DNA of 64,000 nucleotides from a virus: the IMG/VR virus record IMGVR_UViG_3300012931_000015, positions 1 to 64,000 of that record; one strand, 5' to 3'. This document shows, one piece after another, positions 1 through 64,000 of this stretch. The translations under genes were made by a program, and so were the position numbers. The notes under the pieces were generated by a model. That model did not search any database, was not told the origin of the DNA, and worked only from the letters and a program-made list of their open reading frames with translations. The first letter of the stretch is position 1. Each line of letters begins with the position of its first letter.

Positions 1-783
1 AAGTATAATAGCTTTCTGCATAGGTATTTTATCAGTATGAATTAATATATTCTGTCTTTCTTTTTCAATTTCCCAAAGTACATCCATTTCGTTTTGATGA
101 AATCTAATTGCATAAATCTGATGATCTGTTAGTTGCACACCATATCTTAATAACATTATAACAGATTTTTCTCCATGACCAATTTTAAAATCATCTTGAA
201 ATATATACTCACGCTTTATTAAAGAAAATTCATCGGCTCTTTTTATAAAAGTATTTTCATCCACTTTATCATTATTCAGATCATAAAGTAACTGTTTAGC
301 TTTTTCAATAAAATTACTAAGACTACTTTTTCCTAAGTTCATCACATCAAATAAATCTGATGGTAGATTAAGCTCTTTGCACAATCCTAAAGCATACTCA
401 ATTTGTTTTTCAGTTGCATCTTCTTCATTTTTATAAACATTAATTTTGCAAAAATCATGGAAAAGTCCAGCAAACACAGCATCTTTAAGGTATTGTTCAA
501 AATCTTTATCGTTCAATTCATTAAGATATTTTGAAACTTCCATTTTCTTCATTTCAATTAAATTTCTATAAGTAAATATAGCAACATTCGTACTATGTAA
601 TATTAATCCCGACTTAAAACTTCCATGATATTTTGTACTCGCGGGACTTAGAAAATATTCTCTCGGTAACTTCATTAAAAAGTCTTCACTATATTCTGAA
701 TACATATACAAAATATCAAAATTTTGTTTCATCTCATCATAAGTTGCTTTTGAAGTTAAAGGTTTAATATCATTTATTGTCAT
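1..783 (-). CDS. HD-domain phosphohydrolase-like protein (3' end off window)
   Basis: I translated this open frame directly; it has no stop from the ATG at 783 to base 1, so the gene is cut by the window edge (261 codons visible). The N-terminal third has the HD-superfamily metal-site pattern: an early histidine in YHGSFKSGLILHS, the HD pair in AGLFHDFCK, and later GHGEKS and an IRFHQNE segment. This is the arrangement of phage and bacterial HD hydrolases related to YhaM/dNTPase-type nucleases. Substrate (nucleotide or nucleic acid) cannot be read. It is the most distal visible gene of the minus-strand recombination operon and its start overlaps the small gene upstream by 14 bases. No strong Shine-Dalgarno is seen (GGGAT, 6 bases before the ATG). 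Confidence 0.75.
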   Translation of the reverse strand, partial: MTINDIKPLTSKATYDEMKQNFDILYMYSEYSEDFLMKLPREYFLSPASTKYHGSFKSGLILHSTNVAIFTYRNLIEMKKMEVSKYLNELNDKDFEQYLKDAVFAGLFHDFCKINVYKNEEDATEKQIEYALGLCKELNLPSDLFDVMNLGKSSLSNFIEKAKQLLYDLNNDKVDENTFIKRADEFSLIKREYIFQDDFKIGHGEKSVIMLLRYGVQLTDHQIYAIRFHQNEMDVLWEIEKERQNILIHTDKIPMQKAIIL

Positions 784-955
784 CTTTTTTATCCCTTGCT
801 TTTATACTAAATTCTCTACATATTGTTATTTTACTACTTATATTATAATTCACAAAGCATTTGTTGTAAACTACATTTGTATAATTTTTACAAAGTAAAC
901 ACATATCTTCATTGTCAGAACTACACCATATAGAGTCTTTATTAAGATAAATCAT
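770..955 (-). CDS. Small cysteine-rich protein, unknown
   Basis: A 61-residue protein with a run of cysteines (CSS, CLLCKNY, NKC, TIC), suggestive of a small zinc-binding fold. It starts 25 bases below the end of the AP2/HNH gene and overlaps the start of the HD-domain gene by 14 bases, which is typical operon spacing. The ribosome site is weak (AAGGAT, 10 bases before the ATG). I do not recognise the family. Confidence rests on position and composition only. Confidence 0.45.
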   Translation of the reverse strand: MIYLNKDSIWCSSDNEDMCLLCKNYTNVVYNKCFVNYNISSKITICREFSIKARDKKDDNK

Positions 956-979
956 AGATTTTCACAATCCTTATTTATT

Positions 980-1759
980 TTAATCGGTTATTTCAATCTT
1001 ATAATTATACAATGCTTCATGAACTTTATCAAATCTTTTATCATTTATTTTAACTTTATATTCATCAGCTATTTGTTTTATAAACTTTTCTTTATGCTCT
1101 TTATAAACATAAAAGGCTTCTTCTGAAGTTTTATATCTTCCTAAAAAACAATTTCTATTATACTTAGACATAATAGCAATATATTTATCTCTAGTTTTAT
1201 CATAACATACACCTATTGGTTGCTTACCTCTAATTTTTTTGGCATTTACACAAAGCATATTTAATCTATGAGGCATAAGTAAACATGAATTAAAAGAATA
1301 AATTTTATTATGCTTAATAAGTATATCTTTATCAATATCTATATTATCATTTTCTATTTCATAAACATTATTATAATACCATTCACTGAAATTTTGAAAA
1401 TTATGCCATTCAACATCCACAGTACACCCTATATATTGAGGATACCTTTTTTCCTGTGTTTGCTTATTTACATAACATCGTTGTAACATTGACCTCCATG
1501 TATTATAACTTGAAATAGCTTTCCAATTAATAGATGGTTTATACTTTCCTTCTCCTAGATAACCTATTCCGTAAACCTCTCTATCAAATGTGTTTAAAAC
1601 TTTTCCTTTTAAAAAACTACCATAACTAGTATTAACTACATTTCCCGTATCAAATTTAACTTTTATTTTATTATAATTCTTATATTCAACAATAGTCATC
1701 TTAGCATTATTTTTATTATAAGACATTTCTCCAATTCTGTTATTCAACATTTTCTTCAT
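980..1759 (-). CDS. AP2/HNH-type mobile (homing-like) endonuclease
   Basis: About 259 residues. The middle has the pattern shared by phage HNH/AP2 endonucleases: W-x2-ML-x-RCY near residue 90, then YIGCTVDVEWHNFQNFSEW, then DKDIL and a C-x-LMPHRLN segment. The C-terminal part (GVCYDKTRDKYIA through LGRYKTSEEAF) matches the AP2-like DNA-binding domain that follows in this family. Such genes are selfish insertions that cut DNA at allelic sites. It sits directly behind recA and its first codons overlap the recA 3' end by 20 bases. The true start may be internal, at Met12 (1726) or Met21 (1699, where family homology begins). Function as an active nuclease is inference. Confidence 0.7.
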   Translation of the reverse strand: MKKMLNNRIGEMSYNKNNAKMTIVEYKNYNKIKVKFDTGNVVNTSYGSFLKGKVLNTFDREVYGIGYLGEGKYKPSINWKAISSYNTWRSMLQRCYVNKQTQEKRYPQYIGCTVDVEWHNFQNFSEWYYNNVYEIENDNIDIDKDILIKHNKIYSFNSCLLMPHRLNMLCVNAKKIRGKQPIGVCYDKTRDKYIAIMSKYNRNCFLGRYKTSEEAFYVYKEHKEKFIKQIADEYKVKINDKRFDKVHEALYNYKIEITD

Positions 1760-2801
1760 TTAACACTTCTTCTAACACTTCATCTTTTTCAATTATTTCA
1801 TTAGAATTTAATTTCTCTTCATTAAACTTTTTTATTATTTCTTCATATAATTTTTTATATAAATCTTTATCATTTTCTAATAAATTAAGTATATTTGCTT
1901 CACCTTGCCCAAGTCTTTTATCCCCCATACTGAACCAACTCCCGGCTTTGTCAATTAAACTATATTTTATAGCCATATCAAGCAATGATTTTTCTTTACT
2001 AAAACCACGCCCGAATATATTTAGTAATTCAACTTCTCTAAAAGGAATACCACATTTATTCTTAACAAATTTTGCTTTTATAATATTACCATAAGGTTCT
2101 TTTCCTGTTTCTCCTAGAGTTTTTATCATTGAAAGCTCAATTCTTATAGAAGAATAAAAAGATAAAGCAAGCCCCCCTGAAACAGCAGTTTTAGCTCCGT
2201 ATCCTGTATTCATAGTCTGTCTTATTTGATTAATAAAAGCAAGACAACATTTTGATTTAGCAACCTTTCCTACAAGTTTTCTACACATCTGTGATAAAAG
2301 TCTAGCCTGTAATCCCATGTGGCTATCTGAAAAATCACCCTCTTGCTCGGCTCTTGGAGTAAGACGAGAAACTGAGTCTACTACTATAAAATCAAAACTA
2401 TTTGAATCTATTAACGATTCTATTATATTAAAAGCGTCTTCAGCAGTATCTGGTTTAGTAATATATAGTTCATCAATATTAACTCCAAGTTTTTTTGCCC
2501 AAATTTTATCCATTGCGTGTTCGGCATCCACCCAAGCACACACGCCCCCCTTCTTTTGGCATTCAGCGACAGCCATTAAAAACAGTGTTGTTTTTCCACA
2601 AGAAGGCTTAGAAAATTGTTCTACAATACGAGATTTTGGATACCCCCCAATAGTAGTACCTAACATATCAAAATCAATTAAACCTGTTGGTAAAACTTCA
2701 TATTCAGATTTATCTCCTTGTATAACATTCCCCTTTCCACCTAATTTCTTATCAATCTTAGCCAGAGCTTCTGTTATTCTTTTTCTTTTAGCATCATCCA
2801 T
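1740..2801 (-). CDS. recA: RecA recombinase
   Basis: A 353-residue RecA/UvsX-class strand-exchange ATPase, full length for the family. Visible motifs: Walker A FSKPSCGKTT (residues 63-72; the bacterial form is GPESSGKTT, so this P-loop is divergent), the catalytic-glutamate motif DAEHAMD (92-98), Walker B FIVVD ending at residue 142, the L1-region SHMGLQARLLSQ, and FINQIR plus SGGLALSFYSS of the L2/monomer-interface part. The acidic C-terminal tail (residues about 330-353) is also RecA-like. It would drive homologous recombination and replication-fork repair of the phage genome. It lies in one operon with a zinc protein just upstream (2-base gap) and a homing-type gene downstream. Confidence 0.97.
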   Translation of the reverse strand: MDDAKRKRITEALAKIDKKLGGKGNVIQGDKSEYEVLPTGLIDFDMLGTTIGGYPKSRIVEQFSKPSCGKTTLFLMAVAECQKKGGVCAWVDAEHAMDKIWAKKLGVNIDELYITKPDTAEDAFNIIESLIDSNSFDFIVVDSVSRLTPRAEQEGDFSDSHMGLQARLLSQMCRKLVGKVAKSKCCLAFINQIRQTMNTGYGAKTAVSGGLALSFYSSIRIELSMIKTLGETGKEPYGNIIKAKFVKNKCGIPFREVELLNIFGRGFSKEKSLLDMAIKYSLIDKAGSWFSMGDKRLGQGEANILNLLENDKDLYKKLYEEIIKKFNEEKLNSNEIIEKDEVLEEVLNEENVE

Positions 2802-2802
2802 T

Positions 2803-3006
2803 TTATTTTTCTCCTTCTGTTTTTATAACCATATTATCTATGTTTATTACTTTAAATTTACCTAAACCTTCATATAAATACATTTTTTCTGTGAACTTCT
2901 TATCACATCTTAAACATCTAATATCAGGTTTATTTTTTGTACCTTTGTTTATTCTGTTTTTATGTGTACATTTATTTTTTAAAAAGTTTGAAATATTATT
3001 ACTCAT
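2803..3006 (-). CDS. Small zinc-finger-like protein
   Basis: Sixty-seven basic residues with a CTH-x(14)-CLRC core, that is a likely Cys/His zinc knuckle, followed by KKFTEKMYLYEGLGKF. The stop lies one base before the recA start, so the two are almost certainly co-translated. The ribosome site GAAGAG is 9 bases before the ATG. No family recognised; size, charge and position suggest a nucleic-acid-binding accessory to recombination, which is inference. Confidence 0.65.
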   Translation of the reverse strand: MSNNISNFLKNKCTHKNRINKGTKNKPDIRCLRCDKKFTEKMYLYEGLGKFKVINIDNMVIKTEGEK

Positions 3007-3011
3007 AATTT

Positions 3012-3560
3012 TTACTCTTCCTCTTCTGTTTTTATATTTATATGACTATTATAATTTATAAACATTTCTGGATTTTTTTCTGCTAATTCTTTTACATTAT
3101 TTTTTAATAAATTTGCTGATTCATAAATTTTATCATTCATATAATATAAATTATTATAACCTAAACTTCTCAAACAATCATATATAAGTCTTTGCATTGT
3201 AGTTTTTCCAGACCTACACTTACCTTTTATAATTATACTTAAACTATTTTTTTCAGTTTTAAATTCTAGTTTATTTTCTACCATATCTTCTACACACTTT
3301 AAAAAATCCATATATTTATTATATAATAAAATAGTTTCATCATCATTTTCTGGAACAACTTTAAGATGCTCAATAACTTCCCTTTTCATTTCTTTTAAAC
3401 TTTTATTTTCTACTTTCTGCATACTTTTCTCTTCTTCAATAATATCCTTATAACACATATAAGGTGAATATGCTAATACATAATTACAATTTTCACATTT
3501 ACCTGTAGAAAAATTAATAAATTCTTTTCTACAATTAGGACATTCTAAGTAATGACTCAT
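3012..3560 (-). CDS. Zinc-ribbon plus P-loop NTPase-like protein
   Basis: 182 residues. The N-terminus is a zinc ribbon (CPNC near residue 7 and CENC near 24). A clear Walker A, KGKCRSGKTT, lies in the middle after a beta-strand (LSIIIKG) and is followed by a helix (MQRLIYDCLRSLGY), as in AAA+/KAP-like or kinase P-loops. The protein ends soon after, so it is much shorter than a complete ATPase and has no obvious Walker B. Start and upstream HNH gene overlap by four bases (ATGA), so translation is coupled. Role unknown; DNA metabolism is likely from the operon. Confidence 0.65.
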   Translation of the reverse strand: MSHYLECPNCRKEFINFSTGKCENCNYVLAYSPYMCYKDIIEEEKSMQKVENKSLKEMKREVIEHLKVVPENDDETILLYNKYMDFLKCVEDMVENKLEFKTEKNSLSIIIKGKCRSGKTTMQRLIYDCLRSLGYNNLYYMNDKIYESANLLKNNVKELAEKNPEMFINYNSHINIKTEEEE

Positions 3561-4108
3561 AACAAACCTCCACTTCTAAAATTATCTAATCTTTCTTTTC
3601 TTTCTTTCCCTAATATCAATTCCCACCATTGATGCCATTCTTCTTTTGTTATTGTTTTTCCATCAATAGGACTTTTACCTATATCTAAACGTGAGTGGGA
3701 AATTCTATTAATTACTACAACATTATCTGGTTCATATTTTAAGTCTAAAAAACTTCCACGACTTTTATAGTGTGCCGGATCAATTACTTTAACTAAATTA
3801 GGTATAGCTTTACTATAAAAAATACTTAACTGTTCTTTATTTAATTTTTTTAAAAGTTGACATTCATTATTGTCTCTTTCAAAAACTATTTTTTTTACTT
3901 TTTCCCATTCTTCATCAACTTGATTCTCGAACTGTTTTTCAACTTTCCTTTGATATTTCAAATAGCATTGTTGTTGCTTGTATAACTGTTTACAATTTTT
4001 AGAAAGAAGGGTACGCCGTAAGCACGTACCCCTTTCACATAACTTTTTAAATGCTTCAAAATCAATAAACTTTTTAACATTAAAATTACTTTTTACATTT
4101 TCACACAT
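3557..4108 (-). CDS. HNH-like nuclease domain protein
   Basis: 183 residues, basic N-terminal half with a run of Cys and Gln, then VFERDNNECQLL (the usual entry of HNH nucleases: V-x-RD-x2-x-C), then DPAHYKSRG and EPDNVVVINRISHSRLD. The AH followed about 15 residues later by N and then by SH is the HNH beta-beta-alpha metal pattern, as in NinG/Rap-type and general phage HNH proteins. Given its place in a recombination operon it may be a structure-specific or Holliday-junction nuclease, but it could also be a free mobile HNH. A family search would decide. Confidence 0.6.
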   Translation of the reverse strand: MCENVKSNFNVKKFIDFEAFKKLCERGTCLRRTLLSKNCKQLYKQQQCYLKYQRKVEKQFENQVDEEWEKVKKIVFERDNNECQLLKKLNKEQLSIFYSKAIPNLVKVIDPAHYKSRGSFLDLKYEPDNVVVINRISHSRLDIGKSPIDGKTITKEEWHQWWELILGKERKERLDNFRSGGLL

Positions 4109-4128
4109 AACTTTTTTATTTTTACTTT

Positions 4129-5514
4129 TTAGTATTTCTTACCACAAATTGGGCACTGTTTAATTTCCATAGGACTCATACTTCTTGTACCAAGTTTTGG
4201 ATACATACAAGTTGGATCACACACTGCCGTTTTTGTTTTCCAGATAACTTTTTTATTTTCCATATCAACTTTATCAAAGTTCTTATCAACACAATCTTTG
4301 TCAGCCGGACTCAATTTATCATAGAAAGGAAATAAATCAGCTTTTGTGATAGTATTTGTTTCAGATTTTCTTTCAACAAACTCTTCTCTAGCAGGTATTC
4401 TTTCGACAGGTTTTTCTTCTTCTTTACTTATAACTTCATTATAATAATCCTTGCTGTTGTTTGTTGCTGTTGAAGTATTTTCACTCTCTTCTTCTTTTAA
4501 TTCATTTTTATTGCTGTTTTCTGCAATCCATTTATTTTTTTCTTCTTCAGCTAATTTTTCTAATCTTTCAGTATAATTCTTGCCTGTCTCAACATCCCAA
4601 GACTTGAAAAGATTTAAAAAATTTCTTTTAATTTTATTATAAGAAGCAACAGGAAACAGTTTATCAATATCATACATTTCATATTTTTCTTCTGCTTCTG
4701 TTAAAGGCTCTTTACTCGCAATCTTTTTCATTTCATCAGAAATCTCTACTGAACAAGCCGTACTTACATCATACTTTGCCTGATCGTCAGTTTTTTCCAT
4801 AACCAAGTCAACTTTCTCCCAAACAAATATTGGAGATTTAGAAAGTTTTCTATAAATCATAGACAACAACGAAAGTGAATATCCGGGCTCTTTAGCATCT
4901 TCAACCATATTTCCACTTTTTTTATCTTCCCAAATATCAAGTCTTTTTGCAAAAAGCTTTGTATGGTTATAGGTTGTACACCAATCATTATTTCTATCAA
5001 TACAATTCTGAATAACTAAATCCTGTGGATAATATTTTGGAGGGTATAAGTCACCTTTTCTTGTATTATTAAAAATACGCTGAAAAGTAGGGGAGTCTTC
5101 ATTGTGAAATTTAAAATAACCTTTTTTATCAGCTATTTTTGGATTAGCTTTCTTATCTTCATCGGTATAATTAACCCAAGTTCTACTCATTACGTCATTG
5201 TAAAACTCTGTTAATAACCAGCTATCATCTAAGTTTCCATCCGGTAAAACTTTCCAGATAATATCAATGTAACTCTTAGCCTTATCATTTAACCATCTCG
5301 AAAACTTTACTGTTTTTGCATCAGTAGATTTTTCTCTAAACTCTGGTGGTTTACCTACAAACCTAAAAGCTCTCTGACTACCCGCAACAGGAGCACAATA
5401 CTTTACATCTTCATAAGTTCTTGTGAAATTTCCTGTTTTCTTATCCTTCTTCTCTTCTTCTGCTTTCTGTCTTTTCTGAAAAGCATTTTTAAATAATTCT
5501 TCATTGCTTGGCAT
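4129..5514 (-). CDS. Large acidic protein with C-terminal zinc knuckle; possible ssDNA-binding protein
   Basis: 461 residues when started at the ATG at 5514, which has a strong AAGGAGG 7 bases upstream; the frame stays open to 5562 but that start has no ribosome site. Charged N-terminus, a central region rich in aromatic residues (FKFHNEDSPTFQRIF, RTWVNYT), a low-complexity acidic linker near residues 330-400, and at the end CDPTC and CPICGKKY, a four-cysteine zinc site. The layout (core, acidic linker) and position beside recA and a primase would suit a gp32-like single-strand DNA-binding protein, but I see no decisive motif. It could equally be another replication scaffold. Confidence 0.6.
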   Translation of the reverse strand: MPSNEELFKNAFQKRQKAEEEKKDKKTGNFTRTYEDVKYCAPVAGSQRAFRFVGKPPEFREKSTDAKTVKFSRWLNDKAKSYIDIIWKVLPDGNLDDSWLLTEFYNDVMSRTWVNYTDEDKKANPKIADKKGYFKFHNEDSPTFQRIFNNTRKGDLYPPKYYPQDLVIQNCIDRNNDWCTTYNHTKLFAKRLDIWEDKKSGNMVEDAKEPGYSLSLLSMIYRKLSKSPIFVWEKVDLVMEKTDDQAKYDVSTACSVEISDEMKKIASKEPLTEAEEKYEMYDIDKLFPVASYNKIKRNFLNLFKSWDVETGKNYTERLEKLAEEEKNKWIAENSNKNELKEEESENTSTATNNSKDYYNEVISKEEEKPVERIPAREEFVERKSETNTITKADLFPFYDKLSPADKDCVDKNFDKVDMENKKVIWKTKTAVCDPTCMYPKLGTRSMSPMEIKQCPICGKKY

Positions 5515-5605
5515 TTTATGCCTCCTTTTTATTTTTTGACTATTAGCAATAATGACTCTCATTAGTCTACTTTGCTATTTTGTCATAATTTTTGTTTTAT
5601 TTTTT

Positions 5606-5929
5606 TTAATGAACTATAGTTCCTTCATTCTCAAATTCACCATCTTCAAGTTCTATAAATCCGCAAATATCTTCTTCTTTTCCTATCCAAAAAGTTTTAT
5701 CAAGAAGCGGTAATTGTTTTAATTTTCCGAGATGTGTAACTATAATCATACCTACTTCAAAATTACCTCGCTTAATAACTTCTTCACCTAAAGAAATTAC
5801 TTTACCAACGAAAGTTCCAATGTTTTTAGGAATCTCACCTTTTCCCATTATTATTCCACCATTAGATTTTGTATTAAGTTCAAACTGAACCATTACAATA
5901 TCATTCTTAAACGGTTTTACTTTTGCCAT
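5606..5929 (-). CDS. GroES-like co-chaperonin domain protein
   Basis: 107 residues from the ATG at 5929 (AAGGAG 12 bases upstream; a start seven codons earlier lacks one). The sequence follows the Cpn10 beta-barrel: start MAKVKPFKNDIVMVQFE, then KSNGGIIMGKG (the roof/mobile-loop region), IGTFVGKVISLGEEV, FEVGMIIVT, and an ending EDICGFIE like the e-x-DIlg-ie of GroES. Phage GroES analogues such as T4 gp31 replace the host co-chaperonin to fold the capsid protein. It is the first gene after the promoter at 5977-6004. Confidence 0.7.
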   Translation of the reverse strand: MAKVKPFKNDIVMVQFELNTKSNGGIIMGKGEIPKNIGTFVGKVISLGEEVIKRGNFEVGMIIVTHLGKLKQLPLLDKTFWIGKEEDICGFIELEDGEFENEGTIVH

Positions 5930-5976
5930 CTTATTTTTTATCTCCTTCATTTTTTATTTTAGTTTTTAATAATCCA

Positions 5977-6004
5977 ATTATAACCTGCATTGCTTCAATG
6001 TCAA
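5977..6004 (-). promoter_or_regulatory. Sigma70-type promoter for the recA/GroES-like operon
   Basis: On the minus strand TTGACA (5999-6004) is separated by 16 bases from TATAAT (5977-5982), 48 bases before the GroES-like start. Both hexamers are perfect. The -35 is embedded in CTTGACATTGAAGC, a block repeated at other promoters here. Confidence 0.85.
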
Positions 6005-6037
6005 GAAAAATATATAATTTATGCTGTATAATATTTC

Positions 6038-7579
6038 TTAACAATTCATCTTACCAGCACAAAAATTGTGCCATACCATGCTTATAGGCATTAAAAATAA
6101 ATGTTTTGCATAATGATAATCAGGTAAGTTTACATAATACCGATCGTTTTTTATTCTTTTAATTTTACCTATTACATATTTTATAATCAATTTAATTATT
6201 TGCTCTATATTTTTTATTTTTAATGCTTTACCAAGTTTTCTTAAATAATATCTACCAACAGACACACAATCTTTTAAAAACTCATAACCTCTTATCATTT
6301 GTTTATCATTAAGATCATTATATAATTGTTTACAATAGAGCTCTTTCACTACAACATAAAATTCTTCTTTCTTTTTCTTTTTAGTTTTTTTGTATTTAAA
6401 CTCTTTTTCAACAATAAAATCAATCAATTCAGATAACCTTTTTTCTTCATCTTGATTAAAAATTTTATCGTATAAGTCATTTTTATTTTTATTCAGATGT
6501 ATTTCATTTTTAAAAGTTTTATCATTACTACTACCACTTTTATTTGATTTATAATTATCATAGGATACAAATTCTTTCTGACAGAACTTCCAAACATACT
6601 CACAAGTTTTATGAAAATATCTGCTTAAATCACGAGAACCAGTATTATATCTAGCTGAATAATCTTCAAACTCACTATAACTCATTCTATTATGCAAACA
6701 TAAAAATCCAAGAGTTATATGATTTCTATGCCTTTTATGTTCTCCCATTCTTAAATCATACTTGTTAAAATCTATATAATTATTACTAGAATACTCGTTA
6801 CTTTCTGTAAACTTAGAATAATAATAACTTTTTTCAGGAACAGAACTATTTAATTTTTTTTCTTTTTGATGTAATAATTTATGATTAGGTAAATTTTGAT
6901 TATTATACTTTTCTAAGTAAAAATCTAATGCTTTTTCATTGTTTTCATACATTTTATAATAATTTTTACCACAATCATTACGATTATATCTTATAAATTC
7001 ATAATCAATACTTAATGGTATTCTACAATGATGTAATATTTCAATGTTTAATTTATATCTTTCAAAGTATTTACTGTATTTTTTCTTAAAATAATCCACA
7101 AAAGCAATTTTATTTTGTTTTGATATTTTATTTTTGAATTTAAAGGCTAAATGTACACTTCCAGTTTGTTTATTTCGTTCTATAAAAAATGGATTGCAAT
7201 TCTTTTTATTGTTTAATTCTTGTTTGAGAAGTAATAATACCTGCATTATTTTTGATTCAGAAGTATTATTGTGATTATCAATATCTAAAAATAAAATATT
7301 ATTTGACTCTTCTTGTAATTCCAAAGAAAAACTTAAATCATTATTATAATTTATGTGATCTAAAACAATTTGAACTTCATCATTGTTTGTTAATTTGATA
7401 TAATCCTGAATAGTTTTACAGGTAAGTTTATTTTCATTATTTTGATGAGTTCCAAACCAGATATTATCATTTGTTTCAAAATTAAATGAAAGGTTTTTTA
7501 ATAATTGAAAATATTTCCGCAAGAAACTACGATCTAATTGAGTATAAATATTAGTTTTATTTATTTTAGCAATTTCCAT
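6038..7579 (-). CDS. AEP-superfamily primase-like replication protein
   Basis: 513 residues. Three motifs in the right order and spacing for the archaeo-eukaryotic primase fold: NNILFLDIDNH with the DxD metal pair at D99 and D101, GSVHLAF with the S-x-H pair at S141/H143, and CRIPLSIDYEF (R186, P188), like the RLP-S/D segment of primase-polymerases and plasmid replication initiators. The remainder (residues 260-513) is basic and helical and may bind origin DNA or a helicase. It would make primers or open the origin. It is first in the minus operon and faces the AT-rich region at 7623-7999. The window also codes a DnaG-type primase, so two unrelated primases coexist. Confidence 0.6.
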   Translation of the reverse strand: MEIAKINKTNIYTQLDRSFLRKYFQLLKNLSFNFETNDNIWFGTHQNNENKLTCKTIQDYIKLTNNDEVQIVLDHINYNNDLSFSLELQEESNNILFLDIDNHNNTSESKIMQVLLLLKQELNNKKNCNPFFIERNKQTGSVHLAFKFKNKISKQNKIAFVDYFKKKYSKYFERYKLNIEILHHCRIPLSIDYEFIRYNRNDCGKNYYKMYENNEKALDFYLEKYNNQNLPNHKLLHQKEKKLNSSVPEKSYYYSKFTESNEYSSNNYIDFNKYDLRMGEHKRHRNHITLGFLCLHNRMSYSEFEDYSARYNTGSRDLSRYFHKTCEYVWKFCQKEFVSYDNYKSNKSGSSNDKTFKNEIHLNKNKNDLYDKIFNQDEEKRLSELIDFIVEKEFKYKKTKKKKKEEFYVVVKELYCKQLYNDLNDKQMIRGYEFLKDCVSVGRYYLRKLGKALKIKNIEQIIKLIIKYVIGKIKRIKNDRYYVNLPDYHYAKHLFLMPISMVWHNFCAGKMNC

Positions 7580-7594
7580 TTATCTTTAAGTTTA

Positions 7595-7622
7595 ATTTTA
7601 AACTGTAATTCTTCAATGTCAA
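7595..7622 (-). promoter_or_regulatory. Sigma70-type promoter for the AEP-like gene
   Basis: Minus strand TTGACA (7617-7622), 16-base spacer, TAAAAT (7595-7600), 16 bases before the ATG at 7579. Shares CTTGACATTGAAG with the promoters at 5977 and 24665. Confidence 0.75.
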
Positions 7623-7999
7623 GCTTATTTTTCAATAATTTCAGATTCCGGCATATTTTGGAATATGGTTTTACAGATTTTTCACAACTACCAAAAAGCG
7701 ATTTTAGCCATAACTAGCAAAAACAACAATAACTATATTATTAATTATTAGTATTAATATATTAATTATATAGTATATATTATTAATAGTATATAACTAT
7801 ATATTTTTTATTTTTTATATTAATATGTGCTAACTTTTGAGTAATTTGAAAATACGATGTTTTATAATTTATTGATATGTAAATAATTATAGATATATTT
7901 TAATATAAGTTTTATTAAAAAATTAGCCAAAAAATACCGTATTTTTATTTTGAAGTAAAATAAGTAAAGAAATATTTGTAAATATTTATTAAAAATAAC
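7623..7999. other. AT-rich divergent intergenic region; origin candidate
   Basis: About 380 bases without a credible gene, between two divergently transcribed replication gene sets. It holds a nearly GC-free stretch at about 7728-7810, made of TTAATA/TATATA runs (a plausible DNA-unwinding element), several CCAAAAA(A)-type boxes (7690, 7927), and a perfect inverted repeat AAAAATAC-C-GTATTTTT at 7930-7946. No standard DnaA-box cluster was found by eye. Origin function is inference from position and composition. Confidence 0.4.
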
Positions 8000-8028
8000 T
8001 TGACATTCTATTTAAAATGTGGTAGATG
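8000..8028 (+). promoter_or_regulatory. Candidate promoter, rightward operon
   Basis: Perfect -35 TTGACA (8000-8005) with a weak -10 (TAGATG, 8023-8028) after 17 bases, 32 bases before the ATG at 8060. The -35 carries the CTTGACATT start of the repeated block. Confidence 0.5.
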
Positions 8029-8059
8029 TGTTTTTATATTGAAAAAGGAGCTATTAATA

Positions 8060-8395
8060 ATGATAAAAAATAAAAACATTTATAGGATTAAGTGTAGTGA
8101 TGATTGTAAAAATGAGCTTGAAATAACAGACTTGGGGTTTAATCAGGGTTTACTGTTGCAAATACTATCAAGTTATAGATTAGGAATTTTTACTAAATTA
8201 AAAGTTTGTTTGGATTTTATGTTAAATAAATATTTTATTCCTAAGTCTGATAACATTATAATTTCAAGATATGATTTGTTGCAAGTTATTAGGTTGATTG
8301 AAAAAGATAACTCATTGGAATCAATTAGGTTTAAAGTAGCTTCTTTAAAAAATAAAAAACAAAATATTTTAAAATTACTAAAAGAAATAAAATGA
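8060..8395 (+). CDS. Unknown small basic protein
   Basis: 111 residues from the ATG at 8060, chosen because AAGGAG lies 10 bases upstream; the frame is open further up but overlaps the promoter. The protein is lysine-rich and mostly helical (ELEITDLGFNQGLLLQIL..., VIRLIEKDNSLESIRFK). No recognised domain. It is the first gene rightward of the intergenic region and 65 bases before the phosphoesterase. Confidence 0.6.
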   Translation: MIKNKNIYRIKCSDDCKNELEITDLGFNQGLLLQILSSYRLGIFTKLKVCLDFMLNKYFIPKSDNIIISRYDLLQVIRLIEKDNSLESIRFKVASLKNKKQNILKLLKEIK

Positions 8396-8459
8396 AACAA
8401 AAAATCAAATCGTTATATCTCTGTGAAGATAAATAAAAAAATTAAAAAAGGAGCTAAAA

Positions 8460-9398
8460 TTGATAATTATTGGAGATTTGCACCAGCGAAATGAAAAAAC
8501 ACAAAAGCATATTGAATATTTATTTAAATGGATAGATAATACTTTTGATATGAAAAATGAAACTTTAGTTTTGTTGGGGGACATTTTCGACAAGTCGCTT
8601 CTTCCATCAGAAAATCTTTATTTTTTAATGAAAATATTAAAACAATATAAGAAAGTAGTTATTATAACAGGAAATCATGATACAAGTTTTATTCATAAAA
8701 ATTATCTTTTGCCCTTTTTGCATCTTGATAATATAATTCTTGTAGAAGAAGAACCTAAAGAATTAATGATTGATAATATTAAGTGTTTTTTTCTGCCTTA
8801 CAAGAAAAATATGAAAAATTATGAAGAATTGTGCGGTGAATATGATTATATTTTCTGTCATGCTTATTTTAAAGAAAATGATTTTGGAAATGAGGGGGTA
8901 AAATTCAACGAAAACCTAAAAGGAATAAAAGTAGCCGGACACGACCATACTCATAAAGTGGTAAGCGAGGATAAAATAGTGCTGGGTACGCCGTTCCCAT
9001 CCAGATTTGGGGAAAATTTAAACCCCAGTTTCAAAATAATGCAAATAAACAATGTGGATAAATCATATAAGCTTATTGACTGCCCTAAAATATTTACTTA
9101 TCTTGAAATTGATTATGATGAGTCTGGCGAAGTTAAATGTGATTACCCTTTTTTTGAGCTATATGTTAAAAATGCTCCTTCAAGAAGATTAGCAAAAAAA
9201 ATATATAAGAATTATGATTTGTATAAAAAGATTGATATTAAGACAGATATTTATAATTCAAGTTATGATATTGAAATAAATGCAAATAATAATTTTGATA
9301 AAAAAATTGGTTTTTATGATTATCTAATGGAGTTTTTAAAAGTGAATGAAAAATCTGTTGGTGTTGTTGAAATACTTAAAAATTTATTTAAGAAATAA
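8460..9398 (+). CDS. SbcD/Mre11-type metallophosphoesterase
   Basis: 312 residues starting at a TTG with AAGGAG 9 bases upstream. All five calcineurin-type metal motifs are present: GDLH (D6, H8), GDIFD (D41), GNHD (N72, H73), CHAYF (H134) and GHDHTH (H161, H163). The size and the C-terminal cap fit the nuclease subunit of SbcCD/Mre11-Rad50 and phage T4 gp47, which process DNA ends and hairpins. No Rad50/SbcC partner is in this window. It could be a simpler phage phosphodiesterase, but the replication context favours DNA. Confidence 0.85.
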   Translation: MIIIGDLHQRNEKTQKHIEYLFKWIDNTFDMKNETLVLLGDIFDKSLLPSENLYFLMKILKQYKKVVIITGNHDTSFIHKNYLLPFLHLDNIILVEEEPKELMIDNIKCFFLPYKKNMKNYEELCGEYDYIFCHAYFKENDFGNEGVKFNENLKGIKVAGHDHTHKVVSEDKIVLGTPFPSRFGENLNPSFKIMQINNVDKSYKLIDCPKIFTYLEIDYDESGEVKCDYPFFELYVKNAPSRRLAKKIYKNYDLYKKIDIKTDIYNSSYDIEINANNNFDKKIGFYDYLMEFLKVNEKSVGVVEILKNLFKK

Positions 9399-9422
9399 AA
9401 TGTAAAAATTAAAAAGTTTTTC

Positions 9423-9451
9423 TTGACACATTATATATAATAAGCTATACT
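9423..9451 (+). promoter_or_regulatory. Strong sigma70-type promoter
   Basis: TTGACA (9423-9428), 17 bases, TATACT (9446-9451); 34 bases before the ATG at 9486, with ribosome site TAGGAG between. Confidence 0.85.
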
Positions 9452-9485
9452 GTGTTTTATAGTTTTATGATAGGAGTTAAACTAA

Positions 9486-9785
9486 ATGAATGAAAATAAA
9501 AATATTATTTATGCTATTGGTTCTATGAGTACTTATATTTGTTATTTAAATTTATCTAAAAAAGAAGCTATGACAAGATATTTAAAGATGCTTTTGGATG
9601 AGCATGATGGACAAGTTTATTTATCAAGAGAAGGATGTAATTATTCTATGGAAAAGTATGAAACTTTTTTAACTTGGGATGAAGCAAAATTAGAAAATTA
9701 TATTTTAGAAAAATTAGAGTTAGATATAAAAAAAATAAATTTTAATGATACTTTTGAGGTTTATGATATTGAGGAAGTTTTTTAA
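9486..9785 (+). CDS. Unknown 99-residue protein
   Basis: Starts at ATG with TAGGAG 9 bases upstream, directly under the promoter at 9423. The protein is acidic with a WDEAKLENYILEKLELD helix near residue 60-75 and a YLNLSKKEAMTRYLKMLLDEHD helix near 20-45. No family recognised. It leads a short operon with the HTH gene and the 54-residue gene, so a regulatory role is possible but unproven. Confidence 0.65.
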   Translation: MNENKNIIYAIGSMSTYICYLNLSKKEAMTRYLKMLLDEHDGQVYLSREGCNYSMEKYETFLTWDEAKLENYILEKLELDIKKINFNDTFEVYDIEEVF

Positions 9786-9813
9786 ACTATTTTTAAATAA
9801 AAAGGATTGAAAA

Positions 9814-10101
9814 ATGATAGATAAAAAAAATATGAAAGAAAGAGTTAAACTAAATGATTTTGGTTTAAAGTTAAGAGAATTGAGAAAAAAAGAAAATTTG
9901 AAACAGGGTGAGTTAGCTGAAAAACTTGATTTTACTCGGACTTATGTGAATGAGTTTGAAGCAGGTAAATGGATTCCTAGTTTTAATTTCATGTCAAAAT
10001 TAACTGAAGTATTTGTGGATTTAGAAATTAAAATTGTAATACGAGAAGGTAAAATTGAAATTGACTTTGGGGATGAAAGTAATAATAAAAGTTTGAGTTA
10101 A
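9814..10101 (+). CDS. Cro/CI-type HTH regulator
   Basis: 95 residues. Residues 14-70 form an HTH_3/XRE domain: GLKLRELRKKENLKQGELAE followed by KLDFTRTYVNEFEAGKWIPS, with the conserved Q (LKQ-x-ELA) and the recognition helix around T-R-T-Y-V. A short tail with a beta-like EIKIVIREGKIEIDF follows. It would repress or switch transcription from nearby promoters; its operator is not evident. Ribosome site AAGGA is 8 bases before the ATG. Confidence 0.85.
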   Translation: MIDKKNMKERVKLNDFGLKLRELRKKENLKQGELAEKLDFTRTYVNEFEAGKWIPSFNFMSKLTEVFVDLEIKIVIREGKIEIDFGDESNNKSLS

Positions 10102-10117
10102 AAAAGGAAAACAAAAA

Positions 10118-10282
10118 ATGAACATGATAGGAAATGATAAGCTTGTTATTGTAAAATCTCATGGTTCTTTTAAAGTAAAAAGAAATCCTTCCTATAAAGA
10201 AACTGGAGAATATCTATACATAGATGAATTAGATGTAGATGATTTTATTGGTTTGATACAAGAAGCAAAAGAGTTATTATAA
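10118..10282 (+). CDS. Unknown 54-residue protein
   Basis: A short open frame I found by reading: ATG at 10118 with AAAGGAAA 8 bases upstream, stop TAA at 10280-10282, four bases before the primase ATG. The peptide has a beta-rich start (KLVIVKSHGSFKVKRN) and an acidic helix at the end (ELDVDDFIGLIQEAKELL). Its tight fit between the HTH gene (16-base gap) and dnaG supports it as real. Function unknown. Confidence 0.65.
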   Translation: MNMIGNDKLVIVKSHGSFKVKRNPSYKETGEYLYIDELDVDDFIGLIQEAKELL

Positions 10283-10285
10283 ATT

Positions 10286-11443
10286 ATGATTGATGTTTTT
10301 ACAGTTTTAAATAGATTAGGTATTAAATATTCTACAACCAATTTAAAACGAAATCAGTTATGGGCTTTATGTCCTTTTCATAACGATACTAAAATTGGAT
10401 CATTTTCAATTAATATTGAAACATGGGAATATAATTGCTACTCATGTCAAACCGGAGGCAAAAGCCCTGAAAACTTTGTATCAAAATATCTTAATATTTC
10501 TTACAAAGAAGCTAAAAAATGGCTAGAAGATCAAAATCTAAGTGTTGTTAATTATGGTGATTATACAGATAATATTTTTGAAAAACAGAAAAAAGAATTA
10601 GAAGAAATTATTAAAGATGATTCTAAAAAAAATAATATTGATTTTTTACCTGATGCTGATAAACTCGAAAAACTTTTTGCGGATAAGTTTTATTATTTGA
10701 AAAGTCATAATATAAATCAAATATTTATTGATACTTTTAAATGGTTTTTTTGTACTTCTGGATATTACAAAGATTTTATAATTATTCCAATTTATTATAA
10801 TAAGCGTCTTGTAACTTTTGAAGCTAGAAAATTATTAGAATATGAAAAATTATGTGAGTATTATGATGAAAGATTTTATGATATAAAAGATCAGTTTGAT
10901 GAATTAAAAGAAAGATTTGAAAATGAAAATTTTAAAATAGTAAATAAAGATAATAAAAAAATGTTATTGAAAAATGATGAAAGTTTTTTTGTAGAAGATA
11001 AAAATAAATTTTTTATAATTAAATATTTGTTGATGCCTAAAGTTTTATACCCGACTGGCTCTACAATAAAAGAATATATTTATAATCGGGATAAACTCGA
11101 TAACTCAAAAACTTTACTTTTAGTTGAAAGTAGTAGTAGTGTTAGTAATATTTGGAATAATGTAAGTGAAAATGTTACTTGCGTATTCGGAGCAAAAATA
11201 TCTGATATTCAAATAAAGCTTTTAGGTAATTTTGAAAATATAATTTTTTATCCTGACATAGATGAAGCCGGACTAATTTTAACTGAAAAGCTTATGCGAT
11301 TTTGTTTAAGCTGTATAAGTGTTGTAGAAGTTGAAAAAGTTGAAACTGCTAAAAAAGAAGATTTATTAAAACAAGCAGAACCTATCGGAAAGTTTGTATT
11401 TAGAAAATTAAGAGAAATATATAAAAGTAAAAAAGATGAATGA
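10286..11443 (+). CDS. dnaG: DnaG-type primase
   Basis: 385 residues. The CHC2 zinc-binding domain is at the start: CPFH (C29, H32) and CYSC (C51, C54), with GSFSI between as in DnaG. The Toprim domain lies near residues 275-335: LLLVESSSS with the catalytic glutamate, and FYPDIDEAG with the DxD metal pair. It is much shorter than bacterial DnaG (about 600) because the C-terminal helicase-binding domain is missing, as in many phage primases. It should make RNA primers for lagging-strand synthesis, working with the DnaC-like loader encoded further on. The TnpB element at 11454 begins just after its stop. Confidence 0.9.
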   Translation: MIDVFTVLNRLGIKYSTTNLKRNQLWALCPFHNDTKIGSFSINIETWEYNCYSCQTGGKSPENFVSKYLNISYKEAKKWLEDQNLSVVNYGDYTDNIFEKQKKELEEIIKDDSKKNNIDFLPDADKLEKLFADKFYYLKSHNINQIFIDTFKWFFCTSGYYKDFIIIPIYYNKRLVTFEARKLLEYEKLCEYYDERFYDIKDQFDELKERFENENFKIVNKDNKKMLLKNDESFFVEDKNKFFIIKYLLMPKVLYPTGSTIKEYIYNRDKLDNSKTLLLVESSSSVSNIWNNVSENVTCVFGAKISDIQIKLLGNFENIIFYPDIDEAGLILTEKLMRFCLSCISVVEVEKVETAKKEDLLKQAEPIGKFVFRKLREIYKSKKDE

Positions 11444-11453
11444 TTTAATAATT

Positions 11454-12800
11454 TTAGGTAACTATATATAATAAAGCACTAAATAATATATAATAAAGAC
11501 TTTTTATATTATTTGTTACTAATAATATTATGGAAAATATGAAATTAGTTGAGAGACACAAAATATTAAAAGATAACCCCAACTGGAAAAAACTAGATTA
11601 TTTTTCTTTTATTTCAAAAAATTTATATAATCAAGCATTATTTTATATAAAACAAACTTATTTAGAGACCGGAAAATATTTAAGATATAATGCAGTAGAA
11701 AAATACTTAAGAAAAGAGAATAACGAAAATTATAAAATACTTCCAAATAATACAAGTCAACAGATTTTAATGCTTTTAGATAAAAATATTAAATCATTTT
11801 TTCAGTTACTAAAAAAATATAAAAAAAATAAGAAATCTTTAAATGGATGCCCCAAATTTCCAAAATATAAAGATAAGGAAAAAGGTAGGAACATACTAAT
11901 TTTTACTTCTAATCAGTTTAGATTGAAAGATACTTTTATTCATTTTCCTAAAAAAATGAATTTAAAACCAATAAAAACAAAAGTTAAAGAAAATATAAAA
12001 CAAGTTAGAATTATTCCAAATTCATCTTGTTATGTTATAGAAATAGTTTATGAATATAAAAAGGAGGATAAAAATTTAAGTAAAGATAATTATATGAGTA
12101 TTGATTTAGGTGTTAATAATTTGTGTGCTATAATAACTAATCAACCTGAGTTAAAACCAATTTTGATTAATGGAAAACAAATTAAATCTTTTAATGCTTA
12201 TTTTAATAAAAAATTATCAAAAGAAAAATCTCAATTAAAAAAGAACCATAATAAGGATACATCTAAAAAAGTTCAGAGAATGTATTTATATCGAGAGAAC
12301 TGGATTAGTAATTACTTGCATCATGTTTCTAAAATTATTATTCAATATTGTATTGACAATAGCATAAAAAATATAATTATAGGAAAAAATAAAGAGTGGA
12401 AAACTAATTTAAATATTGGAAAAGTTAATAATCAAAAGTTTGTAATGATTCCTTATGATAAATTGATTAAACAAATTCAATATAAATCTGAAAAAATTGG
12501 CATTAATGTAATTATTCAAGAAGAGAGTTATACTTCAAAAATAGATCATTTAGTTTTTGAAGAAATGAAACATCAAAAAAAATATTTAGGAAAGAGAATA
12601 AAACGAGGTTTATTTCAGAGTTCAACTGGAAAAGCAATAAATGCAGATGTAAATGGTTCTGTTGGAATTTTAAGAAAAGTAATCGGAGATTCTTTTGTAA
12701 AAAAGATATTCGATATAGGATTTGGGTATAATCCAGTTAAAATTAATTTTAACGAATATAGAAATTTTGTTTTAGGGCAAAAAAGTATATAGTTACCTAA
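11454..12800 (+). mobile_element. Solo-TnpB transposable element with 15-bp terminal inverted repeats
   Basis: The tnpB gene is framed by TTAGGTAACTATATA at 11454-11468 and its exact reverse complement at 12786-12800. Inside the left end a perfect 10-bp stem (11481-11490 with 11505-11514) forms a subterminal hairpin. The left end continues as AAAGCACTAAA, a sequence also seen at 19457 and 25791. There is no tnpA. IS200/IS605-type elements normally lack terminal inverted repeats, so the boundaries are a proposal. The promoter at 12807 lies just outside. Confidence 0.6.
11530..12792 (+). CDS. tnpB: TnpB RNA-guided nuclease, zinc-ribbon-less type
   Basis: 420 residues. RuvC-like motifs: MSIDLGVNN (D192), GKNKEWK (E289 as the second acidic residue, the form seen in one TnpB branch) and INADVNGS (D373). 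The usual C-x2-C zinc ribbon is absent; in its place is EESYTSK followed by KRIKRGLF, also typical of that branch. N-terminal residues 1-180 form the wedge/REC-like region. TnpB proteins use an omegaRNA copied from the element right end to cut DNA beside a short target motif, keeping the element in place. The stop codon lies inside the right terminal repeat. The ATG has no Shine-Dalgarno; a TACTAATA box ends 5 bases before it. Confidence 0.88.
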   Translation: MENMKLVERHKILKDNPNWKKLDYFSFISKNLYNQALFYIKQTYLETGKYLRYNAVEKYLRKENNENYKILPNNTSQQILMLLDKNIKSFFQLLKKYKKNKKSLNGCPKFPKYKDKEKGRNILIFTSNQFRLKDTFIHFPKKMNLKPIKTKVKENIKQVRIIPNSSCYVIEIVYEYKKEDKNLSKDNYMSIDLGVNNLCAIITNQPELKPILINGKQIKSFNAYFNKKLSKEKSQLKKNHNKDTSKKVQRMYLYRENWISNYLHHVSKIIIQYCIDNSIKNIIIGKNKEWKTNLNIGKVNNQKFVMIPYDKLIKQIQYKSEKIGINVIIQEESYTSKIDHLVFEEMKHQKKYLGKRIKRGLFQSSTGKAINADVNGSVGILRKVIGDSFVKKIFDIGFGYNPVKINFNEYRNFVLGQKSI

Positions 12801-12806
12801 TTTTAT

Positions 12807-12835
12807 TTGACATTTTTTTAAAATTATGCTATTTT
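12807..12835 (+). promoter_or_regulatory. Sigma70-type promoter
   Basis: TTGACA (12807-12812), 17 bases, TATTTT (12830-12835), just outside the right end of the TnpB element and 18 bases before the small membrane gene. Confidence 0.6.
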
Positions 12836-12853
12836 TTAGCTGTGTTTGCTATC

Positions 12854-12937
12854 ATGGGGTATATAGTATTTGGAATACTTATTATTGGATTTATAATAAT
12901 TTTTGTTTACAAACAACATAAAAAGAAAAATATATGA
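12854..12937 (+). CDS. 27-residue single-span membrane peptide
   Basis: ATG at 12854, stop TGA at 12935-12937. The peptide is a hydrophobic span (residues 4-18, IVFGILIIGFIIIFV) with a lysine-rich C-terminal tail (KQHKKKNI), so N-out/C-in topology is likely. Its stop overlaps the next start as ATGA, which indicates translational coupling and supports expression. It follows a good promoter but has no clear ribosome site. Role unknown; small phage membrane peptides often act on host energy state or exclusion. Confidence 0.55.
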   Translation: MGYIVFGILIIGFIIIFVYKQHKKKNI

Positions 12938-13404
12938 AACTACAAAAAATAAAATATATAGGTAAATCAGAATTAAAAGGTAATAAAATAATTACTGATA
13001 TAAGTTTTGTTACTCCTGAAAAAAGAAAAGCAATAGAAGATTTTTTTAATAATGATTTTGTTATATCAGAGCATGAGATAGTTAAAGCAGGAAATAAAAA
13101 GTTAAGGTCTTATGAACAATTAAAATTATGGTTTCAAATTATTGATGATATTTTAATTTGGATGAGAGAGCCAAACACGACTGAAAATAAAATGGCTTTA
13201 CATGAATCCCTTAAACGATATTTGCCTACACAATATGTAAAATTAAACGGTGAAGATTTTCCATTACCTAAAAGTATAAGTGATGATGCAGAAATACCTA
13301 TGGAAGATTTTACACAAACTATTTCTAAAATACTTGAAGACTTTAGAATGGAAGGTTGTGAGTTTTTAGTTGATAAAGTTGAAATTTGGGGTAAAATTAT
13401 TTAA
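12934..13404 (+). CDS. Unknown protein, possible NinB-like recombination factor
   Basis: 156 residues starting in the ATGA overlap with the membrane peptide. The middle (RSYEQLKLWFQIIDDILIW, LHESLKRYL) and the end (IPMEDFTQTISKILEDFRMEGCEF) resemble the general plan of phage NinB/ORF-type single-strand-binding recombination mediators: a polar helix pair, an H-x2-LK segment, then a helical ending near a Gly-Cys/Ile. The resemblance is at pattern level only. It could be unrelated. Confidence 0.6.
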   Translation: MKLQKIKYIGKSELKGNKIITDISFVTPEKRKAIEDFFNNDFVISEHEIVKAGNKKLRSYEQLKLWFQIIDDILIWMREPNTTENKMALHESLKRYLPTQYVKLNGEDFPLPKSISDDAEIPMEDFTQTISKILEDFRMEGCEFLVDKVEIWGKII

Positions 13405-13496
13405 TTACTTTTTAGTAATAGTAATTTTAATAGTTTATCTAAATATTAACAATTAACAAAAAATTGATTAGTGGGCTTTGAAGGAGAAATTTTTTA

Positions 13497-13709
13497 ATGC
13501 AGAAGTTTAGAGAAAAGTTAAAGAATATACCTACAGATACTCCTCTAGTCTGTAGCTTTATAAATTTTCAATTAAACAAAGATCAAGGTCTTAGTGTTGA
13601 AAATAAAGTACTGTCTTTAAACAATCACGAAGAGGATCAACGACAAGCAAACAGTCAGGGCTTACGATTCTTTTTTGCAAGAAAGTCCAAGACTTTAGTC
13701 ATGGGATGA
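13497..13709 (+). CDS. Short open frame running into the IS605-type left end; possibly truncated gene
   Basis: ATG at 13497 with a strong GAAGGAG 10 bases upstream, giving 70 residues. The first 25 or so (MQKFREKLKNIPTDTPLVCS) look like a normal protein start. The last third is translated from the left-end hairpin region of the TnpA/TnpB element (13687-13704), so the original gene was probably cut by the insertion and the ending is element sequence. No continuation is seen right of the element. Confidence 0.45.
   Translation: MQKFREKLKNIPTDTPLVCSFINFQLNKDQGLSVENKVLSLNNHEEDQRQANSQGLRFFFARKSKTLVMG
13687..13704 (+). repeat. IS605 left-end hairpin
   Basis: CCAaGACT-TT-AGTCaTGG, a stem with one A.A mismatch, followed by GGATGAATTGTAAC. 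The same pattern in reverse orientation is found at 26000-26019. Such imperfect hairpins are the TnpA recognition sites at IS200/IS605 ends. Confidence 0.7.
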
Positions 13710-13769
13710 ATTGTAACAACAAAGAATTGTTTGATTTTATAAAATAAATGTAAAAATTATATTATATAT

Positions 13770-13798
13770 TTGACATATATATAATATTTTGTTATACT
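13770..13798 (+). promoter_or_regulatory. Promoter of tnpA
   Basis: TTGACA (13770-13775), 17 bases, TATACT (13793-13798). The expected start site falls 3-5 bases before the tnpA ATG, and no ribosome site is present, so the transcript may be leaderless. Confidence 0.75.
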
Positions 13799-13807
13799 AA
13801 TAAAACT

Positions 13808-14209
13808 ATGAAAGAAAAGAGATGGACTACAAGTAATAAATCTATATATAATATAGGGTATCATTTAATTTGGTGTCCAAAATATAGACGAAAAGTTCTA
13901 ACTGGGGAAATAGAAACAAAATTAAGAGAATTATTAAAAGAGAAATCAAAAGAATTAAATGTGGAAATAAAAACTTTGGAAATTATGCCAAACCATATCC
14001 ATCTATTTGTTAAAGCTACTCCTGTTGATAGCCCACATTTTATAGTGCAACAATTAAAAGGATATACTTCTAGGGTATTGAGAAATGAGTTTAAAGAATT
14101 GAAAAGTAAACTCCCTACACTTTGGACTCGAAGCTATTATTGTGAGTCAGTGGGTCATATATCTGAAAATATTGTTAAAAAATATATCGAGGATCAAAAA
14201 AATAAATGA
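13808..14209 (+). CDS. tnpA: IS200/IS605-type Y1 transposase TnpA
   Basis: 133 residues, the normal size. HUH motif NHIHLF (H63, H65) and the catalytic tyrosine Y126 in NIVKKYIEDQ are both present, as are the family segments YHLIWCPKYRR and QQLKGYTSR. It cuts and rejoins single-stranded element ends during excision and insertion, acting on lagging-strand template. All residues needed for activity are intact. Overlaps tnpB by ATGA. Confidence 0.96.
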   Translation: MKEKRWTTSNKSIYNIGYHLIWCPKYRRKVLTGEIETKLRELLKEKSKELNVEIKTLEIMPNHIHLFVKATPVDSPHFIVQQLKGYTSRVLRNEFKELKSKLPTLWTRSYYCESVGHISENIVKKYIEDQKNK

Positions 14210-15327
14210 AAACTTATTGTTATAAATTATATAATAATAAAAATCTCAAATATTTAAATAATCAAATAAATATAGCCGGAAATATTTATAATTATTGTAT
14301 AAATATGTATAAAATGTATTATAAGTTATATGGTAAATCATTAAATATTTTTCAACTACAAAAACATTTAACTAAAAAGAAAAAATATTTTAAATACTGG
14401 AATGAATTAAACTCTCAAACTATTCAAGATATAACAGATAGAATAGGCAGAGCTTATCAGTTATTTTTTAGAAATCTAAAACATAAAATAAAAACTGCCC
14501 CACCTTCTTTTAAAAAATCTAAAAAATATAAATCTATTACATTAAAACAAACAGGGTATAAATTATTAGAAAATAATAAAATTAAAATACAAAATAAAAT
14601 ATTTAAATATTCAAAAAGTAGAGACATACAAGGTAATATTAAAATAGTAACAATTAAACGAGACAATTTAGGAGGTTTTTATATATATATTGTAACTGAT
14701 TTTGTTGATTCAAAACCTACCATGACGGGTAAAAGTGCAGGTTGTGATTTTGGATTAAAAACTTTTTTAACATTATCGGACAATATTAAAATAGAATCAC
14801 CTTTGTTTTATAAACAATCACAAAAAAAATTAAAGAAATCTAGTCAGTCGTTATCATCAAAAAAGAAAGGAAGTAATAATAGAAAAAAAGCTATATTAAA
14901 TTTTGCTAGAATTCACCAAAAAATATATAATAAAAGAAAAGATCATCATTTTAAATTAGCAAAAGAATTAACCCAAGATTATGATTATCTATTTTTTGAA
15001 ACTCTTAATTTAAAAGCAATGCAAAGATTATGGGGTAAAAAAATAAGTGATTTAGGGTTTTATAGTTTTTTAAAAATACTTGAATCACAGGGTAATAAAT
15101 ATAATTGTAAAATACATTCTATTGAAAGATTTTTTCCATCTTCAAAACTTTGTTCAAAATGCGGGCAAATTAAAAAAGATTTAAAATTATCAGATAGAAT
15201 TTATAAATGTGATTGTGGATTAGAAATTGATAGAGATTTAAATGCATCTCTAAACATATTAAGAGAAGGGGCATCTTCTCTTGGAGTAGAATTTGTAAGA
15301 CCAGCGATAGTTGGCAAATTTTGTTGA
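14206..15327 (+). CDS. tnpB: TnpB RNA-guided nuclease of the IS605-type element
   Basis: 373 residues. RuvC-I D181 (AGCDFGLK), RuvC-II E265 (LFFETLNL), zinc ribbon CSKC/CDCG (C316, C319, C335, C337) and RuvC-III D344 (DRDLNAS) are all present, so the nuclease should be active. The omegaRNA scaffold is expected from the 3' end of this gene plus the right-end hairpin, with the guide taken from sequence right of 15356. Residues 308-348 are nearly identical to those of the otherwise divergent TnpB at 54075, down to the nucleotide level. Confidence 0.95.
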   Translation: MKTYCYKLYNNKNLKYLNNQINIAGNIYNYCINMYKMYYKLYGKSLNIFQLQKHLTKKKKYFKYWNELNSQTIQDITDRIGRAYQLFFRNLKHKIKTAPPSFKKSKKYKSITLKQTGYKLLENNKIKIQNKIFKYSKSRDIQGNIKIVTIKRDNLGGFYIYIVTDFVDSKPTMTGKSAGCDFGLKTFLTLSDNIKIESPLFYKQSQKKLKKSSQSLSSKKKGSNNRKKAILNFARIHQKIYNKRKDHHFKLAKELTQDYDYLFFETLNLKAMQRLWGKKISDLGFYSFLKILESQGNKYNCKIHSIERFFPSSKLCSKCGQIKKDLKLSDRIYKCDCGLEIDRDLNASLNILREGASSLGVEFVRPAIVGKFC

Positions 15328-15336
15328 TCCCAGAAT

Positions 15337-15356
15337 CTCACGACTTTAGTCGTGGG
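15337..15356 (+). repeat. IS605 right-end hairpin / omegaRNA 3' end
   Basis: CTCACGACT-TT-AGTCGTGGG, a 9-pair stem (one G.T pair) directly after tnpB, the classic right-end hairpin of these elements and the last scaffold stem of the omegaRNA. Confidence 0.8.
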
Positions 15357-15383
15357 AGTATGTCAAGGAAGAGGTGTATAATT

Positions 15384-16118
15384 GTGAATAAAGTTTGTCC
15401 TGATTGTAATAATACAAGATACATATATGAAAAAGATTCTAATGGTTTTATAATTTCTGCAAAACCGTGTGAAGCTTGTAAAAATGATTTAGCTGAAATG
15501 AACTTAGAAAGAAAACTTATAAAGTCAGAAATACCTTTGCAGTATCATAGTTATACTTTTGAATCTTATCAAGGAAAAGATGAATTTAATAACATAAAAA
15601 TATTAAAAGACTTTGCAGAAAATATTGATAATATAAAATATAGATTTATCAATTTATTTTTGACAGGTAACAAATCTTGTCAAAAAACCACGATGCTATG
15701 TGTTATGGGAAAAGAACTTCTTAAAAAAAATAAAGAAGTAAAATTTGTTTTAGCTGGTGATCTTATAAAATTACTTATGAAAGATTCTGGTTATGGTTAT
15801 GATGCAGAAATATTAAAAAAAATAAACCATTATAAAATGGTTGACATTCTGCTAATTGATGATATATTTGATATTATGAAATCCGTTTATTGGTCTAATA
15901 GTAATAATTTAGTTATTACTGAATGGGATTTATTTTTAAGGTATAGATTAAGTCATGGTTTAAGAATTATTACAACATCAAATTTTAATCTGAATCAGAT
16001 AAAAGAAAAATTTGGTGAAAGTATTCAGAGCTTATTTAATCGTAATTTTAAAGAATTAAAGTTTTGTGATAACATAGAAAAAATTGCGATGAGTAACATA
16101 GAAAAGATATTTGATTGA
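15384..16118 (+). CDS. DnaC/DnaI-like helicase loader
   Basis: 244 residues from the GTG at 15384, chosen for its GAGGTG ribosome site 7 bases upstream; a longer ATG-started frame begins inside the mobile element and is artefactual. N-terminal zinc site CPDC...CEAC (C5, C8, C29, C32), Walker A LTGNKSCQKTT (93-103), Walker B VDILLIDD (153-160) and sensor-like RIITTSNF. This is the DnaC/DnaI/IstB AAA+ plan; it would load the replicative helicase. The P-loop is unusual (SCQKTT for GxGKT, with Gln before Lys). The IS605-type element sits immediately upstream but left the ribosome site intact. Confidence 0.85.
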   Translation: MNKVCPDCNNTRYIYEKDSNGFIISAKPCEACKNDLAEMNLERKLIKSEIPLQYHSYTFESYQGKDEFNNIKILKDFAENIDNIKYRFINLFLTGNKSCQKTTMLCVMGKELLKKNKEVKFVLAGDLIKLLMKDSGYGYDAEILKKINHYKMVDILLIDDIFDIMKSVYWSNSNNLVITEWDLFLRYRLSHGLRIITTSNFNLNQIKEKFGESIQSLFNRNFKELKFCDNIEKIAMSNIEKIFD

Positions 16119-16137
16119 AAAAGGAGAAAAATTATTT

Positions 16138-16602
16138 ATGAAAAATGGTGAAGCACTAAAGTTACTGGAAGATTTAAAAAAGGTTTATAATGTAAGAGGT
16201 GATAAGTTTACTTATGCTCTTAAAAGAAATGTTGAAAAACTTCAAGCTCTTGACAAAAGTATTAGAGACAGAGTTCCTAAAGTTCCTGAATATTTTGCAT
16301 ATCAGAAACTTATGGGTATGATTGAAATGAATTATCGAAAAAAAATTGTTAATAGCAAACTTAATGAAGAAGATCAGAAAGCAAAAAATGATGATATTAT
16401 AGAACTTGAAACAAAATATGCAGATGCTATAACAAAGTTTCAGGAATCAGAAGAGTTTTGGTATAAGTTGCTTGATGAAGAAGTTGAAAATTTTAGTTTT
16501 TACATGATAAGTAGAGAAGTTGCAGAAGCAGTTGAGCCAAAATTAACCGGAGAGCAGAGAGTAATTATTGCACCTTTTGAAGTTGATGAAGAGGTAAAAT
16601 AA
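16138..16602 (+). CDS. Unknown helical protein
   Basis: 154 residues from the ATG at 16138 (AAGGAG 11 bases upstream). Nearly all helix: LKLLEDLKKVYNVRG, YALKRNVEKLQALDKSIRDR, then a coiled-coil-like stretch to about residue 110 (EEDQKAKNDDIIELETKYADAI). It follows the loader gene closely (19-base gap) and precedes the tRNA. No domain recognised; a replication accessory is plausible by context. Confidence 0.65.
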   Translation: MKNGEALKLLEDLKKVYNVRGDKFTYALKRNVEKLQALDKSIRDRVPKVPEYFAYQKLMGMIEMNYRKKIVNSKLNEEDQKAKNDDIIELETKYADAITKFQESEEFWYKLLDEEVENFSFYMISREVAEAVEPKLTGEQRVIIAPFEVDEEVK

Positions 16603-16619
16603 AATTTAAAATATAATAC

Positions 16620-16690
16620 AGGCTAATAGTGTAACGGAAGCACAAGAGTTTTTGGTACTCTTTGACAAGGTTCGAGTCCTTGTTAGCCTG
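16620..16690 (+). tRNA. tRNA-Gln (anticodon UUG)
   Basis: 71 nt. Acceptor stem AGGCTAA (16620-16626) pairs perfectly with TTAGCCT (16683-16689), discriminator G. Anticodon stem AGAGT/ACTCT encloses the loop TTTTGGT, giving anticodon TTG. T arm AAGG-TTCGAGT-CCTT is canonical. CCA is not encoded. It lies within the operon, 17 bases after one gene and 24 before the next, so it is probably processed from the mRNA. It reads CAA, the common Gln codon in this AT-rich DNA. Confidence 0.95.
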
Positions 16691-16714
16691 AATAAATTAA
16701 TAGGAGAAAATAAA

Positions 16715-17107
16715 ATGATAGAAGATAATACAAAAGAAGTAGTAAAAGGTTTATTTAATGAATTACTTGATTTAGATGAAGAAAAAGTAGGAATAAGTAA
16801 TGATATAAAAATTCTTTTAAAAAAAGATAAAGAATATCAGGACTTATTGAAAGAGAAAAAAGCTCTCGATGCTAAAATAAAAACTAAAAAAGAAGCAATA
16901 CTTGGCGATATTTCAAATCAGAGCAAAAGCGTTTTTCAGAATATTAAAATTATTAAAGAAGATATTTCTGAAAAGCTTGATAGTAAAGTAAAAATAGTTA
17001 ATCAGATTTTTAAGTTTTTCAAATCAAAATTTAAAGAGAACAATGATGAGCTTCAGGAAATAACTGATAATTATGTAGAACTTTTTGAAGTGAAGGATGA
17101 AAAATAA
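16715..17107 (+). CDS. Coiled-coil protein, unknown
   Basis: 130 residues from the ATG at 16715 (AGGAG 8 bases upstream); the frame continues upstream through the tRNA and that part is not coding. The protein is highly charged and helical, with heptad-like stretches from residue 35 to 60 (ILLKKDKEYQDLLKEKKALDAKIKT region) and 70-110. It sits between tRNA-Gln and the RecD2 gene. No recognised domain. Confidence 0.65.
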   Translation: MIEDNTKEVVKGLFNELLDLDEEKVGISNDIKILLKKDKEYQDLLKEKKALDAKIKTKKEAILGDISNQSKSVFQNIKIIKEDISEKLDSKVKIVNQIFKFFKSKFKENNDELQEITDNYVELFEVKDEK

Positions 17108-17121
17108 ATAGGTTATAAATT

Positions 17122-19335
17122 TTGACTCAATTAAATCAATTAGAAGCAACAGTAACAAAAATATTATTTTCATCTGAAAAAGAACACGGTCATAAATTTG
17201 TAATTTGTGCTGTTGACACCCCAAAAGGAAAAGATAAAGTAATTGGTACTTTTGCTGATATTCAAGAAAATCTAAAATATATATTTTTCGGTAATTATAC
17301 AGAGCATAATAAATTCGGAAAACAATTTAATGCTGAATATTACGAGATGCAAAGTTTAAGTTCTGAAAATGATATAATAAATTATCTTGGTAGTGGTTTG
17401 TTTTATGGTATTGGTGATTCAATTGCTAGAAGAATAGTAAAAAAGTTTGGTCTTGAAACATTAAGTGTCCTTGATAATAATATAAATAAACTTATAGAAG
17501 TAAAAGGCATATCTCAAAATAAACTCGATAAGATAATTGAAGTTTGGAACGAAAAAAAAGTTTTAAGACCAATTCTTATTGAATTAGTTAAATATGGAAT
17601 AACTACAAATACTGCTATGAAAATTTATGAAAAATATGGCAGTCAAACAATTCAAGTAATTAATTCTAATCCTTATCAACTTATACTTGACATAGATTTT
17701 ATGGGTTTTAAAAAAGTTGATACCATTGCATTAAACATGGGTATTCCTCATGATTCTAATTTCAGAATAGAAGCCGGACTTGTTCATCAACTAAGAGAGG
17801 TTACAAATAATGGTCATACCTGTATTCCTAAGAATGAACTTATAGAAGAGTCTATTGAATTACTAGAAGTTGAAGAAAATAAAATATATGAAAATATTGA
17901 TGAGCTTTTCAGAAAAAATATTATAATTATAGACAGAAATAACTATATATATTTAAGATATGTTTGGAATCAAGAAAAAGAAATAGCAGAAGATTTGCAT
18001 AATATTTTAAATACTCCTAAAACTGAAAATGTAGAAAAAAGTGTGTTGTTAGAAATAATAAAAAATGTTGAAACTAAATTAAACATAGTATTATCTGAAG
18101 AACAAAAAGACACGGTAATTGCTTGTATTTATAATAAGGTTACAATAGTTACGGGGGGCTCTGGTGTGGGCAAGACAACCATAACTCGTTTTATAGTAGA
18201 AATTCTTGATAACTTAAATCTGTCTTATAAACTTGCAAGTCCAACAGGTAGAGCATCTAAAAGAATGGAAGAACTTACCGGAAAATCCGCAAGTACAATT
18301 CATAGATTGCTCGGTTATAATCCTGAATCAAATAGTTTTGTAGCGAATAGATATAATAATATTGAATCAAATTATTTTATAATAGATGAGATGAGTATGG
18401 TTGACACTTATATTATGAATAGTTTAATTCAGGCTATACCATATCATGCTTCAATAATATTTATAGGAGATTTTCAGCAGTTACCTTCAGTTGGTGCAGG
18501 AAAAATATTTAATGATTTAATTGAATCAAATATTATTCCGGTAATGAGATTAACACAAATATATAGACAAAATGGATTAAGCAATATAATTATAACAGCA
18601 ACAAAAATTATAGAGGGTATGCCTGTAAAGTTAGAAGAAAATTGTAGTAATGAAACTTATAAAAACGATTTTCACTTTATAGATGAAGAAGACCCTGAAA
18701 TTATTGAACAAAAGATAGTTGATTTAATAAAAAATGAATTGCCTAAAAAATATGGTTTTGATAGTTTAAATGATATTCAATTATTGATACCAATGTATAA
18801 AGGAAAATTAGGCATAGATCACTTTAATGATGTTTTACAAAATGAATTTAACAAAGATAAAAAAAATAATGAATATTTAGATAATGGATTTGGTAAAAAA
18901 TTTTATAAAGGTGATAAAGTAATTCAATTAAAAAATAATTACAATAAGGGTAATGGTGGAGTTTTTAATGGAGATGTTGGAATAATTGTATCTATAAATA
19001 CTTTTGATAATATTTTAGGAATAAAATTTAACGGTTATGATGAAATAATAAGTTATGAACAAAATGAATTTAATCAAATAAGTTTAGCTCTGGCGGTCTC
19101 GGTGCACAAAGCGCAGGGCTCCGAATATCCTTGTATAATTATGATAGTATCGAAAAGTCATTATTTATTATTAAAAAGAAATATTCTTTATACGGGCATT
19201 ACTCGATCACGTAAACAGTGTGTAGTAATTGGAACAAAACAAGCATTTTTTATGGCAATGAATAATAATGAAGTTCAAACAAGGTATACAGGTTTAAAAG
19301 AAAAACTTCAGAATAGTTTTTTAAGGATACATTAA
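17122..19335 (+). CDS. recD2: RecD2-type superfamily 1B helicase
   Basis: 737 residues starting at TTG (weak ATAGG site). N-terminal domain with helix-hairpin-helix repeats (ISQNKLDKIIEVW near 130-142, NPYQLILDIDFMGFKKVD near 183-200) as in RecD2. Helicase motifs: I TGGSGVGKTT (344-353), Ia ASPTGRASKRM (372-382), II IIDEMSMVD (420-428), III FIGDFQQLPSVGAG, IV LTQIYRQ, V/VI LALAVSVHKAQGSEYP and LYTGITRSRK. The complete set indicates an active 5'-3' DNA helicase for repair or replication restart. It has no RecB/RecC partners, which fits the RecD2 class. Confidence 0.95.
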   Translation: MTQLNQLEATVTKILFSSEKEHGHKFVICAVDTPKGKDKVIGTFADIQENLKYIFFGNYTEHNKFGKQFNAEYYEMQSLSSENDIINYLGSGLFYGIGDSIARRIVKKFGLETLSVLDNNINKLIEVKGISQNKLDKIIEVWNEKKVLRPILIELVKYGITTNTAMKIYEKYGSQTIQVINSNPYQLILDIDFMGFKKVDTIALNMGIPHDSNFRIEAGLVHQLREVTNNGHTCIPKNELIEESIELLEVEENKIYENIDELFRKNIIIIDRNNYIYLRYVWNQEKEIAEDLHNILNTPKTENVEKSVLLEIIKNVETKLNIVLSEEQKDTVIACIYNKVTIVTGGSGVGKTTITRFIVEILDNLNLSYKLASPTGRASKRMEELTGKSASTIHRLLGYNPESNSFVANRYNNIESNYFIIDEMSMVDTYIMNSLIQAIPYHASIIFIGDFQQLPSVGAGKIFNDLIESNIIPVMRLTQIYRQNGLSNIIITATKIIEGMPVKLEENCSNETYKNDFHFIDEEDPEIIEQKIVDLIKNELPKKYGFDSLNDIQLLIPMYKGKLGIDHFNDVLQNEFNKDKKNNEYLDNGFGKKFYKGDKVIQLKNNYNKGNGGVFNGDVGIIVSINTFDNILGIKFNGYDEIISYEQNEFNQISLALAVSVHKAQGSEYPCIIMIVSKSHYLLLKRNILYTGITRSRKQCVVIGTKQAFFMAMNNNEVQTRYTGLKEKLQNSFLRIH

Positions 19336-19347
19336 AGGAGAAAAGTT

Positions 19348-19476
19348 ATGTTTGCAAAAATATGGTGTCTTATAGTAATGGGTTTTTTTGGTATTTATCT
19401 TAGTTTAAACTCTTTTAATATTAAGTTAAATGAATTTTCTTTAACTGATAATATTTTAGGTAACTATATACATTAA
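19348..19476 (+). pseudogene. Small membrane protein cut by the island's left boundary repeat
   Basis: ATG at 19348 with AAAGGAG 8 bases upstream. The 42-residue product begins with a membrane segment (AKIWCLIVMGFFGIYLSL) and a polar stretch, but its last six residues (ILGNYIH) are read from the 28-base boundary repeat at 19457-19484, whose TAA ends the frame. The original protein was therefore probably longer and was truncated by the insertion. Confidence 0.6.
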
Positions 19477-19484
19477 AGCACTAA
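19457..19484 (+). repeat. 28-bp inverted boundary repeat, left copy
   Basis: TAGGTAACTATATACATT followed by AAAGCACTAA; the reverse complement of 25791-25818 with no mismatch. The first 13 bases and AAAGCACTAA also match the left end of the TnpB element at 11455. It is preceded by ATATTT here, like TAATTT at the 11454 copy. Confidence 0.9.
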
Positions 19485-19508
19485 CTCAAAAATATCCTTA
19501 AAATTTAA

Positions 19509-19538
19509 TTGATTTTATAAAGTATTTTGTATTATACT
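19509..19538 (+). promoter_or_regulatory. Promoter of the 320-residue membrane gene
   Basis: TTGATT (19509-19514), 18 bases, TATACT (19533-19538); 32 bases before the ATG at 19571. Confidence 0.55.
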
Positions 19539-19570
19539 TCTTTTTGTTTCAAGAAAGGAAGTATAAAATT

Positions 19571-20533
19571 ATGGGTAAAATTAAAATTGGGGATGTTGTT
19601 TTTCTTAAAAGTAATCCTGAATTTAAAATGACTGTGGAAAAAGTTGTTGACAAAGAGGCAACATGCTCATGGATTAATAACGGTAAACCGGAGTCTAAAA
19701 ACTACAATATTAACCTACTAGAAAAATATATTAATAATAAAAAAGAAATAAAAAATAACTACAAAATAAAAAAGTCATATAAGAAATTTAGCAGTTCGAC
19801 AATAATACTATGTATTCTTGTTTTTATTTTACTTCTTGCAGTAATCATATTTATACCCTTTTCTTTTAATAAAATTCAATCATGTCAAGACAACTTAAAA
19901 AATGCTTATGATGTTTTTAAAGATTTAACAACAATTTTAATAACTATTTTTACTATTTTTTTTACAATAATGATTGCTATAGGTGGAGTTATTTTAAAAA
20001 AAATATTACTTGATGATGTTAAAACGGAAATTGTAACTATAAACGAAAACTGGTTATATGAGTGTAAATGTGAAATACAAAGAAAGTTTGCTTATATATT
20101 TGATGAATTATACTACCAAGCCGAAGAATTAAAAAAAGATAAAAAAGAAATATATTTAAATTTAGCACTTAAATATAGCAAGTTGTCTATGAGTAATGCC
20201 GAAAAATTACCAGAAAAAGAATATCGTCAAAAAATGGATAGTTTAAATAATTATTTAATGACATTAGCTCTAAAAGGTGATAAAAACGATACAAAAGAAG
20301 CTTATAAAAACACTCTTATACTGGAAAAACTAATTGAAAAAAATTATAATAAATTAGATTTTATTGAGGATATTCAATATTATGAAGAAACTATCCAATT
20401 TGCTCGCGCAAGGTTACCGAGAGAGAACTCTAAAGATAAAGAAAATGCAATTCTTGATTTTAAAATAAAGCTTTCAACTAGTCCTGAATATGAATCTTGG
20501 GAAACGCGGTGGAAATTCTTTGAATTATTTTAA
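19571..20533 (+). CDS. DUF2158/YodC-type domain fused to a two-span membrane protein
   Basis: 320 residues from the ATG at 19571 (AAAGGAAG 10 bases upstream). Residues 1-50 (KIGDVVFLKS, FKMTVEKV, CSWINNGK) follow the DUF2158/YodC pattern. Two hydrophobic spans follow near residues 75-100 (TIILCILVFILLLAVIIF) and 125-150 (ILITIFTIFFTIMIAIGG). The cytoplasmic C-terminal half is helical and TPR-like (YYQAEELKKDKKEIYLNLALK, YRQKMDSLNNYLMTLA). Function unknown. It is the first gene of the island, under its own promoter. A role in phage exclusion or stress is conceivable but not shown. Confidence 0.7.
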   Translation: MGKIKIGDVVFLKSNPEFKMTVEKVVDKEATCSWINNGKPESKNYNINLLEKYINNKKEIKNNYKIKKSYKKFSSSTIILCILVFILLLAVIIFIPFSFNKIQSCQDNLKNAYDVFKDLTTILITIFTIFFTIMIAIGGVILKKILLDDVKTEIVTINENWLYECKCEIQRKFAYIFDELYYQAEELKKDKKEIYLNLALKYSKLSMSNAEKLPEKEYRQKMDSLNNYLMTLALKGDKNDTKEAYKNTLILEKLIEKNYNKLDFIEDIQYYEETIQFARARLPRENSKDKENAILDFKIKLSTSPEYESWETRWKFFELF

Positions 20534-20716
20534 TCTATTTTGCCTGCTTCAAAAACTTGCATAAAATAAACCTCTCTTATAAAAATCAATTCTCTTTAAA
20601 TAAGAATACAACAAATATAAATAAAAATCTATCCTATTTTACAGTTTTTTTATTTATATTTATTATTCAATTTTTCGGCACAAAAGTATAAATAAGTAAG
20701 AATTTTAGACTAAATT

Positions 20717-20851
20717 CTACTTTTTTACAGTTTTATCAGGCTTAATACTCAATAAAGCCCTTAAAGTATTGTTAAAATTTGTTTTTATTTTAATCTTTTC
20801 CTCGTATTTTGACTTATTTTTATCTTCTTTATTAGTATCAATATTTTTCAT
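20717..20851 (-). CDS. 44-residue accessory protein coupled to the transposase
   Basis: Found by reading downstream of the transposase: the stop TGA (20848-20850) and the start ATG (20849-20851) overlap as ATGA. The product is basic and helical (KSKYEEKIKIKTNFNNTLRA, LLSIKPDKTVKK). I recall that small Lys-rich ORFs often follow IS1595/ISXO2-type transposases, which fits, but I cannot check it here. The 183 bases further left (20534-20716) hold no gene that I can see. Confidence 0.55.
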   Translation of the reverse strand: MKNIDTNKEDKNKSKYEEKIKIKTNFNNTLRALLSIKPDKTVKK

Positions 20852-21792
20852 TTACCGATTAATCCTTTGTAGCTTAATCTACCATAACATTTTGAAAGCA
20901 ATAATTCAAACTTTTCATTAGAATTTAATTCCATGTTATTGTATCTAAAAGCTAAAGTATTCAAATATCTGTTTATATGTTTTTCACTCATCAAGTGGTA
21001 AATTCCTATAAACATTCTTTTGAATAATGACCAGTATCCTTCAATTGTATTTGTATGAATATTACCATTAACATACTGACCCTTACTATGTTTTATAAAC
21101 TGATGCTTAAAATAAAATCCGAGATTGTTATAGCCTAACCACTCATCTGTAAATACTTCATTGCCTTTTTCGACATTATTTTTTACTTCATTCATTAAAA
21201 CTCTACTTGAAACATTATTTATTTTATAAGCTCTTACTTTTGCCGGAGAAGTTTCAGTTTTTCTCTGCATGAATCCTAAGACAGCAGTTTTTTCATCAAC
21301 ATTTCTACCTTGTGTTCCTACTATTTTTTTATCTTTATGTTTGTTTTTATTTTTACCGCCTATGTAAGTCTCATCGATCTCGACAGGCTGATTAAATTTG
21401 CTTTCAGTCTCAATAAAGTTTTCAGTAGCGTATCTTATTCGATGAGCTAAAAACCAAGCTGTCTTTTGAGTTATTTTTAAATCTTTTGATAACTGAATAC
21501 TTGAAATTCCTTTTGAATGAGTAGTTAATAAAAATATTGCCATAAACCATTTGCGGAGCGACAATCTTGTTTCTTCAAAAATAGTATTTGTTTTAACATT
21601 AAACTTTTTTAAACAGGTAGAGCATTTATAAGTTTTATGATCTTTTAACTTCCAGATTTTATGAGTGTTTCCACAATGTGGACAAACAACTCCGTCTTTC
21701 CATTTAATATTTTCGAGGTATTTATAACAATCTAATTCGGTTTTGAATGTTTCAACTAATTGTAATATGCTATTAAATCTAAAATTAAACAT
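20848..21792 (-). CDS. ISXO2/IS1595-type DDE transposase
   Basis: 314 residues from the ATG at 21792 (AGAGG 7 bases upstream); the frame is open nine codons further but without a ribosome site. N-terminal zinc ribbon CPHCG...CSTC (transposase_zn-ribbon), a helix-turn-helix (SIQLSKDLKITQKTAWFLAH), then the DDE core: VEIDETYIGGK, VFTDEWLGY and HTNTIEGYWSLFKR, where the third acidic residue is the N-x-IEG type of this family. All parts look intact. IS1595 terminal repeats could not be located by eye. Confidence 0.92.
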   Translation of the reverse strand: MFNFRFNSILQLVETFKTELDCYKYLENIKWKDGVVCPHCGNTHKIWKLKDHKTYKCSTCLKKFNVKTNTIFEETRLSLRKWFMAIFLLTTHSKGISSIQLSKDLKITQKTAWFLAHRIRYATENFIETESKFNQPVEIDETYIGGKNKNKHKDKKIVGTQGRNVDEKTAVLGFMQRKTETSPAKVRAYKINNVSSRVLMNEVKNNVEKGNEVFTDEWLGYNNLGFYFKHQFIKHSKGQYVNGNIHTNTIEGYWSLFKRMFIGIYHLMSEKHINRYLNTLAFRYNNMELNSNEKFELLLSKCYGRLSYKGLIGK

Positions 21793-21836
21793 ATTTAACC
21801 TCTTTATTATAAATATCATTTTACTATTATAATCAC

Positions 21837-21852
21837 AATCTGTCGACAGATT
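21837..21852. repeat. Perfect 16-bp palindrome upstream of the transposase
   Basis: AATCTGTCGACAGATT lies 45 bases upstream of the transposase start and between divergent genes. It is unusually GC-rich for this region and could be an operator or a piece of an IS end. Confidence 0.5.
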
Positions 21853-21941
21853 TGTATATAATTTACAATTTATTTACATTTAAAATAAGACATTACATTC
21901 TATTATTATAAGTACTAATATTTAAATAAGGGGTGTCTTTA

Positions 21942-22127
21942 ATGTTTAAAATAGATGATACAGTAATGTTAAAATCTGGTAGTCCTAAATTGCAGATAAT
22001 AGATTTTGGGAAAAAATCCGGTGATTTAATATGTTTATATGTTGATAAAAAAAAAGAGATACATTACTTAATAGCTTCCCCAGAAGAAATTATTCCTTTT
22101 TCCAATGTTGAAGTTCTTCAGGGGTAA
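21942..22127 (+). CDS. DUF2158/YodC-like small protein
   Basis: 61 residues from ATG 21942 (AAGGGG 11 bases upstream). FKIDDTVMLKSGSPKLQI is the DUF2158 signature (K-I-D/G-D-x-V-x-LKSG-x-P), followed by LICLYVDKKKEIHYL and PEEIIPF. The last 38 bases overlap the 3' end of another DUF2158 gene on the opposite strand. A TACTAATA box lies at 21913. Function of the family is not established. Confidence 0.7.
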   Translation: MFKIDDTVMLKSGSPKLQIIDFGKKSGDLICLYVDKKKEIHYLIASPEEIIPFSNVEVLQG

Positions 22128-22314
22128 AAAATTTTTCATGAACACAATCATATTTGTCTGTCCAAATACACAAAATGTCTCCTTTAGAGGCAAAAGATTG
22201 CAATGCTGACAATTTTGTTAAAAATGATGATTTTTCTGAATCATATATTTCTTTTACTGTCATTTTAGGATTTCCGCTCTTTAGTTCAACAACATCACCA
22301 ATTTTAAATTCCAT
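22090..22314 (-). CDS. DUF2158/YodC-like small protein
   Basis: 74 residues, ATG at 22314 with AAGGAG 8 bases upstream. FKIGDVVELKSGNPKMTVKE is the full DUF2158 signature, then an insertion, then GDILCIWTDKYDCVHEKFF and the ending PEELQHW. Convergent with and overlapping the plus-strand homologue. Third DUF2158 domain within 3 kb. Confidence 0.75.
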   Translation of the reverse strand: MEFKIGDVVELKSGNPKMTVKEIYDSEKSSFLTKLSALQSFASKGDILCIWTDKYDCVHEKFFTPEELQHWKKE

Positions 22315-22323
22315 AAATACTCC

Positions 22324-22473
22324 TTATTTCTTTTTATAATTAGTCTTATCAATTTTATCCTGTGTCAACTTTTGAAAAAGATAATCATTAATATCTTTTA
22401 TGCCTAATTCTTCTAATAGTTTTATAACTTCTAATTTTATTCTTACCTGTTTTGATGGATTATGATAAATCAT
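22324..22473 (-). CDS. Unknown 49-residue protein or gene remnant
   Basis: ATG at 22473, stop at 22324. Helical, amphipathic (VRIKLEVIKLLEELGIKDIND). No ribosome site, and the frame stays open upstream for 20 codons without a start, so it may be the remains of a longer gene. It fits between the HTH gene and the DUF2158 gene on the same strand. Confidence 0.35.
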   Translation of the reverse strand: MIYHNPSKQVRIKLEVIKLLEELGIKDINDYLFQKLTQDKIDKTNYKKK

Positions 22474-22510
22474 AGAATGATGATAATTAAAAGAAATGAA
22501 AAATTCAAGA

Positions 22511-22747
22511 TTATTTTTTAAATATAATTGATATTATCTTTTCTACTGAAATATTAAAGGCTTTAGATAATTTTATAAATGTTGAAAGTCTAGGGTTATT
22601 TACTTTTTTAAAACTCTCAAGATTCTGAATTTGTTTGTAATCTATAGTAGATATTTCTGATAATTGTTCTTGAGTTAAATTATTTTCTTTTCTCTTACTT
22701 TTTATAAATTTCGCCAATCTGTTACTTATATTATCTAAATTGTCCAT
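22511..22747 (-). CDS. Cro/CI-type HTH repressor
   Basis: 78 residues, essentially one HTH_3 domain: LAKFIKSKRKENNLTQEQLSE, then STIDYKQIQNLESF, then NPRLSTFIKLSKAFNISVEKI. It is divergent from the TM2 gene at 22843, and the intervening promoter carries a perfect inverted repeat (22782-22801), so it most likely represses that promoter and perhaps its own. The ATG has no ribosome site. Confidence 0.85.
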   Translation of the reverse strand: MDNLDNISNRLAKFIKSKRKENNLTQEQLSEISTIDYKQIQNLESFKKVNNPRLSTFIKLSKAFNISVEKIISIIFKK

Positions 22748-22778
22748 TAATAATTATTATAAAAGCATAATTTATTTA

Positions 22779-22807
22779 TTGACACCTATTATATTAGGTG
22801 TTATATT
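22779..22807 (+). promoter_or_regulatory. Promoter with embedded operator
   Basis: TTGACA (22779-22784), 17 bases, TATATT (22802-22807). The spacer and last bases of the -35 form a perfect inverted repeat, ACACCTA-TTATAT-TAGGTGT (22782-22801). A repressor bound here would block polymerase directly. The natural candidate is the HTH protein encoded 35 bases to the left. Confidence 0.8.
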
Positions 22808-22842
22808 TTTTTCATCATTTTTTATTTAAAAGGAGTTAATTT

Positions 22843-23556
22843 ATGGCTTTAAATTCTAATGAGAAATCAGAAAAAAGTAGGTTAATAACATTTCTATTAG
22901 CTTTCTTTTTTGGCTTTTTTGGCGTTGATCGCTTTTATTCCGGTAAAATAGTATCAGGAATCTTTAAATTATTAACACTTGGAGGAATATGTGTCTGGTG
23001 GATAATTGACTGGATTATGATTCTATCTGGAAATTATAAAGACAAGTGGGGTAAATTTATTACTAATTGGGAAGCGGACAGGAAACAATTAATTATTGTT
23101 TCTTCAATAATAGGTTTCTGTTTACTTTTAACTATTGTTGGTTTAGCCGGAGATAATAAAACTACTTCCACAAGTGCAGATTTAGCCTCTAGTAATACTA
23201 CTGCTTCTACTAAAAAGGATAAAAAAGTAGAGACAATAAAAGTTAATGCTATTCAAATTTACAATGAATACAAAGAAAATGAAGTTTCAGCAGATAAAAA
23301 ATATAAAGGAAAACTAATTGATGTATCGGGAGAAGTTGATAAAATTGGTAAAGACATTATGGATAATCCCTATGTTTCATTAGTTACTTTAAAAAATAGT
23401 ATAATGAATTTAAGTATGGTTCAATGTAGTTTTAATTCTGATAAATCTAATGAATTAGCTTTATTAAAAAAAGGTACAAAGGTAATAATAAGAGGAGAAG
23501 GAAAAGGTTCTATGGCTACAATTGTAGAAATAGGAAATTGTGAATTGTTAAAATAG
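22843..23556 (+). CDS. TM2-domain membrane protein with OB-like C-terminal domain
   Basis: 237 residues; AAGGAG 9 bases before ATG. Residues 12-65 are a TM2 domain: LITFLLAFFFGFFGVDRFYSG, FKLLTLGGICVWWIIDW. A third span (IIVSSIIGFCLLLTIVGLA) follows near 85-103, then a Ser/Thr-rich linker and a domain at about 130-237 (YNEYKENEVSADKKYKGKLI, VSGEVDKIGKDIMDNPYVSL, GTKVIIRGEGKG) that matches the OB-fold tRNA_anti-like domain often joined to TM2 or single spans. Likely at the cell membrane with the OB domain exposed. Controlled by the operator-bearing promoter. Confidence 0.8.
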   Translation: MALNSNEKSEKSRLITFLLAFFFGFFGVDRFYSGKIVSGIFKLLTLGGICVWWIIDWIMILSGNYKDKWGKFITNWEADRKQLIIVSSIIGFCLLLTIVGLAGDNKTTSTSADLASSNTTASTKKDKKVETIKVNAIQIYNEYKENEVSADKKYKGKLIDVSGEVDKIGKDIMDNPYVSLVTLKNSIMNLSMVQCSFNSDKSNELALLKKGTKVIIRGEGKGSMATIVEIGNCELLK

Positions 23557-23573
23557 TCTCAAGAATTTAATAG

Positions 23574-23607
23574 GAGCATTAGCAAATAATTATGTTAATG
23601 CTCTTTT
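23574..23607 (+). terminator. Rho-independent terminator candidate
   Basis: GAGCATTA (23574-23581) pairs perfectly with TAATGCTC (23596-23603), 14-base loop, followed by TTTTC. Lies after the TM2 gene and before the secreted-protein gene. Confidence 0.55.
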
Positions 23608-23624
23608 CTATTAAGGAATTATAA

Positions 23625-24113
23625 ATGAAAAAAATAATAGTTTTATTAATTATGTTAATGTTCTTATTTTCTATTTATTCTCAATCAAAAGAGAAAATTA
23701 AAGAATATGATGACACAGTAATGAAGTTTTTAAATAAAAAATATCCAGAATTTAAAAATTATTTCGACAAAACTGTATATTTTGAAAACGGAGAAGAATT
23801 ACATAAGTTTTTTGAATTTTTTAGACTTCCTATTTTATCAAAAAATCCAATTAGTGGGCAAAAAATGGAATTTAACATTAAAAAAGATTTAGAAAAAAAT
23901 AATATTATCACCGTTGAAATAAATTTAAATGAATCAAAGTTATATTTTTCATATACAATTTATAAAGACAGAGTGTCAATTATTAAATTGAGTGATGGAT
24001 GGCAAGTTAATCCCGAAAACTGGAAATTAATGTATTTAATCATAAGAAATACTATGATTGTTTATCCAGAAAAAGATTATTTTGATACTGATTTAATTAA
24101 TAGTTTGAAATAA
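23625..24113 (+). CDS. Secreted protein of unknown function
   Basis: 162 residues with a clear signal peptide (KK, then IIVLLIMLMFLFSIYS, cleavage near SQS). The mature part is charged and mixed alpha/beta (DDTVMKFLNKKYPEFKNYF, KLYFSYTIYKDRVSIIKL, SDGWQVNPENWKLMYL). AAGGA is 7 bases before the ATG. No family recognised. It may be expressed from read-through of the TM2 operon. Confidence 0.65.
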   Translation: MKKIIVLLIMLMFLFSIYSQSKEKIKEYDDTVMKFLNKKYPEFKNYFDKTVYFENGEELHKFFEFFRLPILSKNPISGQKMEFNIKKDLEKNNIITVEINLNESKLYFSYTIYKDRVSIIKLSDGWQVNPENWKLMYLIIRNTMIVYPEKDYFDTDLINSLK

Positions 24114-24175
24114 GTTCTTGCTTATTACTTGTAAATTCAATATTATAAAAAACAAGGAAGGAGGAAATCTGCTAT

Positions 24176-24442
24176 ATGGAATTAATTATAACTTATGATT
24201 TAGATGAAGATGATAATCATGCTGAATTTAAAAAAGAATTAATTAAATTCTTTGAAGGAAAAGAAAGAGAAGTTGAAAACTGGATGCCCGATTCTACAAT
24301 AATTGTTAAAACGAATAAAAAAGGCATTGCTAAAGAATTAGGAGATAAATTAGTTCAACATTTTGATAATACTCAATTTAATATAAAGAAAATTGTTCTA
24401 GGTATTTTATCAGATTTTGACTATTTAGGTTCAGAAGATTGA
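24176..24442 (+). CDS. Cas2/VapD-like ferredoxin-fold protein
   Basis: 88 residues, GGAGGA 8 bases upstream. Start MELIITYDL places an aspartate at the end of the first strand as in Cas2-like nucleases and SinR-type proteins; WMPDSTIIVKT and the helix KGIAKELGDKLVQHF complete a beta-alpha-beta-beta-alpha-beta plan. There is no CRISPR array or cas1 nearby, so adaptation is ruled out; a stand-alone RNase/toxin role like VapD is the better guess. Its 3' end overlaps a convergent small gene by 22 bases. Confidence 0.55.
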   Translation: MELIITYDLDEDDNHAEFKKELIKFFEGKEREVENWMPDSTIIVKTNKKGIAKELGDKLVQHFDNTQFNIKKIVLGILSDFDYLGSED

Positions 24443-24633
24443 TCTTCTGTTTCTGAATATTCCATCATGCGATGACCAGAAAATTTTCTAGGTTTTTTAA
24501 TAAACCAAGAATCCTGATTCTTAATAAAATGAATTAAAAGTTTAATTTTTGTTTCATTATCAGCATTTATATATTCATCTTTTAATAAGACTTTTTCGGC
24601 TAAGTATTGTTGCAAAGTACCTTCTTTAATCAT
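24421..24633 (-). CDS. Small protein convergent with the Cas2-like gene
   Basis: 70 residues; AAGGAAG 8 bases before the ATG supports translation. Basic helical start (LQQYLAEKVLLKDEYINA), ends in an acidic tail (YSETEDQSSEPK) coded on the strand opposite the Cas2-like C-terminus. The same arrangement recurs at 25521-25739. No family recognised; a partner or antagonist of the Cas2-like protein is inference. Confidence 0.6.
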   Translation of the reverse strand: MIKEGTLQQYLAEKVLLKDEYINADNETKIKLLIHFIKNQDSWFIKKPRKFSGHRMMEYSETEDQSSEPK

Positions 24634-24664
24634 TTTTGTCTTCCTTTTAATTTAAATTTTTTAC

Positions 24665-24692
24665 TTGACATTGAAGCTTTCTGCATTATCAT
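24665..24692 (+). promoter_or_regulatory. Promoter of the first small hydrophobic peptide module
   Basis: TTGACA (24665-24670), 16 bases, TATCAT (24687-24692). Carries CTTGACATTGAAGC exactly as at 5999. The predicted transcript starts just before the leader box ACAGAAAAAGGGGGA (24705-24719). Confidence 0.7.
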
Positions 24693-24704
24693 GCTAATAT
24701 ATAA

Positions 24705-24900
24705 ACAGAAAAAGGGGGAAATCTTTTAAAAATTGGAGTCCTATTATGGATTTTAATATCATTAAACTGTTTATTCTACTTATAGAAATCGCTTTAACTA
24801 TAATTGAATTGTTGTCAAAAAGATAATAATTAACAGATAATTGTTTATAGATAAAAGATATAAAAGATAAATGATTTATTTATCCCTCCTCCTTTTCTGT
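24705..24900 (+). ncRNA. Fold-back mRNA module 1 (leader/trailer complementarity)
   Basis: Leader 24705-24719 and trailer 24887-24900 are complementary over 14 pairs with one bulged A and one G.U pair: ACAGAAAA(A)GGGGGA with TCCTCCTTTTCTGT. They enclose the 26-residue peptide gene. In hok, Fst and AapA type I toxins such end-to-end pairing makes the primary transcript inert until processed. A minus-strand TACTAATT at 24906-24913 could start an antisense RNA through the trailer; this is speculative. Confidence 0.5.
24746..24826 (+). CDS. 26-residue hydrophobic peptide, type I toxin-like (module 1)
   Basis: ATG at 24746 with TTGGAG 9 bases upstream; stop TAA at 24824. Sequence MDFNIIKLFILLIEIALTII then ELLSKR: one membrane helix with charged ends and a Lys-Arg tail. 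This is the general plan of type I toxins (Ibs, Fst, TisB, AapA), which insert into the inner membrane. The paralogous gene at 24982 has the same length and plan. Toxicity is inference. Confidence 0.55.
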   Translation: MDFNIIKLFILLIEIALTIIELLSKR

Positions 24901-24945
24901 ATTTTAATTAGTATTCTATTTTTTGTTACAATAAAAATATTAAAA

Positions 24946-25123
24946 ACTAGAAGGAGGAAATACATATTTTAGGAAATCAAAATGCTAATAACCATATTAA
25001 AAATTTCTCTCATCTTATTGCATATCTTATTATTCATACTCGAATTATTTTATAAAAAATAATTCATAATAGATAACAGATAAATGTTAAAAGATAAATG
25101 ATGTTCCTTATCTTCCTTCTAGT
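24946..25123 (+). ncRNA. Fold-back mRNA module 2 (leader/trailer complementarity)
   Basis: Leader 24946-24958 and trailer 25111-25123 pair over 13 continuous bases with one G.U: ACTAGAAGGAGGA with TCTTCCTTCTAGT. The leader box is itself a strong Shine-Dalgarno-like GGAGGA. The trailer is preceded by AAAAGATAAATGAT, also found in the module 1 trailer (24862-24875), showing the two modules are tandem duplicates. Confidence 0.5.
24982..25062 (+). CDS. 26-residue hydrophobic peptide, type I toxin-like (module 2)
   Basis: ATG at 24982, stop TAA at 25060. MLITILKISLILLHILLFIL then ELFYKK: a single membrane helix with a Lys-Lys tail, same length as the module 1 peptide and with the same E-L-(L/F) turn before the basic tail. 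The nearest ribosome site is TTAGGAAAT, 8-12 bases upstream. The 230 bases after it hold the trailer and the AGGAG-bearing leader of the next Cas2-like gene. Confidence 0.55.
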   Translation: MLITILKISLILLHILLFILELFYKK

Positions 25124-25294
25124 ATATTAAAATACAATAACTAAATAATCTAAATTTTTCTTCTCTATATATTTTTCTTCTTTATTTTATTATAATTTTT
25201 AACTACAATATAAAAAATAAAGGAGTTGATATAAAATAAAAAAGCTAATAAAAACAGTGCTTCATGAAATATCTAAAAAACATTTGGAGGAAAA

Positions 25295-25552
25295 ATGGAA
25301 AAATTATGTATCTTCACATATGATATAAAAAACGCAAAAGACGAAGATTTAGGCAAAATAATTAAAATACTTTTTAAATTAAAAGCTACTAAAATTCAAG
25401 ATTGTGTTTATGTATTTAAAGATAATAGAAATGCCAAAGAGCTAATAAAATTATTTGAAAAAATTTGTAAAAAAGAAACTGATAGAATATTTATTGCAAA
25501 ATCTTCAGATTGGTCAAGCCTTAATCCTCTGATTGATCTAAAGAATTTCTGA
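25295..25552 (+). CDS. Cas2/VapD/SinR-like ferredoxin-fold protein
   Basis: 85 residues, GGAGG 7 bases before the ATG. MEKLCIFTYDIK starts with a strand ending in YD; KIQDCVYVFKDN gives the second strand pair, and the end IFIAKSSDWSSLNPLID closely follows the lF-x-a-x-x-x-DWas pattern of SinR/Cas2-like stand-alone proteins. A clearer family member than the one at 24176. Overlaps the convergent gene by 32 bases. No cas1, no array. Confidence 0.65.
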   Translation: MEKLCIFTYDIKNAKDEDLGKIIKILFKLKATKIQDCVYVFKDNRNAKELIKLFEKICKKETDRIFIAKSSDWSSLNPLIDLKNF

Positions 25553-25739
25553 TATACTTATTAAGAAATTCTTCCCATACTTCGGGATTTTCTTTACCCT
25601 CGAAAGTAAACTCCACTATCTTTCCACTTTCAAATATTATTTTCCCATCAGTTGTTATTCCTTTATACCCCAAACCATATTTTATTTCTTTAACAATATC
25701 ACCCGGTTCAGGGATACCAGAGGTGTCATTTAATGCCAT
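25521..25739 (-). CDS. Small protein convergent with the second Cas2-like gene
   Basis: 72 residues; AAAGGAG 7 bases before the ATG. Reads as a small beta-barrel-like domain (PEPGDIVKEIKYGLGYKGIT, DGKIIFESGKIVEFTFEG) with an acidic tail. KOW/SH3-like or hypothetical. It repeats the convergent overlapping arrangement of 24421-24633, though the two small proteins are not obviously homologous. Confidence 0.6.
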   Translation of the reverse strand: MALNDTSGIPEPGDIVKEIKYGLGYKGITTDGKIIFESGKIVEFTFEGKENPEVWEEFLNKYIRNSLDQSED

Positions 25740-25790
25740 TTTTTCTCCTTTCTATTTTTTTTATTTATGATTTTTTATTAAAAATATAAT

Positions 25791-25818
25791 TTAGTGCTTT
25801 AATGTATATAGTTACCTA
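25791..25818 (-). repeat. 28-bp inverted boundary repeat, right copy
   Basis: Exact reverse complement of 19457-19484. On the minus strand it supplies the last codons (GNYIH and stop) of the TnpB fragment at 25912. Confidence 0.9.
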
Positions 25819-25912
25819 TTTTTAATTCAAAAACCAAGCATCTTTGAGCTTTTCTTTTTTCACGAGTTTGTTGTATTCCTAATTTTATTGCGTTTCTTTT
25901 TTCTTCTGTCAT
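25799..25912 (-). pseudogene. 5' fragment of a tnpB gene cut by the boundary repeat
   Basis: ATG at 25912. Thirty-two residues of TnpB-like N-terminus (TREKRKAQRCLVFELKI, the opening of many Firmicute-type TnpB proteins) followed by GNYIH-stop from the boundary repeat. The rest of the gene is absent. An IS605-type left hairpin (26000-26019) lies about 90 bases upstream in the correct orientation, so this is the left end of a broken element. The remaining sequence 25913-26163 contains no gene I can support. Confidence 0.5.
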
Positions 25913-25999
25913 ATTGTTTATATAAGTTATTCTATATAATATTCTTGTTTTATTAGTACATCAAATTTTTTAAAGTACCACAAATTGTTCACAATTCAT

Positions 26000-26019
26000 C
26001 CAACGACTGAAGTCGATGG
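26000..26019 (-). repeat. IS605-type left-end hairpin (broken element)
   Basis: CCAaCGACT-GA-AGTCGaTGG, stem with one A.A mismatch; on the minus strand it is followed by ATGAATTGTGAAC, matching the left end at 13687-13718. Confidence 0.6.
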
Positions 26020-26163
26020 TTTTCTTGTGAAAGATTCTCATAAATATGTAGTAGACATTTTAAAAAATTCAACTAAAAATAGTAAGTTTGATACTGAAAA
26101 GTAAAAACCAGTAAAATTCTTTATTCTATTTTAATAAACAAATAAACTAAAATTCCCCAAAAT

Positions 26164-26333
26164 TTCAAACATTTGCCTTTTTTAATTACTAATAGAAAAT
26201 ATATACCTACGGAACATAGGGATTTTAAGCCTGTGGAGAAATAAACCTCTGAACTTGAAAAAGTTAAATTTTTTAGGTTTAAGTTATGTTTCTGTGAAAC
26301 AGGAAGCTCACAACTCTAGTTGTGGGTAGTTCA
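26164..26333 (+). ncRNA. Orphan omegaRNA-like right end without tnpB
   Basis: Contains GGAAGCTCACAACT-CT-AGTTGTGGGTAGTTCAC at 26302-26333 (split here for length), whose 7-bp stem (26309-26315 with 26318-26324) and GTAGTTCAC ending are typical of TnpB-element right ends and omegaRNA 3' scaffolds. Upstream 26205-26300 can form further stems (CCTACGGAACATAGG; CTGTGAAACAG). No intact tnpB precedes it. If transcribed, the guide would be the sequence right of 26333, just before the first tail-operon gene. Confidence 0.45.
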
Positions 26334-26363
26334 CTAATAAAGTGATTAATATAAGGAAATACT

Positions 26364-26699
26364 ATGAAACTCATCAAAAAAATAATCAAAGAATCTAAAA
26401 AAATAGGAAATGTTGAGCTTGAAAAGGGTGATGTGATTTATGTTCCTATGAAAGAAGCAGATACAGAAGATATAAAAGTTGTTAATCCCGATATAGAAAG
26501 TTTGCCCGAAAATGCTTGGAACGAATGGAGCATAGATAAATTAGCTTCACATTTTGTTTCTCAAGCAAAACAGAAAGGTAGAGAAGCTATATCAAAAAGC
26601 ATAATGAATATTGAACGATGGAATTCTGAAAAAAATCCTGACTTATCAAAAAAAGCAAGATCAGTTTTTGAAAAATATAAAAGCCAACTGGAAAAATAA
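26364..26699 (+). CDS. Unknown 111-residue protein at head of tail operon
   Basis: AAGGAA 7 bases before the ATG. Basic start (KLIKKIIKESKKIG), a mixed middle (GDVIYVPMKEAD) and a helical C-terminus (KLASHFVSQAKQKGREAISK, SKKARSVFEKYKSQLEK). No family recognised. Position directly before a baseplate gene suggests a small structural or assembly protein. Confidence 0.6.
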   Translation: MKLIKKIIKESKKIGNVELEKGDVIYVPMKEADTEDIKVVNPDIESLPENAWNEWSIDKLASHFVSQAKQKGREAISKSIMNIERWNSEKNPDLSKKARSVFEKYKSQLEK

Positions 26700-26728
26700 A
26701 AAAGTAATTATCTTAAAGGAATAAAATA

Positions 26729-29110
26729 ATGGATTTTAGTTTTGAGGGTTTAAAATTACTTATTAATAATAGATTATCTTTGTTATCGGACTGGGCTTCA
26801 ATTTTGAAGTTTTCGGTAACACAGCGTATTATCGACGCAACTGCTTTTGTGCTTTCTAAATTTTCTACATATTCTGAATTCTTGTTAAATGAAAGTAAAT
26901 GGCAGACCGCTAGAAATAGATCATCTTTTATTTATCAAACCCCCTATTTAAGTTATTTCCCACATCGCAAAAAATCTTCGTCCGGCTTTATTGAGCTTTC
27001 AACAGACCCATCTTTTGCTAATCCGTGGACAGGCAATACACTTTCTTTTCCTGAATGGTCAACTTTTACAATAGACAATAAAAACATTTTTTTAGCTTCA
27101 ACATATACTTATGCTACTTCTGACGGAAATTCAAAAACTTTACCTGTTAGTCAAGGTAACATAGTTGAAACTTTTTATACAGCAACAGGAACTCTTAGTG
27201 AAACAATAGAAATTGATAATGATAGTGTTGATAATGAGCATATAAAAATATATAGTGTAATTGATGAAATAAATGAAGTGTACGAGGAAATTGAAACAAC
27301 AACTAATATTTATACTATTACTGATCCTGATTTATTAGTTTGTGAAATAAGTAATGATTATGACTACACAAAAGTCATATTAAAATTTGGTGATAATATA
27401 AATGGTCGTGCTTTAAATGTAGGAGAAAGACTTAGAATAGTTTATGCTGAAACTTTAGGTGATTTAGGCAACATCTATAATACTGGTACTGCTATTGTAA
27501 ATTTTACTGTTTTAGATAGTTTTAGTAATCCGGTTACCCTATATGCAAGAGTTAATGATTATATAGATGGCGGAAAAGATATTGAAGATATAGACTCAAT
27601 TAAACTTAATGCTCCAGCACTTTTTCAAACAGGTTATCGTTGTGGTAATACTGATGACTGGAATACAATTTTAGCTCAAAAAAGTTCTATCGGAAAAGTT
27701 TTTGTTTATGGAGAATACGAGTTATATAAAGATATACTTGCTTCTAAAACAGAAGAACAAGCAATACTTGATGGTGATTTGACAGCAAGCGGAAGAGTAC
27801 CAAATGTCGATAATATAGCTTTTATAGTTGCTTTGAGTCCTTCAGGAGAAATTTTATCTGATGACGACAAAGATGATATAGTTCAAAATTATTTAAGAGG
27901 AATGGATGGTTCTGAAAAGAAAATAAGTCCTACAACTTTTATTAGTTGGGATGACCCAGAAATAATTGATTTAAGAGTAATATCAAATGTGTTATTAGAA
28001 GTAACTGCTGTATCATCCGAAGTAGTAAACGATGTTACTGCTGATTTGGATGCAGAATATGATGTTATGAATCAGAGTTTTTTTGGTCATTTATATAAGT
28101 CAATATTTGATTCTTTTATACAAAATATTAGTGGAGTATTTAAACATGACACAATGGTTTATGTAAGAGATTTAAAATATGAAAAAGATTCTCAGTCTGG
28201 TTTAATATTTTTAGTTTTACCTACTTGTATTGAAAATAGTCTTCATGTTAATATAAAGCGTAAAATAAATGGGGTTTGGGGTGATTGGGAACTTGCATTA
28301 TATGATGATGGTTTAGGTGGTTTTAAAGAATTAAAACAATATAAAATTGAAAATGGTTATATAGATTATGCAACAGGTAATGTAAAGTTTACTTTTTTAG
28401 GTGATGGTTTAACTCATATTACAAACGGTGAATTTACAGAAGATTTGACTGGTTGGAGTATTGACCCATCGGTAAGTCCTAATAATGTCGCTATAACTCG
28501 TGTTAATAGCACAACAGAGCTAGGGGAAGCTTCTAATGATAGTAGTCTTGAAAATTACGCAAGCGATGATCCTTATTGTCTAAAAATAATAGGTGTATCA
28601 GGAAATAGTGGTAATGTTAATGATAATTGGGTTTCACAGGAACTTGATTTAACTACTGGTGAAACTTATGAATTAAATATGTTAGTTTATGCTCCTTCAA
28701 GTAATATTACAGGTAGTGGAAACGCTATTCGCTATGGTATAGGTACAGCTTTGGGATTAACAGATATTGCTAATCATGTTTTTAACACTCCCACTGACGG
28801 AAATGAAGATGAGTGGACTCATGTAACACTTACTTTTACTGCTGGTGCGACTAATTTTTTAAACTTATTTATGAATTCAACAACTACAAGTGATAAATGG
28901 TATTGTGATGCTGTTGAATCAAAACATACCGAACCTGATATAAGTTGGGGTATTAATGATCCTGATGAAAGCGGAAATGAATTAACTGCTTATGCTATTG
29001 AGATATATTATCAGCCAAGAAGTGATGAAGATATTATATTGCAACATAGAGACCAGATTATTAATATGAGCTCTTCTCAAATTCTCGTTAATACAGAGTA
29101 TCAATCATAA
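26729..29110 (+). CDS. Baseplate wedge protein, gp6/J-like, with carbohydrate-binding-like insertion
   Basis: 793 residues. The N-terminal two thirds follow T4 gp6/baseplate J: long N-terminal helix region, PYLSYFPHRKKSSSGFIELS, IILKFGDNINGRALNVGERL-type strand (ITRG-like GD-x-N-GR-x-L), VNDYIDGGKDIEDIDSIKLNAP and QTGYRCGNTDDW. Gp6 forms the inner ring of the baseplate. Around residues 565-705 a beta-rich segment (NGEFTEDLTGWSID, DNWVSQELDLTTGETYELNM, WTHVTLTFTAGATNFLNLF) looks like a CBM4/9-type jelly-roll, suggesting glycan contact. Function from family; insertion from pattern. Confidence 0.82.
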   Translation: MDFSFEGLKLLINNRLSLLSDWASILKFSVTQRIIDATAFVLSKFSTYSEFLLNESKWQTARNRSSFIYQTPYLSYFPHRKKSSSGFIELSTDPSFANPWTGNTLSFPEWSTFTIDNKNIFLASTYTYATSDGNSKTLPVSQGNIVETFYTATGTLSETIEIDNDSVDNEHIKIYSVIDEINEVYEEIETTTNIYTITDPDLLVCEISNDYDYTKVILKFGDNINGRALNVGERLRIVYAETLGDLGNIYNTGTAIVNFTVLDSFSNPVTLYARVNDYIDGGKDIEDIDSIKLNAPALFQTGYRCGNTDDWNTILAQKSSIGKVFVYGEYELYKDILASKTEEQAILDGDLTASGRVPNVDNIAFIVALSPSGEILSDDDKDDIVQNYLRGMDGSEKKISPTTFISWDDPEIIDLRVISNVLLEVTAVSSEVVNDVTADLDAEYDVMNQSFFGHLYKSIFDSFIQNISGVFKHDTMVYVRDLKYEKDSQSGLIFLVLPTCIENSLHVNIKRKINGVWGDWELALYDDGLGGFKELKQYKIENGYIDYATGNVKFTFLGDGLTHITNGEFTEDLTGWSIDPSVSPNNVAITRVNSTTELGEASNDSSLENYASDDPYCLKIIGVSGNSGNVNDNWVSQELDLTTGETYELNMLVYAPSSNITGSGNAIRYGIGTALGLTDIANHVFNTPTDGNEDEWTHVTLTFTAGATNFLNLFMNSTTTSDKWYCDAVESKHTEPDISWGINDPDESGNELTAYAIEIYYQPRSDEDIILQHRDQIINMSSSQILVNTEYQS

Positions 29111-29121
29111 AAAGGAAAAAA

Positions 29122-30192
29122 ATGTATAATAAATTATGTGGAGTTTACATTATAAGAAATTTTTATGATAATAAAATTTATGTTGGGAAGTCTGTTGATA
29201 TTGAAAAAAGATTAAAAGATCATAAAAATAAACTTAAAAAAAATACTCATATAAATAGTTATCTTCAAAATTCATGGAATAAGTATGGAGAAAATACTTT
29301 TGATTTTGAGATTGTTGACTTATGCAAAAAAGAAGAGCTAAACGAAAGAGAAATATATTATATTAAAGAATTTAAAAGCACTGATGAAAATTTTGGTTAT
29401 AATATGACTGAAGGTGGGGAGGGAGGAGATACTCTTAGTAAACATCCTAAATTTGAAGAAATTCAAAAAAAAATAAGAAGGAATAATCATACTAATTTAG
29501 GAAGAAAAAGTATTTTTAAAGATGGTGTATATAAATATGTGTTTAAAGAAAACTTAGAATATTATTTAAAAGAGGGTTGGGTTATAGAAGGTTCAAATAA
29601 AGGAAAATTAAGAACTCAAGAACAAAAAATAAATCTTAGTAAAGCTTTTAAAGGTAGAGTTTTTTCTGAAGAAAGAAAAGAAAAATTAAGAAAGAGGATG
29701 CTAGGAAAAAATAATCATAATTATGGAAAGTCTATGTCAATAGAAACCAGAAAAAAAATAAGCGAATCTAAAAAAGGTAAAATATCTTTTTCCAAAGGTA
29801 AAAGTTTAGAAGAGTTATATGGTAAAGAAAAAGCAGATAAGATGAAAAAATTTTTAAGTGAGTCTTTTAAAGGGAAAAAAACATATTTAGTTCCTTGGAG
29901 CAAAGGATTAACAAAAGAAACCGATGAAAGATTAAGGAGAATATCAGAAAGTTGTAAAACAAGGCAACTATCAGAAGTAACACATGAGAAACTTAGAAAA
30001 GCAAAAAGTGGTAAAAATAATCCAAGAGCGAAACACTACGTTTTTTATTCTCCTTGTGGAGTTAGACATGATATAGTTGGGAATTTAACTAATTTCTGTA
30101 AAGAACAAAACTTAGGTTATACAACAATATACAAAGTTTTAAATAATAAAATAGAAAATAATTATAAGAACTGGAAAATATATGAGTTATAA
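29122..30192 (+). CDS. GIY-YIG homing endonuclease
   Basis: 356 residues. GIY-YIG catalytic domain at the start: GVYIIRN, KIYVGKSVDIEKRLKDH (R and H conserved), NSYLQNSWNKYGENTFDFEI, LNEREIYYI with the catalytic Glu, and NMTEGGEGG. The remainder carries NUMOD-type repeats (SKAFKGRVFSEERKEKLRKR, ISESKKGKISFSKGKS, LRKAKSGKNNPRAKH) for DNA binding. Inserted between two tail genes; its 3' end overlaps the next start by 11 bases. Freestanding homing nucleases of this type spread between phages and usually leave flanking genes intact, as here. Confidence 0.93.
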   Translation: MYNKLCGVYIIRNFYDNKIYVGKSVDIEKRLKDHKNKLKKNTHINSYLQNSWNKYGENTFDFEIVDLCKKEELNEREIYYIKEFKSTDENFGYNMTEGGEGGDTLSKHPKFEEIQKKIRRNNHTNLGRKSIFKDGVYKYVFKENLEYYLKEGWVIEGSNKGKLRTQEQKINLSKAFKGRVFSEERKEKLRKRMLGKNNHNYGKSMSIETRKKISESKKGKISFSKGKSLEELYGKEKADKMKKFLSESFKGKKTYLVPWSKGLTKETDERLRRISESCKTRQLSEVTHEKLRKAKSGKNNPRAKHYVFYSPCGVRHDIVGNLTNFCKEQNLGYTTIYKVLNNKIENNYKNWKIYEL

Positions 30193-31993
30193 TATAAGTA
30201 TTGTTAAGTACATTCCAAAGTTTCTTAAAGAAACTCGCTGGAAACAGTTTGCACAAGTGATTGATTCAGTTTTGCAAGATATTTATGATGAATATTTAGA
30301 TGATTGGTTTAAGTTTTTAAAAAAAGAACTTGCTACATTTGACGATTTTGTAAATATAATAAAAAGTTTAGGCTATCCAATAAATTTAAATTATCTATAC
30401 GATGAAACCTTTATAAAAAAAATGGCTTTGACTATAACAGAGCGTATAAGATTAAAAACTACACCGACTGCTTATGAAAGATTATTTTATGCTCTTGGTG
30501 TAAAAGGTTATATTTATCCTTTGGTAGAAATAAATAATGCTTTAGTAGCTCTTTTAAATTATGATGAAATAACTGATATTATAGAATATTTAAATTCTGT
30601 ATATGTTGAAGAAATATTTGAATTAACAAAACATTTTGATTTAAGAGTAGAACCAAAATATGTTGTGGATTGGACAACAAGTTATTATTTAACAAGACCA
30701 AAGCATCATTATAAATTAACTGAAACTTATGGAAATTTTGTAATGGATGCAGGTACTTATCCTAATAATGGTACTCATAATTTAAACTCTAGTAATTTAA
30801 ATCAACCCTCTATAATATCTGGTATAGGTTGTTATTTATTTGATGGTATTACAAATAGAATAGACACAAATTATTATATTTCAAACGTAAATAAAACTAT
30901 TTCATTTTGGGCTAAAAAAGTAGATTTAACAAATAATCAAATTGTATTTGGAAGTGAAGATAGTATAGGAAATAAATTTTTCTTTGGTTTTCAAAATACA
31001 GGTTTTATGGGTGCTGGTATAAGCAGTCAGGATTGGGATAATCAATTTGATATTTTATCTATAATACCAACTTTTGTTGAAACTGATTGGCATTGGTATT
31101 GTATTACTTTTAATAATGGTATAGGAAGAACAAATTTATATGTGGATAATATTTTAATTGGCTATACATTAACTTCTAATAGAATTTCAGAATTAGATTA
31201 TTATATAGGTTGTAGAAATAATAACGGAACTGATGATTATTTTTTTAACGGTTATATAAGTGATTTTAGAATTTATGAATATGTTGTAGCAGAAGAAACA
31301 AGAGATGATATATATAATAGTGGTAATGGTAGAATAGAAAATGTTTTAAAAACAGATGATATTGGACAATTTTTAGAAGAAAATACACTTAAAGTAATGC
31401 AATATGAATTTGAAAAAATAAAAATGCACGAGGAAGTTCCTCATTTTTCTTCAACATTAAATTTAAACTGTAATGAATCTGGTATTGTTTGTTCACAAAT
31501 TGTTTATGATAGTGAAGGAAATGTATTTGAAAATGGAATAATTCAAACAATTGTAACAAATAATTGGTTAAAAATTGAAGGAATTGCTTTTGATATAATT
31601 AACCCTGATTCTGGTGATTATTATAAATTTGATGATACGATTGCTTGGAAATGGGACACAACAAAAGAAGGTTGGTTAGATAATATTTCTAAAATTGTTT
31701 TAGGACAAGGTTTACAAACTGAAGTTTTAGCTTCTGTTGAAGCACTACAAATACCAGTTTATGAACATGATATTTTAGAAGCAGAAAAATCAGAAACTTA
31801 TATTGGTGGTACTAATAATTCAGGACAATATATAATAGATGTGGATGTTGGAAGACCCTCAGATATTTATTGGGTTACGGAAATAGGATTGTATAATAGT
31901 AATGGATTATTAATATTTTATGCAAAAACTCCTAGATTAAATAGAACAAGTGATTATAGATTTAGATTTAAAATAACGATTGATAAAAATTAA
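30182..31993 (+). CDS. Tail protein (gpI-like N-terminus) with LamG domain
   Basis: 603 residues. Residues 1-170 (FLKETRWKQFAQVIDSVLQD, LTITERIRLKTTPTAYERLF) resemble tail protein I and baseplate-to-fibre connectors. Residues about 180-385 form a LamG/concanavalin-like domain (GTHNLNSSNLNQPSIISGIG, ISFWAKKVDLTNNQIVFGSE, WHWYCITFNNG, FFNGYISDFRIYEY). The C-terminus (SDIYWVTEIGLYNSNGLLIF) resembles the N-terminal collar region of P2-type tail fibres. Likely a host-binding adaptor. Its ribosome site is weak and lies inside the homing gene. Confidence 0.75.
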   Translation: MSYNISIVKYIPKFLKETRWKQFAQVIDSVLQDIYDEYLDDWFKFLKKELATFDDFVNIIKSLGYPINLNYLYDETFIKKMALTITERIRLKTTPTAYERLFYALGVKGYIYPLVEINNALVALLNYDEITDIIEYLNSVYVEEIFELTKHFDLRVEPKYVVDWTTSYYLTRPKHHYKLTETYGNFVMDAGTYPNNGTHNLNSSNLNQPSIISGIGCYLFDGITNRIDTNYYISNVNKTISFWAKKVDLTNNQIVFGSEDSIGNKFFFGFQNTGFMGAGISSQDWDNQFDILSIIPTFVETDWHWYCITFNNGIGRTNLYVDNILIGYTLTSNRISELDYYIGCRNNNGTDDYFFNGYISDFRIYEYVVAEETRDDIYNSGNGRIENVLKTDDIGQFLEENTLKVMQYEFEKIKMHEEVPHFSSTLNLNCNESGIVCSQIVYDSEGNVFENGIIQTIVTNNWLKIEGIAFDIINPDSGDYYKFDDTIAWKWDTTKEGWLDNISKIVLGQGLQTEVLASVEALQIPVYEHDILEAEKSETYIGGTNNSGQYIIDVDVGRPSDIYWVTEIGLYNSNGLLIFYAKTPRLNRTSDYRFRFKITIDKN

Positions 31994-32012
31994 AATAGTA
32001 AGGTAATAAAAA

Positions 32013-33749
32013 ATGAGTACAAGTATAACAACTGCTGTAAATACAGTTTCGTTCGCGGAGACTGCGTTGACCTATAACATAAATAAATTAAATCGTGAAA
32101 CATTATTACCCGGAATAACAAAAGGTGGGTTATTAACTAGAATTGCAGATAATCAAGTATCTATTGCTCCTTTTACAGCTTTGTTTCAAATGGACTATGG
32201 TACAAGCCCTGTGCATAAATTATTAGTTAAATCTTATAATGCTTCAAGCGTAAGCGTAAATGTTACGGCTAGTCAACCTTATGTTGTAATGAGCATGAGT
32301 TGGGTTAGAGAAGAAGATAATTATCCTATTGCTGATATAAAAAGTTTAGCCGAACTTGCAACATTAGATAGTTCTTACATAATAGTAGGCAAAGTACCTT
32401 TTACAGGTAGTATTATAGACAGTCCGGCTACTTTTGATTATACAAACACAACAAGAGGATTCTTATACAATTCAAATCCGAGTAGTAGATCAAAACTTAT
32501 AAGCCGAGTAGGTATAGAACCCGGTACTTCAATTACAGAAGAGCAAGATGTTATAAATCTTAAATATCTTAATGATAACACAGATTTAGGTATAAAACCT
32601 AGTACACAAATACCTTTTGGACAAGGTACAAATTTTTTTGCGTATTCATCTGATTTTATATGGAATAATTCTACAAAACGATTGACATTAAACGGAAATA
32701 TAAATTTAAGTTCTCCTACATCTACCTCTGATGTGGGTAATGTAGCTTATATGGATGCTAGGTATTTTGCCGGGTCAGAGCAGTCAACACCAAATTTATC
32801 AGATAAAATGCCTTTATATGATGGGGCATATAAATATATTACATTAGATACAGTTCGTAAACCATATACCCATTCAAGCGTAACTGATGTTACCATTCAA
32901 GATACAGATACTTATACTGACTATCTCATACCCCATACGACAGCAAACGGGTTTGTATTAAGAAATCTTCCGACACTTTCCGCTAATATCAACAAGAGAT
33001 ACAAATTCAAAAATACTGGAAACGGTATAACAAAAATCGTATCAGAGGAAGGAAGTAATATAATTTTTCAAAATAATTTTCTTTCCGATGTTTCAATTTT
33101 GATGATGGGTGATTTTGTTGAAATACTTGGGACATCATCAGGTTGGTTTGTTGAACACGCAAATATAAACATGATAACAAATTGGATTAATACAAATGAA
33201 TGGAGAACGAGAAGATTCGGTTCGGCTTTTACCTATGATAATAAGAGTAATTCGGGCGTTTCATGGACGGGTCAGCACATAACCGAGGCAACAAGTAATC
33301 AGAAAACAATAGTATTATACGATGAACAATTAAGCGGGACAACGGGGAAACTTCATGTTTATAATATAACGGACTCTTCAACAGGTCTCGGATTTTGGAC
33401 AAATAACCGAGTAATAACAGCCGGAGCAGATGGTGCTACTATGGATGTAAACGAGACTACTGGAACCTCAAAAATTATAAACAATTACATCCGAGTTGAT
33501 CCGTCAATAGCTGGTTTAATAGAACCTGAAATGACCGTCAATACAACAGCTTCATTTACAAATTCAAATAAAGTAGGATTTTATTCAGCGCAAACCAGCA
33601 ATGATATTTGTTCGGGATTTATAGATTCAAGTAATTTATTTATTGCTTCAGGCAATGGAGGTTTTACGGTAATTGATTATGCTAGTGGTAATAGAGTCTT
33701 TACGACAGGGGACTATTTTTATAATTTGTGCTGGAAAATAAATTTTTAA
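32013..33749 (+). CDS. Tail fibre / receptor-binding protein
   Basis: 578 residues rich in Thr, Ser, Asn and Gly with beta-strand repeats (GNINLSSPTSTSDVGNVAYM, TDVTIQDTDTYTDYLIPH, GNGITKIVSEEGSNIIF). The N-terminal 120 residues (ITTAVNTVSFAETALTYNIN, SQPYVVMSMSWVREEDN) look like a virion attachment domain, and residue 250 onward like a trimeric shaft and tip. Codon use here is slightly more GC-rich than its neighbours, which is common in exchanged fibre genes. Receptor not predictable. Confidence 0.75.
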   Translation: MSTSITTAVNTVSFAETALTYNINKLNRETLLPGITKGGLLTRIADNQVSIAPFTALFQMDYGTSPVHKLLVKSYNASSVSVNVTASQPYVVMSMSWVREEDNYPIADIKSLAELATLDSSYIIVGKVPFTGSIIDSPATFDYTNTTRGFLYNSNPSSRSKLISRVGIEPGTSITEEQDVINLKYLNDNTDLGIKPSTQIPFGQGTNFFAYSSDFIWNNSTKRLTLNGNINLSSPTSTSDVGNVAYMDARYFAGSEQSTPNLSDKMPLYDGAYKYITLDTVRKPYTHSSVTDVTIQDTDTYTDYLIPHTTANGFVLRNLPTLSANINKRYKFKNTGNGITKIVSEEGSNIIFQNNFLSDVSILMMGDFVEILGTSSGWFVEHANINMITNWINTNEWRTRRFGSAFTYDNKSNSGVSWTGQHITEATSNQKTIVLYDEQLSGTTGKLHVYNITDSSTGLGFWTNNRVITAGADGATMDVNETTGTSKIINNYIRVDPSIAGLIEPEMTVNTTASFTNSNKVGFYSAQTSNDICSGFIDSSNLFIASGNGGFTVIDYASGNRVFTTGDYFYNLCWKINF

Positions 33750-33761
33750 GGGAGTAAAAAA

Positions 33762-34247
33762 ATGGAAGAAAAAATACAAGCCAGCGAAGGCTTGATAAAA
33801 ATTCGTGAAACTGGCGAAATTATGACGGCAAATGAACATAACAGACTAACAGACAAATTGACAAATCCGGAAAGTTACGAACTATGGCAATCTTATAATG
33901 TTGACCCATATTCAAAAAATGATATGAAAATTGAAAATGATGAATTAGTTTTGAAAACTTTTGTTGATCGTATTATTGATATTAGAAAATCAGCTCTTGA
34001 CAAGATTGACGAAATGTCAAAAAAAGTTAAAGAAAAAGAAGATCAAAAAACAAGATTACAAGCAATTCAGTGTTGGGATGATGGGCAAGAAGCGGAATTA
34101 AATGATTTGCGAGTTGATTTAAATTTAGCAATAAATGATTTCAAAAACAGTCAAATAAAATTTATGACTTGTATAAATGAAACTGATTTTGAAAATGTAA
34201 AAACTGAATTATTGCCAATTTTTCAGAAATATAATATTAAAGTTTAA
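33762..34247 (+). CDS. Coiled-coil tail-associated protein
   Basis: 161 residues; GGGAG 8 bases before the ATG and 12 bases after the fibre gene. Start EEKIQASEGLIKIRETGEIM; a long helix near residues 70-135 (IRKSALDKIDEMSKKVKEKE, EAELNDLRVDLNLAINDFKN). Could be a fibre assembly chaperone or cap. No homology recognised. Confidence 0.55.
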   Translation: MEEKIQASEGLIKIRETGEIMTANEHNRLTDKLTNPESYELWQSYNVDPYSKNDMKIENDELVLKTFVDRIIDIRKSALDKIDEMSKKVKEKEDQKTRLQAIQCWDDGQEAELNDLRVDLNLAINDFKNSQIKFMTCINETDFENVKTELLPIFQKYNIKV

Positions 34248-34266
34248 AATAATAAGGATTATAAAA

Positions 34267-34587
34267 ATGAGTAATGATAATTTACCTGTAAATGGTTATA
34301 CAATAAAAGAATTATTAAATAAGTACATAGAAGATGATTCTTTATTTAAAGTAGAATTAAAAGAAGACTTAAAAGGCATAAAAGAATTTATTCATAAACA
34401 AGATTTAATAAATTATGATTTGTTTAATTTTAAAAAAACTATAGAAAAAGAAAAAGAAGAAAAAAAAAAAGAAGAAAAAGATGATAAAAATAAAATGAAG
34501 TGGTATAAAAGGGATTATATAAAGATAATTTTAACTAGCTTTTTAACAGGTATTGCCATAAAAATTTTAGGAATTTTTGTAAAGTAG
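34267..34587 (+). CDS. C-tail-anchored membrane protein, XhlA-like
   Basis: 106 residues. Helical, very charged middle (EKEKEEKKKEEKDDKNKMKW), then a single C-terminal span (YIKIILTSFLTGIAIKILGI). This is the plan of XhlA/haemolysin-type accessory holin proteins: coiled-coil then C-terminal anchor. It precedes a three-span protein and lies right after the tail-fibre genes, a common place for lysis genes. Assignment is by architecture only. Confidence 0.5.
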   Translation: MSNDNLPVNGYTIKELLNKYIEDDSLFKVELKEDLKGIKEFIHKQDLINYDLFNFKKTIEKEKEEKKKEEKDDKNKMKWYKRDYIKIILTSFLTGIAIKILGIFVK

Positions 34588-34612
34588 AATTATAAAGTAT
34601 AAAGGATAAAAT

Positions 34613-35029
34613 ATGAATATAGAAAAAGTTATGCCTTATTTTAGTTTTTTACAAACTGAATTATGGAAAAATATTCAAGGGTTGTTTTTTTTATCTATTA
34701 CTATTGCTTTTATTGTGTGTATAGTAGTTCAAGCAATAAAAAAAGCAGATGACACAATTTTTTTAAAATCTGAATTATCAAAAAATCCTTTATTTGTCAT
34801 AAACGGATTTTTAAATTTTTTAATTACTTTTATAATTATTTTAATTTTTGATGGGTTATCAAAATGGTATCTGACTGGACTTTATATATTACTAATATTT
34901 TTATTTAGCTTTGCTTTATCAATTTTGTGCTATGATTATTTTTTAAAGTATATATTTAAAATTTTAGATATAATAGATTTGTGGTTAGAAAATAAAAAAA
35001 ATAAACTAAAGGAAAATAAAAAAGAGTAA
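34613..35029 (+). CDS. Three-span membrane protein, holin candidate
   Basis: 138 residues with three hydrophobic spans: about 20-45 (IQGLFFLSITIAFIVCIVVQ), 62-85 (NGFLNFLITFIIILIFDG) and 88-112 (YLTGLYILLIFLFSFALSIL), ending in a Lys-rich tail (LENKKNKLKENKKE). Size, span number and basic tail fit class I holins. AAGGAT 7 bases before ATG. No endolysin directly adjoins; the M23 peptidase at 49972 is the nearest wall enzyme. Confidence 0.5.
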   Translation: MNIEKVMPYFSFLQTELWKNIQGLFFLSITIAFIVCIVVQAIKKADDTIFLKSELSKNPLFVINGFLNFLITFIIILIFDGLSKWYLTGLYILLIFLFSFALSILCYDYFLKYIFKILDIIDLWLENKKNKLKENKKE

Positions 35030-35034
35030 TTTTT

Positions 35035-35214
35035 ATGAAAAATAGAAAATTAACAAAAACAGATAAAACTTTTTTAGAAATGATAGATAGAGAAAATTAT
35101 GATATTTTTGAATGTATAAATGATGATCCTTTATATGCTACTAGAAAAGATATTAAAGATAAAACTTGTCCTTATTGTAAAAAGCAAGGCATATTATATG
35201 AGGATAAAAAATGA
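35035..35214 (+). CDS. Small zinc-knuckle protein
   Basis: 59 residues, ATG at 35035, ending in the ATGA shared with the next gene. N-terminal helix (KLTKTDKTFLEMIDRENYDI) and a single CPYC near residue 45. Start lies 6 bases after the holin-candidate stop; no ribosome site is seen apart from AGAG. Translation coupling on both sides supports it. Confidence 0.5.
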   Translation: MKNRKLTKTDKTFLEMIDRENYDIFECINDDPLYATRKDIKDKTCPYCKKQGILYEDKK

Positions 35215-35399
35215 TAACTGATACCTCACAAAATTTATATAATTATGGTACATCAAATACATTTATAGATGAAGACTTATATTTAATAAAATTTAGAACT
35301 TCAGGAAATGCAAAATATATTACAATTGATTGGAATAAATATTATCAAGAATATTTATTATTAAAATTAAATAAAAAATTTAGAGGAGAAAAAATGTAA
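35211..35399 (+). CDS. Unknown 62-residue protein
   Basis: Starts in the ATGA overlap with the previous gene, with GAGGAT 6 bases upstream. Tyr- and Asn-rich ([39 protein letters not shown]). Ends one base into the start of the zinc-ribbon gene (TAATG). No family recognised. Confidence 0.5.
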
Positions 35400-35596
35400 T
35401 GGATAAATGTTGTCAATGTGGAAATGTATTAAATACCGGAGATGATATTTCAGGAATTTGTAGTTCTTGTAAAGAAAAAAATAAATTTTCATTTGGTTGG
35501 ATATGCCCTATTTGTGGTAGAGGGAATTCACCTTTTACAAGTACCTGCTCATGTAAACCTATGAACTATACTATAACTTGTAATAATAAAGGATAA
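35399..35596 (+). CDS. Double zinc-ribbon small protein
   Basis: 65 residues with CCQCG, CSSC, CPICG and CSC, enough for two four-Cys zinc sites in a rubredoxin-like layout. GAGGAG 8 bases before the ATG. Very compact, probably a protein- or nucleic-acid-binding adaptor. Part of the overlapping small-gene chain 35035-35596. Confidence 0.6.
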
Positions 35597-35600
35597 AAAA

Positions 35601-36308
35601 ATGATAAAATTACTAAATACTATTAAGGATTTTTTTACAAACTACAAAACTTTAATTAAAACAATTATTACACTTTTTATAATATTATGTTTAATTACTT
35701 TTGGTTTTATTGTTGTAAAAAAAATAAATGATTTCTTTTCTAATAAATATAGCGAAGAGAAAAAAACACTTATTGCTGACAATAAAAAACTATTAGAAGA
35801 AAAAGAAAAAAACTTAATTGAGCTAAATAAACAATTAAGTGAAAGAGATAAACAAATAAAAAAACTTAAAGATCAAATACCGTCTAGTTATACATCAAAT
35901 GAATTAGATAAAATAAACTGTGATATAAAAAATAAAATTATATTAGATCAACAGGGTAATATAGTTGAGCTAAATAAAATTATAGATAGTGATACAAAAC
36001 TACTAGATCAAGCAAAAAAAGATATAGAAGAATTAAATAAAACATTGAAAGAAACAAATGAAAAATATGCTAAATCTCCTGACCCTAAAAAAAATAGTTT
36101 AAAACTTTTTGTGCTTGGTGGTTTATCAGTTGTAAACAATAGCAATGGAAATTTAGAATTTAAACCGGACTTATATTGTGGACTAGCTTATGCTCGAAAT
36201 TTATTTTTAAGTAAATTAATAGATGTTGACATAGAATTTGGCGGTGCAGTAAAAGTGTATAAAGATTTAGGATTTGGGGTTGAATTAGCTTCCGTTTTCG
36301 GATTTTAA
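35601..36308 (+). CDS. Membrane-anchored coiled-coil protein, spanin-like N-terminus
   Basis: 235 residues. One N-terminal span (LIKTIITLFIILCLITFGFI) with Lys-rich inside end, then a long coiled coil to about residue 155 (SEEKKTLIADNKKLLEEKEK, LIELNKQLSERDKQIKKLKD), then a beta-rich C-terminal domain (LKLFVLGGLSVVNNSNGN, VDIEFGGAVKVYKDLGFGVE). Span plus coiled coil resembles an inner-membrane spanin (Rz), and the location after holin-like genes supports a lysis role. The C-terminal domain is not typical of spanins. Confidence 0.55.
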   Translation: MIKLLNTIKDFFTNYKTLIKTIITLFIILCLITFGFIVVKKINDFFSNKYSEEKKTLIADNKKLLEEKEKNLIELNKQLSERDKQIKKLKDQIPSSYTSNELDKINCDIKNKIILDQQGNIVELNKIIDSDTKLLDQAKKDIEELNKTLKETNEKYAKSPDPKKNSLKLFVLGGLSVVNNSNGNLEFKPDLYCGLAYARNLFLSKLIDVDIEFGGAVKVYKDLGFGVELASVFGF

Positions 36309-36317
36309 AAATAAGTA

Positions 36318-36929
36318 TTATTGATCTTTGTTACTATTTATCAAGTTCTGTATTGTTTCAAAATTTTCGTCTGTATCTAATAACTCTGTGAATACGAAAT
36401 TGTTCCAAGTCCAGTGAGTGCCATTATTTTTCAATCCATAACCCCTATTTTCGTATAGGTATATTTTTACAAAGTTCAACAAAGTATTCCCACTAAAATT
36501 TATATTTTCGGTTACGTTTCCAAATATAGATTTATATTGTATTCTTTTGAGAGGTAAATCATTTATTTTTGTTACATTAAAACTTGGTATGTAATATTTT
36601 ACTTTTAATTTCCAAGCATTTATGAATTTATCAGAATCTATGCCTAGTTCTACTATTTTAAGTTTCGGCGTAAAGTAAGTATCTATTTGTGATCTAAAAT
36701 CAAACAGTATTCTCATTTTTTGATTTTCAGTAAATTGTTTAAAAGTATAATCATCAATAGAACCACCAGCTTCGGGGTCATTTAATATTTCACCTTTTCC
36801 GGTTTTACACCAGCTAGTAAAAGCATTTTTAACAGCATCGGCATTTTCAGGAATAGTGGGTTCTCCTGTTTCAGAGTCTAAATTGTCATTTACATCATAA
36901 TCCCAAAGTGCTATATTAGTTGTACTCAT
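36318..36929 (-). CDS. Baseplate wedge protein, gp25-like
   Basis: 203 residues. GKGEILNDPEAGGSIDDYTF, then MRILFDFRSQIDTYFTPKLK and VELGIDSDKFINAWKLKVKY match the gp25/GPW family pattern (TprGE, F-x3 near the start of the domain, I-x2-w-EPRi-x-v, then v-x-y-x-i). Gp25 joins sheath and wedge in the baseplate. The C-terminal 75 residues are extra. Convergent with the plus-strand lysis-like cluster; TACTAATA box at 36969-36976. Confidence 0.7.
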   Translation of the reverse strand: MSTTNIALWDYDVNDNLDSETGEPTIPENADAVKNAFTSWCKTGKGEILNDPEAGGSIDDYTFKQFTENQKMRILFDFRSQIDTYFTPKLKIVELGIDSDKFINAWKLKVKYYIPSFNVTKINDLPLKRIQYKSIFGNVTENINFSGNTLLNFVKIYLYENRGYGLKNNGTHWTWNNFVFTELLDTDENFETIQNLINSNKDQ

Positions 36930-37010
36930 AGTAGTTTTTTTCCATAGATATTTTGATAGTTGTGTGTTTATTAGTAGTTTAAAATTAACTATATATAATT
37001 GTAAAGAAAG

Positions 37011-37070
37011 TGTAAATTATTAAAATATATTCAAATTTTATTTGACTTATTTGTTTTATTTTGATATATT
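37011..37070 (+). promoter_or_regulatory. Duplicated promoter block, copy 1
   Basis: 57 bases from 37011 match 59758 onward at 53 positions, including 27 identical bases at the start. Contains TTGACT (37042-37047), 17 bases, TATATT (37065-37070). Drives the small-gene array 37100-39323. Confidence 0.75.
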
Positions 37071-37099
37071 GTGAATATAAATAAATAAAGGGAATAATT

Positions 37100-37426
37100 A
37101 TGACAATAGAAAAAATTAAAGAAAGATTTGAAAATACAGGTTATAGGTTTGGTTTTAAAACTGAAGATAATAGCAATGAAATAAAATCAATAGCTTATGG
37201 CAATGGCTGGGGTCAACTTTTTCTTAAAATGATTTTAATTGATATAAAAGAAAATACAATTAGTTATGAGTTTTCTTGTGCTACAAATTGTAGGTTAGAT
37301 CAGAGAATACTATTACCTTTAACAGATGATTTTAGTATACCTAAAGTTGATGATTTTAAAAATTTTATATTCGACAATAAAGAATTAGCTTTGAAAAAAG
37401 ATGATCCAAATGAATATAAAGTTTAA
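37100..37426 (+). CDS. Unknown 108-residue protein
   Basis: AAGGGA 8 bases before the ATG, first gene behind promoter copy 1. Mixed alpha/beta: KIKERFENTGYRFGFKTED, GWGQLFLKMILIDIKENTIS, CRLDQRILLPLTDDF. Short leader (about 25 bases). No family recognised. Small promoter-proximal phage genes of this kind are often early host-takeover genes. Confidence 0.6.
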   Translation: MTIEKIKERFENTGYRFGFKTEDNSNEIKSIAYGNGWGQLFLKMILIDIKENTISYEFSCATNCRLDQRILLPLTDDFSIPKVDDFKNFIFDNKELALKKDDPNEYKV

Positions 37427-37446
37427 AACAATAGAGGAATAACAAT

Positions 37447-38040
37447 ATGATGAGTAAAGAATTACTATTACAGAAAAAAGAACTTCTTGATATACAGTTG
37501 AAATCTCTTGAAGCTAAAAGAACCAAAATATATAATCAATTAACAAAAATTCAAGAAAACGAAGATCAGAAAATTATAAATAATTGGAAAGGAACTGAAA
37601 AAGATTGGGAATGGGTTCTTGATGCCTCTAGCGAATCGTCTATAAAGTATAAGTTTATGAGAAATAAATTTGAAGAATTGAAACTTTGGAATGGGGGTGT
37701 TTGGAGTCAAACAAAACAACGTTGTATTCAAATTATTAAAGGATATAGTAACCTTGACAGCTTAAAATTTATTATTAATTATTTAAAACCATTCGATGTT
37801 AAAGATTTACTAAACAACGTAAAAGATGTTTCCTTAAAAGGAAATTTTAAAGCAATTACTACATTAACAAATTATTCAGATAATTCAAACTTTGTTTTGT
37901 TAATTAATGAGACTAATGATAAGTTTATTGTGATTGACATTTATGAACGTTATAATAATAATTATAAAGTGTTTAAAACTATTGATGAAGCTTATAATTG
38001 GATATGTAGTAATTTATTTGATGATGAGGAGAAAATATGA
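37447..38040 (+). CDS. Unknown 197-residue protein
   Basis: AGGAAT 8 bases before ATG-ATG. N-terminal coiled coil (LLLQKKELLDIQLKSLEAKR), a tryptophan-rich segment (WKGTEKDWEWVLDAS), then alternating strands and helices, ending KVFKTIDEAYNWICSNLF. No family recognised. Overlaps the next gene by ATGA. Confidence 0.6.
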   Translation: MMSKELLLQKKELLDIQLKSLEAKRTKIYNQLTKIQENEDQKIINNWKGTEKDWEWVLDASSESSIKYKFMRNKFEELKLWNGGVWSQTKQRCIQIIKGYSNLDSLKFIINYLKPFDVKDLLNNVKDVSLKGNFKAITTLTNYSDNSNFVLLINETNDKFIVIDIYERYNNNYKVFKTIDEAYNWICSNLFDDEEKI

Positions 38041-38294
38041 AGTCTACTGAATTAAAAGAAAAACTTATGTGTTCAGAAGTATCTTTTTATAAAGGAATAT
38101 TTATAGCAAGAAAAGGATTTTTTTATCGTCTTGGGCAGTCTCAAAAAATTTTTAAAGAAGATATAGAAAATAAATTAAAAAATTTAAAGTTGGATTATGA
38201 AATAGTAGATTCCGGCGAAGTCTATAAAGCTTTTAGAGGTGGATCAGAATTAAAAAATTCATCTCATTGGTTTGTAAAATTTATTATTAAATAA
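38037..38294 (+). CDS. Unknown 85-residue protein
   Basis: Starts in an ATGA overlap with a strong GAGGAG 6 bases upstream. Basic, mixed structure (GIFIARKGFFYRLGQSQKIF, LKLDYEIVDSGEVYKAFRGG). The SSHWFVKF ending suggests a compact domain. No family recognised. Confidence 0.6.
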   Translation: MKSTELKEKLMCSEVSFYKGIFIARKGFFYRLGQSQKIFKEDIENKLKNLKLDYEIVDSGEVYKAFRGGSELKNSSHWFVKFIIK

Positions 38295-38317
38295 CAATTT
38301 AGAAGGAGATCAAAAAT

Positions 38318-38683
38318 ATGGAATTTATTATATCACGAGCTTCAGATTACCATGGTATTGAAGAAGATGTAAAACCTTGTGATGAAGCATACAAAATAAA
38401 AAAAGAAAACTGGGAAACAAGAACTTGTTCGGAAGAAGAATTTAATAAAAAGTTTTCTGATAGGCAAGGATTATGGAGAAGTAAAGGAAAAAATCATTGT
38501 ATCACATCAAAAGGTTATATTCAACGTCAAATGGAAGATGAAGATTGCTGGGTAGTTAAAATTTCTTCATTGGAAGAATTACATAATTTTATTAAGCATC
38601 ATGGAGAGCTTATAGTTTCTAGTTGTGTAGTTGGAAGAGAAAGAGAAATGTGTATTGAAATTTATGATGATTATGTAGAATAA
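38318..38683 (+). CDS. Unknown 121-residue protein
   Basis: AGAAGGAG 9 bases before ATG. Acidic; contains YHGIEEDVKPCDEAYKIKKE and SLEELHNFIKHHGELIVSS, then an acidic C-terminus. The KISSLEELHNFIKHHGE motif is the type seen in several small phage proteins of unknown function. No enzyme motif. Confidence 0.6.
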   Translation: MEFIISRASDYHGIEEDVKPCDEAYKIKKENWETRTCSEEEFNKKFSDRQGLWRSKGKNHCITSKGYIQRQMEDEDCWVVKISSLEELHNFIKHHGELIVSSCVVGREREMCIEIYDDYVE

Positions 38684-38702
38684 CACAATAAAGGAATACT
38701 GC

Positions 38703-39323
38703 ATGAATAGAGATTATGATAACGAAAAAACTTTAAAAGAAAATATTAAGATAGTTGAATATAAGAATTGGAACACAAAAAAAGTTATGAATGAAAATTA
38801 TAATATGAGGATATATAGAAAAGTTCCGAAGACATTAAAGTTTAAAAATATAATGATAAATGATATGAATCAAAACTTTTGTGGCGGTTGGGGCTTAAAC
38901 AATTTTCCATTATTATCCGATGATAATTATCTTTTAGAAAGAGTTTTAAAAGGATTTAAGCCAATGGGTGTTTTTATTTTTGATAAAGAAAATAAATACA
39001 AAATTGATACTTTATTGGAAAAAGTAAATACTGAAAAGTTTTTTACAAAGATAATTAAATATAAAGGGCATAACAAAAAATATATAGAAGTAATAGTTGC
39101 TGTAAAAGGAAAGTTAAAAGATTTATTTGATTTAAAATTATTACAAGAAGATTATAGAAATAACAATATTGAAATAAATCTTGAAGATGTTGGCGAAAGA
39201 GAATTAAGCTATTATTTTAATGAATGGGATCATCAAGACGAAAATAGTAAAATAAAATTATGGGAAACCGGACTGATCTTAGGCTACCCTATAGAGAATA
39301 CAATTTCTATTTTTAGACAGTAA
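38703..39323 (+). CDS. Unknown 206-residue protein
   Basis: AAAGGAA 7 bases before the ATG. Contains IKIVEYKNWNTKKVMNENYN near the start, and a C-terminal LWETGLILGYPIENTISIF that looks family-specific. Overlaps the convergent structural gene by 11 bases. No domain recognised. Confidence 0.6.
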   Translation: MNRDYDNEKTLKENIKIVEYKNWNTKKVMNENYNMRIYRKVPKTLKFKNIMINDMNQNFCGGWGLNNFPLLSDDNYLLERVLKGFKPMGVFIFDKENKYKIDTLLEKVNTEKFFTKIIKYKGHNKKYIEVIVAVKGKLKDLFDLKLLQEDYRNNNIEINLEDVGERELSYYFNEWDHQDENSKIKLWETGLILGYPIENTISIFRQ

Positions 39324-40851
39324 TTTTAACATTATCTAAAATACTTCCATCTTCATATACTATGCTTTGTTTACTCTCCGAATCGGCACAAACTGATATT
39401 GTTGAATAATAATCATCTATTGACTTAACCCTATACACATAAGTTTGACCAGAAATTAATGAGGTTGTATCAATATGATACTGAACTGTTGCCCCTGTAT
39501 CTGGATCAACAGAAGTTTCATCTATTGTTGCTATAAGATAATCCTCTGTCCAGTCTGAATTATCTAAAACTAAACTTGCGTTTTTTCTATATACTTTATA
39601 TTTATTTGAGTGATAATTACTTATCCATCTAACATAAATATTATTATTTATATTTTTAAATACTGCTTTTACTGAAGGAGTTGGAATCCAGTTTGAAGAA
39701 TTTATTCCAAAAATTGTAAGCTTGTGTTCCTCTTTTAAAATTTTAGCTTCTAAAGCTGTTGAAGAACTATTTATTGTATTATACTGAATTATTTTACCAT
39801 CTGGAAAACTAACCAAACTAGATATTTGTGCTTCCCTTAAACTATTAACTGTTGTGCTTACTGCTGGGCTTCCAAAAATTGTATTAACCCCTCCGGTACT
39901 ATAAATAGCTGTTTTTCTATTTGAGGCAGTAGTTTTGTAACTATTTAGATCAGCTACCATATTTGTTAATGCGGTGTTTATATTAGACCTGTTAGTAGGG
40001 AGGTCATCGTCCCAAATTTGAAAGTTAGTTTTATAACTATTTATTGCTGTTATTTGAGTTTCAATCGAAGTTTTAAAAGTTGATAGTCCTGAATCTAAAC
40101 CCGTAAAAAAAGATGTATTTACTATATAAGGATTACTATTTATATTCGTATAAAAATCAGTCATAGTTGCTAAATAAGCTAATTCATTATTTAAGTAGTT
40201 TAGTAAAGTTGTAATTTTTGTATATATTGTTGCATCCCAATAATCAGGGGTATCAGCAGAACCATCACCGAAATTATATCTCCACAAAAAAGGACTAGAA
40301 GCATCTTGTTCAGTAGTTGCTGGATCATTATCTATAGTTCTAGTATTTCTAAATCCTGTACCGCTTCGTAAATCTTGAGCAATAATCATAGCATCCGAAG
40401 CTTCATCAGAAGTACCATAAATATAACCACTTGTTTGGTTTCCCACACTTGATGCAGGTGTGCCTAAAAAATCTATTAAATCTTGATAAATAGAAGTTGC
40501 ACCAATAGATAAACTATTATCAGTTATGTAAGTAGATAGTGGTGATTTTAGTATACCATCACTTTCGTAAATATTGTTATCAAAAACCCATGCGTCCATC
40601 GTTGTAGAAGTTAAATTATTGACTATACTACCAGTTGTGTATAACCCAATTAAATGATTCCAATAAATATCAATTATAGCATCAATACCTAAATAATCTC
40701 CTGTTTTAAAAAGAGTGTCTTTTATAAAATTTATTTCTGCGAGTAAATTAGCCAACGCTGTAGCTTTTGCAGTAACTAAAGGGGGCGAGTATGTATCAAT
40801 TGTAGTGCTTCTATTTTTTTTACTATTATCAATATATTCAGTTGTAGTCAT
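39313..40851 (-). CDS. Virion structural protein with C-terminal FN3-like domain
   Basis: 512 residues; GGAG 15 bases before the ATG. Ser/Thr/Asn/Asp-rich (LSTYITDNSLSIGATSIYQD, TTLLNYLNNELAYLATMTDF). The last 110 residues (SVKAVFKNINNNIYVRWISN, YKVYRKNASLVLDNSDW, ISGQTYVYRVKSIDDYYST) have the FN3 sandwich pattern with its W and Y-x-Y-R-V strand. Probably a tail or baseplate decoration. Coupled to the Cys-rich protein upstream. Confidence 0.65.
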   Translation of the reverse strand: MTTTEYIDNSKKNRSTTIDTYSPPLVTAKATALANLLAEINFIKDTLFKTGDYLGIDAIIDIYWNHLIGLYTTGSIVNNLTSTTMDAWVFDNNIYESDGILKSPLSTYITDNSLSIGATSIYQDLIDFLGTPASSVGNQTSGYIYGTSDEASDAMIIAQDLRSGTGFRNTRTIDNDPATTEQDASSPFLWRYNFGDGSADTPDYWDATIYTKITTLLNYLNNELAYLATMTDFYTNINSNPYIVNTSFFTGLDSGLSTFKTSIETQITAINSYKTNFQIWDDDLPTNRSNINTALTNMVADLNSYKTTASNRKTAIYSTGGVNTIFGSPAVSTTVNSLREAQISSLVSFPDGKIIQYNTINSSSTALEAKILKEEHKLTIFGINSSNWIPTPSVKAVFKNINNNIYVRWISNYHSNKYKVYRKNASLVLDNSDWTEDYLIATIDETSVDPDTGATVQYHIDTTSLISGQTYVYRVKSIDDYYSTISVCADSESKQSIVYEDGSILDNVKITV

Positions 40852-40860
40852 AATCTTTTA

Positions 40861-41244
40861 TCATACTCCTTTTGTTTTTACTTGTCCGGCAACCTTAAAC
40901 TCTGCTTTACAATTACAAGAAATTGTAGAACCATCTATTGAGCTTACAAATGTGCCATTACATTGCCCGTTGTCATTTTCAAGGAAAATAGGAAAATTTT
41001 CTGCTAAACACTTTTTTGAAGAAGCTGCTATTGTTCCCACTCCGCCTAAATGAACATAATTTGGGTTTTGGTTTTGGCAATTATTTTGTATATCAAGCCA
41101 AACGTTGATAAGAACTTGTTTATTTTTTGTTAAAACTTTTGTACTTTTTTGCTCTATTGCTACATAATTATTTTGATTTGGAATTCCAGATGAGGAAGGT
41201 GTAAACAAAATAGAATATGCTTCATTACAAATAGCATTAGCCAT
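40861..41244 (-). CDS. Cysteine-containing structural protein
   Basis: 127 residues with C6, a central C-x-N-Q segment, KKC, QCNG and ISCNCKAEFKVAGQVKTKG. Length and the late CNCKAEFKVAGQ strand suggest a small beta-sandwich or PAAR-sized spike/baseplate piece, but no PAAR motif is present. The TACTAATA box (41250-41257) ends just 5 bases before the ATG, so a leaderless transcript is possible. Unknown family. Confidence 0.55.
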   Translation of the reverse strand: MANAICNEAYSILFTPSSSGIPNQNNYVAIEQKSTKVLTKNKQVLINVWLDIQNNCQNQNPNYVHLGGVGTIAASSKKCLAENFPIFLENDNGQCNGTFVSSIDGSTISCNCKAEFKVAGQVKTKGV

Positions 41245-41265
41245 ATAGATATTAGTATTTAAAAT

Positions 41266-41293
41266 TTGACAAAATTAGTATTTATGTTATACT
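41266..41293 (+). promoter_or_regulatory. Promoter of the DUF723 homing-type gene
   Basis: TTGACA (41266-41271), 16 bases, TATACT (41288-41293), extended by AATA; 21 bases before the ATG at 41315. Confidence 0.75.
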
Positions 41294-41314
41294 AATAATT
41301 TAAAGGTATTTTTT

Positions 41315-42874
41315 ATGGAAAAGAATTTAATAATAAAAGAATTTATACAAAAAGCAAAAGAAATACATGGTGATAAGTATGACTATTCTAAAGTTGAATA
41401 TGTAAATTCTAAAAGAAAAGTTTGTATAATTTGTTCAGAACACAGTGAGTTTTGGAAAACACCTTCTCATCATATTAATGGAAAACAAGGGTGCTTTGAA
41501 TGTAGCAAAGTAATAAGAGGAAAGAAAAAAAGATTAAAAATAGAAAAAGTACAGGAAATTGGATTAAAAAAAGATTTAATTTTGTTATCCAAAGAATATA
41601 AAAATTCTGATTATAAATTAAAATGGAAATGTAAAAATTGTGATTATGAGTTCATAATGTCTTTAAGAAGTATTAAAAAGAAACAAAAGTGCTGTAAATG
41701 TTCATTAATTAACATAATAAATACATTCATAATGAATATAAATAAAAATAATAATAATAATATTACTGTTTTAATAATAAATAAATATTCTAATAATTTT
41801 GAGAATTTAAATTGTAAATGTAATATTTGTAATTATGAATTTAAAAGAACTTTTAGAGATTTAAAGAAAAATAAGAAATGTCCTGTTTGTTCAAGAGGTG
41901 TTAGTGAAGAAATTTGCAGATACTACTTTGAACAAATATTTAATAAAAAATTTATTAAAGTTAGACCTGATTGGTTGAAAAATTCCAGAAATAAACAAAT
42001 GGAACTTGATGGACTTTGTAATAATGTTGCTTTTGAACATCAAGGGGTTCAGCATTATGAACATATAAAATATTTTCAGAGGAATAAAGAAAATTTTGAA
42101 CAAAGAATAAAAGATGATATGTTAAAAAAAGAACTGTGTGAGAAAAATAATATAAAATTAATAGTTATTCCAGATATTAATTCAAAATTAAAATTAGAAA
42201 ATTTAAAAAATTTCATAATCGAAGAATGTAAAAAACAAAATATCGAGTTACCAGAAAATATTGAAAAAATTGAAATTGATATGAATAATTTTAAACATTC
42301 AAGATGTAAAAAAGAATTAGAAAAAATACAGGAAATAGCAGAATCTAAAAATGGAAAGTGTTTATCAGAAGTTTATTATGGTAGCAATAATAAACTTTTA
42401 TTTGAGTGTAAGAACGACCATCAATGGAAAGCTACTCCTACACACATTAAGAGGGGAGTGTGGTGCCCAGTATGTGCAAACAATAAAAGTGGGGAAAGTC
42501 AAAGACTTACGATAGAAGATATGCAAAAATTAGCAGAAGAAAAAGGCGGAAAATGTTTATCAGAAAAATATATTAATACTACAACAAAATTAAGATGGCA
42601 ATGTTCAAAAGGACATATTTGGAATGCCCAACCCAATAATGTTAAAACAGGTAATTGGTGTCCTTATTGTGCTGGAAAATATAAAACAATTACAGATATG
42701 CAAAAACTTGCAAGCACAAAAGGAGGAAACTGTTTGAGTGAACATTACATTACTGCTAAAACAAAACTTTTGTGGGAATGTGAAAAAGGTCATCAATGGA
42801 TGGCTTTTCCTGATTCAATTACTAGAGGAACATGGTGTTTTAAATGTTCTAATAAATCTAAAAATAATTTGTGA
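41315..42874 (+). CDS. DUF723/EDxHD-type homing endonuclease with zinc-finger repeats
   Basis: 519 residues. N-terminal DUF723 pattern: FIQKAKEIHGDKYDYSKVEY, VCIICSEHSEFWKTPSHH, KQGCFECSK. Middle: a second CxxC pair set and then a Vsr-like nuclease core (EEICRYYFEQIF, MELDGLCNNVAFEHQGVQHY, KDDMLKKELCEKNNIKLIVI). C-terminal: three tandem treble-clef repeats (C-x(8)-H-x-W...WCPVC or WCPYC). Such proteins occur as freestanding or intron-borne homing nucleases. It is on the opposite strand to the virion genes flanking it and has its own promoter. Confidence 0.85.
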   Translation: MEKNLIIKEFIQKAKEIHGDKYDYSKVEYVNSKRKVCIICSEHSEFWKTPSHHINGKQGCFECSKVIRGKKKRLKIEKVQEIGLKKDLILLSKEYKNSDYKLKWKCKNCDYEFIMSLRSIKKKQKCCKCSLINIINTFIMNINKNNNNNITVLIINKYSNNFENLNCKCNICNYEFKRTFRDLKKNKKCPVCSRGVSEEICRYYFEQIFNKKFIKVRPDWLKNSRNKQMELDGLCNNVAFEHQGVQHYEHIKYFQRNKENFEQRIKDDMLKKELCEKNNIKLIVIPDINSKLKLENLKNFIIEECKKQNIELPENIEKIEIDMNNFKHSRCKKELEKIQEIAESKNGKCLSEVYYGSNNKLLFECKNDHQWKATPTHIKRGVWCPVCANNKSGESQRLTIEDMQKLAEEKGGKCLSEKYINTTTKLRWQCSKGHIWNAQPNNVKTGNWCPYCAGKYKTITDMQKLASTKGGNCLSEHYITAKTKLLWECEKGHQWMAFPDSITRGTWCFKCSNKSKNNL

Positions 42875-42892
42875 ATTAGTTTAAATAATAAT

Positions 42893-43741
42893 TTACAATA
42901 AAATTTGTAAATTTCCCCCATTTATATCTACCATTCCAGCTTTCATTTCTACCTCATTACTATTAAGACAAGTATGTTTAATTCCAGAAGATGTGTATTC
43001 TGATTTATTTCCATTCTTATCTTCTAACACCATACCTTGATCGTCAGTTGTTATTTTATTAGCATTTTTATCTTCAAAAGCTGTTCCGGTGTCTGTCCAA
43101 TCTGTTTTATTCCCGTTGCCATCCTCAAGGTGTATATTTTTATCTTCTGTATAAAAATTTAAACCATCTTTTTTAGTAATATAGATGTTCTTTTCCGCAT
43201 GAGCTTCTAAATTATCAACTGAATATGCTCCAATTCCACCATTTTTATCTATTATACAGTAACTTCCCGTAGGAGAATATATTGAATATATAGGTTTATC
43301 ACTGTTTGTACTATATGAAACACAGATACCACTTTCATAAAAAAAACTTACACATTCTGGATAAGATAAGTCTGGCTTTTCTATATTTTCTAATTCTCCC
43401 AGTTTGTCCTGCACATCAGAAAAGTATTTATTCGCTAAATTTGCTGTATTTTGTTCAGCGTTGAAAACATAATAATATCTGTTCATTATCCAAGTTATCC
43501 ATACAAAACTATCTACTAGAGGTACACTATTATTTCCGCTATTTTCTGCTGAGCCGAAGAATTGATTTAAAGGGTATGCAAAAGGCAAATGATCGGAAGT
43601 CCAACTGTCCATCAGGGGTGATATTTTAAATTGAATAGCGTTTGCTTTCTCGCTTTCATCTTTGTCTGTTTTAATTACTTTGGCATAGTAAAATTTTATT
43701 GTTTGACCAAAATCTGGATTTATAAAATTATTTTCTAACAA
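42893..43741 (-). CDS. Baseplate hub/spike protein, gp5/VgrG-like
   Basis: 282 residues starting at TTG with GGAG 8 bases upstream, the site being inside the end of the homing gene before it. Residues 10-100 (TIKFYYAKVIKTDKDESEKA, IQFKISPLMDSW, PLVDSFVWITWIMNRYYYVF) form the gp5 N-terminal OB-type domain. From residue 170 there are repeated short strands with Gly/Asn turns (HLEDGNGNKTDWTDTGTAFE, DKNANKITTDDQGMVLEDKN), the triple-stranded beta-helix needle of gp5/VgrG spikes. No lysozyme domain. Confidence 0.75.
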   Translation of the reverse strand: MLENNFINPDFGQTIKFYYAKVIKTDKDESEKANAIQFKISPLMDSWTSDHLPFAYPLNQFFGSAENSGNNSVPLVDSFVWITWIMNRYYYVFNAEQNTANLANKYFSDVQDKLGELENIEKPDLSYPECVSFFYESGICVSYSTNSDKPIYSIYSPTGSYCIIDKNGGIGAYSVDNLEAHAEKNIYITKKDGLNFYTEDKNIHLEDGNGNKTDWTDTGTAFEDKNANKITTDDQGMVLEDKNGNKSEYTSSGIKHTCLNSNEVEMKAGMVDINGGNLQILL

Positions 43742-43742
43742 T

Positions 43743-44594
43743 TTAATTCTCCAATTTTATATGTTTCCATGTTTTTCCCCAACTAATACAATTAATTGTT
43801 GCTTTGGAAACATTAAATTTATTTGCTATTTTTTGTCTTGATGTGGGTATAGATAATAATTTTTTTATTTCTATAACTTCTTGTGTTGTTAATTTTGAAA
43901 AATTATTTTTTTCACCAATATTCATTTTATTAAATTCACTTAATTTATTGTTTTTAAAATTCTTAGCTTTTAAATTATTACTTATTTTTAATTTTTGTTG
44001 TTCTGTTTTTGGTTTATTTTTTAAATAAAAAGTTGCTGTTCTAATTTTAATATTATTATGATTTAAAATATATTTTATTGTTTTTCTTGACACATTTAAT
44101 ATTTTTTTTATTTTATCTAAGGACATTTTATTTTCATACAACTCTATTACTTTTGGTGTTTGAAAAAAAATTTTTTTGCTATATTTTTCTTGTAAAGTTT
44201 TTTTTATTTTTTCTCGTATGATAGGATTTTTTAAAGTTCCCTTTATTTTAGCTTTTTTACTTATTATTTTTTTTTGTTCTTCCGTTAATTCAGGTCTACG
44301 TGCATCAAAAGACACATTATATAATTTTTTTCTATTATTTTTATATTTATCCAAATAAAATTGTTCAATTATTAGTAAATTTTCTTCTTTACAAGTTTTT
44401 ATAATTTCAAATTTAAAATTTTCTTTTCCATATTTTTTCCAAGCATTTTGTAAATAACTATTTTTATGAACTTTATTATTTAATTCAGTTTTGTGATTAT
44501 TCCATCTTTGACTTATATTTTTAGAACTTCCAATATATTTTATATGCGTTATAATATTTTGTATTTGGTATATTCCACATAATTTTTTTTTCAC
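43743..44594 (-). CDS. GIY-YIG homing endonuclease
   Basis: 283 residues starting at GTG with AAGGTGATGG upstream. GIY-YIG domain: CGIYQIQN, IKYIGSSKNISQRWNNHK, NSYLQNAWKKYGKENFKFEI, LLIIEQFYLDKY. The distal half has basic NUMOD-like segments and a helix-turn-helix (NKFNVSKATINCISWG). It lies between the gp53-like and gp5-like genes, overlapping neither, and supplies the ribosome site of the gp5-like gene. Related to the one at 29122 but not a recent copy. Confidence 0.92.
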   Translation of the reverse strand: MKKKLCGIYQIQNIITHIKYIGSSKNISQRWNNHKTELNNKVHKNSYLQNAWKKYGKENFKFEIIKTCKEENLLIIEQFYLDKYKNNRKKLYNVSFDARRPELTEEQKKIISKKAKIKGTLKNPIIREKIKKTLQEKYSKKIFFQTPKVIELYENKMSLDKIKKILNVSRKTIKYILNHNNIKIRTATFYLKNKPKTEQQKLKISNNLKAKNFKNNKLSEFNKMNIGEKNNFSKLTTQEVIEIKKLLSIPTSRQKIANKFNVSKATINCISWGKTWKHIKLEN

Positions 44595-44616
44595 TATCCA
44601 TCACCTTTTTATATTT

Positions 44617-44952
44617 TTAAGCTTGAGTTTTTTTATTTAAAGTTATGAAGTTTTTTAAAGTATCAACATTTGGTATTTTTATTTTTGTTAGGGTTTCAGT
44701 ATTTAGAATATCACCTATGTTATTTATTAAAAACAAAATGTCTTGATAAATTACTGTACCATATATTTTATAACTTAGTAAATCAGGTCTTTTTATATCT
44801 TCATCACTTAATGAATATTCTAGTTCATGTCCTGTAAAATTAAACTTAGACCAATCGATAGAAAGTGGGTCATATAAATCAAACATGTTTAAATCGGTTG
44901 GTATATTTTCTTTTATAACTTTATTCATTAAAGAATATCGTATATCGCTCAT
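44617..44952 (-). CDS. Baseplate wedge protein, gp53-like
   Basis: 111 residues. SDEDIKRPDLLSYKIYGTVI then YQDILFLINNIGDILNTETL and the short tail KIKIPNVDTLKNFITL follow T4 gp53 and related LysM-like wedge proteins (pDliSyklYGt-x-x-yw-x-ill-NnI). Gp53 clamps wedges round the hub. AAGGAT 9 bases before ATG. Confidence 0.75.
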   Translation of the reverse strand: MSDIRYSLMNKVIKENIPTDLNMFDLYDPLSIDWSKFNFTGHELEYSLSDEDIKRPDLLSYKIYGTVIYQDILFLINNIGDILNTETLTKIKIPNVDTLKNFITLNKKTQA

Positions 44953-44967
44953 AACTTTAATCCTTTT

Positions 44968-45762
44968 TTATTGTATTGTGTTTGTTGCTTGAGAATTAGC
45001 TATTGCTTGACTTTGAGCATCATCAGCGAGCCCTGTTAAATGGTCAACTGTGCAAGTGCGAAGTGCCTTGAACTCACAGGTAAGTTCTGACCACAAAGGA
45101 TAACCAGATTCAGTTAAGTCTTTACTAAATGTAGGTTCTGCTTTAACTAAAACAACTTGAGTTAAATATAACCAACCACCTATTAGTATTGATACAAGTC
45201 TGTCCTCAGAACTTGAACTTACAGTCGTTCCGGCTAAATTTACTTTATCTGTATTCATACTATTAGATTTTGAAAGTAATGCCAAAATATTTGGGCCGGG
45301 AGTTTTTAATATTTTATTTCTATTTTCTTCAGGAACTGTATATGCGAATAAAGCAATAGTTGGTAAAAATACATCATTTCTAGGATTCATATCTGTATCA
45401 AAATGTAATGTTAAGCCAAACGACAAAGGATCAGTGCTTTTCCATGTTTCCATTTGCATATATTTTGCAACACCACCTAAAGCCTGACCAAAAACAGCAC
45501 TTGTAGCACCACTAAGGGTCTCTAGTGCGCTTCCGATAGGAGACATTTCTATTAAAGATTGAAATGTTGTGTTAGCCAGTAAATTAACATTTTCTCTTAA
45601 ATGAGTTTGAATTAAATTACTTCCAGTTGTATTACTTACAGTTCTTCCCCCAGCTAATTCTGTTGAACTTGCTTTATTCCACCAGTAATCAGAAGCTAGA
45701 AACTTTATCATAACTCTATTTCTCCAAGCATAAGGAGAAGGTGTAAATTGTCTTATTGCCAC
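44968..45762 (-). CDS. Baseplate/tail-tube junction protein (gp48/gp54-like by position)
   Basis: 264 residues starting at GTG (AAAGGAAA upstream). MAIRQFTPSPYAWRNRVMIK, a central Ala/Gly-rich part, FGLTLHFDTDMNPRNDVFLP, and near the end VLVKAEPTFSKDLTESGYPL, a segment similar to tube-like baseplate proteins. It lies between tape measure and gp53-like gene, where myoviruses keep the tube initiator. Family match is not certain. Confidence 0.6.
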   Translation of the reverse strand: MAIRQFTPSPYAWRNRVMIKFLASDYWWNKASSTELAGGRTVSNTTGSNLIQTHLRENVNLLANTTFQSLIEMSPIGSALETLSGATSAVFGQALGGVAKYMQMETWKSTDPLSFGLTLHFDTDMNPRNDVFLPTIALFAYTVPEENRNKILKTPGPNILALLSKSNSMNTDKVNLAGTTVSSSSEDRLVSILIGGWLYLTQVVLVKAEPTFSKDLTESGYPLWSELTCEFKALRTCTVDHLTGLADDAQSQAIANSQATNTIQ

Positions 45763-45776
45763 TTTTTTATTTTCCT

Positions 45777-47747
45777 TTAAAAATCAAAAGCTGTTTTACC
45801 ACTGTAAATATCTTCTTGAACTTTTCCTAATTTATCTTGTTGTATTCTTTGCTGTATTCCTAATTGTTTTACAATATCTAAAACTTCTTCAGGAGTTACT
45901 TTATTATCTTTATTTGCAATTTTTATTTTTTCATCAAATTGTTTTTGATCTTCTTTTGATATTTGATTTTTTACAGAACTTATTTCTTTTGAAGTTAATG
46001 CTTTATCCGATTCCATTTTTGCTATATTTGATAAATCTATTTTTTCACCATAAGATATTTGGGCTGTTTGTGCTGATATTTGTTGTCCTACTTTTCCGGT
46101 TGCAACATCAGTTAAGACTCCAGAAAATCCTCTATTCTTTACATAACTAAAAAATCCACCGATAGTGTACATTAAATTAAAAAATCCATATTTTAACATA
46201 TCAAAGAAATCAAAAATTATTTTAACAACCCCACCCGATTTAAACCAAGTTATAAGTTTTTTAAATGTAGTAGAGATAGCATTAAACAATTCTTTTATAT
46301 ATTTATCAGGGTGTTCCCCTATATCTAATAATTTATTTCCAATACCTGTTACAGCATTTGATATACTGTCTTTTGCTTTTGTTAGAGCATTAGTTAATCC
46401 TTTAGGCAAAGTTACATTAAACATTTTTAATATACCCTTAATTATTGCGGTATAAATAGGTATAGTTATTTTGCTCAAAAAAAGTTTTGGCAAATCAAGA
46501 AAAATAGTTTTTATTGCTGTAAAAAGATATTTTATATACGAAGAAAGCATACCCTTTAAACTATCTACAATTAATTTTTTATCAAATGTTAAAATACCTT
46601 TTAATAAGCCAAGAGCATTTTTAATATAATCTAAAACAGGTGTTAGAATTTTAAATAAAATATTTATCAATGGCAAAATAACATTTTTTAATAAATATAC
46701 AACCATAGGTAAAAGAATTTTTAGTATTTCACTTACAATTGGTATAATTGCACCTATAATGTTTAATAATGGAGGTATTGCTGTTCTTAATAAATCAACA
46801 ATTACAGGGATTAAATCAACTAAGGTATTTGCTAATAATGTAAAAATATCACCTACAACTTTCATTAAAGGTTCAAATATTTTTATTTCTTTTCCAAATA
46901 TTGTTGAAAGAATAGAGTCCATAGATTTACCAATAGTCAAGAGAATATTTGGTATTTCTTTAATAAGAATATCAACAATAGTTTTTATAGCACTCATTAA
47001 AACAGGTAATAATTCTTTTACAACTCTTGTAAATAATTGTGTAGCAGTTAGTAATATTTGCGGTAATTGTTTTATGAAATTTGTTAACATACCAACAATA
47101 ACAGGTAATAAAGATTTAATACCTTCTATTATTGTGGTTATAAGTGTTCCATTAGGATCAAAAAAAGCTAATAATCCGAAAATTATTAATGTCCATAATG
47201 ACATCATACCAAAAAATTTTAATCCTTCTGCAATATATTTTCCAAAGTTTTTTGATAAATCTTTAAAGAATTTTACACCAAGAGTTTTCATACCAACATT
47301 CCAAACTTCTTTAGCTTTTTTACCCGTGTCATCTGGTATAAGTCCTCTAATACCTGCTCGTAATACATTCCATAATGTTAGTTCTTTCTTTTTTTCACCA
47401 TCATTTTCTTTATTTCTTTCCGCTTCTTCTAACCATAATTCTTTTACTTCTTTCCATTCACTATTTGAAATAGCAGATTCTTTGATTTTATCAACCCATT
47501 CCGAAGCTGTATCTAAAGATATTTTTTGATTATCAACTAAAACTTTAATTTGTTTTGTTACTTCTTTATTATTTTTACCAAGCATTGCATATAATTTTTC
47601 TAGTTGTGCTTCAGTTTTATCATCTTTTGAATTAACTAAAAATCGTTTGTCTTTTTCTTCTTTTTGTCTGCTTTTTATTTCTTTTTCAAGATCGGAAAGA
47701 GTATCCATAAAATTATCTGAATTACCGAGACCTTTAAATGATGCCAT
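45777..47747 (-). CDS. Tail tape measure protein
   Basis: 656 residues. Charged helical N-terminus (DTLSDLEKEIKSRQKEEKDK), then a very long hydrophobic central region (residues about 180-400) of repeated Leu/Ile-Pro helices such as IKSLLPVIVGMLTNFIKQLP and VVYLLKNVILPLINILFKIL, typical of tape measures that line the tube and enter the membrane. C-terminus charged (ISSVKNQISKEDQKQFDEKI). Its length sets tail length. No lysozyme or peptidase domain. TACTAATA box at 47789-47796. Confidence 0.85.
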   Translation of the reverse strand: MASFKGLGNSDNFMDTLSDLEKEIKSRQKEEKDKRFLVNSKDDKTEAQLEKLYAMLGKNNKEVTKQIKVLVDNQKISLDTASEWVDKIKESAISNSEWKEVKELWLEEAERNKENDGEKKKELTLWNVLRAGIRGLIPDDTGKKAKEVWNVGMKTLGVKFFKDLSKNFGKYIAEGLKFFGMMSLWTLIIFGLLAFFDPNGTLITTIIEGIKSLLPVIVGMLTNFIKQLPQILLTATQLFTRVVKELLPVLMSAIKTIVDILIKEIPNILLTIGKSMDSILSTIFGKEIKIFEPLMKVVGDIFTLLANTLVDLIPVIVDLLRTAIPPLLNIIGAIIPIVSEILKILLPMVVYLLKNVILPLINILFKILTPVLDYIKNALGLLKGILTFDKKLIVDSLKGMLSSYIKYLFTAIKTIFLDLPKLFLSKITIPIYTAIIKGILKMFNVTLPKGLTNALTKAKDSISNAVTGIGNKLLDIGEHPDKYIKELFNAISTTFKKLITWFKSGGVVKIIFDFFDMLKYGFFNLMYTIGGFFSYVKNRGFSGVLTDVATGKVGQQISAQTAQISYGEKIDLSNIAKMESDKALTSKEISSVKNQISKEDQKQFDEKIKIANKDNKVTPEEVLDIVKQLGIQQRIQQDKLGKVQEDIYSGKTAFDF

Positions 47748-47858
47748 AGTTTATGTTAATTATCCCTTTTTAAAAATATTATACTCTTTATTAGTATTTA
47801 AAAACATCAAAAGATATTTATTGAATATTAAAATAAATGTAAATAAAAAGTAAATTTA

Positions 47859-47887
47859 TTGATTTATAAAGAAAATTTTAGTATACT
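47859..47887 (+). promoter_or_regulatory. Promoter of the lipoprotein gene
   Basis: TTGATT (47859-47864), 17 bases, TATACT (47882-47887) continuing AATA; 40 bases before the ATG. Confidence 0.65.
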
Positions 47888-47927
47888 AATAAAAAGAGTC
47901 TAAATTAATTTTTTTAAGGAGGAAAAA

Positions 47928-48569
47928 ATGAAAAAATTATTTTTTATAATTGTTATCATGTTTATATTTGGATGTTCTATTCCAACAGAAACAAAAACTG
48001 AAACAATTATAAAAGAAGGAACTACTTGGTTAAAAGTAAGTGATGAAAAAGTTCAGATATTCCCTGCGAAAACAAGCGTTGCAAAAAATATAACTTTTGG
48101 TAGTAAATTATTTGCTACAAGTCCGGTAACAGTATCAACTGAAAAGCAGCTTTCGGATAGAGCATTAGGCATTGTGTATCTTGAAAATTGTTATTCAAGT
48201 TCAAAGTCTTGTCTTTGCGGTACTATATGTTATATGGATGTTGGAACAATTGTAGGGACAAAACAGAAAATGCTTGTTAATGTACTATTTGAAGTAACAC
48301 AGTATTCAGATAATGCTAATCCCATAACTGTTTATGTTAGAGCAAAAGGAGCTAAAGTTGCTTGGACAGTTTTAAGTCCTACCTTATCAACACCTGATGA
48401 TGCACTAGTATTAACCGATATTGATGGAATACTTGAATACTACATTGATGGAGGGGCTTATTATGATAACATAGACCCTGAATACGCAGAACCCGGAGTT
48501 CATAGATATGGGTATCAGACTATTGCAGGATATGCAGATGGATATAGTGTATTTTTAAGCATTAAGTAA
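47928..48569 (+). CDS. Lipoprotein, single-gene transcription unit
   Basis: 213 residues; AAGGAGG 7 bases before the ATG. Signal peptide with lipobox (LFFIIVIMFIFGCS, lipidated Cys16). Mature part is beta-rich (TKTETIIKEGTTWLKVSD, NPITVYVRAKGAKVAW, VHRYGYQTIAGYADGYSVF). It has its own promoter and terminator and lies antisense to the virion operon, so it is a moron-like gene, possibly expressed in the infected host for superinfection exclusion or receptor masking (inference). Confidence 0.75.
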   Translation: MKKLFFIIVIMFIFGCSIPTETKTETIIKEGTTWLKVSDEKVQIFPAKTSVAKNITFGSKLFATSPVTVSTEKQLSDRALGIVYLENCYSSSKSCLCGTICYMDVGTIVGTKQKMLVNVLFEVTQYSDNANPITVYVRAKGAKVAWTVLSPTLSTPDDALVLTDIDGILEYYIDGGAYYDNIDPEYAEPGVHRYGYQTIAGYADGYSVFLSIK

Positions 48570-48593
48570 ATTAAAAATATGTACTAAAAATTT

Positions 48594-48624
48594 AAAGCAC
48601 ACTATATTTGGTGTGCTTTTTTTG
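48594..48624 (+). terminator. Rho-independent terminator
   Basis: AAAGCACAC (48594-48602) pairs perfectly with GTGTGCTTT (48611-48619), 8-base loop, followed by a T-run. The A-run on the left makes it work in both directions, ending the lipoprotein unit. Confidence 0.9.
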
Positions 48625-48626
48625 TT

Positions 48627-49166
48627 TTATAAATTGTAAGTTCTTTTATATTCTGCTGTAAAATTTGCTATTTGGTTTCTTATATCTTCATTTAAAATAT
48701 CTCTAATGTTAGAAAGTATAAATATTTTTGCAATTAATTCTCTGTTATTGAACATACCCGTGCTTCTTGCTACTTCAAATACTTGAGGAATGACATTATT
48801 TTTTTCATCAACTAAACAATGTACTAAAATATTATTTTCTTCAACTGTAAACGTTTCTTCTATTGGTACATATAATTCTATAGGTAAAATATCTTCAAGA
48901 AATATTGCGTTGTCTTCAATAAGATTTCCACTTTCATCTCTGTTTCTAAACAAAGTTACTCGGTTACCCGGATATATTATTCTTGCATTTATTGTTTTGG
49001 ATTCTTTTATTTCTGTGTCCTGATCTCCAAGCTTATTTCTTTCTGTTACTTTTAAAACTAGAGCATTTATTTCTACACCTTGTATTTTAATTTGATGGTC
49101 ATTTAATCGTCTAAGAGTAGGAGCAATGGCTTTTGTATAATTATCAATAAAAGAGTTTGAACTCAT
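48627..49166 (-). CDS. Virion structural protein, unknown
   Basis: 179 residues; AAAGGAA 5 bases before ATG. ESKTINARIIYPGNRVTLFR, FLEDILPIELYVPIEETFTV, then helical end. Located between the tape measure gene and the next structural gene, with 8 bases between stops and starts, so part of the tail operon. Could be a tail-completion or chaperone protein. Confidence 0.55.
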   Translation of the reverse strand: MSSNSFIDNYTKAIAPTLRRLNDHQIKIQGVEINALVLKVTERNKLGDQDTEIKESKTINARIIYPGNRVTLFRNRDESGNLIEDNAIFLEDILPIELYVPIEETFTVEENNILVHCLVDEKNNVIPQVFEVARSTGMFNNRELIAKIFILSNIRDILNEDIRNQIANFTAEYKRTYNL

Positions 49167-49174
49167 AATTTCCT

Positions 49175-49936
49175 TTATTCTTCTTCTGCTTGAATTGCAG
49201 TTACATTAACATCATCGATTACAGGTAAATCAGTTGCATAGTCTTCTTCACTTTCCCAATTATCATAAGCACTTACAACTTCTAATTCAAAACTATCAAC
49301 CATATTTACATTTGGATCAAGAACTAAGTCCATATATCTAACTGTAAAGGCATGACTAACAGCATTTATTTTATTTGATTCTAGCCAACTAATATCTGAA
49401 TATTTGCTTATATCAGGTTTTTCAAATTCAACAAATATATTTAAGGGAGCTTTTTGTCTATTTATTTTTAAGTAATTATTTAATGATAATTTTATTTTTC
49501 TTTTGCTACGTTCTTTCTGGAATAATTTGCGAATGGTAAAAGTGTCCGAAATCCCCGAAACCCAACTTGTTGATTGAAATACAAGCATAGAAGGAATTAT
49601 CTTAATTTTCATTTGATAAAGCTCATCTATTAGACCTTGATTAAACCCAAAGCTGGAATATTTATCATTGCTATCTTCATCAATATCATACCATCTGAAA
49701 TTTGTAAAAGGTAGAATAGGATAAGATTTTCTGGTTGTTTGTACTCTTTTTCTAAAGGCTATATCATCAGAAGCATTAGGTAAAATTCTATAAAGCCCCG
49801 TTCCTTCTGATTGAGAGTTTATTTCTTTTTGATCTGCATATACAATACTATATAAATAGTTTGTTAGACACTCTACTATTGCATCAACAATCAGAGGATT
49901 ATACTTATAGGTTGTCTTATTAAAATAATCTGGCAT
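49175..49936 (-). CDS. Virion structural protein, unknown
   Basis: 253 residues. PLIVDAIVECLTNYLYSIVY, IRKLFQKERSKRKIKLSLNN, and VSHAFTVRYMDLVLDPNVNM. Resembles tail terminator/sheath-neighbour proteins in size and place but shows no diagnostic motif. The TACTAATA box (49941-49948) ends 4 bases before the ATG and no ribosome site is possible behind it, again suggesting a leaderless message. Confidence 0.55.
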   Translation of the reverse strand: MPDYFNKTTYKYNPLIVDAIVECLTNYLYSIVYADQKEINSQSEGTGLYRILPNASDDIAFRKRVQTTRKSYPILPFTNFRWYDIDEDSNDKYSSFGFNQGLIDELYQMKIKIIPSMLVFQSTSWVSGISDTFTIRKLFQKERSKRKIKLSLNNYLKINRQKAPLNIFVEFEKPDISKYSDISWLESNKINAVSHAFTVRYMDLVLDPNVNMVDSFELEVVSAYDNWESEEDYATDLPVIDDVNVTAIQAEEE

Positions 49937-49971
49937 ACCTTATTAGTATTAAAAATTACCTTTTATACTCT

Positions 49972-50997
49972 TTATAATTTATCAACCCATTCATTTCCGT
50001 AAGTAGAGTTCATAAAAGGATTTATATTTGTCCATTTTTCGTTTATAAGTTCCCAGCATTCAAAATGTAAATGCCTTCCCAAAGCCCATTCACCCGTATT
50101 ACTTATTGAAGCTATGACTTGACCTTTTTTTACTTTATCCCCAACACTAACTTGAATATTATCAACATGTCTATATCTTACAAAAAAATATTTTGTTTCC
50201 CCATTTATTTTCATATTAAATTTTAATTCAACAGTATTTCCACCTTTAACATCAAAATAAGCTTTATGAATCTCTCCCTCATAAACAGCGTATACTTGAG
50301 CTTTTTCTGTATTATTAATATCACATGCAGTGTGTAATCCTTCAAATGGGTGGATACAACCAAATTCAAAATTTTTTGATGTTACATAACCTTTTAAAGC
50401 ATCAATTGGATAAATAGTATTTGGTATCCTTAAAATGTAGTTTTTAAGCCCGTGAGGTTTTATTTTATTCTCATAAAAAAATAAAGACAATAAATCTTCG
50501 GGTAATGAATTAATTTCACTTGGATTATCAAAGGCGTTATCTATTGCTTTTTTATAATTATAATCAATAGAAGGAAAACTATTTTTAATATATTTATATA
50601 ATATGTCTACTTTTTCCTTAACTAATGCAATTTCTACTTTTCTATTTTTAGTTTCATAGACTAATTTTTCTTTTGTATATTTTAATTCATAAAAATTTAC
50701 TATATAGCTTGTAAACATTATAAAATAATGAAAAACAAAAAATATTGTAAAAAAAGCCCAGAATACTATAAAATATCTTGTTGGTTTTTCTATACTTTTT
50801 AAATACTCTATTATATTTGTATTTATCTTTTCATAAGTATCATTGATTATTTCTACTATTTTTTTATACTTTTCTAAAATAAAAGGTTTAGTATTATAAA
50901 AAATAAATTTAGATTTTGTTTTTATCTCTAAAATTATTTTTTTTGTATATTTTTTTACTAAATATTTTGTAATTTCCCATATTATTCTTAATAACAT
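49972..50997 (-). CDS. Membrane-anchored M23 peptidase
   Basis: 341 residues; AAGGAT 7 bases before ATG. Basic N-terminus, one span at about 74-101 (YFIVFWAFFTIFFVFHYFIM), helical stalk, then an M23/LytM domain: LHTACD (H222, D226; the usual form is HxGxD) and GRHLHFE (H309, H311), with GDKVKKGQVIASISNTG between. Zn-binding residues are complete, so endopeptidase activity on the host wall is expected. Being anchored rather than secreted, it may act at infection or as a regulated lysis enzyme. Confidence 0.85.
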   Translation of the reverse strand: MLLRIIWEITKYLVKKYTKKIILEIKTKSKFIFYNTKPFILEKYKKIVEIINDTYEKINTNIIEYLKSIEKPTRYFIVFWAFFTIFFVFHYFIMFTSYIVNFYELKYTKEKLVYETKNRKVEIALVKEKVDILYKYIKNSFPSIDYNYKKAIDNAFDNPSEINSLPEDLLSLFFYENKIKPHGLKNYILRIPNTIYPIDALKGYVTSKNFEFGCIHPFEGLHTACDINNTEKAQVYAVYEGEIHKAYFDVKGGNTVELKFNMKINGETKYFFVRYRHVDNIQVSVGDKVKKGQVIASISNTGEWALGRHLHFECWELINEKWTNINPFMNSTYGNEWVDKL

Positions 50998-51006
50998 TAT
51001 TCATCC

Positions 51007-51378
51007 TTAATATATTTTACATAAAATTGTCTGTAGCAATTCATAATTGCTGTTTATCTCACGAATACATTTATTACAATTTTCTTTTGTTGGTTCGAGA
51101 TGATTTTCTCTTACAGTATATACTAAAATTTTTATTGTGTTAAGATAGATTCTTTCTTTTTCAGCATTATTTTCTGTCCAATCATATCCGTCTCTTCCAC
51201 AACAATAGCGATGTATTAATATTTCTTCAGCCTGTATTTTGTTATCTTCTTTAAATAAATCTATATTATTATCTAGGCAATTATTATATCTAAGAAATAT
51301 ATTATATGTTTTATCATCTTCATTCAGAATACAAAACTTATTTTTCATAATAACGTTTCTACTTTTTATTATGTTCAA
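51007..51378 (-). CDS. Unknown cysteine-containing protein
   Basis: 123 residues if started at the TTG at 51378; an ATG at 51348 is an alternative and neither has a good ribosome site. Contains ILIHRYCCGRDGYDWTENNA and ENCNKCIREINSNYELLQ. Follows the signal-peptide gene by 8 bases and precedes the M23 gene by 9, so one unit. No family recognised. Confidence 0.5.
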   Translation of the reverse strand: MNIIKSRNVIMKNKFCILNEDDKTYNIFLRYNNCLDNNIDLFKEDNKIQAEEILIHRYCCGRDGYDWTENNAEKERIYLNTIKILVYTVRENHLEPTKENCNKCIREINSNYELLQTILCKIY

Positions 51379-51386
51379 AATATCAG

Positions 51387-51800
51387 TTATACTTTATCCT
51401 TCATATTTTTTGGTAGTTTGAGTTTTATAATTTCAAGATTTATTTTTTTATAAGAAGAAACCCAAACAGGATATACTAACAAAGCTTGATTTTCTATATC
51501 AATATATACTTTTGCATATATGCTATAATTTCCTTTTTCAATTTTATCTTTAAGTTTTAAGTCATTTACTTCTAAATATATAATTTCTTGAATAGGAAAA
51601 ATATTTTTATATAAAAAAACTGTATTCCATACATAAAGAGATTTTTCTTCAACATAAAAAATATCTATGATGGTAAGTTTTGTTTCAAAAGTTTCTATAC
51701 TTTTTCTTGTATCATTTAGAATCTTATTACCGGAGATACAATTTGTTGAAACAAGTATCATAGAGTATAGCAAGATCAAAGCAATCAAAGATTTTTTCAT
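51387..51800 (-). CDS. Small lipoprotein
   Basis: 137 residues; AAGGAT 6 bases before the ATG. Signal peptide with lipobox-like ending (LIALILLYSMILVSTNC, lipidated Cys21). Mature domain beta-rich with a long hydrophobic strand pair (IFYVEEKSLYVWNTVFLYKN, YSIYAKVYIDIENQALLVYP). Upstream of the M23 peptidase in the same unit; an outer spanin-like or wall-linked role is conceivable. Confidence 0.65.
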   Translation of the reverse strand: MKKSLIALILLYSMILVSTNCISGNKILNDTRKSIETFETKLTIIDIFYVEEKSLYVWNTVFLYKNIFPIQEIIYLEVNDLKLKDKIEKGNYSIYAKVYIDIENQALLVYPVWVSSYKKINLEIIKLKLPKNMKDKV

Positions 51801-51856
51801 ATTTTATCCTTATTTTTATAAATTTTTCAAGCTCTCTTAATATTAGTAAAACTAAT

Positions 51857-53923
51857 TTATATATTACAACAATTTAAAATTGAAAACTCTATAAGTTTCT
51901 CATTCCAGTAGTTATATTTGTTAATTTCAAACAAAATATCAAGTATTTTTTTAATTTTTTCAATTTTTGTGTTGATTGCTATGTTTTTTATGAAGGTATT
52001 TTGAGCTTTATTATAATAATTACTGTTTTGTTCCTGATTATTTCTTAAATTATCGATATTTATTTTAAATTTATAAACATCTAAAAACATTGATCTTACT
52101 TCTAGCAATAAACTTTCATTCCATTTCTCATTTAATAAGGTTGTTATATCATTACTTATAATCGCTGTTACAAGCTTTCCTATTGTTTCATTAGAATATA
52201 TTTCAAGTATTTTTGATACTTCCTGTTCTGACCATGCTTCAGCATACACACATTGTTCGAGATAACTTACGGCTTTACGAATACTATGAGTACAGTTTTG
52301 AGCTATTGTAAAAAGTCCTCCGGTTGCGTTTTCAAGATCACAGAATTCAGCGGGGTATCTTACATGTTCTTTTTCAAGAATACTATAAAGGTGTTTAAAG
52401 AGGTCTTCCCATTCAACATCTTTTAGATAGTAAGTCTGTCCTCTGTCTTTTATTGCATCAGGAACTTTTGTTTTATCCATTGAAGTAATAATAAAATAAG
52501 CATTTGGGTTATTATTTTCAAATTGTTCAAGAGCATTTTTAGAAGCTTTATGAGCCATTTCCTGATATTCAGTAATTATATATACTTTGGGTTTTTTAGA
52601 CCAAGTATAAATATTAGCATCATTTTCAAGGTCTCGCATATCATCAACTGTTAGATTGCTTGCATTTTTATTTTTTACTGTATGGCTAAATCTTTCTTCT
52701 AAAACATCTTTACATGAACTACAAGATAAGCAAGGATAACCTGTTATGGTATCTGGTTTATCACAGGTAACAGCCATTGCAATTATACGAGCAATACTAT
52801 CTTTCCCCGAATTTCCAGTTATAAATATTTTATTTTCTCGCCTTAATACAAGCATACCACTATTTACAGTAAAACAATATTCATATCCGTCTGTCGTTTT
52901 ATATTCATTAAATTTAATTTTATTTCTGTTATTACATAATGAGACTAAAATATTTTTACTAATTGATAAATTATAATAGTTTGATTTTCTTATATATATT
53001 TTATTATTAACTTTGTGTTCTTGTCCCTTTCTTTTATCCATAGATATAGTAACACGAAATCCACAAGCAGAAAAAGCAAACTGTATAAAATCTGTGGTTT
53101 CTTTGTCTGTTGTGCAAAAACTACGACTAATTACATTTTTTCTTTGTTGTTCATGCCCGTCCCATTGTAAAATGTTATCACAAATTATTTGTAATTGGTG
53201 CTGATTACAGTCGTACCAGTATTTATCAAATTTTTTTGTTATAATTGAAGCTCTTAAATAAAATCTTGTATATCCGGGCATACTTTTAAATGTTTTTTCT
53301 CTATATTCATAATTCATTTCATTTAGTAGTTTTCTCAAAGCTTCTTTTTTTCTGTCTTTTTTTAAATTAAAATAGCATATATTTGAGTTTTTCGTAAAAG
53401 CAGAATCACAAATAACAGCACACATCAGTTTTATTTCATTATCAGTTAAATTTATACCTTTACCATTATATTTAAAAGTAGTAATAAACCTGCCATGAAA
53501 ACCGCTTGCATTCTTTTCATGTTCTTCTTTTATATCTTTAAGAGTTTTTGAAAGTAATTTATCAGTTGAATTAATATAAAATACATTGTGGCTTTCACTT
53601 AAACACTGATCTAATCTAACATTTTTAAAATGCCATAAATAATCACATTTATTTTTTATATAATTTATTGGTTTAATTAATGTTGTAGACCCATCTTTAT
53701 TATATTGTAATACTAAATCATTTTCATTGTATTCTGAAATTTTTTTCCAACCATAGCCATTAAAGAATTCAGTATCTGCGTCAACACAGCCCGACCCCCC
53801 TAACAATCCTATCGTTTGAGGTATATTTTTTTCTGCAAATCTTTTTTTAAATGTTTTAACAACATGTTGTTGACCAACTATTTCATCGAGAGTTGGGGGG
53901 CGATATTTTTTATACCATTCCAT
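51857..53923 (-). CDS. dnaX: DnaX-like clamp-loader subunit containing an intein
   Basis: 688 residues precursor; the spliced product would be 362. N-extein WYKKYRPPTLDEIVGQQHVV is the universal DnaX opening. The C-extein has SGKDSIARII, the zinc module (C-x(10)-CLSCSSC), DMRDLENDANIYTWSKKPKV, ALEQFENNNPNAYFIITS and later helices. Key ATPase residues are altered: P-loop reads GGSGSGKDS, Walker B is YIITEYQ rather than IIDE, and the SRC finger reads DRG. It may thus be a delta-prime-like inactive subunit or a structural clamp-loader part. AAGGAT 9 bases before ATG; promoter at 53960. Confidence 0.88.
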   Translation of the reverse strand: MEWYKKYRPPTLDEIVGQQHVVKTFKKRFAEKNIPQTIGLLGGSGCVDADTEFFNGYGWKKISEYNENDLVLQYNKDGSTTLIKPINYIKNKCDYLWHFKNVRLDQCLSESHNVFYINSTDKLLSKTLKDIKEEHEKNASGFHGRFITTFKYNGKGINLTDNEIKLMCAVICDSAFTKNSNICYFNLKKDRKKEALRKLLNEMNYEYREKTFKSMPGYTRFYLRASIITKKFDKYWYDCNQHQLQIICDNILQWDGHEQQRKNVISRSFCTTDKETTDFIQFAFSACGFRVTISMDKRKGQEHKVNNKIYIRKSNYYNLSISKNILVSLCNNRNKIKFNEYKTTDGYEYCFTVNSGMLVLRRENKIFITGNSGKDSIARIIAMAVTCDKPDTITGYPCLSCSSCKDVLEERFSHTVKNKNASNLTVDDMRDLENDANIYTWSKKPKVYIITEYQEMAHKASKNALEQFENNNPNAYFIITSMDKTKVPDAIKDRGQTYYLKDVEWEDLFKHLYSILEKEHVRYPAEFCDLENATGGLFTIAQNCTHSIRKAVSYLEQCVYAEAWSEQEVSKILEIYSNETIGKLVTAIISNDITTLLNEKWNESLLLEVRSMFLDVYKFKINIDNLRNNQEQNSNYYNKAQNTFIKNIAINTKIEKIKKILDILFEINKYNYWNEKLIEFSILNCCNI
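52811..53788 (-). mobile_element. Intein with LAGLIDADG-type endonuclease remains, at the P-loop
   Basis: Precursor residues 46-371 (326 residues). Block A starts CVDADTEFFNGYGWKKI; the splice block near residue 100 is LDQCLSESHNVFY; the end is LVLRRENKIFITGN with Ser as the first C-extein residue. The middle shows LMCAVICDSAF and FIQFAFSACGF, degenerate LAGLIDADG (DOD) blocks. The insertion point falls exactly inside the Walker A loop (GGSG | SGKDS), a classic intein site. Splicing residues C46, N371 and S372 are intact. Confidence 0.9.
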
Positions 53924-53959
53924 AATGTTTAATTATCCTTGATATTGTTAATATAGGTA

Positions 53960-53988
53960 AAAATATCATGCTATTACTTCGATGTCAA
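53960..53988 (-). promoter_or_regulatory. Promoter of the DnaX-like gene
   Basis: Minus strand TTGACA (53983-53988), 17 bases, TATTTT (53960-53965), 37 bases before the ATG. Shares CTTGACATCGAAG with the other block-bearing promoters. Confidence 0.6.
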
Positions 53989-54074
53989 GAAGAATTTTTT
54001 ATTTTCTTATTTTTGAATCAATAAATATTATAAAGTAAAAGATGTGAATAATGATATAAATATAGTATCAAATT

Positions 54075-55358
54075 TCATAGACAATTATTCTTGCCTATCT
54101 TATTTGTAAACGCTTCATAGAATATGCCCTTTGGATCATAAATGATTTTCTTTGGTCTTATTTCTTCTCCACGTTTGTACTCGGAATACTCTTCCGATAA
54201 ATTATTTTCAAAAAGAAAATTATTTTTTAGATTAAAACTTGCATTTAAATCTCTATCAATTTCTAATCCGCAATCACACTTATAAATTCTATCAGATAGT
54301 TTTAAGTCTTTTTTAATTTGTCCACATTTTGAGCAAAGTTTTGAAGACGGAAAAAATCTATTAACTTTGTGAATAGTTGTTCCATATTCTTTTGCTTTTT
54401 GTTCAAGCTTCATTAAAAAAGAATACCAATTAGAATTTTGAATTGATTTTGCAAGTTTTTTATTTTTTATCATTCCACTAATATTTAAATTTTCTAAACT
54501 TATAACTTGATTTTCGTTACAAAGTTTATTTGCTAAATGCCAATGGAAATGATTAATAAAATTTGTTCTATATTCAAATAATTTTGCTAATTTTAATCTA
54601 CATTTTTCCTGTCTTTTTGAATTTTCAATTTTATTTTTTTTATTTGTTGAAAATTTTCTTGATAAGTGTTTTTGTTGTTTTTTAATTTTATTTTCTATAA
54701 CTTTTAATTCATTTTTTATTCCTGTAATTTGTTCTTCATTACTACAAGTAACAAATTCTTTTAATCCAAAATCAATTCCTAAAATATTATTTGATTTTCT
54801 TATTTTTATAGAATTTTTTTCCAATTCTACTAAAATTGAAGCAAAAAACTTTCCTGTTTTTGTGTATTCAATAGTTACTGATTTCATTTTTCCTTTAAAA
54901 TTTTTATCTAATCCTTTAAATTTTATCCATCCTAGTTTTAAGAGTTTTAATTTGTTTTTTTCTAAATCTATTTCTATTGATTTTTCTCCTACTTGTGGTT
55001 CTCTGTAACTATTTTTACTTTTCTTTTTAGATTTAAATTTAGGAAAACCAACATTCTTATTTTTCTTTTTCAAATTCTTAAAAAAATTCTGATAAGCAGT
55101 ATCTAAATTTCCTCTTGCTTGTTGTAAAGCTCTTGAAGAGCCTAACTTTAAAAATTCAAATTCTTCTTTATATTCTTTTTCAGTTTTATATTTATATTTT
55201 TTTAATTCTTCTTTATTTTCTTTTAATTTTTTATAAACTTGTATTTTTTCATTTAATATTTGATTATATAAAAATCTACAGTTTCCAATTGTTTGTAAAA
55301 TTGTTTTTTGTTGAGTTTTATTTGGATATAATCTTACTTTAAATGTTTTATTATACAT
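54075..55358 (-). CDS. tnpB: TnpB RNA-guided nuclease (solo)
   Basis: 427 residues; AAGGAA 6 bases before the ATG. RuvC-I D196 (LGIDFGLK), RuvC-II E289 (VISLENLN), zinc ribbon CSKC/CDCG, RuvC-III D370 (DRDLNAS). N-terminal HTH/wedge region FKVRLYPNKTQQKTI is the IS605 OrfB type. No tnpA accompanies it and I see no right-end hairpin after the stop. Residues 334-374 are almost identical to the TnpB at 14206 while the rest is different, which suggests a past recombination. TACTAATA box at 55393. Confidence 0.95.
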   Translation of the reverse strand: MYNKTFKVRLYPNKTQQKTILQTIGNCRFLYNQILNEKIQVYKKLKENKEELKKYKYKTEKEYKEEFEFLKLGSSRALQQARGNLDTAYQNFFKNLKKKNKNVGFPKFKSKKKSKNSYREPQVGEKSIEIDLEKNKLKLLKLGWIKFKGLDKNFKGKMKSVTIEYTKTGKFFASILVELEKNSIKIRKSNNILGIDFGLKEFVTCSNEEQITGIKNELKVIENKIKKQQKHLSRKFSTNKKNKIENSKRQEKCRLKLAKLFEYRTNFINHFHWHLANKLCNENQVISLENLNISGMIKNKKLAKSIQNSNWYSFLMKLEQKAKEYGTTIHKVNRFFPSSKLCSKCGQIKKDLKLSDRIYKCDCGLEIDRDLNASFNLKNNFLFENNLSEEYSEYKRGEEIRPKKIIYDPKGIFYEAFTNKIGKNNCL

Positions 55359-55373
55359 TTATTTCCTTAAATT

Positions 55374-55390
55374 AAGTATATAATATACTT
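55374..55390. repeat. Palindrome upstream of the solo tnpB
   Basis: AAGTATAT-A-ATATACTT, perfect 8-bp arms, 16 bases above the tnpB start; a possible left-end hairpin or operator. Confidence 0.4.
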
Positions 55391-55455
55391 ATTATTAGTA
55401 TATTATATTTTAATATAATCTATAAATTTAATGTGTTAATATTTTTGTGTGTTTT

Positions 55456-56010
55456 TTATATATAAAGTTCGGGTGTTTTTGTGCAAACTCCATAAAAGTT
55501 TTTAATTTTATCTTTAGGATAAGTTGTATTTTTAAAGCTGTGAAGTTCAGGGGATGCTACTATTATTTTATATTGATCTGATAAATAAACATAGTTTAAA
55601 TGATTAAATTGCTTCCAGTTGAAATAGTCCAACCAAATGTATTTTGCTTTATCAAATAGTTTGTTCTCATATTCTGATAATCTAAATGCTGTAAATTCAG
55701 GGCAAATTTCAAGATAATCGGTTATAAGATCAGGTACAGCCATATCAAAAAAGTAAAACTCTTTTATAGTTTTCATGTAATATCTTTTTAATAATTTGAT
55801 GAGAGGTTTACATAACCCTGATTGCTTAATATTTATTGCAAGTCTATGACCATTACAAGCTTTGAGATAATCTTCAAAATAACAAGTATGAGCATTATGA
55901 TTATGCCCTAAGATGAGTTCGCCCTTGCCCGAAGCTTTTATGTCAATTTCGACTTCTTTATATTTTTTTAAATCTTCTATATCATTACAACGATGTTTAA
56001 AGGTTATCAT
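55456..56010 (-). CDS. GDPD-like phosphodiesterase-fold protein of a sugar cluster
   Basis: 184 residues; GAGGAA 7 bases before ATG. VEIDIKASGKGELILGHNHN, then RLAINIKQSGLCKPLIKLLK and FYFFDMAVPDLI follow the TIM-barrel strand pattern of glycerophosphodiester phosphodiesterase relatives found in surface-polysaccharide loci (E-x-D, GH, N-I-K, FD-M). The usual HR...N catalytic start may be the HR at residues 6-7. Stands last in the sugar operon. Confidence 0.6.
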   Translation of the reverse strand: MITFKHRCNDIEDLKKYKEVEIDIKASGKGELILGHNHNAHTCYFEDYLKACNGHRLAINIKQSGLCKPLIKLLKRYYMKTIKEFYFFDMAVPDLITDYLEICPEFTAFRLSEYENKLFDKAKYIWLDYFNWKQFNHLNYVYLSDQYKIIVASPELHSFKNTTYPKDKIKNFYGVCTKTPELYI

Positions 56011-56012
56011 TT

Positions 56013-56339
56013 TTATTCCTCAATATACTTATCATTTATACAACTTGGTATTTTTAAAACTACCGTTATAACATTATTAGATAAAGCTTTAAAGTTAGTA
56101 GCTTCATTTCTACCAATAATTATTATATCACCTTTTGTATAAATATTATCATTCATTTGTACTTTACCTTGAGCTATGATTGTATATTCAATAGATTTTT
56201 TGTGGTGGTGCTTTTTATCATAATCATTCTTTTTATAATATTTTATTGCTAATTCAAAATTTTCTGTTTTAATTAATGAAGGGAAAAAGCTCCCACAAAT
56301 CCATCCGAGCTTAAAATTTTTTAATTTATATACTTGCAT
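56013..56339 (-). CDS. Cupin-fold protein
   Basis: 108 residues. YDKKHHHKKSIEYTIIAQGK gives the H-x-H...E cupin motif 1, and GDIIIIGRNEATNFKAL motif 2 (with Asn for the usual His). Small single-domain cupins in sugar clusters are often isomerases or sensors. No ribosome site; its start follows the glycosyltransferase stop by one base. Confidence 0.65.
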   Translation of the reverse strand: MQVYKLKNFKLGWICGSFFPSLIKTENFELAIKYYKKNDYDKKHHHKKSIEYTIIAQGKVQMNDNIYTKGDIIIIGRNEATNFKALSNNVITVVLKIPSCINDKYIEE

Positions 56340-56340
56340 T

Positions 56341-57156
56341 TTATATTAAATCTTCTTTTTTAGCATTACATCCAACATCACATAACCAGTAAGCATAACT
56401 ATCTTTACTTACAGCATTTGGGATAGAATCATAAATAACTTTGTACCATTTTTCACCATATTTTTCTATTAAACCTTTTAGCATATTTTCTCGACTCACA
56501 TCAAATTGATTTGCTAAGGTTTTAAAACTACTATCTTTCCCTGTTTTTGTTGTAGTTCCAGCATCATGTTTTACTCCAACCTCATTACTTACATAAATTT
56601 TTAAATTGTTATCATAAAGTGTTTTTGTAAGACTGTAGTCAATCCCCCATCCATAGTAAAACCTTGAATCCAGTAAATCTAAATCTATTGCCTTTCTTGA
56701 AAGTAAAGGACATACTATTTCACAAAAACTTTCAGCACGAGCTTTTTTTCCATCAAGTTTTTTATGCAAATAAGGGCTAGGTGAATTTTCTATGAAGGGG
56801 TGAATCTCTCCACAATCAGAATTGTTATTCATAAACTTAACCATAGGACTTAGTGTGTCAATATCGTAATGCAGTGTATCATTGACGCAAATCCAAAAAT
56901 TGTTATAATGTATATTAAATATTTTCTCTCGTTGCTTCATGTAAAAAATACCCAAATTAAAACCATTAGTCATACGAATTCCATCAGGAGCTATAAGAGC
57001 AGGATAATCAGTTACTATTTCGTTTGGTTTACTTCCGGTCTCTACAACAAGTAAGTCATACTCTGTTTTAGTATATTTTTGTATTTGATTACAGAGTTTA
57101 GTTGTAATAGCTTTGTTGTTATGGCTAACAATTATTATTGCGGTTTTGTTTATCAT
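56341..57156 (-). CDS. Family 2-like glycosyltransferase
   Basis: 271 residues. AIIIVSHNNKAITTKLCNQI is the nucleotide-sugar-binding Rossmann start; LLVVETGSKPNE, RMTNGFNLGIFYMKQREKIF and FWICVNDTLHYDID (in place of a DxD) match GT-A glycosyltransferases. C-terminal FYYGWGIDYSLTKTLYDN resembles the W-G-x-D acceptor site. Starts in an ATGA overlap with the gene upstream. Would add a sugar to a glycan, virion protein or DNA base; target not known. Confidence 0.75.
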   Translation of the reverse strand: MINKTAIIIVSHNNKAITTKLCNQIQKYTKTEYDLLVVETGSKPNEIVTDYPALIAPDGIRMTNGFNLGIFYMKQREKIFNIHYNNFWICVNDTLHYDIDTLSPMVKFMNNNSDCGEIHPFIENSPSPYLHKKLDGKKARAESFCEIVCPLLSRKAIDLDLLDSRFYYGWGIDYSLTKTLYDNNLKIYVSNEVGVKHDAGTTTKTGKDSSFKTLANQFDVSRENMLKGLIEKYGEKWYKVIYDSIPNAVSKDSYAYWLCDVGCNAKKEDLI

Positions 57157-57353
57157 TTTGTTATATAGTTTTTAATTTTTTGTTGTATTTTATAAGTCCA
57201 TTGACTAAATGCTATTTTATTAAATCTAATTTTAATTTTATTAATTTGTTTTTCAATAATTATTTGTAAACCACAAATCATAACCCATTTTTTATTTAGA
57301 CTGTTAATGTAGCAGAAAGGAGATAACATGCTTCCATATACTTGTTTTTTCAT
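57153..57353 (-). CDS. Unknown 66-residue basic protein
   Basis: AAAGGAT 11 bases before ATG; overlaps the glycosyltransferase start by four bases and begins one base after the nucleotidyltransferase stop, so it is clearly part of the operon. Lys/Ile-rich (IIIEKQINKIKIRFNKIAFS) with a short Cys-containing start. No family recognised; it could be a membrane-surface helper of the transferases. Confidence 0.6.
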   Translation of the reverse strand: MKKQVYGSMLSPFCYINSLNKKWVMICGLQIIIEKQINKIKIRFNKIAFSQWTYKIQQKIKNYITK

Positions 57354-58142
57354 TTATTTTTTATCCTTTATTATTCTATTTTTTCTTTTTTCCATTTTTT
57401 CTATAAATATTTTCAGGTCTTCGGGAGTTCCTAACCCGTTAGCACACTGTGTTGGGATAGGGTAGTTTAATACCTTCATACATAATTGATTTATTCCTAT
57501 ATTAAAAACAGGAGCAACATAATATTCTCCATTACTCATAAGACCTTTATTAATAATTTCATCTGCACAAAAAATAAAATCAGAACTTTTTTTAAAATAA
57601 TAAGCACCAATAGTAGCAAATTCACTAATTACTTGTTTTTCTTTTACTTGGTTTATCCATCCTTCTCCATTAACTAATACGTAACTCCATTTTGGGTTTT
57701 GAGAAGCAAAAGTTATAATACAAGCATCAGCATTATTATCTTCTATGGTTTGAATAAAATGTGTTGAATTCCATTCAATATATTGATCGCTATTAATAAT
57801 AAAAATTTCTTTGTCATTAAATTCTTCTATGATCTTTCTTCCCTTCAAGCAAGTACATAATGCACCTGCTGTTAGAGTATCAATTTCAATTATATTACAA
57901 GCAACATTAAATTTATTACAAGTATTAGTTAAATATTGATTTAAACCATATTGTTCATTATGTTCTTTCTGTACTATAAAAACAAAAGTTAGTTTTCTAT
58001 CAGGAATTATCATATTTTCAATAACCCAACCAATCATTGGTTTATCTATTACATCAATTAAAGGTTTAGGCTTTTCATAATTACATTTTTTAAATCTTGA
58101 ACCTGCTCCGGCGCACGGGATTATGACCAACATTTCTTTCAT
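57354..58142 (-). CDS. Sugar-nucleotide (NTP) transferase
   Basis: 262 residues; AAAGGT 12 bases before ATG. PCAGAGSRFKK (9-19) is the G-x-G-x-R signature, followed by YEKPKPLIDVIDKPMIGWVI with the conserved KP-L motif, and FIINSDQYIEW with the metal-binding D. This is the RmlA/GalU-type fold that makes NDP-sugars. Provides the donor for the glycosyltransferases here and substrate for the dehydratase at 58530. Confidence 0.88.
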   Translation of the reverse strand: MKEMLVIIPCAGAGSRFKKCNYEKPKPLIDVIDKPMIGWVIENMIIPDRKLTFVFIVQKEHNEQYGLNQYLTNTCNKFNVACNIIEIDTLTAGALCTCLKGRKIIEEFNDKEIFIINSDQYIEWNSTHFIQTIEDNNADACIITFASQNPKWSYVLVNGEGWINQVKEKQVISEFATIGAYYFKKSSDFIFCADEIINKGLMSNGEYYVAPVFNIGINQLCMKVLNYPIPTQCANGLGTPEDLKIFIEKMEKRKNRIIKDKK

Positions 58143-58146
58143 ATTT

Positions 58147-58458
58147 TTATTTTACCTTTTTATTTGCAATTTTTTTAGTTTTCTTTTTTACTGTTTTTTT
58201 CTTAGGGGGAAAGTCATCATAAGGAAATATGTCATAACCTAAAACAACAACCCAAAAACTTTTAAACTTTTTTAAACTAAAAATAGTATAATCTGTTTCT
58301 TCAAGTTTATTGTATAAATGAATATATTCTTTATTGCTCTTGAACTTGACATAACACATTTGAATAAAAGAATCATCGTCAATGAATTGCTCAAAGGCTT
58401 GAACTTCATCAACAATATCTGATACATAATTTAATAAGTTTCCCTGCGACACTATCAT
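58147..58458 (-). CDS. Unknown 103-residue protein with Lys-rich tail
   Basis: AAGGAA 12 bases before ATG, directly under the promoter at 58500. VDEVQAFEQFIDDDSFIQMC, YTIFSLKKFKSFWVVVLGYD, then a tail of KKK repeats (KKKTVKKKTKKIANKKVK). No family recognised. The basic tail suggests binding to nucleic acid or membrane. Confidence 0.6.
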   Translation of the reverse strand: MIVSQGNLLNYVSDIVDEVQAFEQFIDDDSFIQMCYVKFKSNKEYIHLYNKLEETDYTIFSLKKFKSFWVVVLGYDIFPYDDFPPKKKTVKKKTKKIANKKVK

Positions 58459-58499
58459 AACTAATAAATTTTCCTTTTCAATTATAAAGTATTGATGTT

Positions 58500-58528
58500 A
58501 TTTTATAATCAAATCGTTTCTATGTCAA
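58500..58528 (-). promoter_or_regulatory. Promoter of the sugar operon
   Basis: Minus strand TTGACA (58523-58528), 17 bases, TAAAAT (58500-58505). Shares CTTGACATAGAAA with the block. It separates the dehydratase gene (58530) from the rest of the operon. Confidence 0.7.
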
Positions 58529-58529
58529 G

Positions 58530-59636
58530 CTAATTTTTATAACTTTTGTATTTTTTTAACACTTCAATTATTTTATTTTTATCATAAGTTTCAGCTACAT
58601 CTCTAAATTCATCTATCATATTTTTTAATTCTACATAATTTAAACATTTAAAATTGTGATCGCTTTCTTTTAAATACAAAAGTCTATCAAATTTAGTTTT
58701 TCCAAGATTACTTTTTTTAAGGGTCAATTCTTCTTCAAGTTTTTCACCTTCTGTTATTCCTATAGTATTTACGGGATAAGTATAACTATCATAGCCATAA
58801 AGTTTTAAAAGTTTTTTTATTATGTCAAGTATTTTAATTTGTTTACCCATATCCAGTATAAATATTTCACCTTTATCTAAAGTCAAAGATTTTATGACAA
58901 GTTTACTTGCTTCACTTATAGACATAAAAAATCTTTTCATATCAGGATGAGTAATTGTGATAGGCTCATTATTTTCTATTTGGTGCTTAAACAGAGGTAT
59001 AGCCGATCCCCTGCTTCCGATAACATTTCCAAATCTAACAATAGAAAACTTTGTTATATCTTGATTATTGTTTAATGAAAGCATTATTTTTTCAACAATA
59101 TTTTTTGTAGCCCCCATTATAGATGTTGGATTTACACTTTTATCTGTGCTTATACTTAAAAAATGTTTTACTTTATTTTCGATAGCCACTAATGCACAAT
59201 TGTAAGAACCAATAATATTCGTCTTTAAAGTTTCATCAGGAAATTTCTCGGCGAAGAAAACGTGCTTTAGGGCAGACGCATGAATGCAAATATCCGGTTT
59301 ATATTTATTCACAACATATCTTAATTTTTCTATATCTCGAATATCACCGATTATATAATCAATAATGTGTTTATGATCTACTTTCTGAATAGTATTATAA
59401 CAGCTAAACTCTCCATGAGTGAAAGATACTATTTTTTTAACAGGTAATTGTAAAAGTTGAATGAGAATTTCTGAACCTATCGAACCGGATGCCCCGGTAA
59501 TAAAAATAGTTTTGTCCTTGTAAAAATCAGATATGAGTTCAGGCTCTAGCTTTATTTCAGGTCTACCAAGAAGATCACTTTGATTACATAAAAAAGTTTC
59601 TTGATTTTTGTATTCTTTTGTGGTAATATCAGACAC
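58530..59636 (-). CDS. CapD/PseB-like UDP-sugar 4,6-dehydratase
   Basis: 368 residues starting at GTG (AAAGGAAA upstream). NAD-binding ITGASGSIGSE (46-56), HASALKHV, STDKSVNPTSIMGATKNIVE (the S and M-x3-K short form, with Met replacing Tyr as in FlaA1/PseB), RFGNVIGSRGSAIPLF, and FFMSISEASKLV. This is the cytoplasmic FlaA1/CapD class that dehydrates UDP-GlcNAc as a first step to rare sugars. N-terminal LLGRPEIKL is also typical. TACTAATA box at 59697-59704. Confidence 0.9.
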   Translation of the reverse strand: MSDITTKEYKNQETFLCNQSDLLGRPEIKLEPELISDFYKDKTIFITGASGSIGSEILIQLLQLPVKKIVSFTHGEFSCYNTIQKVDHKHIIDYIIGDIRDIEKLRYVVNKYKPDICIHASALKHVFFAEKFPDETLKTNIIGSYNCALVAIENKVKHFLSISTDKSVNPTSIMGATKNIVEKIMLSLNNNQDITKFSIVRFGNVIGSRGSAIPLFKHQIENNEPITITHPDMKRFFMSISEASKLVIKSLTLDKGEIFILDMGKQIKILDIIKKLLKLYGYDSYTYPVNTIGITEGEKLEEELTLKKSNLGKTKFDRLLYLKESDHNFKCLNYVELKNMIDEFRDVAETYDKNKIIEVLKKYKSYKN

Positions 59637-59757
59637 AATCTTTTTCCTTTTAGCAATTTTTATTTTTTTGTAAGAAATTTTATCGTAAGTTACTTTTATT
59701 AGTAATTAAAAAAGGAAATTATTAAAATGTTGACTTATTTTGTAATTGTAAATAAAT

Positions 59758-59817
59758 TGTAAATTATTAAAATATATTCAAATTATACTTGACTTATTTA
59801 TTTTATTTTGGTATTAT
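59758..59817 (+). promoter_or_regulatory. Duplicated promoter block, copy 2
   Basis: Matches 37011-37067 at 53 of 57 bases. TTGACT (59789-59794), 17 bases, TATTAT (59812-59817). A further TTGACT at 59730 with TAAATT at 59753 may be a tandem promoter. Drives the RNA element and the array 59962-62668. Confidence 0.75.
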
Positions 59818-59837
59818 ACTATAGTAGATTAAAAAAG

Positions 59838-59920
59838 CTAAAGGTAGAGAAACGAACGGCGTGAAATGAGAGCCCGGCAATGTGGGTAGCGCAGAAATTC
59901 TCATTAAGTCCTACTTTTAG
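59838..59920 (+). ncRNA. Compact structured RNA of unknown class in a 5' leader
   Basis: 83 nt, clearly richer in G and C than its surroundings. A 10-bp closing stem (59838-59847 with 59911-59920, one G.U), an inner 7-bp stem AATGAGA/TCTCATT (59865-59871 with 59899-59905), a 3-bp CCC/GGG hairpin inside it (59873-59875 with 59884-59886) and a possible 4-bp pseudoknot (GCGT 59859-59862 with GCGC 59889-59892). It sits between the promoter and the first gene, 41 bases before the GTG. I compared it mentally with common riboswitches, hammerhead, twister and pistol patterns and found no match. Confidence 0.55.
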
Positions 59921-59961
59921 TTTTGATTTATTATGAATACAACTAATTAAGGATAAAAACT

Positions 59962-60267
59962 GTGAAAAAAATAGTTATATGTAACAACTGCAAAAAAATA
60001 TGGATAATGCCTATTAAGAAATGTGATTGTGGATCAATTGCTTTGACTGAAACTCATTCTAGTAATGAACAATTTGCAGAAAACAAAAAAATAAATTACA
60101 AACTTGAATGTTTAAAAATACACCCTAAACTAAAAGCATCAAAAGTTAATGGAACAGCATTTTATCATATTATTACTGGTAATCAGATGTGTCATACTAC
60201 TTATTCTGGTTTTTGTGATACTATAACTGAAGCTTGGAAAAATTGCTATTTAAAATTAAAAGGATAA
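59962..60267 (+). CDS. Small protein with N-terminal zinc site
   Basis: 101 residues from the GTG at 59962 (AAGGAT 8 bases upstream). CNNC and CDCG near the start form a rubredoxin-like zinc site; the rest has GTAFYHIITGNQMCHTTYSG and a helix with a W (TITEAWKNCYLKL). Pattern like small phage restriction-alleviation proteins of the Lar/zinc type, but similarity is weak. First gene after the structured RNA. Confidence 0.6.
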   Translation: MKKIVICNNCKKIWIMPIKKCDCGSIALTETHSSNEQFAENKKINYKLECLKIHPKLKASKVNGTAFYHIITGNQMCHTTYSGFCDTITEAWKNCYLKLKG

Positions 60268-60271
60268 AATT

Positions 60272-60640
60272 ATGAACTTTGAAGATTTTAAAAATGATCC
60301 GCAAAAACTACTAAATAATTTTGTGCTGTTTGAACAAGGTATGTCTTATGATTCTAATACTTACAAAGCTATAAAAAAAATTGAAAAAATAACTAAAACA
60401 GGATTTAGAATAAGTAATTATTCTGGTTTATTTGATATACATGATGGATATTTAAAAGGAAGAAGTATAGGAGTTATAACTAATTGTAAACTTTTAACTG
60501 AAGAAGAAGTAATAAAATTAAAAGTTGAATGGACACTGAAAAAAGATATAAAAACTAAAAAGACAGAGATCGAAAATCAAATTAAAAATTTAAATGATAT
60601 TGAGAAAATAAATAAGATATTAGACATATTAAAAGGATAA
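60272..60640 (+). CDS. Unknown 122-residue protein
   Basis: AAGGAT 7 bases before ATG. FEDFKNDPQKLLNNFVLFEQ then a small beta segment (TGFRISNYSGLFDIHDG) and a helical end with heptads (KKTEIENQIKNLNDIEKINK). No family recognised. Four bases after the preceding stop. Confidence 0.6.
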   Translation: MNFEDFKNDPQKLLNNFVLFEQGMSYDSNTYKAIKKIEKITKTGFRISNYSGLFDIHDGYLKGRSIGVITNCKLLTEEEVIKLKVEWTLKKDIKTKKTEIENQIKNLNDIEKINKILDILKG

Positions 60641-60643
60641 ATT

Positions 60644-61363
60644 ATGAGTGAAGATAAATTTAAAATATCTGTTCCGGTTTCTTTAGGTAGTCATACAAAA
60701 GATACATATATTACTGTTACAATGGGAGCAGTATATAATGATAGGCAAATTGATTTTAAGACAGTATTAAAAGATGAAGTCTATAATACACTTATTGATA
60801 ATGGTTATATACCCGGATATGAAAGTAAAGACGTTGGTGCTTATGGTTCTGGTTTTTCAAAAACTATCAAAGCACCCACTTTGGAATCATTAGTAACTCG
60901 CATAAAAATTATTTACAGTCATTATGAAATAGTTAAAAAAATTAGTGAAACTCCTAAGAATAAAATATTATGTATTTCTTTTAGTTCTAAAAGCGGAGAA
61001 GCTTCTTCTAGCTGGAACGGGGTAAAAAAAGGTTTTATAACAAATATCGAGTTTAAATATTTTGTTGGATATAAAAGTGTTGTTAATTATAAAGATTATC
61101 ATGGAGAAGATAAATCTCAAATAACTTATTATAATGATAACTGTGAAATATTTAATTTAAATTATGATAAGATTGATCGTGAATACAAAATAATAGAATG
61201 GACTCAGGAAAGAGAAAACTTTATTGTCAAATTAGCTGAATCTTTTGAGACATTGGAAAATAATCTTTCAGAGTTTTTAAAAGATATTTCACAGGAAAAA
61301 TTTGATAACATAATAAATCAAATGTCTTCAATTAAATTTTTGGAGGATAATAATGGAAAATAA
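60644..61363 (+). CDS. Unknown 239-residue protein
   Basis: AAGGAT 6 bases before ATG. FKISVPVSLGSHTKDTYITV and VYNDRQIDFKTVLKDEVYNT suggest a beta-rich domain; C-terminal helices around ERENFIVKLAESFETLENNL. No family recognised. Overlaps the next gene by 11 bases. Confidence 0.6.
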   Translation: MSEDKFKISVPVSLGSHTKDTYITVTMGAVYNDRQIDFKTVLKDEVYNTLIDNGYIPGYESKDVGAYGSGFSKTIKAPTLESLVTRIKIIYSHYEIVKKISETPKNKILCISFSSKSGEASSSWNGVKKGFITNIEFKYFVGYKSVVNYKDYHGEDKSQITYYNDNCEIFNLNYDKIDREYKIIEWTQERENFIVKLAESFETLENNLSEFLKDISQEKFDNIINQMSSIKFLEDNNGK

Positions 61364-61847
61364 ATTTGATTCAGAAAACACTTATTGGAACGGAAAAGGA
61401 AAATATGAAATTCTGTTAAAAAAATTAAGTCCTTTATTACCTAGAGAAGGTTTTACTGAAAACGCCTATTTAAATTTGCTAATCCTTACAAAAAATATTT
61501 ATTATGATATTTATAATAATGGAGGATGCAACTTAGATAGCAAATATTATAAAGAAAAAATAAATGAATATGTAATGCCCTTTGCAAAAGAAACAGGTTT
61601 TAAAAAATATTTAATAAAAAAGACAAAAGATTATAATTATGAAATGTTAGAAGAATTTGTAGATAAAGTAATTTTATTTGCTTATTCACATAATGTTGAT
61701 TTTTATGGTTTTCCTTTAGGTAAAAACTTAGAGGATTTTTATGCTGTTGTAGAAGGTTTAAAATTTGAAGGACAGGAATCCAGAGCACAGGCTGTCATAT
61801 ATTTAATTGAACGTTGTAAATTAGCTGAAGAAAAAATATTAAAATAA
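61353..61847 (+). CDS. Unknown 164-residue protein
   Basis: GGAGG 7 bases before ATG, inside the preceding gene. Mostly helix; TYWNGKGKYEILLKKLSPLL and VVEGLKFEGQESRAQAVIYL. The opening NGKGKYE...L-x-P-x-x-G resembles uncharacterised phage DUFs. No enzymatic motif. Confidence 0.6.
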   Translation: MENKFDSENTYWNGKGKYEILLKKLSPLLPREGFTENAYLNLLILTKNIYYDIYNNGGCNLDSKYYKEKINEYVMPFAKETGFKKYLIKKTKDYNYEMLEEFVDKVILFAYSHNVDFYGFPLGKNLEDFYAVVEGLKFEGQESRAQAVIYLIERCKLAEEKILK

Positions 61848-61859
61848 AGGGATAACAAA

Positions 61860-62063
61860 ATGGATAGTGATACAATTAAAAAAGGAACTCTCTTACGCTA
61901 TAGTAATCATAGTGGGTATCATGTTATAGAATATGACCATGAAGAAATTGATGGAAATAGTAGCACGATGTATGGATATTGGGATGGAGGAAATGTTCTT
62001 ATAAAAAAAGAAATGTTCAGGTTTGAAGGTGTTTTACAATCAGGCTGGGAAATAATAAAATAG
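61860..62063 (+). CDS. Unknown 67-residue protein
   Basis: AAGGGAT 6 bases before ATG. Small beta-barrel-like sequence: KKGTLLRYSNHSGYHVIEYD, MYGYWDGGNVLIKKEMFRFE. The general look (KG-x-L-x-R) resembles SH3-like small proteins. No family recognised. Confidence 0.6.
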   Translation: MDSDTIKKGTLLRYSNHSGYHVIEYDHEEIDGNSSTMYGYWDGGNVLIKKEMFRFEGVLQSGWEIIK

Positions 62064-62073
62064 AGAGGTAAGC

Positions 62074-62178
62074 ATGAATCTTTTTTTAAAAATATGGAGC
62101 ATTATAAGCATAATCATTTCCATACCAGTATGTTTATTTTTTGGTTATATACTCTTAGTTGTAATGGAGGTTATATAA
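62074..62178 (+). CDS. 34-residue membrane peptide
   Basis: ATG at 62074 with AGAGGT 4 bases upstream, stop TAA at 62176-62178. MNLFLKIWSIISIIISIPVC then LFFGYILLVVMEVI: one or two short hydrophobic stretches. Its TAA overlaps the next ATG (TAATG), and its end contains the ribosome site of that gene, so coupling supports it. Confidence 0.5.
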   Translation: MNLFLKIWSIISIIISIPVCLFFGYILLVVMEVI

Positions 62179-62354
62179 TGTTAGATCAGCTTTTAAAAGA
62201 AATAAATGATTTAAAAGAAGCTAAAAATTTGCTGGATAGAATACTAACTTATTATGATATTTATGGACAGCAGATAGACAACGAAAGATTATTTAAAGAT
62301 GATTTATTAAATAAAGATTTAAGGTTATATGAAAAGTTTGATGATAGCGAATGA
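62178..62354 (+). CDS. Unknown 58-residue helical protein
   Basis: ATG at 62178 with GGAGG 8 bases upstream; the frame is open further up but that part is the membrane-peptide gene in another frame. Charged, helical (LLKEINDLKEAKNLLDRIL), ending acidic. Could form a coiled-coil dimer. No family recognised. Confidence 0.6.
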   Translation: MLDQLLKEINDLKEAKNLLDRILTYYDIYGQQIDNERLFKDDLLNKDLRLYEKFDDSE

Positions 62355-62377
62355 AACAATAAAAAAGAGGTTATAAT

Positions 62378-62668
62378 ATGTCAGAACAATTTTTAAAAGA
62401 CAGAAAAACAATTTGGGAGCAAATCGTTGAGAAGAAAGAAAAATTTATTGGGAAAATTTTAGTTGATACAGATTTTAACGTTATTTGTGAAACCAAAATT
62501 AAAGATATAACTTTAACACCTAATGGGGATAGCTACTTTTTTGCAGTAAAAGGCGAAAACTTTAATTGTGGCTTTGATATAAAAGTAGGGGGAGTTAGCT
62601 CTAGTAAAAAAGAAAACGAGATATTGCGATTCTCTACTCTTTATTCAGGTGATTTTTATATTAAATAA
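62378..62668 (+). CDS. Unknown 96-residue protein
   Basis: AGAGG 7 bases before ATG. SEQFLKDRKTIWEQIVEKKE helix, then beta strands (FIGKILVDTDFNVICETKIK, SYFFAVKGENFNCGFDIKVG). Last gene of the small-gene array. No family recognised. Confidence 0.6.
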   Translation: MSEQFLKDRKTIWEQIVEKKEKFIGKILVDTDFNVICETKIKDITLTPNGDSYFFAVKGENFNCGFDIKVGGVSSSKKENEILRFSTLYSGDFYIK

Positions 62669-62677
62669 AAAATAAAT

Positions 62678-62941
62678 TTAGCTGTTGTTGAAATCTTCTA
62701 ATTCGCCGAGATCGCAAATACCATACTCAGTATATCCAATTTCTTCTTCCAGTCTAAAAGCTTCTTTTAGTGCGGATTTTTTTGTTTTGAAAATTTTAGA
62801 ATCTTTGAAATAACTTTTTATTACTTTTTTCCGTGCTTTAGTATTTGGTTTATGATAAAAAATATTGTCAATAGCTTGATCGTGAATTACTCTATAACCA
62901 TCTGAAAACTTTGCTAAATATATGCCGTTGTCGGAACTCAT
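62678..62941 (-). CDS. Unknown 87-residue protein
   Basis: IYLAKFSDGYRVIHDQAIDN followed by a basic helix (KARKKVIKSYFKDSKIFKTK) and GYTEYGICDLGELEDF. The GYRV-x-H-x-QAI pattern recurs in small proteins of large phages, as far as I recall. AAGG lies 12 bases before ATG. Same strand as the glycosyltransferase upstream, six bases after its stop. Confidence 0.6.
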   Translation of the reverse strand: MSSDNGIYLAKFSDGYRVIHDQAIDNIFYHKPNTKARKKVIKSYFKDSKIFKTKKSALKEAFRLEEEIGYTEYGICDLGELEDFNNS

Positions 62942-62947
62942 TGGGGG

Positions 62948-63811
62948 TTATGCCTTTTTATATTTGTAAGGATTCCCTAAATCTTTTTTCATTTCTTCTA
63001 TGTGGCACAATAATTCATTAAAGGGCATAGTACAAGTTGCATTCATTATTTCTGAGTTCTTCTTATAAAGAGGGTCTATTCTTATAGCCTCTAAATTTAC
63101 ACGTTCATGAAATAAATGATATATGTTGTGATTTAATCTTGGATTCCAATCCCTCTTCTGAGATTCTAACACCCTGCTAATTCTATAGTAATACTCGTCA
63201 TCTTCACACCCCCAGCCTCTCATTTTTTCATCCATACCACCAATTGATAAATGAAAATTTCTTTTAACAAAGTAACAGCCTCCGACTTTATTAATTTGGC
63301 TTGAAGGTCTACCATACCTGCATACTTGATTAGGAAAATCTAACTGTCCGGTCTTTTTCCAGATTTTAGTTTGTTCTGGGTTAAGATCAATAAAATTTTC
63401 GTAGCACCATAAAACTTCATAAGGAAAATTAAATTTATCTTTTCCTGATATAAGAGTTTGTAAAGATTTTAAAATGGTTTCTTTCTTTAAAATTATATCA
63501 TTATCAGAACACAAGCATATATCCGCATGACTTAAATTAACACCAACATTCATACCCCACGATCTGTTGAATTCTTTATCACTATAACAAAATTGAGTTA
63601 TGAAAGGTATTGAAAGTTTTACTTGCTGTTGAAGTTTATCAATACGAGTGTGAGTATCCTGCTCGATTATCCAAATATCAAACTTTAGATTAGGCTGAAC
63701 TCTCATTATTTCATTAAAAGTTCTGTCATAATATTTTAGTTGATAAAATAGATTTTCTTTTCTTTCTTCTGAATTTTGTCTATGACATATTACAAGACTT
63801 ATGTTTATCAT
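62948..63811 (-). CDS. Galactosyltransferase-like glycosyltransferase (GT7C type)
   Basis: 287 residues; AAGGGAAA upstream. NISLVICHRQNSEERKENLF start, DIWIIEQDTH, FNRSWGMNVGVNLSHADICL, CSDNDIIL (the DxD metal site), GGCYFVKRNFHLSIGGMDEK and MRGWGCEDDEYYYRI, which is the W-G-x-ED motif of the galactosyltransferase C-terminal family. Complete and likely active. Would modify a glycan or virion protein; partners with the sugar genes at 55456-59636. Confidence 0.85.
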   Translation of the reverse strand: MINISLVICHRQNSEERKENLFYQLKYYDRTFNEIMRVQPNLKFDIWIIEQDTHTRIDKLQQQVKLSIPFITQFCYSDKEFNRSWGMNVGVNLSHADICLCSDNDIILKKETILKSLQTLISGKDKFNFPYEVLWCYENFIDLNPEQTKIWKKTGQLDFPNQVCRYGRPSSQINKVGGCYFVKRNFHLSIGGMDEKMRGWGCEDDEYYYRISRVLESQKRDWNPRLNHNIYHLFHERVNLEAIRIDPLYKKNSEIMNATCTMPFNELLCHIEEMKKDLGNPYKYKKA

Positions 63812-64000
63812 AATTTTTTATTTCCCTTATAATTTTTGTTTTTATATTGTATAATATATAATATATTATATATTTTTTTGGTAGTAAGTGGTGTATATTA
63901 TATTTTTTTATTAATTCATAGTTTATTTTATTCTTTTTTTCATTATTTTTTACTGCACATAAAGGTCTTAAATTTTTTAAATTCCAACATTTTTTAAAAT
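63780..64000 (-). CDS. HNH homing-type endonuclease, 3' end (start off window)
   Basis: I read this open frame from the window edge to a TAG at 63780-63782. The first residues, CWNLKNLRPLCAVKNNEKKN, followed by KYNIHHLLPKKYI, are the conserved end of HNH homing endonucleases (W-N-L-x-NLRPL...N-x-x-K). The last 25 codons overlap the glycosyltransferase start and may not be typical coding sequence. The catalytic part lies outside the window. Confidence 0.55.
   Translation of the reverse strand, partial: FKKCWNLKNLRPLCAVKNNEKKNKINYELIKKYNIHHLLPKKYIIYYILYNIKTKIIREIKNYDKHKSCNMS

Follow-up and report, generated by a model that had tools for sequence, protein, structure and literature searches.

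The DNA under study, hereafter the window, is the first 64 kb (64,000 nt) of a 163,578-nt virus record (IMGVR_UViG_3300012931_000015), whose G+C content over the whole 163,578 nt is 0.261. Inside a long run of genes on the - strand, the window carries an island of seven small + strand genes (59962-62668). The first of them (59962-60267, +), delineated by ORF and family searches, has a GTG start, encodes 101 amino acids and was assigned to no family. It is followed by six further small ORFs (60272-62668, +), drawn from the ORF list and from PHROG matches. A Shine-Dalgarno-like sequence precedes six of the seven ORFs. PHROG matches are weak and concern only the second (phrog_9662) and third (phrog_10007) ORFs; no known function was otherwise found, and the AlphaFold model of the 101-residue first product is unusable (mean pLDDT 46). 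The seven-gene operon possibly resembles an independently expressed accessory cassette.

Several mobile elements are found in the same genome. Four tnpB genes are present, three in the window (11530-12792, 14206-15327, and 54075-55358) and one at genome positions 108493-109692; one tnpB is accompanied by an IS200 tnpA (13808-14209). An IS1595 transposase is encoded at 20848-21819. A near-identical pair of omega-RNA-like sequences was also seen. One copy, at genome positions 109600-109780 (5600-5780 of L008), follows the tnpB gene at 108493-109692, and the other, at 26200-26335 of the window, has no adjacent tnpB and is an orphan guide-RNA-like element. Finally, the translation of a clamp-loader (DnaX-like) gene (51857-53923) displays an intein-like insert within the Walker A motif (GGSG / C...GN / SGKD).

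Upstream of the first small gene, a consensus scan picked out a + strand promoter-like sequence, TTGACT-N17-TATTAT with a TG before the -10 element (59789-59817; 10 of 12 matches), in a region where such sites are in no excess over chance (45 found vs. 41.5 expected). From this match, we infer a transcription start at about 59823-59825. A structured + strand leader thus lies between a promoter match and the small-gene run, as the earlier note had proposed. The first gene itself has a Shine-Dalgarno sequence, AAGGA, at 59949-59953 (+).

Part of this leader, the segment 59838-59920, falls outside the called genes and has a G+C content of 0.458, which rises to 0.509 in an island at 59851-59905. 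Such G/C richness is reached by only about 0.13% of the 70-nt windows sampled from the genome, and the segment ranks among its most G/C-rich stretches, a list otherwise made up mostly of tRNAs and long genes. The description of a G/C-rich segment within A/T-rich DNA (46% vs. 26% G+C) is therefore borne out.

On the + strand, the segment folds into a set of nested helices. P1, formed by CUAAAGGUAG (59838-59847) and CUACUUUUAG (59911-59920), does have the ten pairs of the closing stem that was formerly called perfect; nine of these are Watson-Crick and one is a G.U pair (G59843.U59915), which must be counted as a pair for the stem to deserve that word. P2 comprises seven Watson-Crick pairs between AAUGAGA (59865-59871) and UCUCAUU (59899-59905), and P3 is the hairpin GCCC-GGCAAUGU-GGGU (59872-59887), in which GCCC 59872-59875 pairs with GGGU 59884-59887. 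The inner 7-bp stem and the CCC/GGG hairpin recognized at first reading are both present. The computed fold further contains a small hairpin, ACG-AACGG-CGU (59852-59862), with pair probabilities of about 0.7. As for the crossing helix of four pairs that had been envisaged, GCGU (59859-59862) can pair with its candidate partner GCGC (59889-59892), but this helix is only suggestive because 7.7% of shuffles give one as strong. In the computed ensemble, it competes with the 3-bp ACG/CGU hairpin, of which GCGU is the 3' part. Taken alone, the 83 nt 59838-59920 are mildly unusual in stability (z -2.1; 4 of 200 shuffles as good). Among the scanned intergenic windows of the genome, the most stable 83-nt fold (-28.9 kcal/mol, 48% G+C) is found elsewhere, at genome positions 82541-82720 (18541-18720 of L006), and received neither a tRNA nor an Rfam call. 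A 14-nt sequence of the leader, CAGAAATTCTCATT (59892-59905), is found again about 430 nt away at 59460-59473; this copy lies in the sense strand of the divergent epimerase gene and probably arose by chance.

Folding of a longer stretch showed that the boundaries first given to the element, 59838-59920, are too narrow: roughly half of its closing stem lies beyond them. The full closing stem has about 24-25 pairs, between 59820-59847 and 59911-59935, with a single 3-nt bulge. From its base, 59820-59833 pairs with 59922-59935; then come the bulge (59834-59836), the pair G59837.U59921, and the ten pairs of P1. Folds and a stem scan both delimit the outer strands, 59820-59837 on the 5' side, bulge included, and 59921-59935 on the 3' side (both +). 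In a scan with one bulge allowed, this 25-pair stem is the longest of its span on either strand of the genome; when 12 genomes with its dinucleotide composition were simulated and one strand of each was scanned, a single one yielded a stem as long. The full element (59821-59941) has, on the + strand, a folding energy of -32.9 kcal/mol and a z score of -4.1, with one of 200 shuffles as good. Folding of its - strand is ordinary (z -0.5) because several pairs of the closing stem are G.U pairs, valid on the + strand only, which turn into A-C mismatches on the other. Both the fold and its strand are thereby shown by calculation. The stem base is located where the extended -10 promoter should initiate transcription, so that the message would be double-stranded from its beginning.

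The calculations also couple the stem to the ribosome binding site of the first gene. The junction and P1 hold an anti-Shine-Dalgarno sequence, GUCCU (59908-59912, +), and the Shine-Dalgarno sequence is computed to be unpaired at 85% with the full leader vs. 23% without its 5' part. When the leader is trimmed progressively from its 5' end, exposure remains high for as long as the inner P1 5' strand is retained and then falls, with values of 0.71 for a start at 59835 and 0.22 for a start at 59841. The drop occurs because freed GUCCU pairs with the Shine-Dalgarno sequence. A change as large was obtained in one of 300 dinucleotide shuffles of the leader, in an exploratory test, chosen after the sequence was seen, that considered nested folding only. 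The intact leader strongly favors one fold, and the GTG start is computed to lie within a small hairpin whether the leader is intact or trimmed. In the calculation, P1 folding thus controls the exposure of the Shine-Dalgarno sequence, and this coupling would give the leader a concrete role, the folded state corresponding to an open ribosome site. Two possible leader-peptide ORFs, MRARQCG (59866-59889) and MWVAQKFSLSPTFSFDLL (59880-59936), were rejected: they lack a convincing ribosome site, they are buried in the fold, and several of their codons are rare in the phage.

Relatives of the element were searched for in several ways. In BLASTN searches against phages and plasmids, the G/C-rich island has no match beyond chance. 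Pattern scans with core pieces in IMG/VR and GTDB genomes returned matches that lack the surrounding stems and are mostly located in G/C-rich DNA; the most similar of them (L163) is inside a CDS of 327 amino acids. A single-sequence covariance model (R1) finds the element alone in its own genome, nothing in 28 phage records, and only chance-level scores in the tested genome pattern matches. Hence, no leader homologue was found in the phage, plasmid, IMG/VR or genome collections searched, a weak negative given the limited reach of exact patterns and of a model built from one sequence. For the capsid protein of the phage, matches were limited to two records, with an identity of about 25%, and no relatives of it were found in IMG/VR; this phage is too divergent for relatives to be reached via protein searches. 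Two of the phage contigs retrieved from IMG/VR by the pattern scans contain hammerhead-like sequences unrelated to the leader (L046, about 3685-3740 and 2853-2925; L068, about 10228-10280 and 10431-10498). Their cores are composed of CUGANGA, a stem, GAAAC, a second stem and GUC or GUA, and near each core a second site scores as a type II hammerhead, with 31 and 37.1 bits for a cut-off of 37; hammerhead pairs around a short segment are possible in both contigs.

Comparison with known RNA classes did not provide an assignment. No Rfam 15 family fits the element at the gathering cut-off, and at E<=10 the region 59780-59980 gives chance matches only, without any ribozyme. The earlier note, which left the RNA unassigned, is borne out on this point. 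A tRNA or tmRNA was rejected with a covariance model and ARAGORN, a relaxed cut-off giving spurious calls only. An omega-RNA was considered for the element and rejected, as was an intrinsic terminator.

The earlier suggestion of a self-cleaving ribozyme finds no support as far as the known classes are concerned. The computed three-way junction of the leader and a GAAA after one stem recall the hammerhead, but at the place of the cleavage triplet the last base is a G, which hammerheads do not allow, and the CUGANGA core is absent from 59821-59941; the element is therefore not a hammerhead. The hairpin ribozyme (RF00173), known from 941 examples, has four helices and two loops (PMC8216279). In the leader, AGAA (59848-59851) faces A-GUC (59907-59910) as in loop A, in register and beside a G-C pair. 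In contrast, ACGA on the 3' side of AGAA cannot form helix 2 with AUUA on the 5' side of AGUC, and helices 3 and 4 are not correctly placed. Loop B of the hairpin ribozyme supplies a catalytic A and a C that pairs with G+1, and no second strand resembling GUAUAUUAC occurs in 59838-59920. The likeness to loop A is thus regarded as a coincidence. Finally, a genuine crossing helix would make the order of helices resemble that of HDV-like ribozymes; this helix has at most four pairs, vs. about seven for P1 of those ribozymes, and there is neither a G-G after its 3' strand nor a P1.1.

The most likely reading, to which we give about an even chance of being right, is that the element is a 5'-terminal, cis-acting structured leader of the phage small-gene operon, on the + strand. 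Transcription would start at the base of the 24-25-pair stem, the message would be paired from about its first base, and the compact G/C-rich domain would cap the stem. Decay pathways that depend on the 5' end of an mRNA should act poorly on such a base-paired terminus. The stem would also keep GUCCU off the Shine-Dalgarno sequence, so that the first gene would be translatable while the leader is folded and masked once the 5' strand of the stem is lost or opened. Protection of the transcript and a real effect on translation are what we infer from the computed structures. RppH and RNase E require single-stranded 5' ends, and 5' hairpins stabilize some mRNAs (PMC3997798). The 5' duplex fits a protective role because both enzymes rely on single-stranded termini. 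Indeed, like the described 5'-terminal stem-loop stabilizers of bacterial mRNAs (PMC3997798), the leader has its predicted 5' end in a duplex that should hinder RppH, RNase E and similar enzymes. Unlike them, it has a far longer stem topped by a specific G/C-rich junction domain, and its fold is coupled, in the calculation, to the Shine-Dalgarno sequence. For a plain stabilizing stem, a specific G/C-rich cap would be superfluous, which would count against the leader reading. The element is ordinary in kind.

Somewhat unlikely is a regulated leader, either autoregulatory or a new riboswitch, in which a protein from the phage or the host, or a small molecule, would act on the cap to alter P1 and hence the exposure of the Shine-Dalgarno sequence. 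A riboswitch or a protein-binding leader is possible because P1 folding, as computed, governs this exposure; as in translational riboswitches and protein-binding leaders, the closing stem competes with the pairing of the anti-Shine-Dalgarno sequence to the ribosome site, and the compact G/C-rich domain with its possible crossing helix would suit a binding function. However, the closing stem is much longer than usual in such systems, and 24-25 pairs would be hard to switch; the leader has no Rfam class, neither relatives nor a ligand or protein partner were found for it, and nothing in the downstream genes points to a metabolite. P1 greatly exceeds the usual length of a switching stem, which favors a stable fold over a metabolite switch. 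We also find it unlikely that the element, of about 116 nt, is the first of a new class of phage RNA, that is, a junction or pseudoknot RNA whose closing stem would gate the Shine-Dalgarno sequence via a protein, a ligand or cleavage.

It is doubtful that the element serves as the precursor of a small RNA, RNase III cutting the stem to free a stable capping RNA and leaving a trimmed mRNA with a masked ribosome site. RNase III needs about two helical turns of duplex; the stem offers about that much near-perfect duplex, and trimming within it alters the computed exposure of the Shine-Dalgarno sequence. Nevertheless, no terminator follows the element, relatives were not found, and a bulged A/U-rich duplex may be a poor substrate. 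Quite improbable is a chance origin, the 5' untranslated region being inert and its pairing and G/C richness fortuitous. Chance would agree with the lack of homologues, with the one simulated genome in 12 that has a stem as long, and with the modest z of -2.1 for the 83 nt alone, but it would have to bring together the long stem, the G/C island, the predicted start, the Shine-Dalgarno coupling and G.U pairs that are valid on the transcribed strand alone. Very improbable is a self-cleaving ribozyme belonging to an unrecognized class or variant. It would account for the AGAA/AGUC junction, which copies hairpin-ribozyme loop A beside a G-C pair, and for a presumed HDV-like helix order with the crossing helix, but Rfam ribozymes match nothing even at E<=10, and essential parts are missing: helix 2 and loop B for the hairpin ribozyme, CUGANGA for the hammerhead, and both P1.1 and a long P1 for HDV.

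What can be used now is the corrected boundaries and strand of the element, together with a prediction that is open to a simple reporter test. If the cap binds something, the leader would be an orphan phage regulator awaiting its partner. If the structured leader works as computed, it would provide a very A/T-rich phage with a compact, naturally occurring 5' RNA module able both to protect the message and to leave its ribosome site unmasked.
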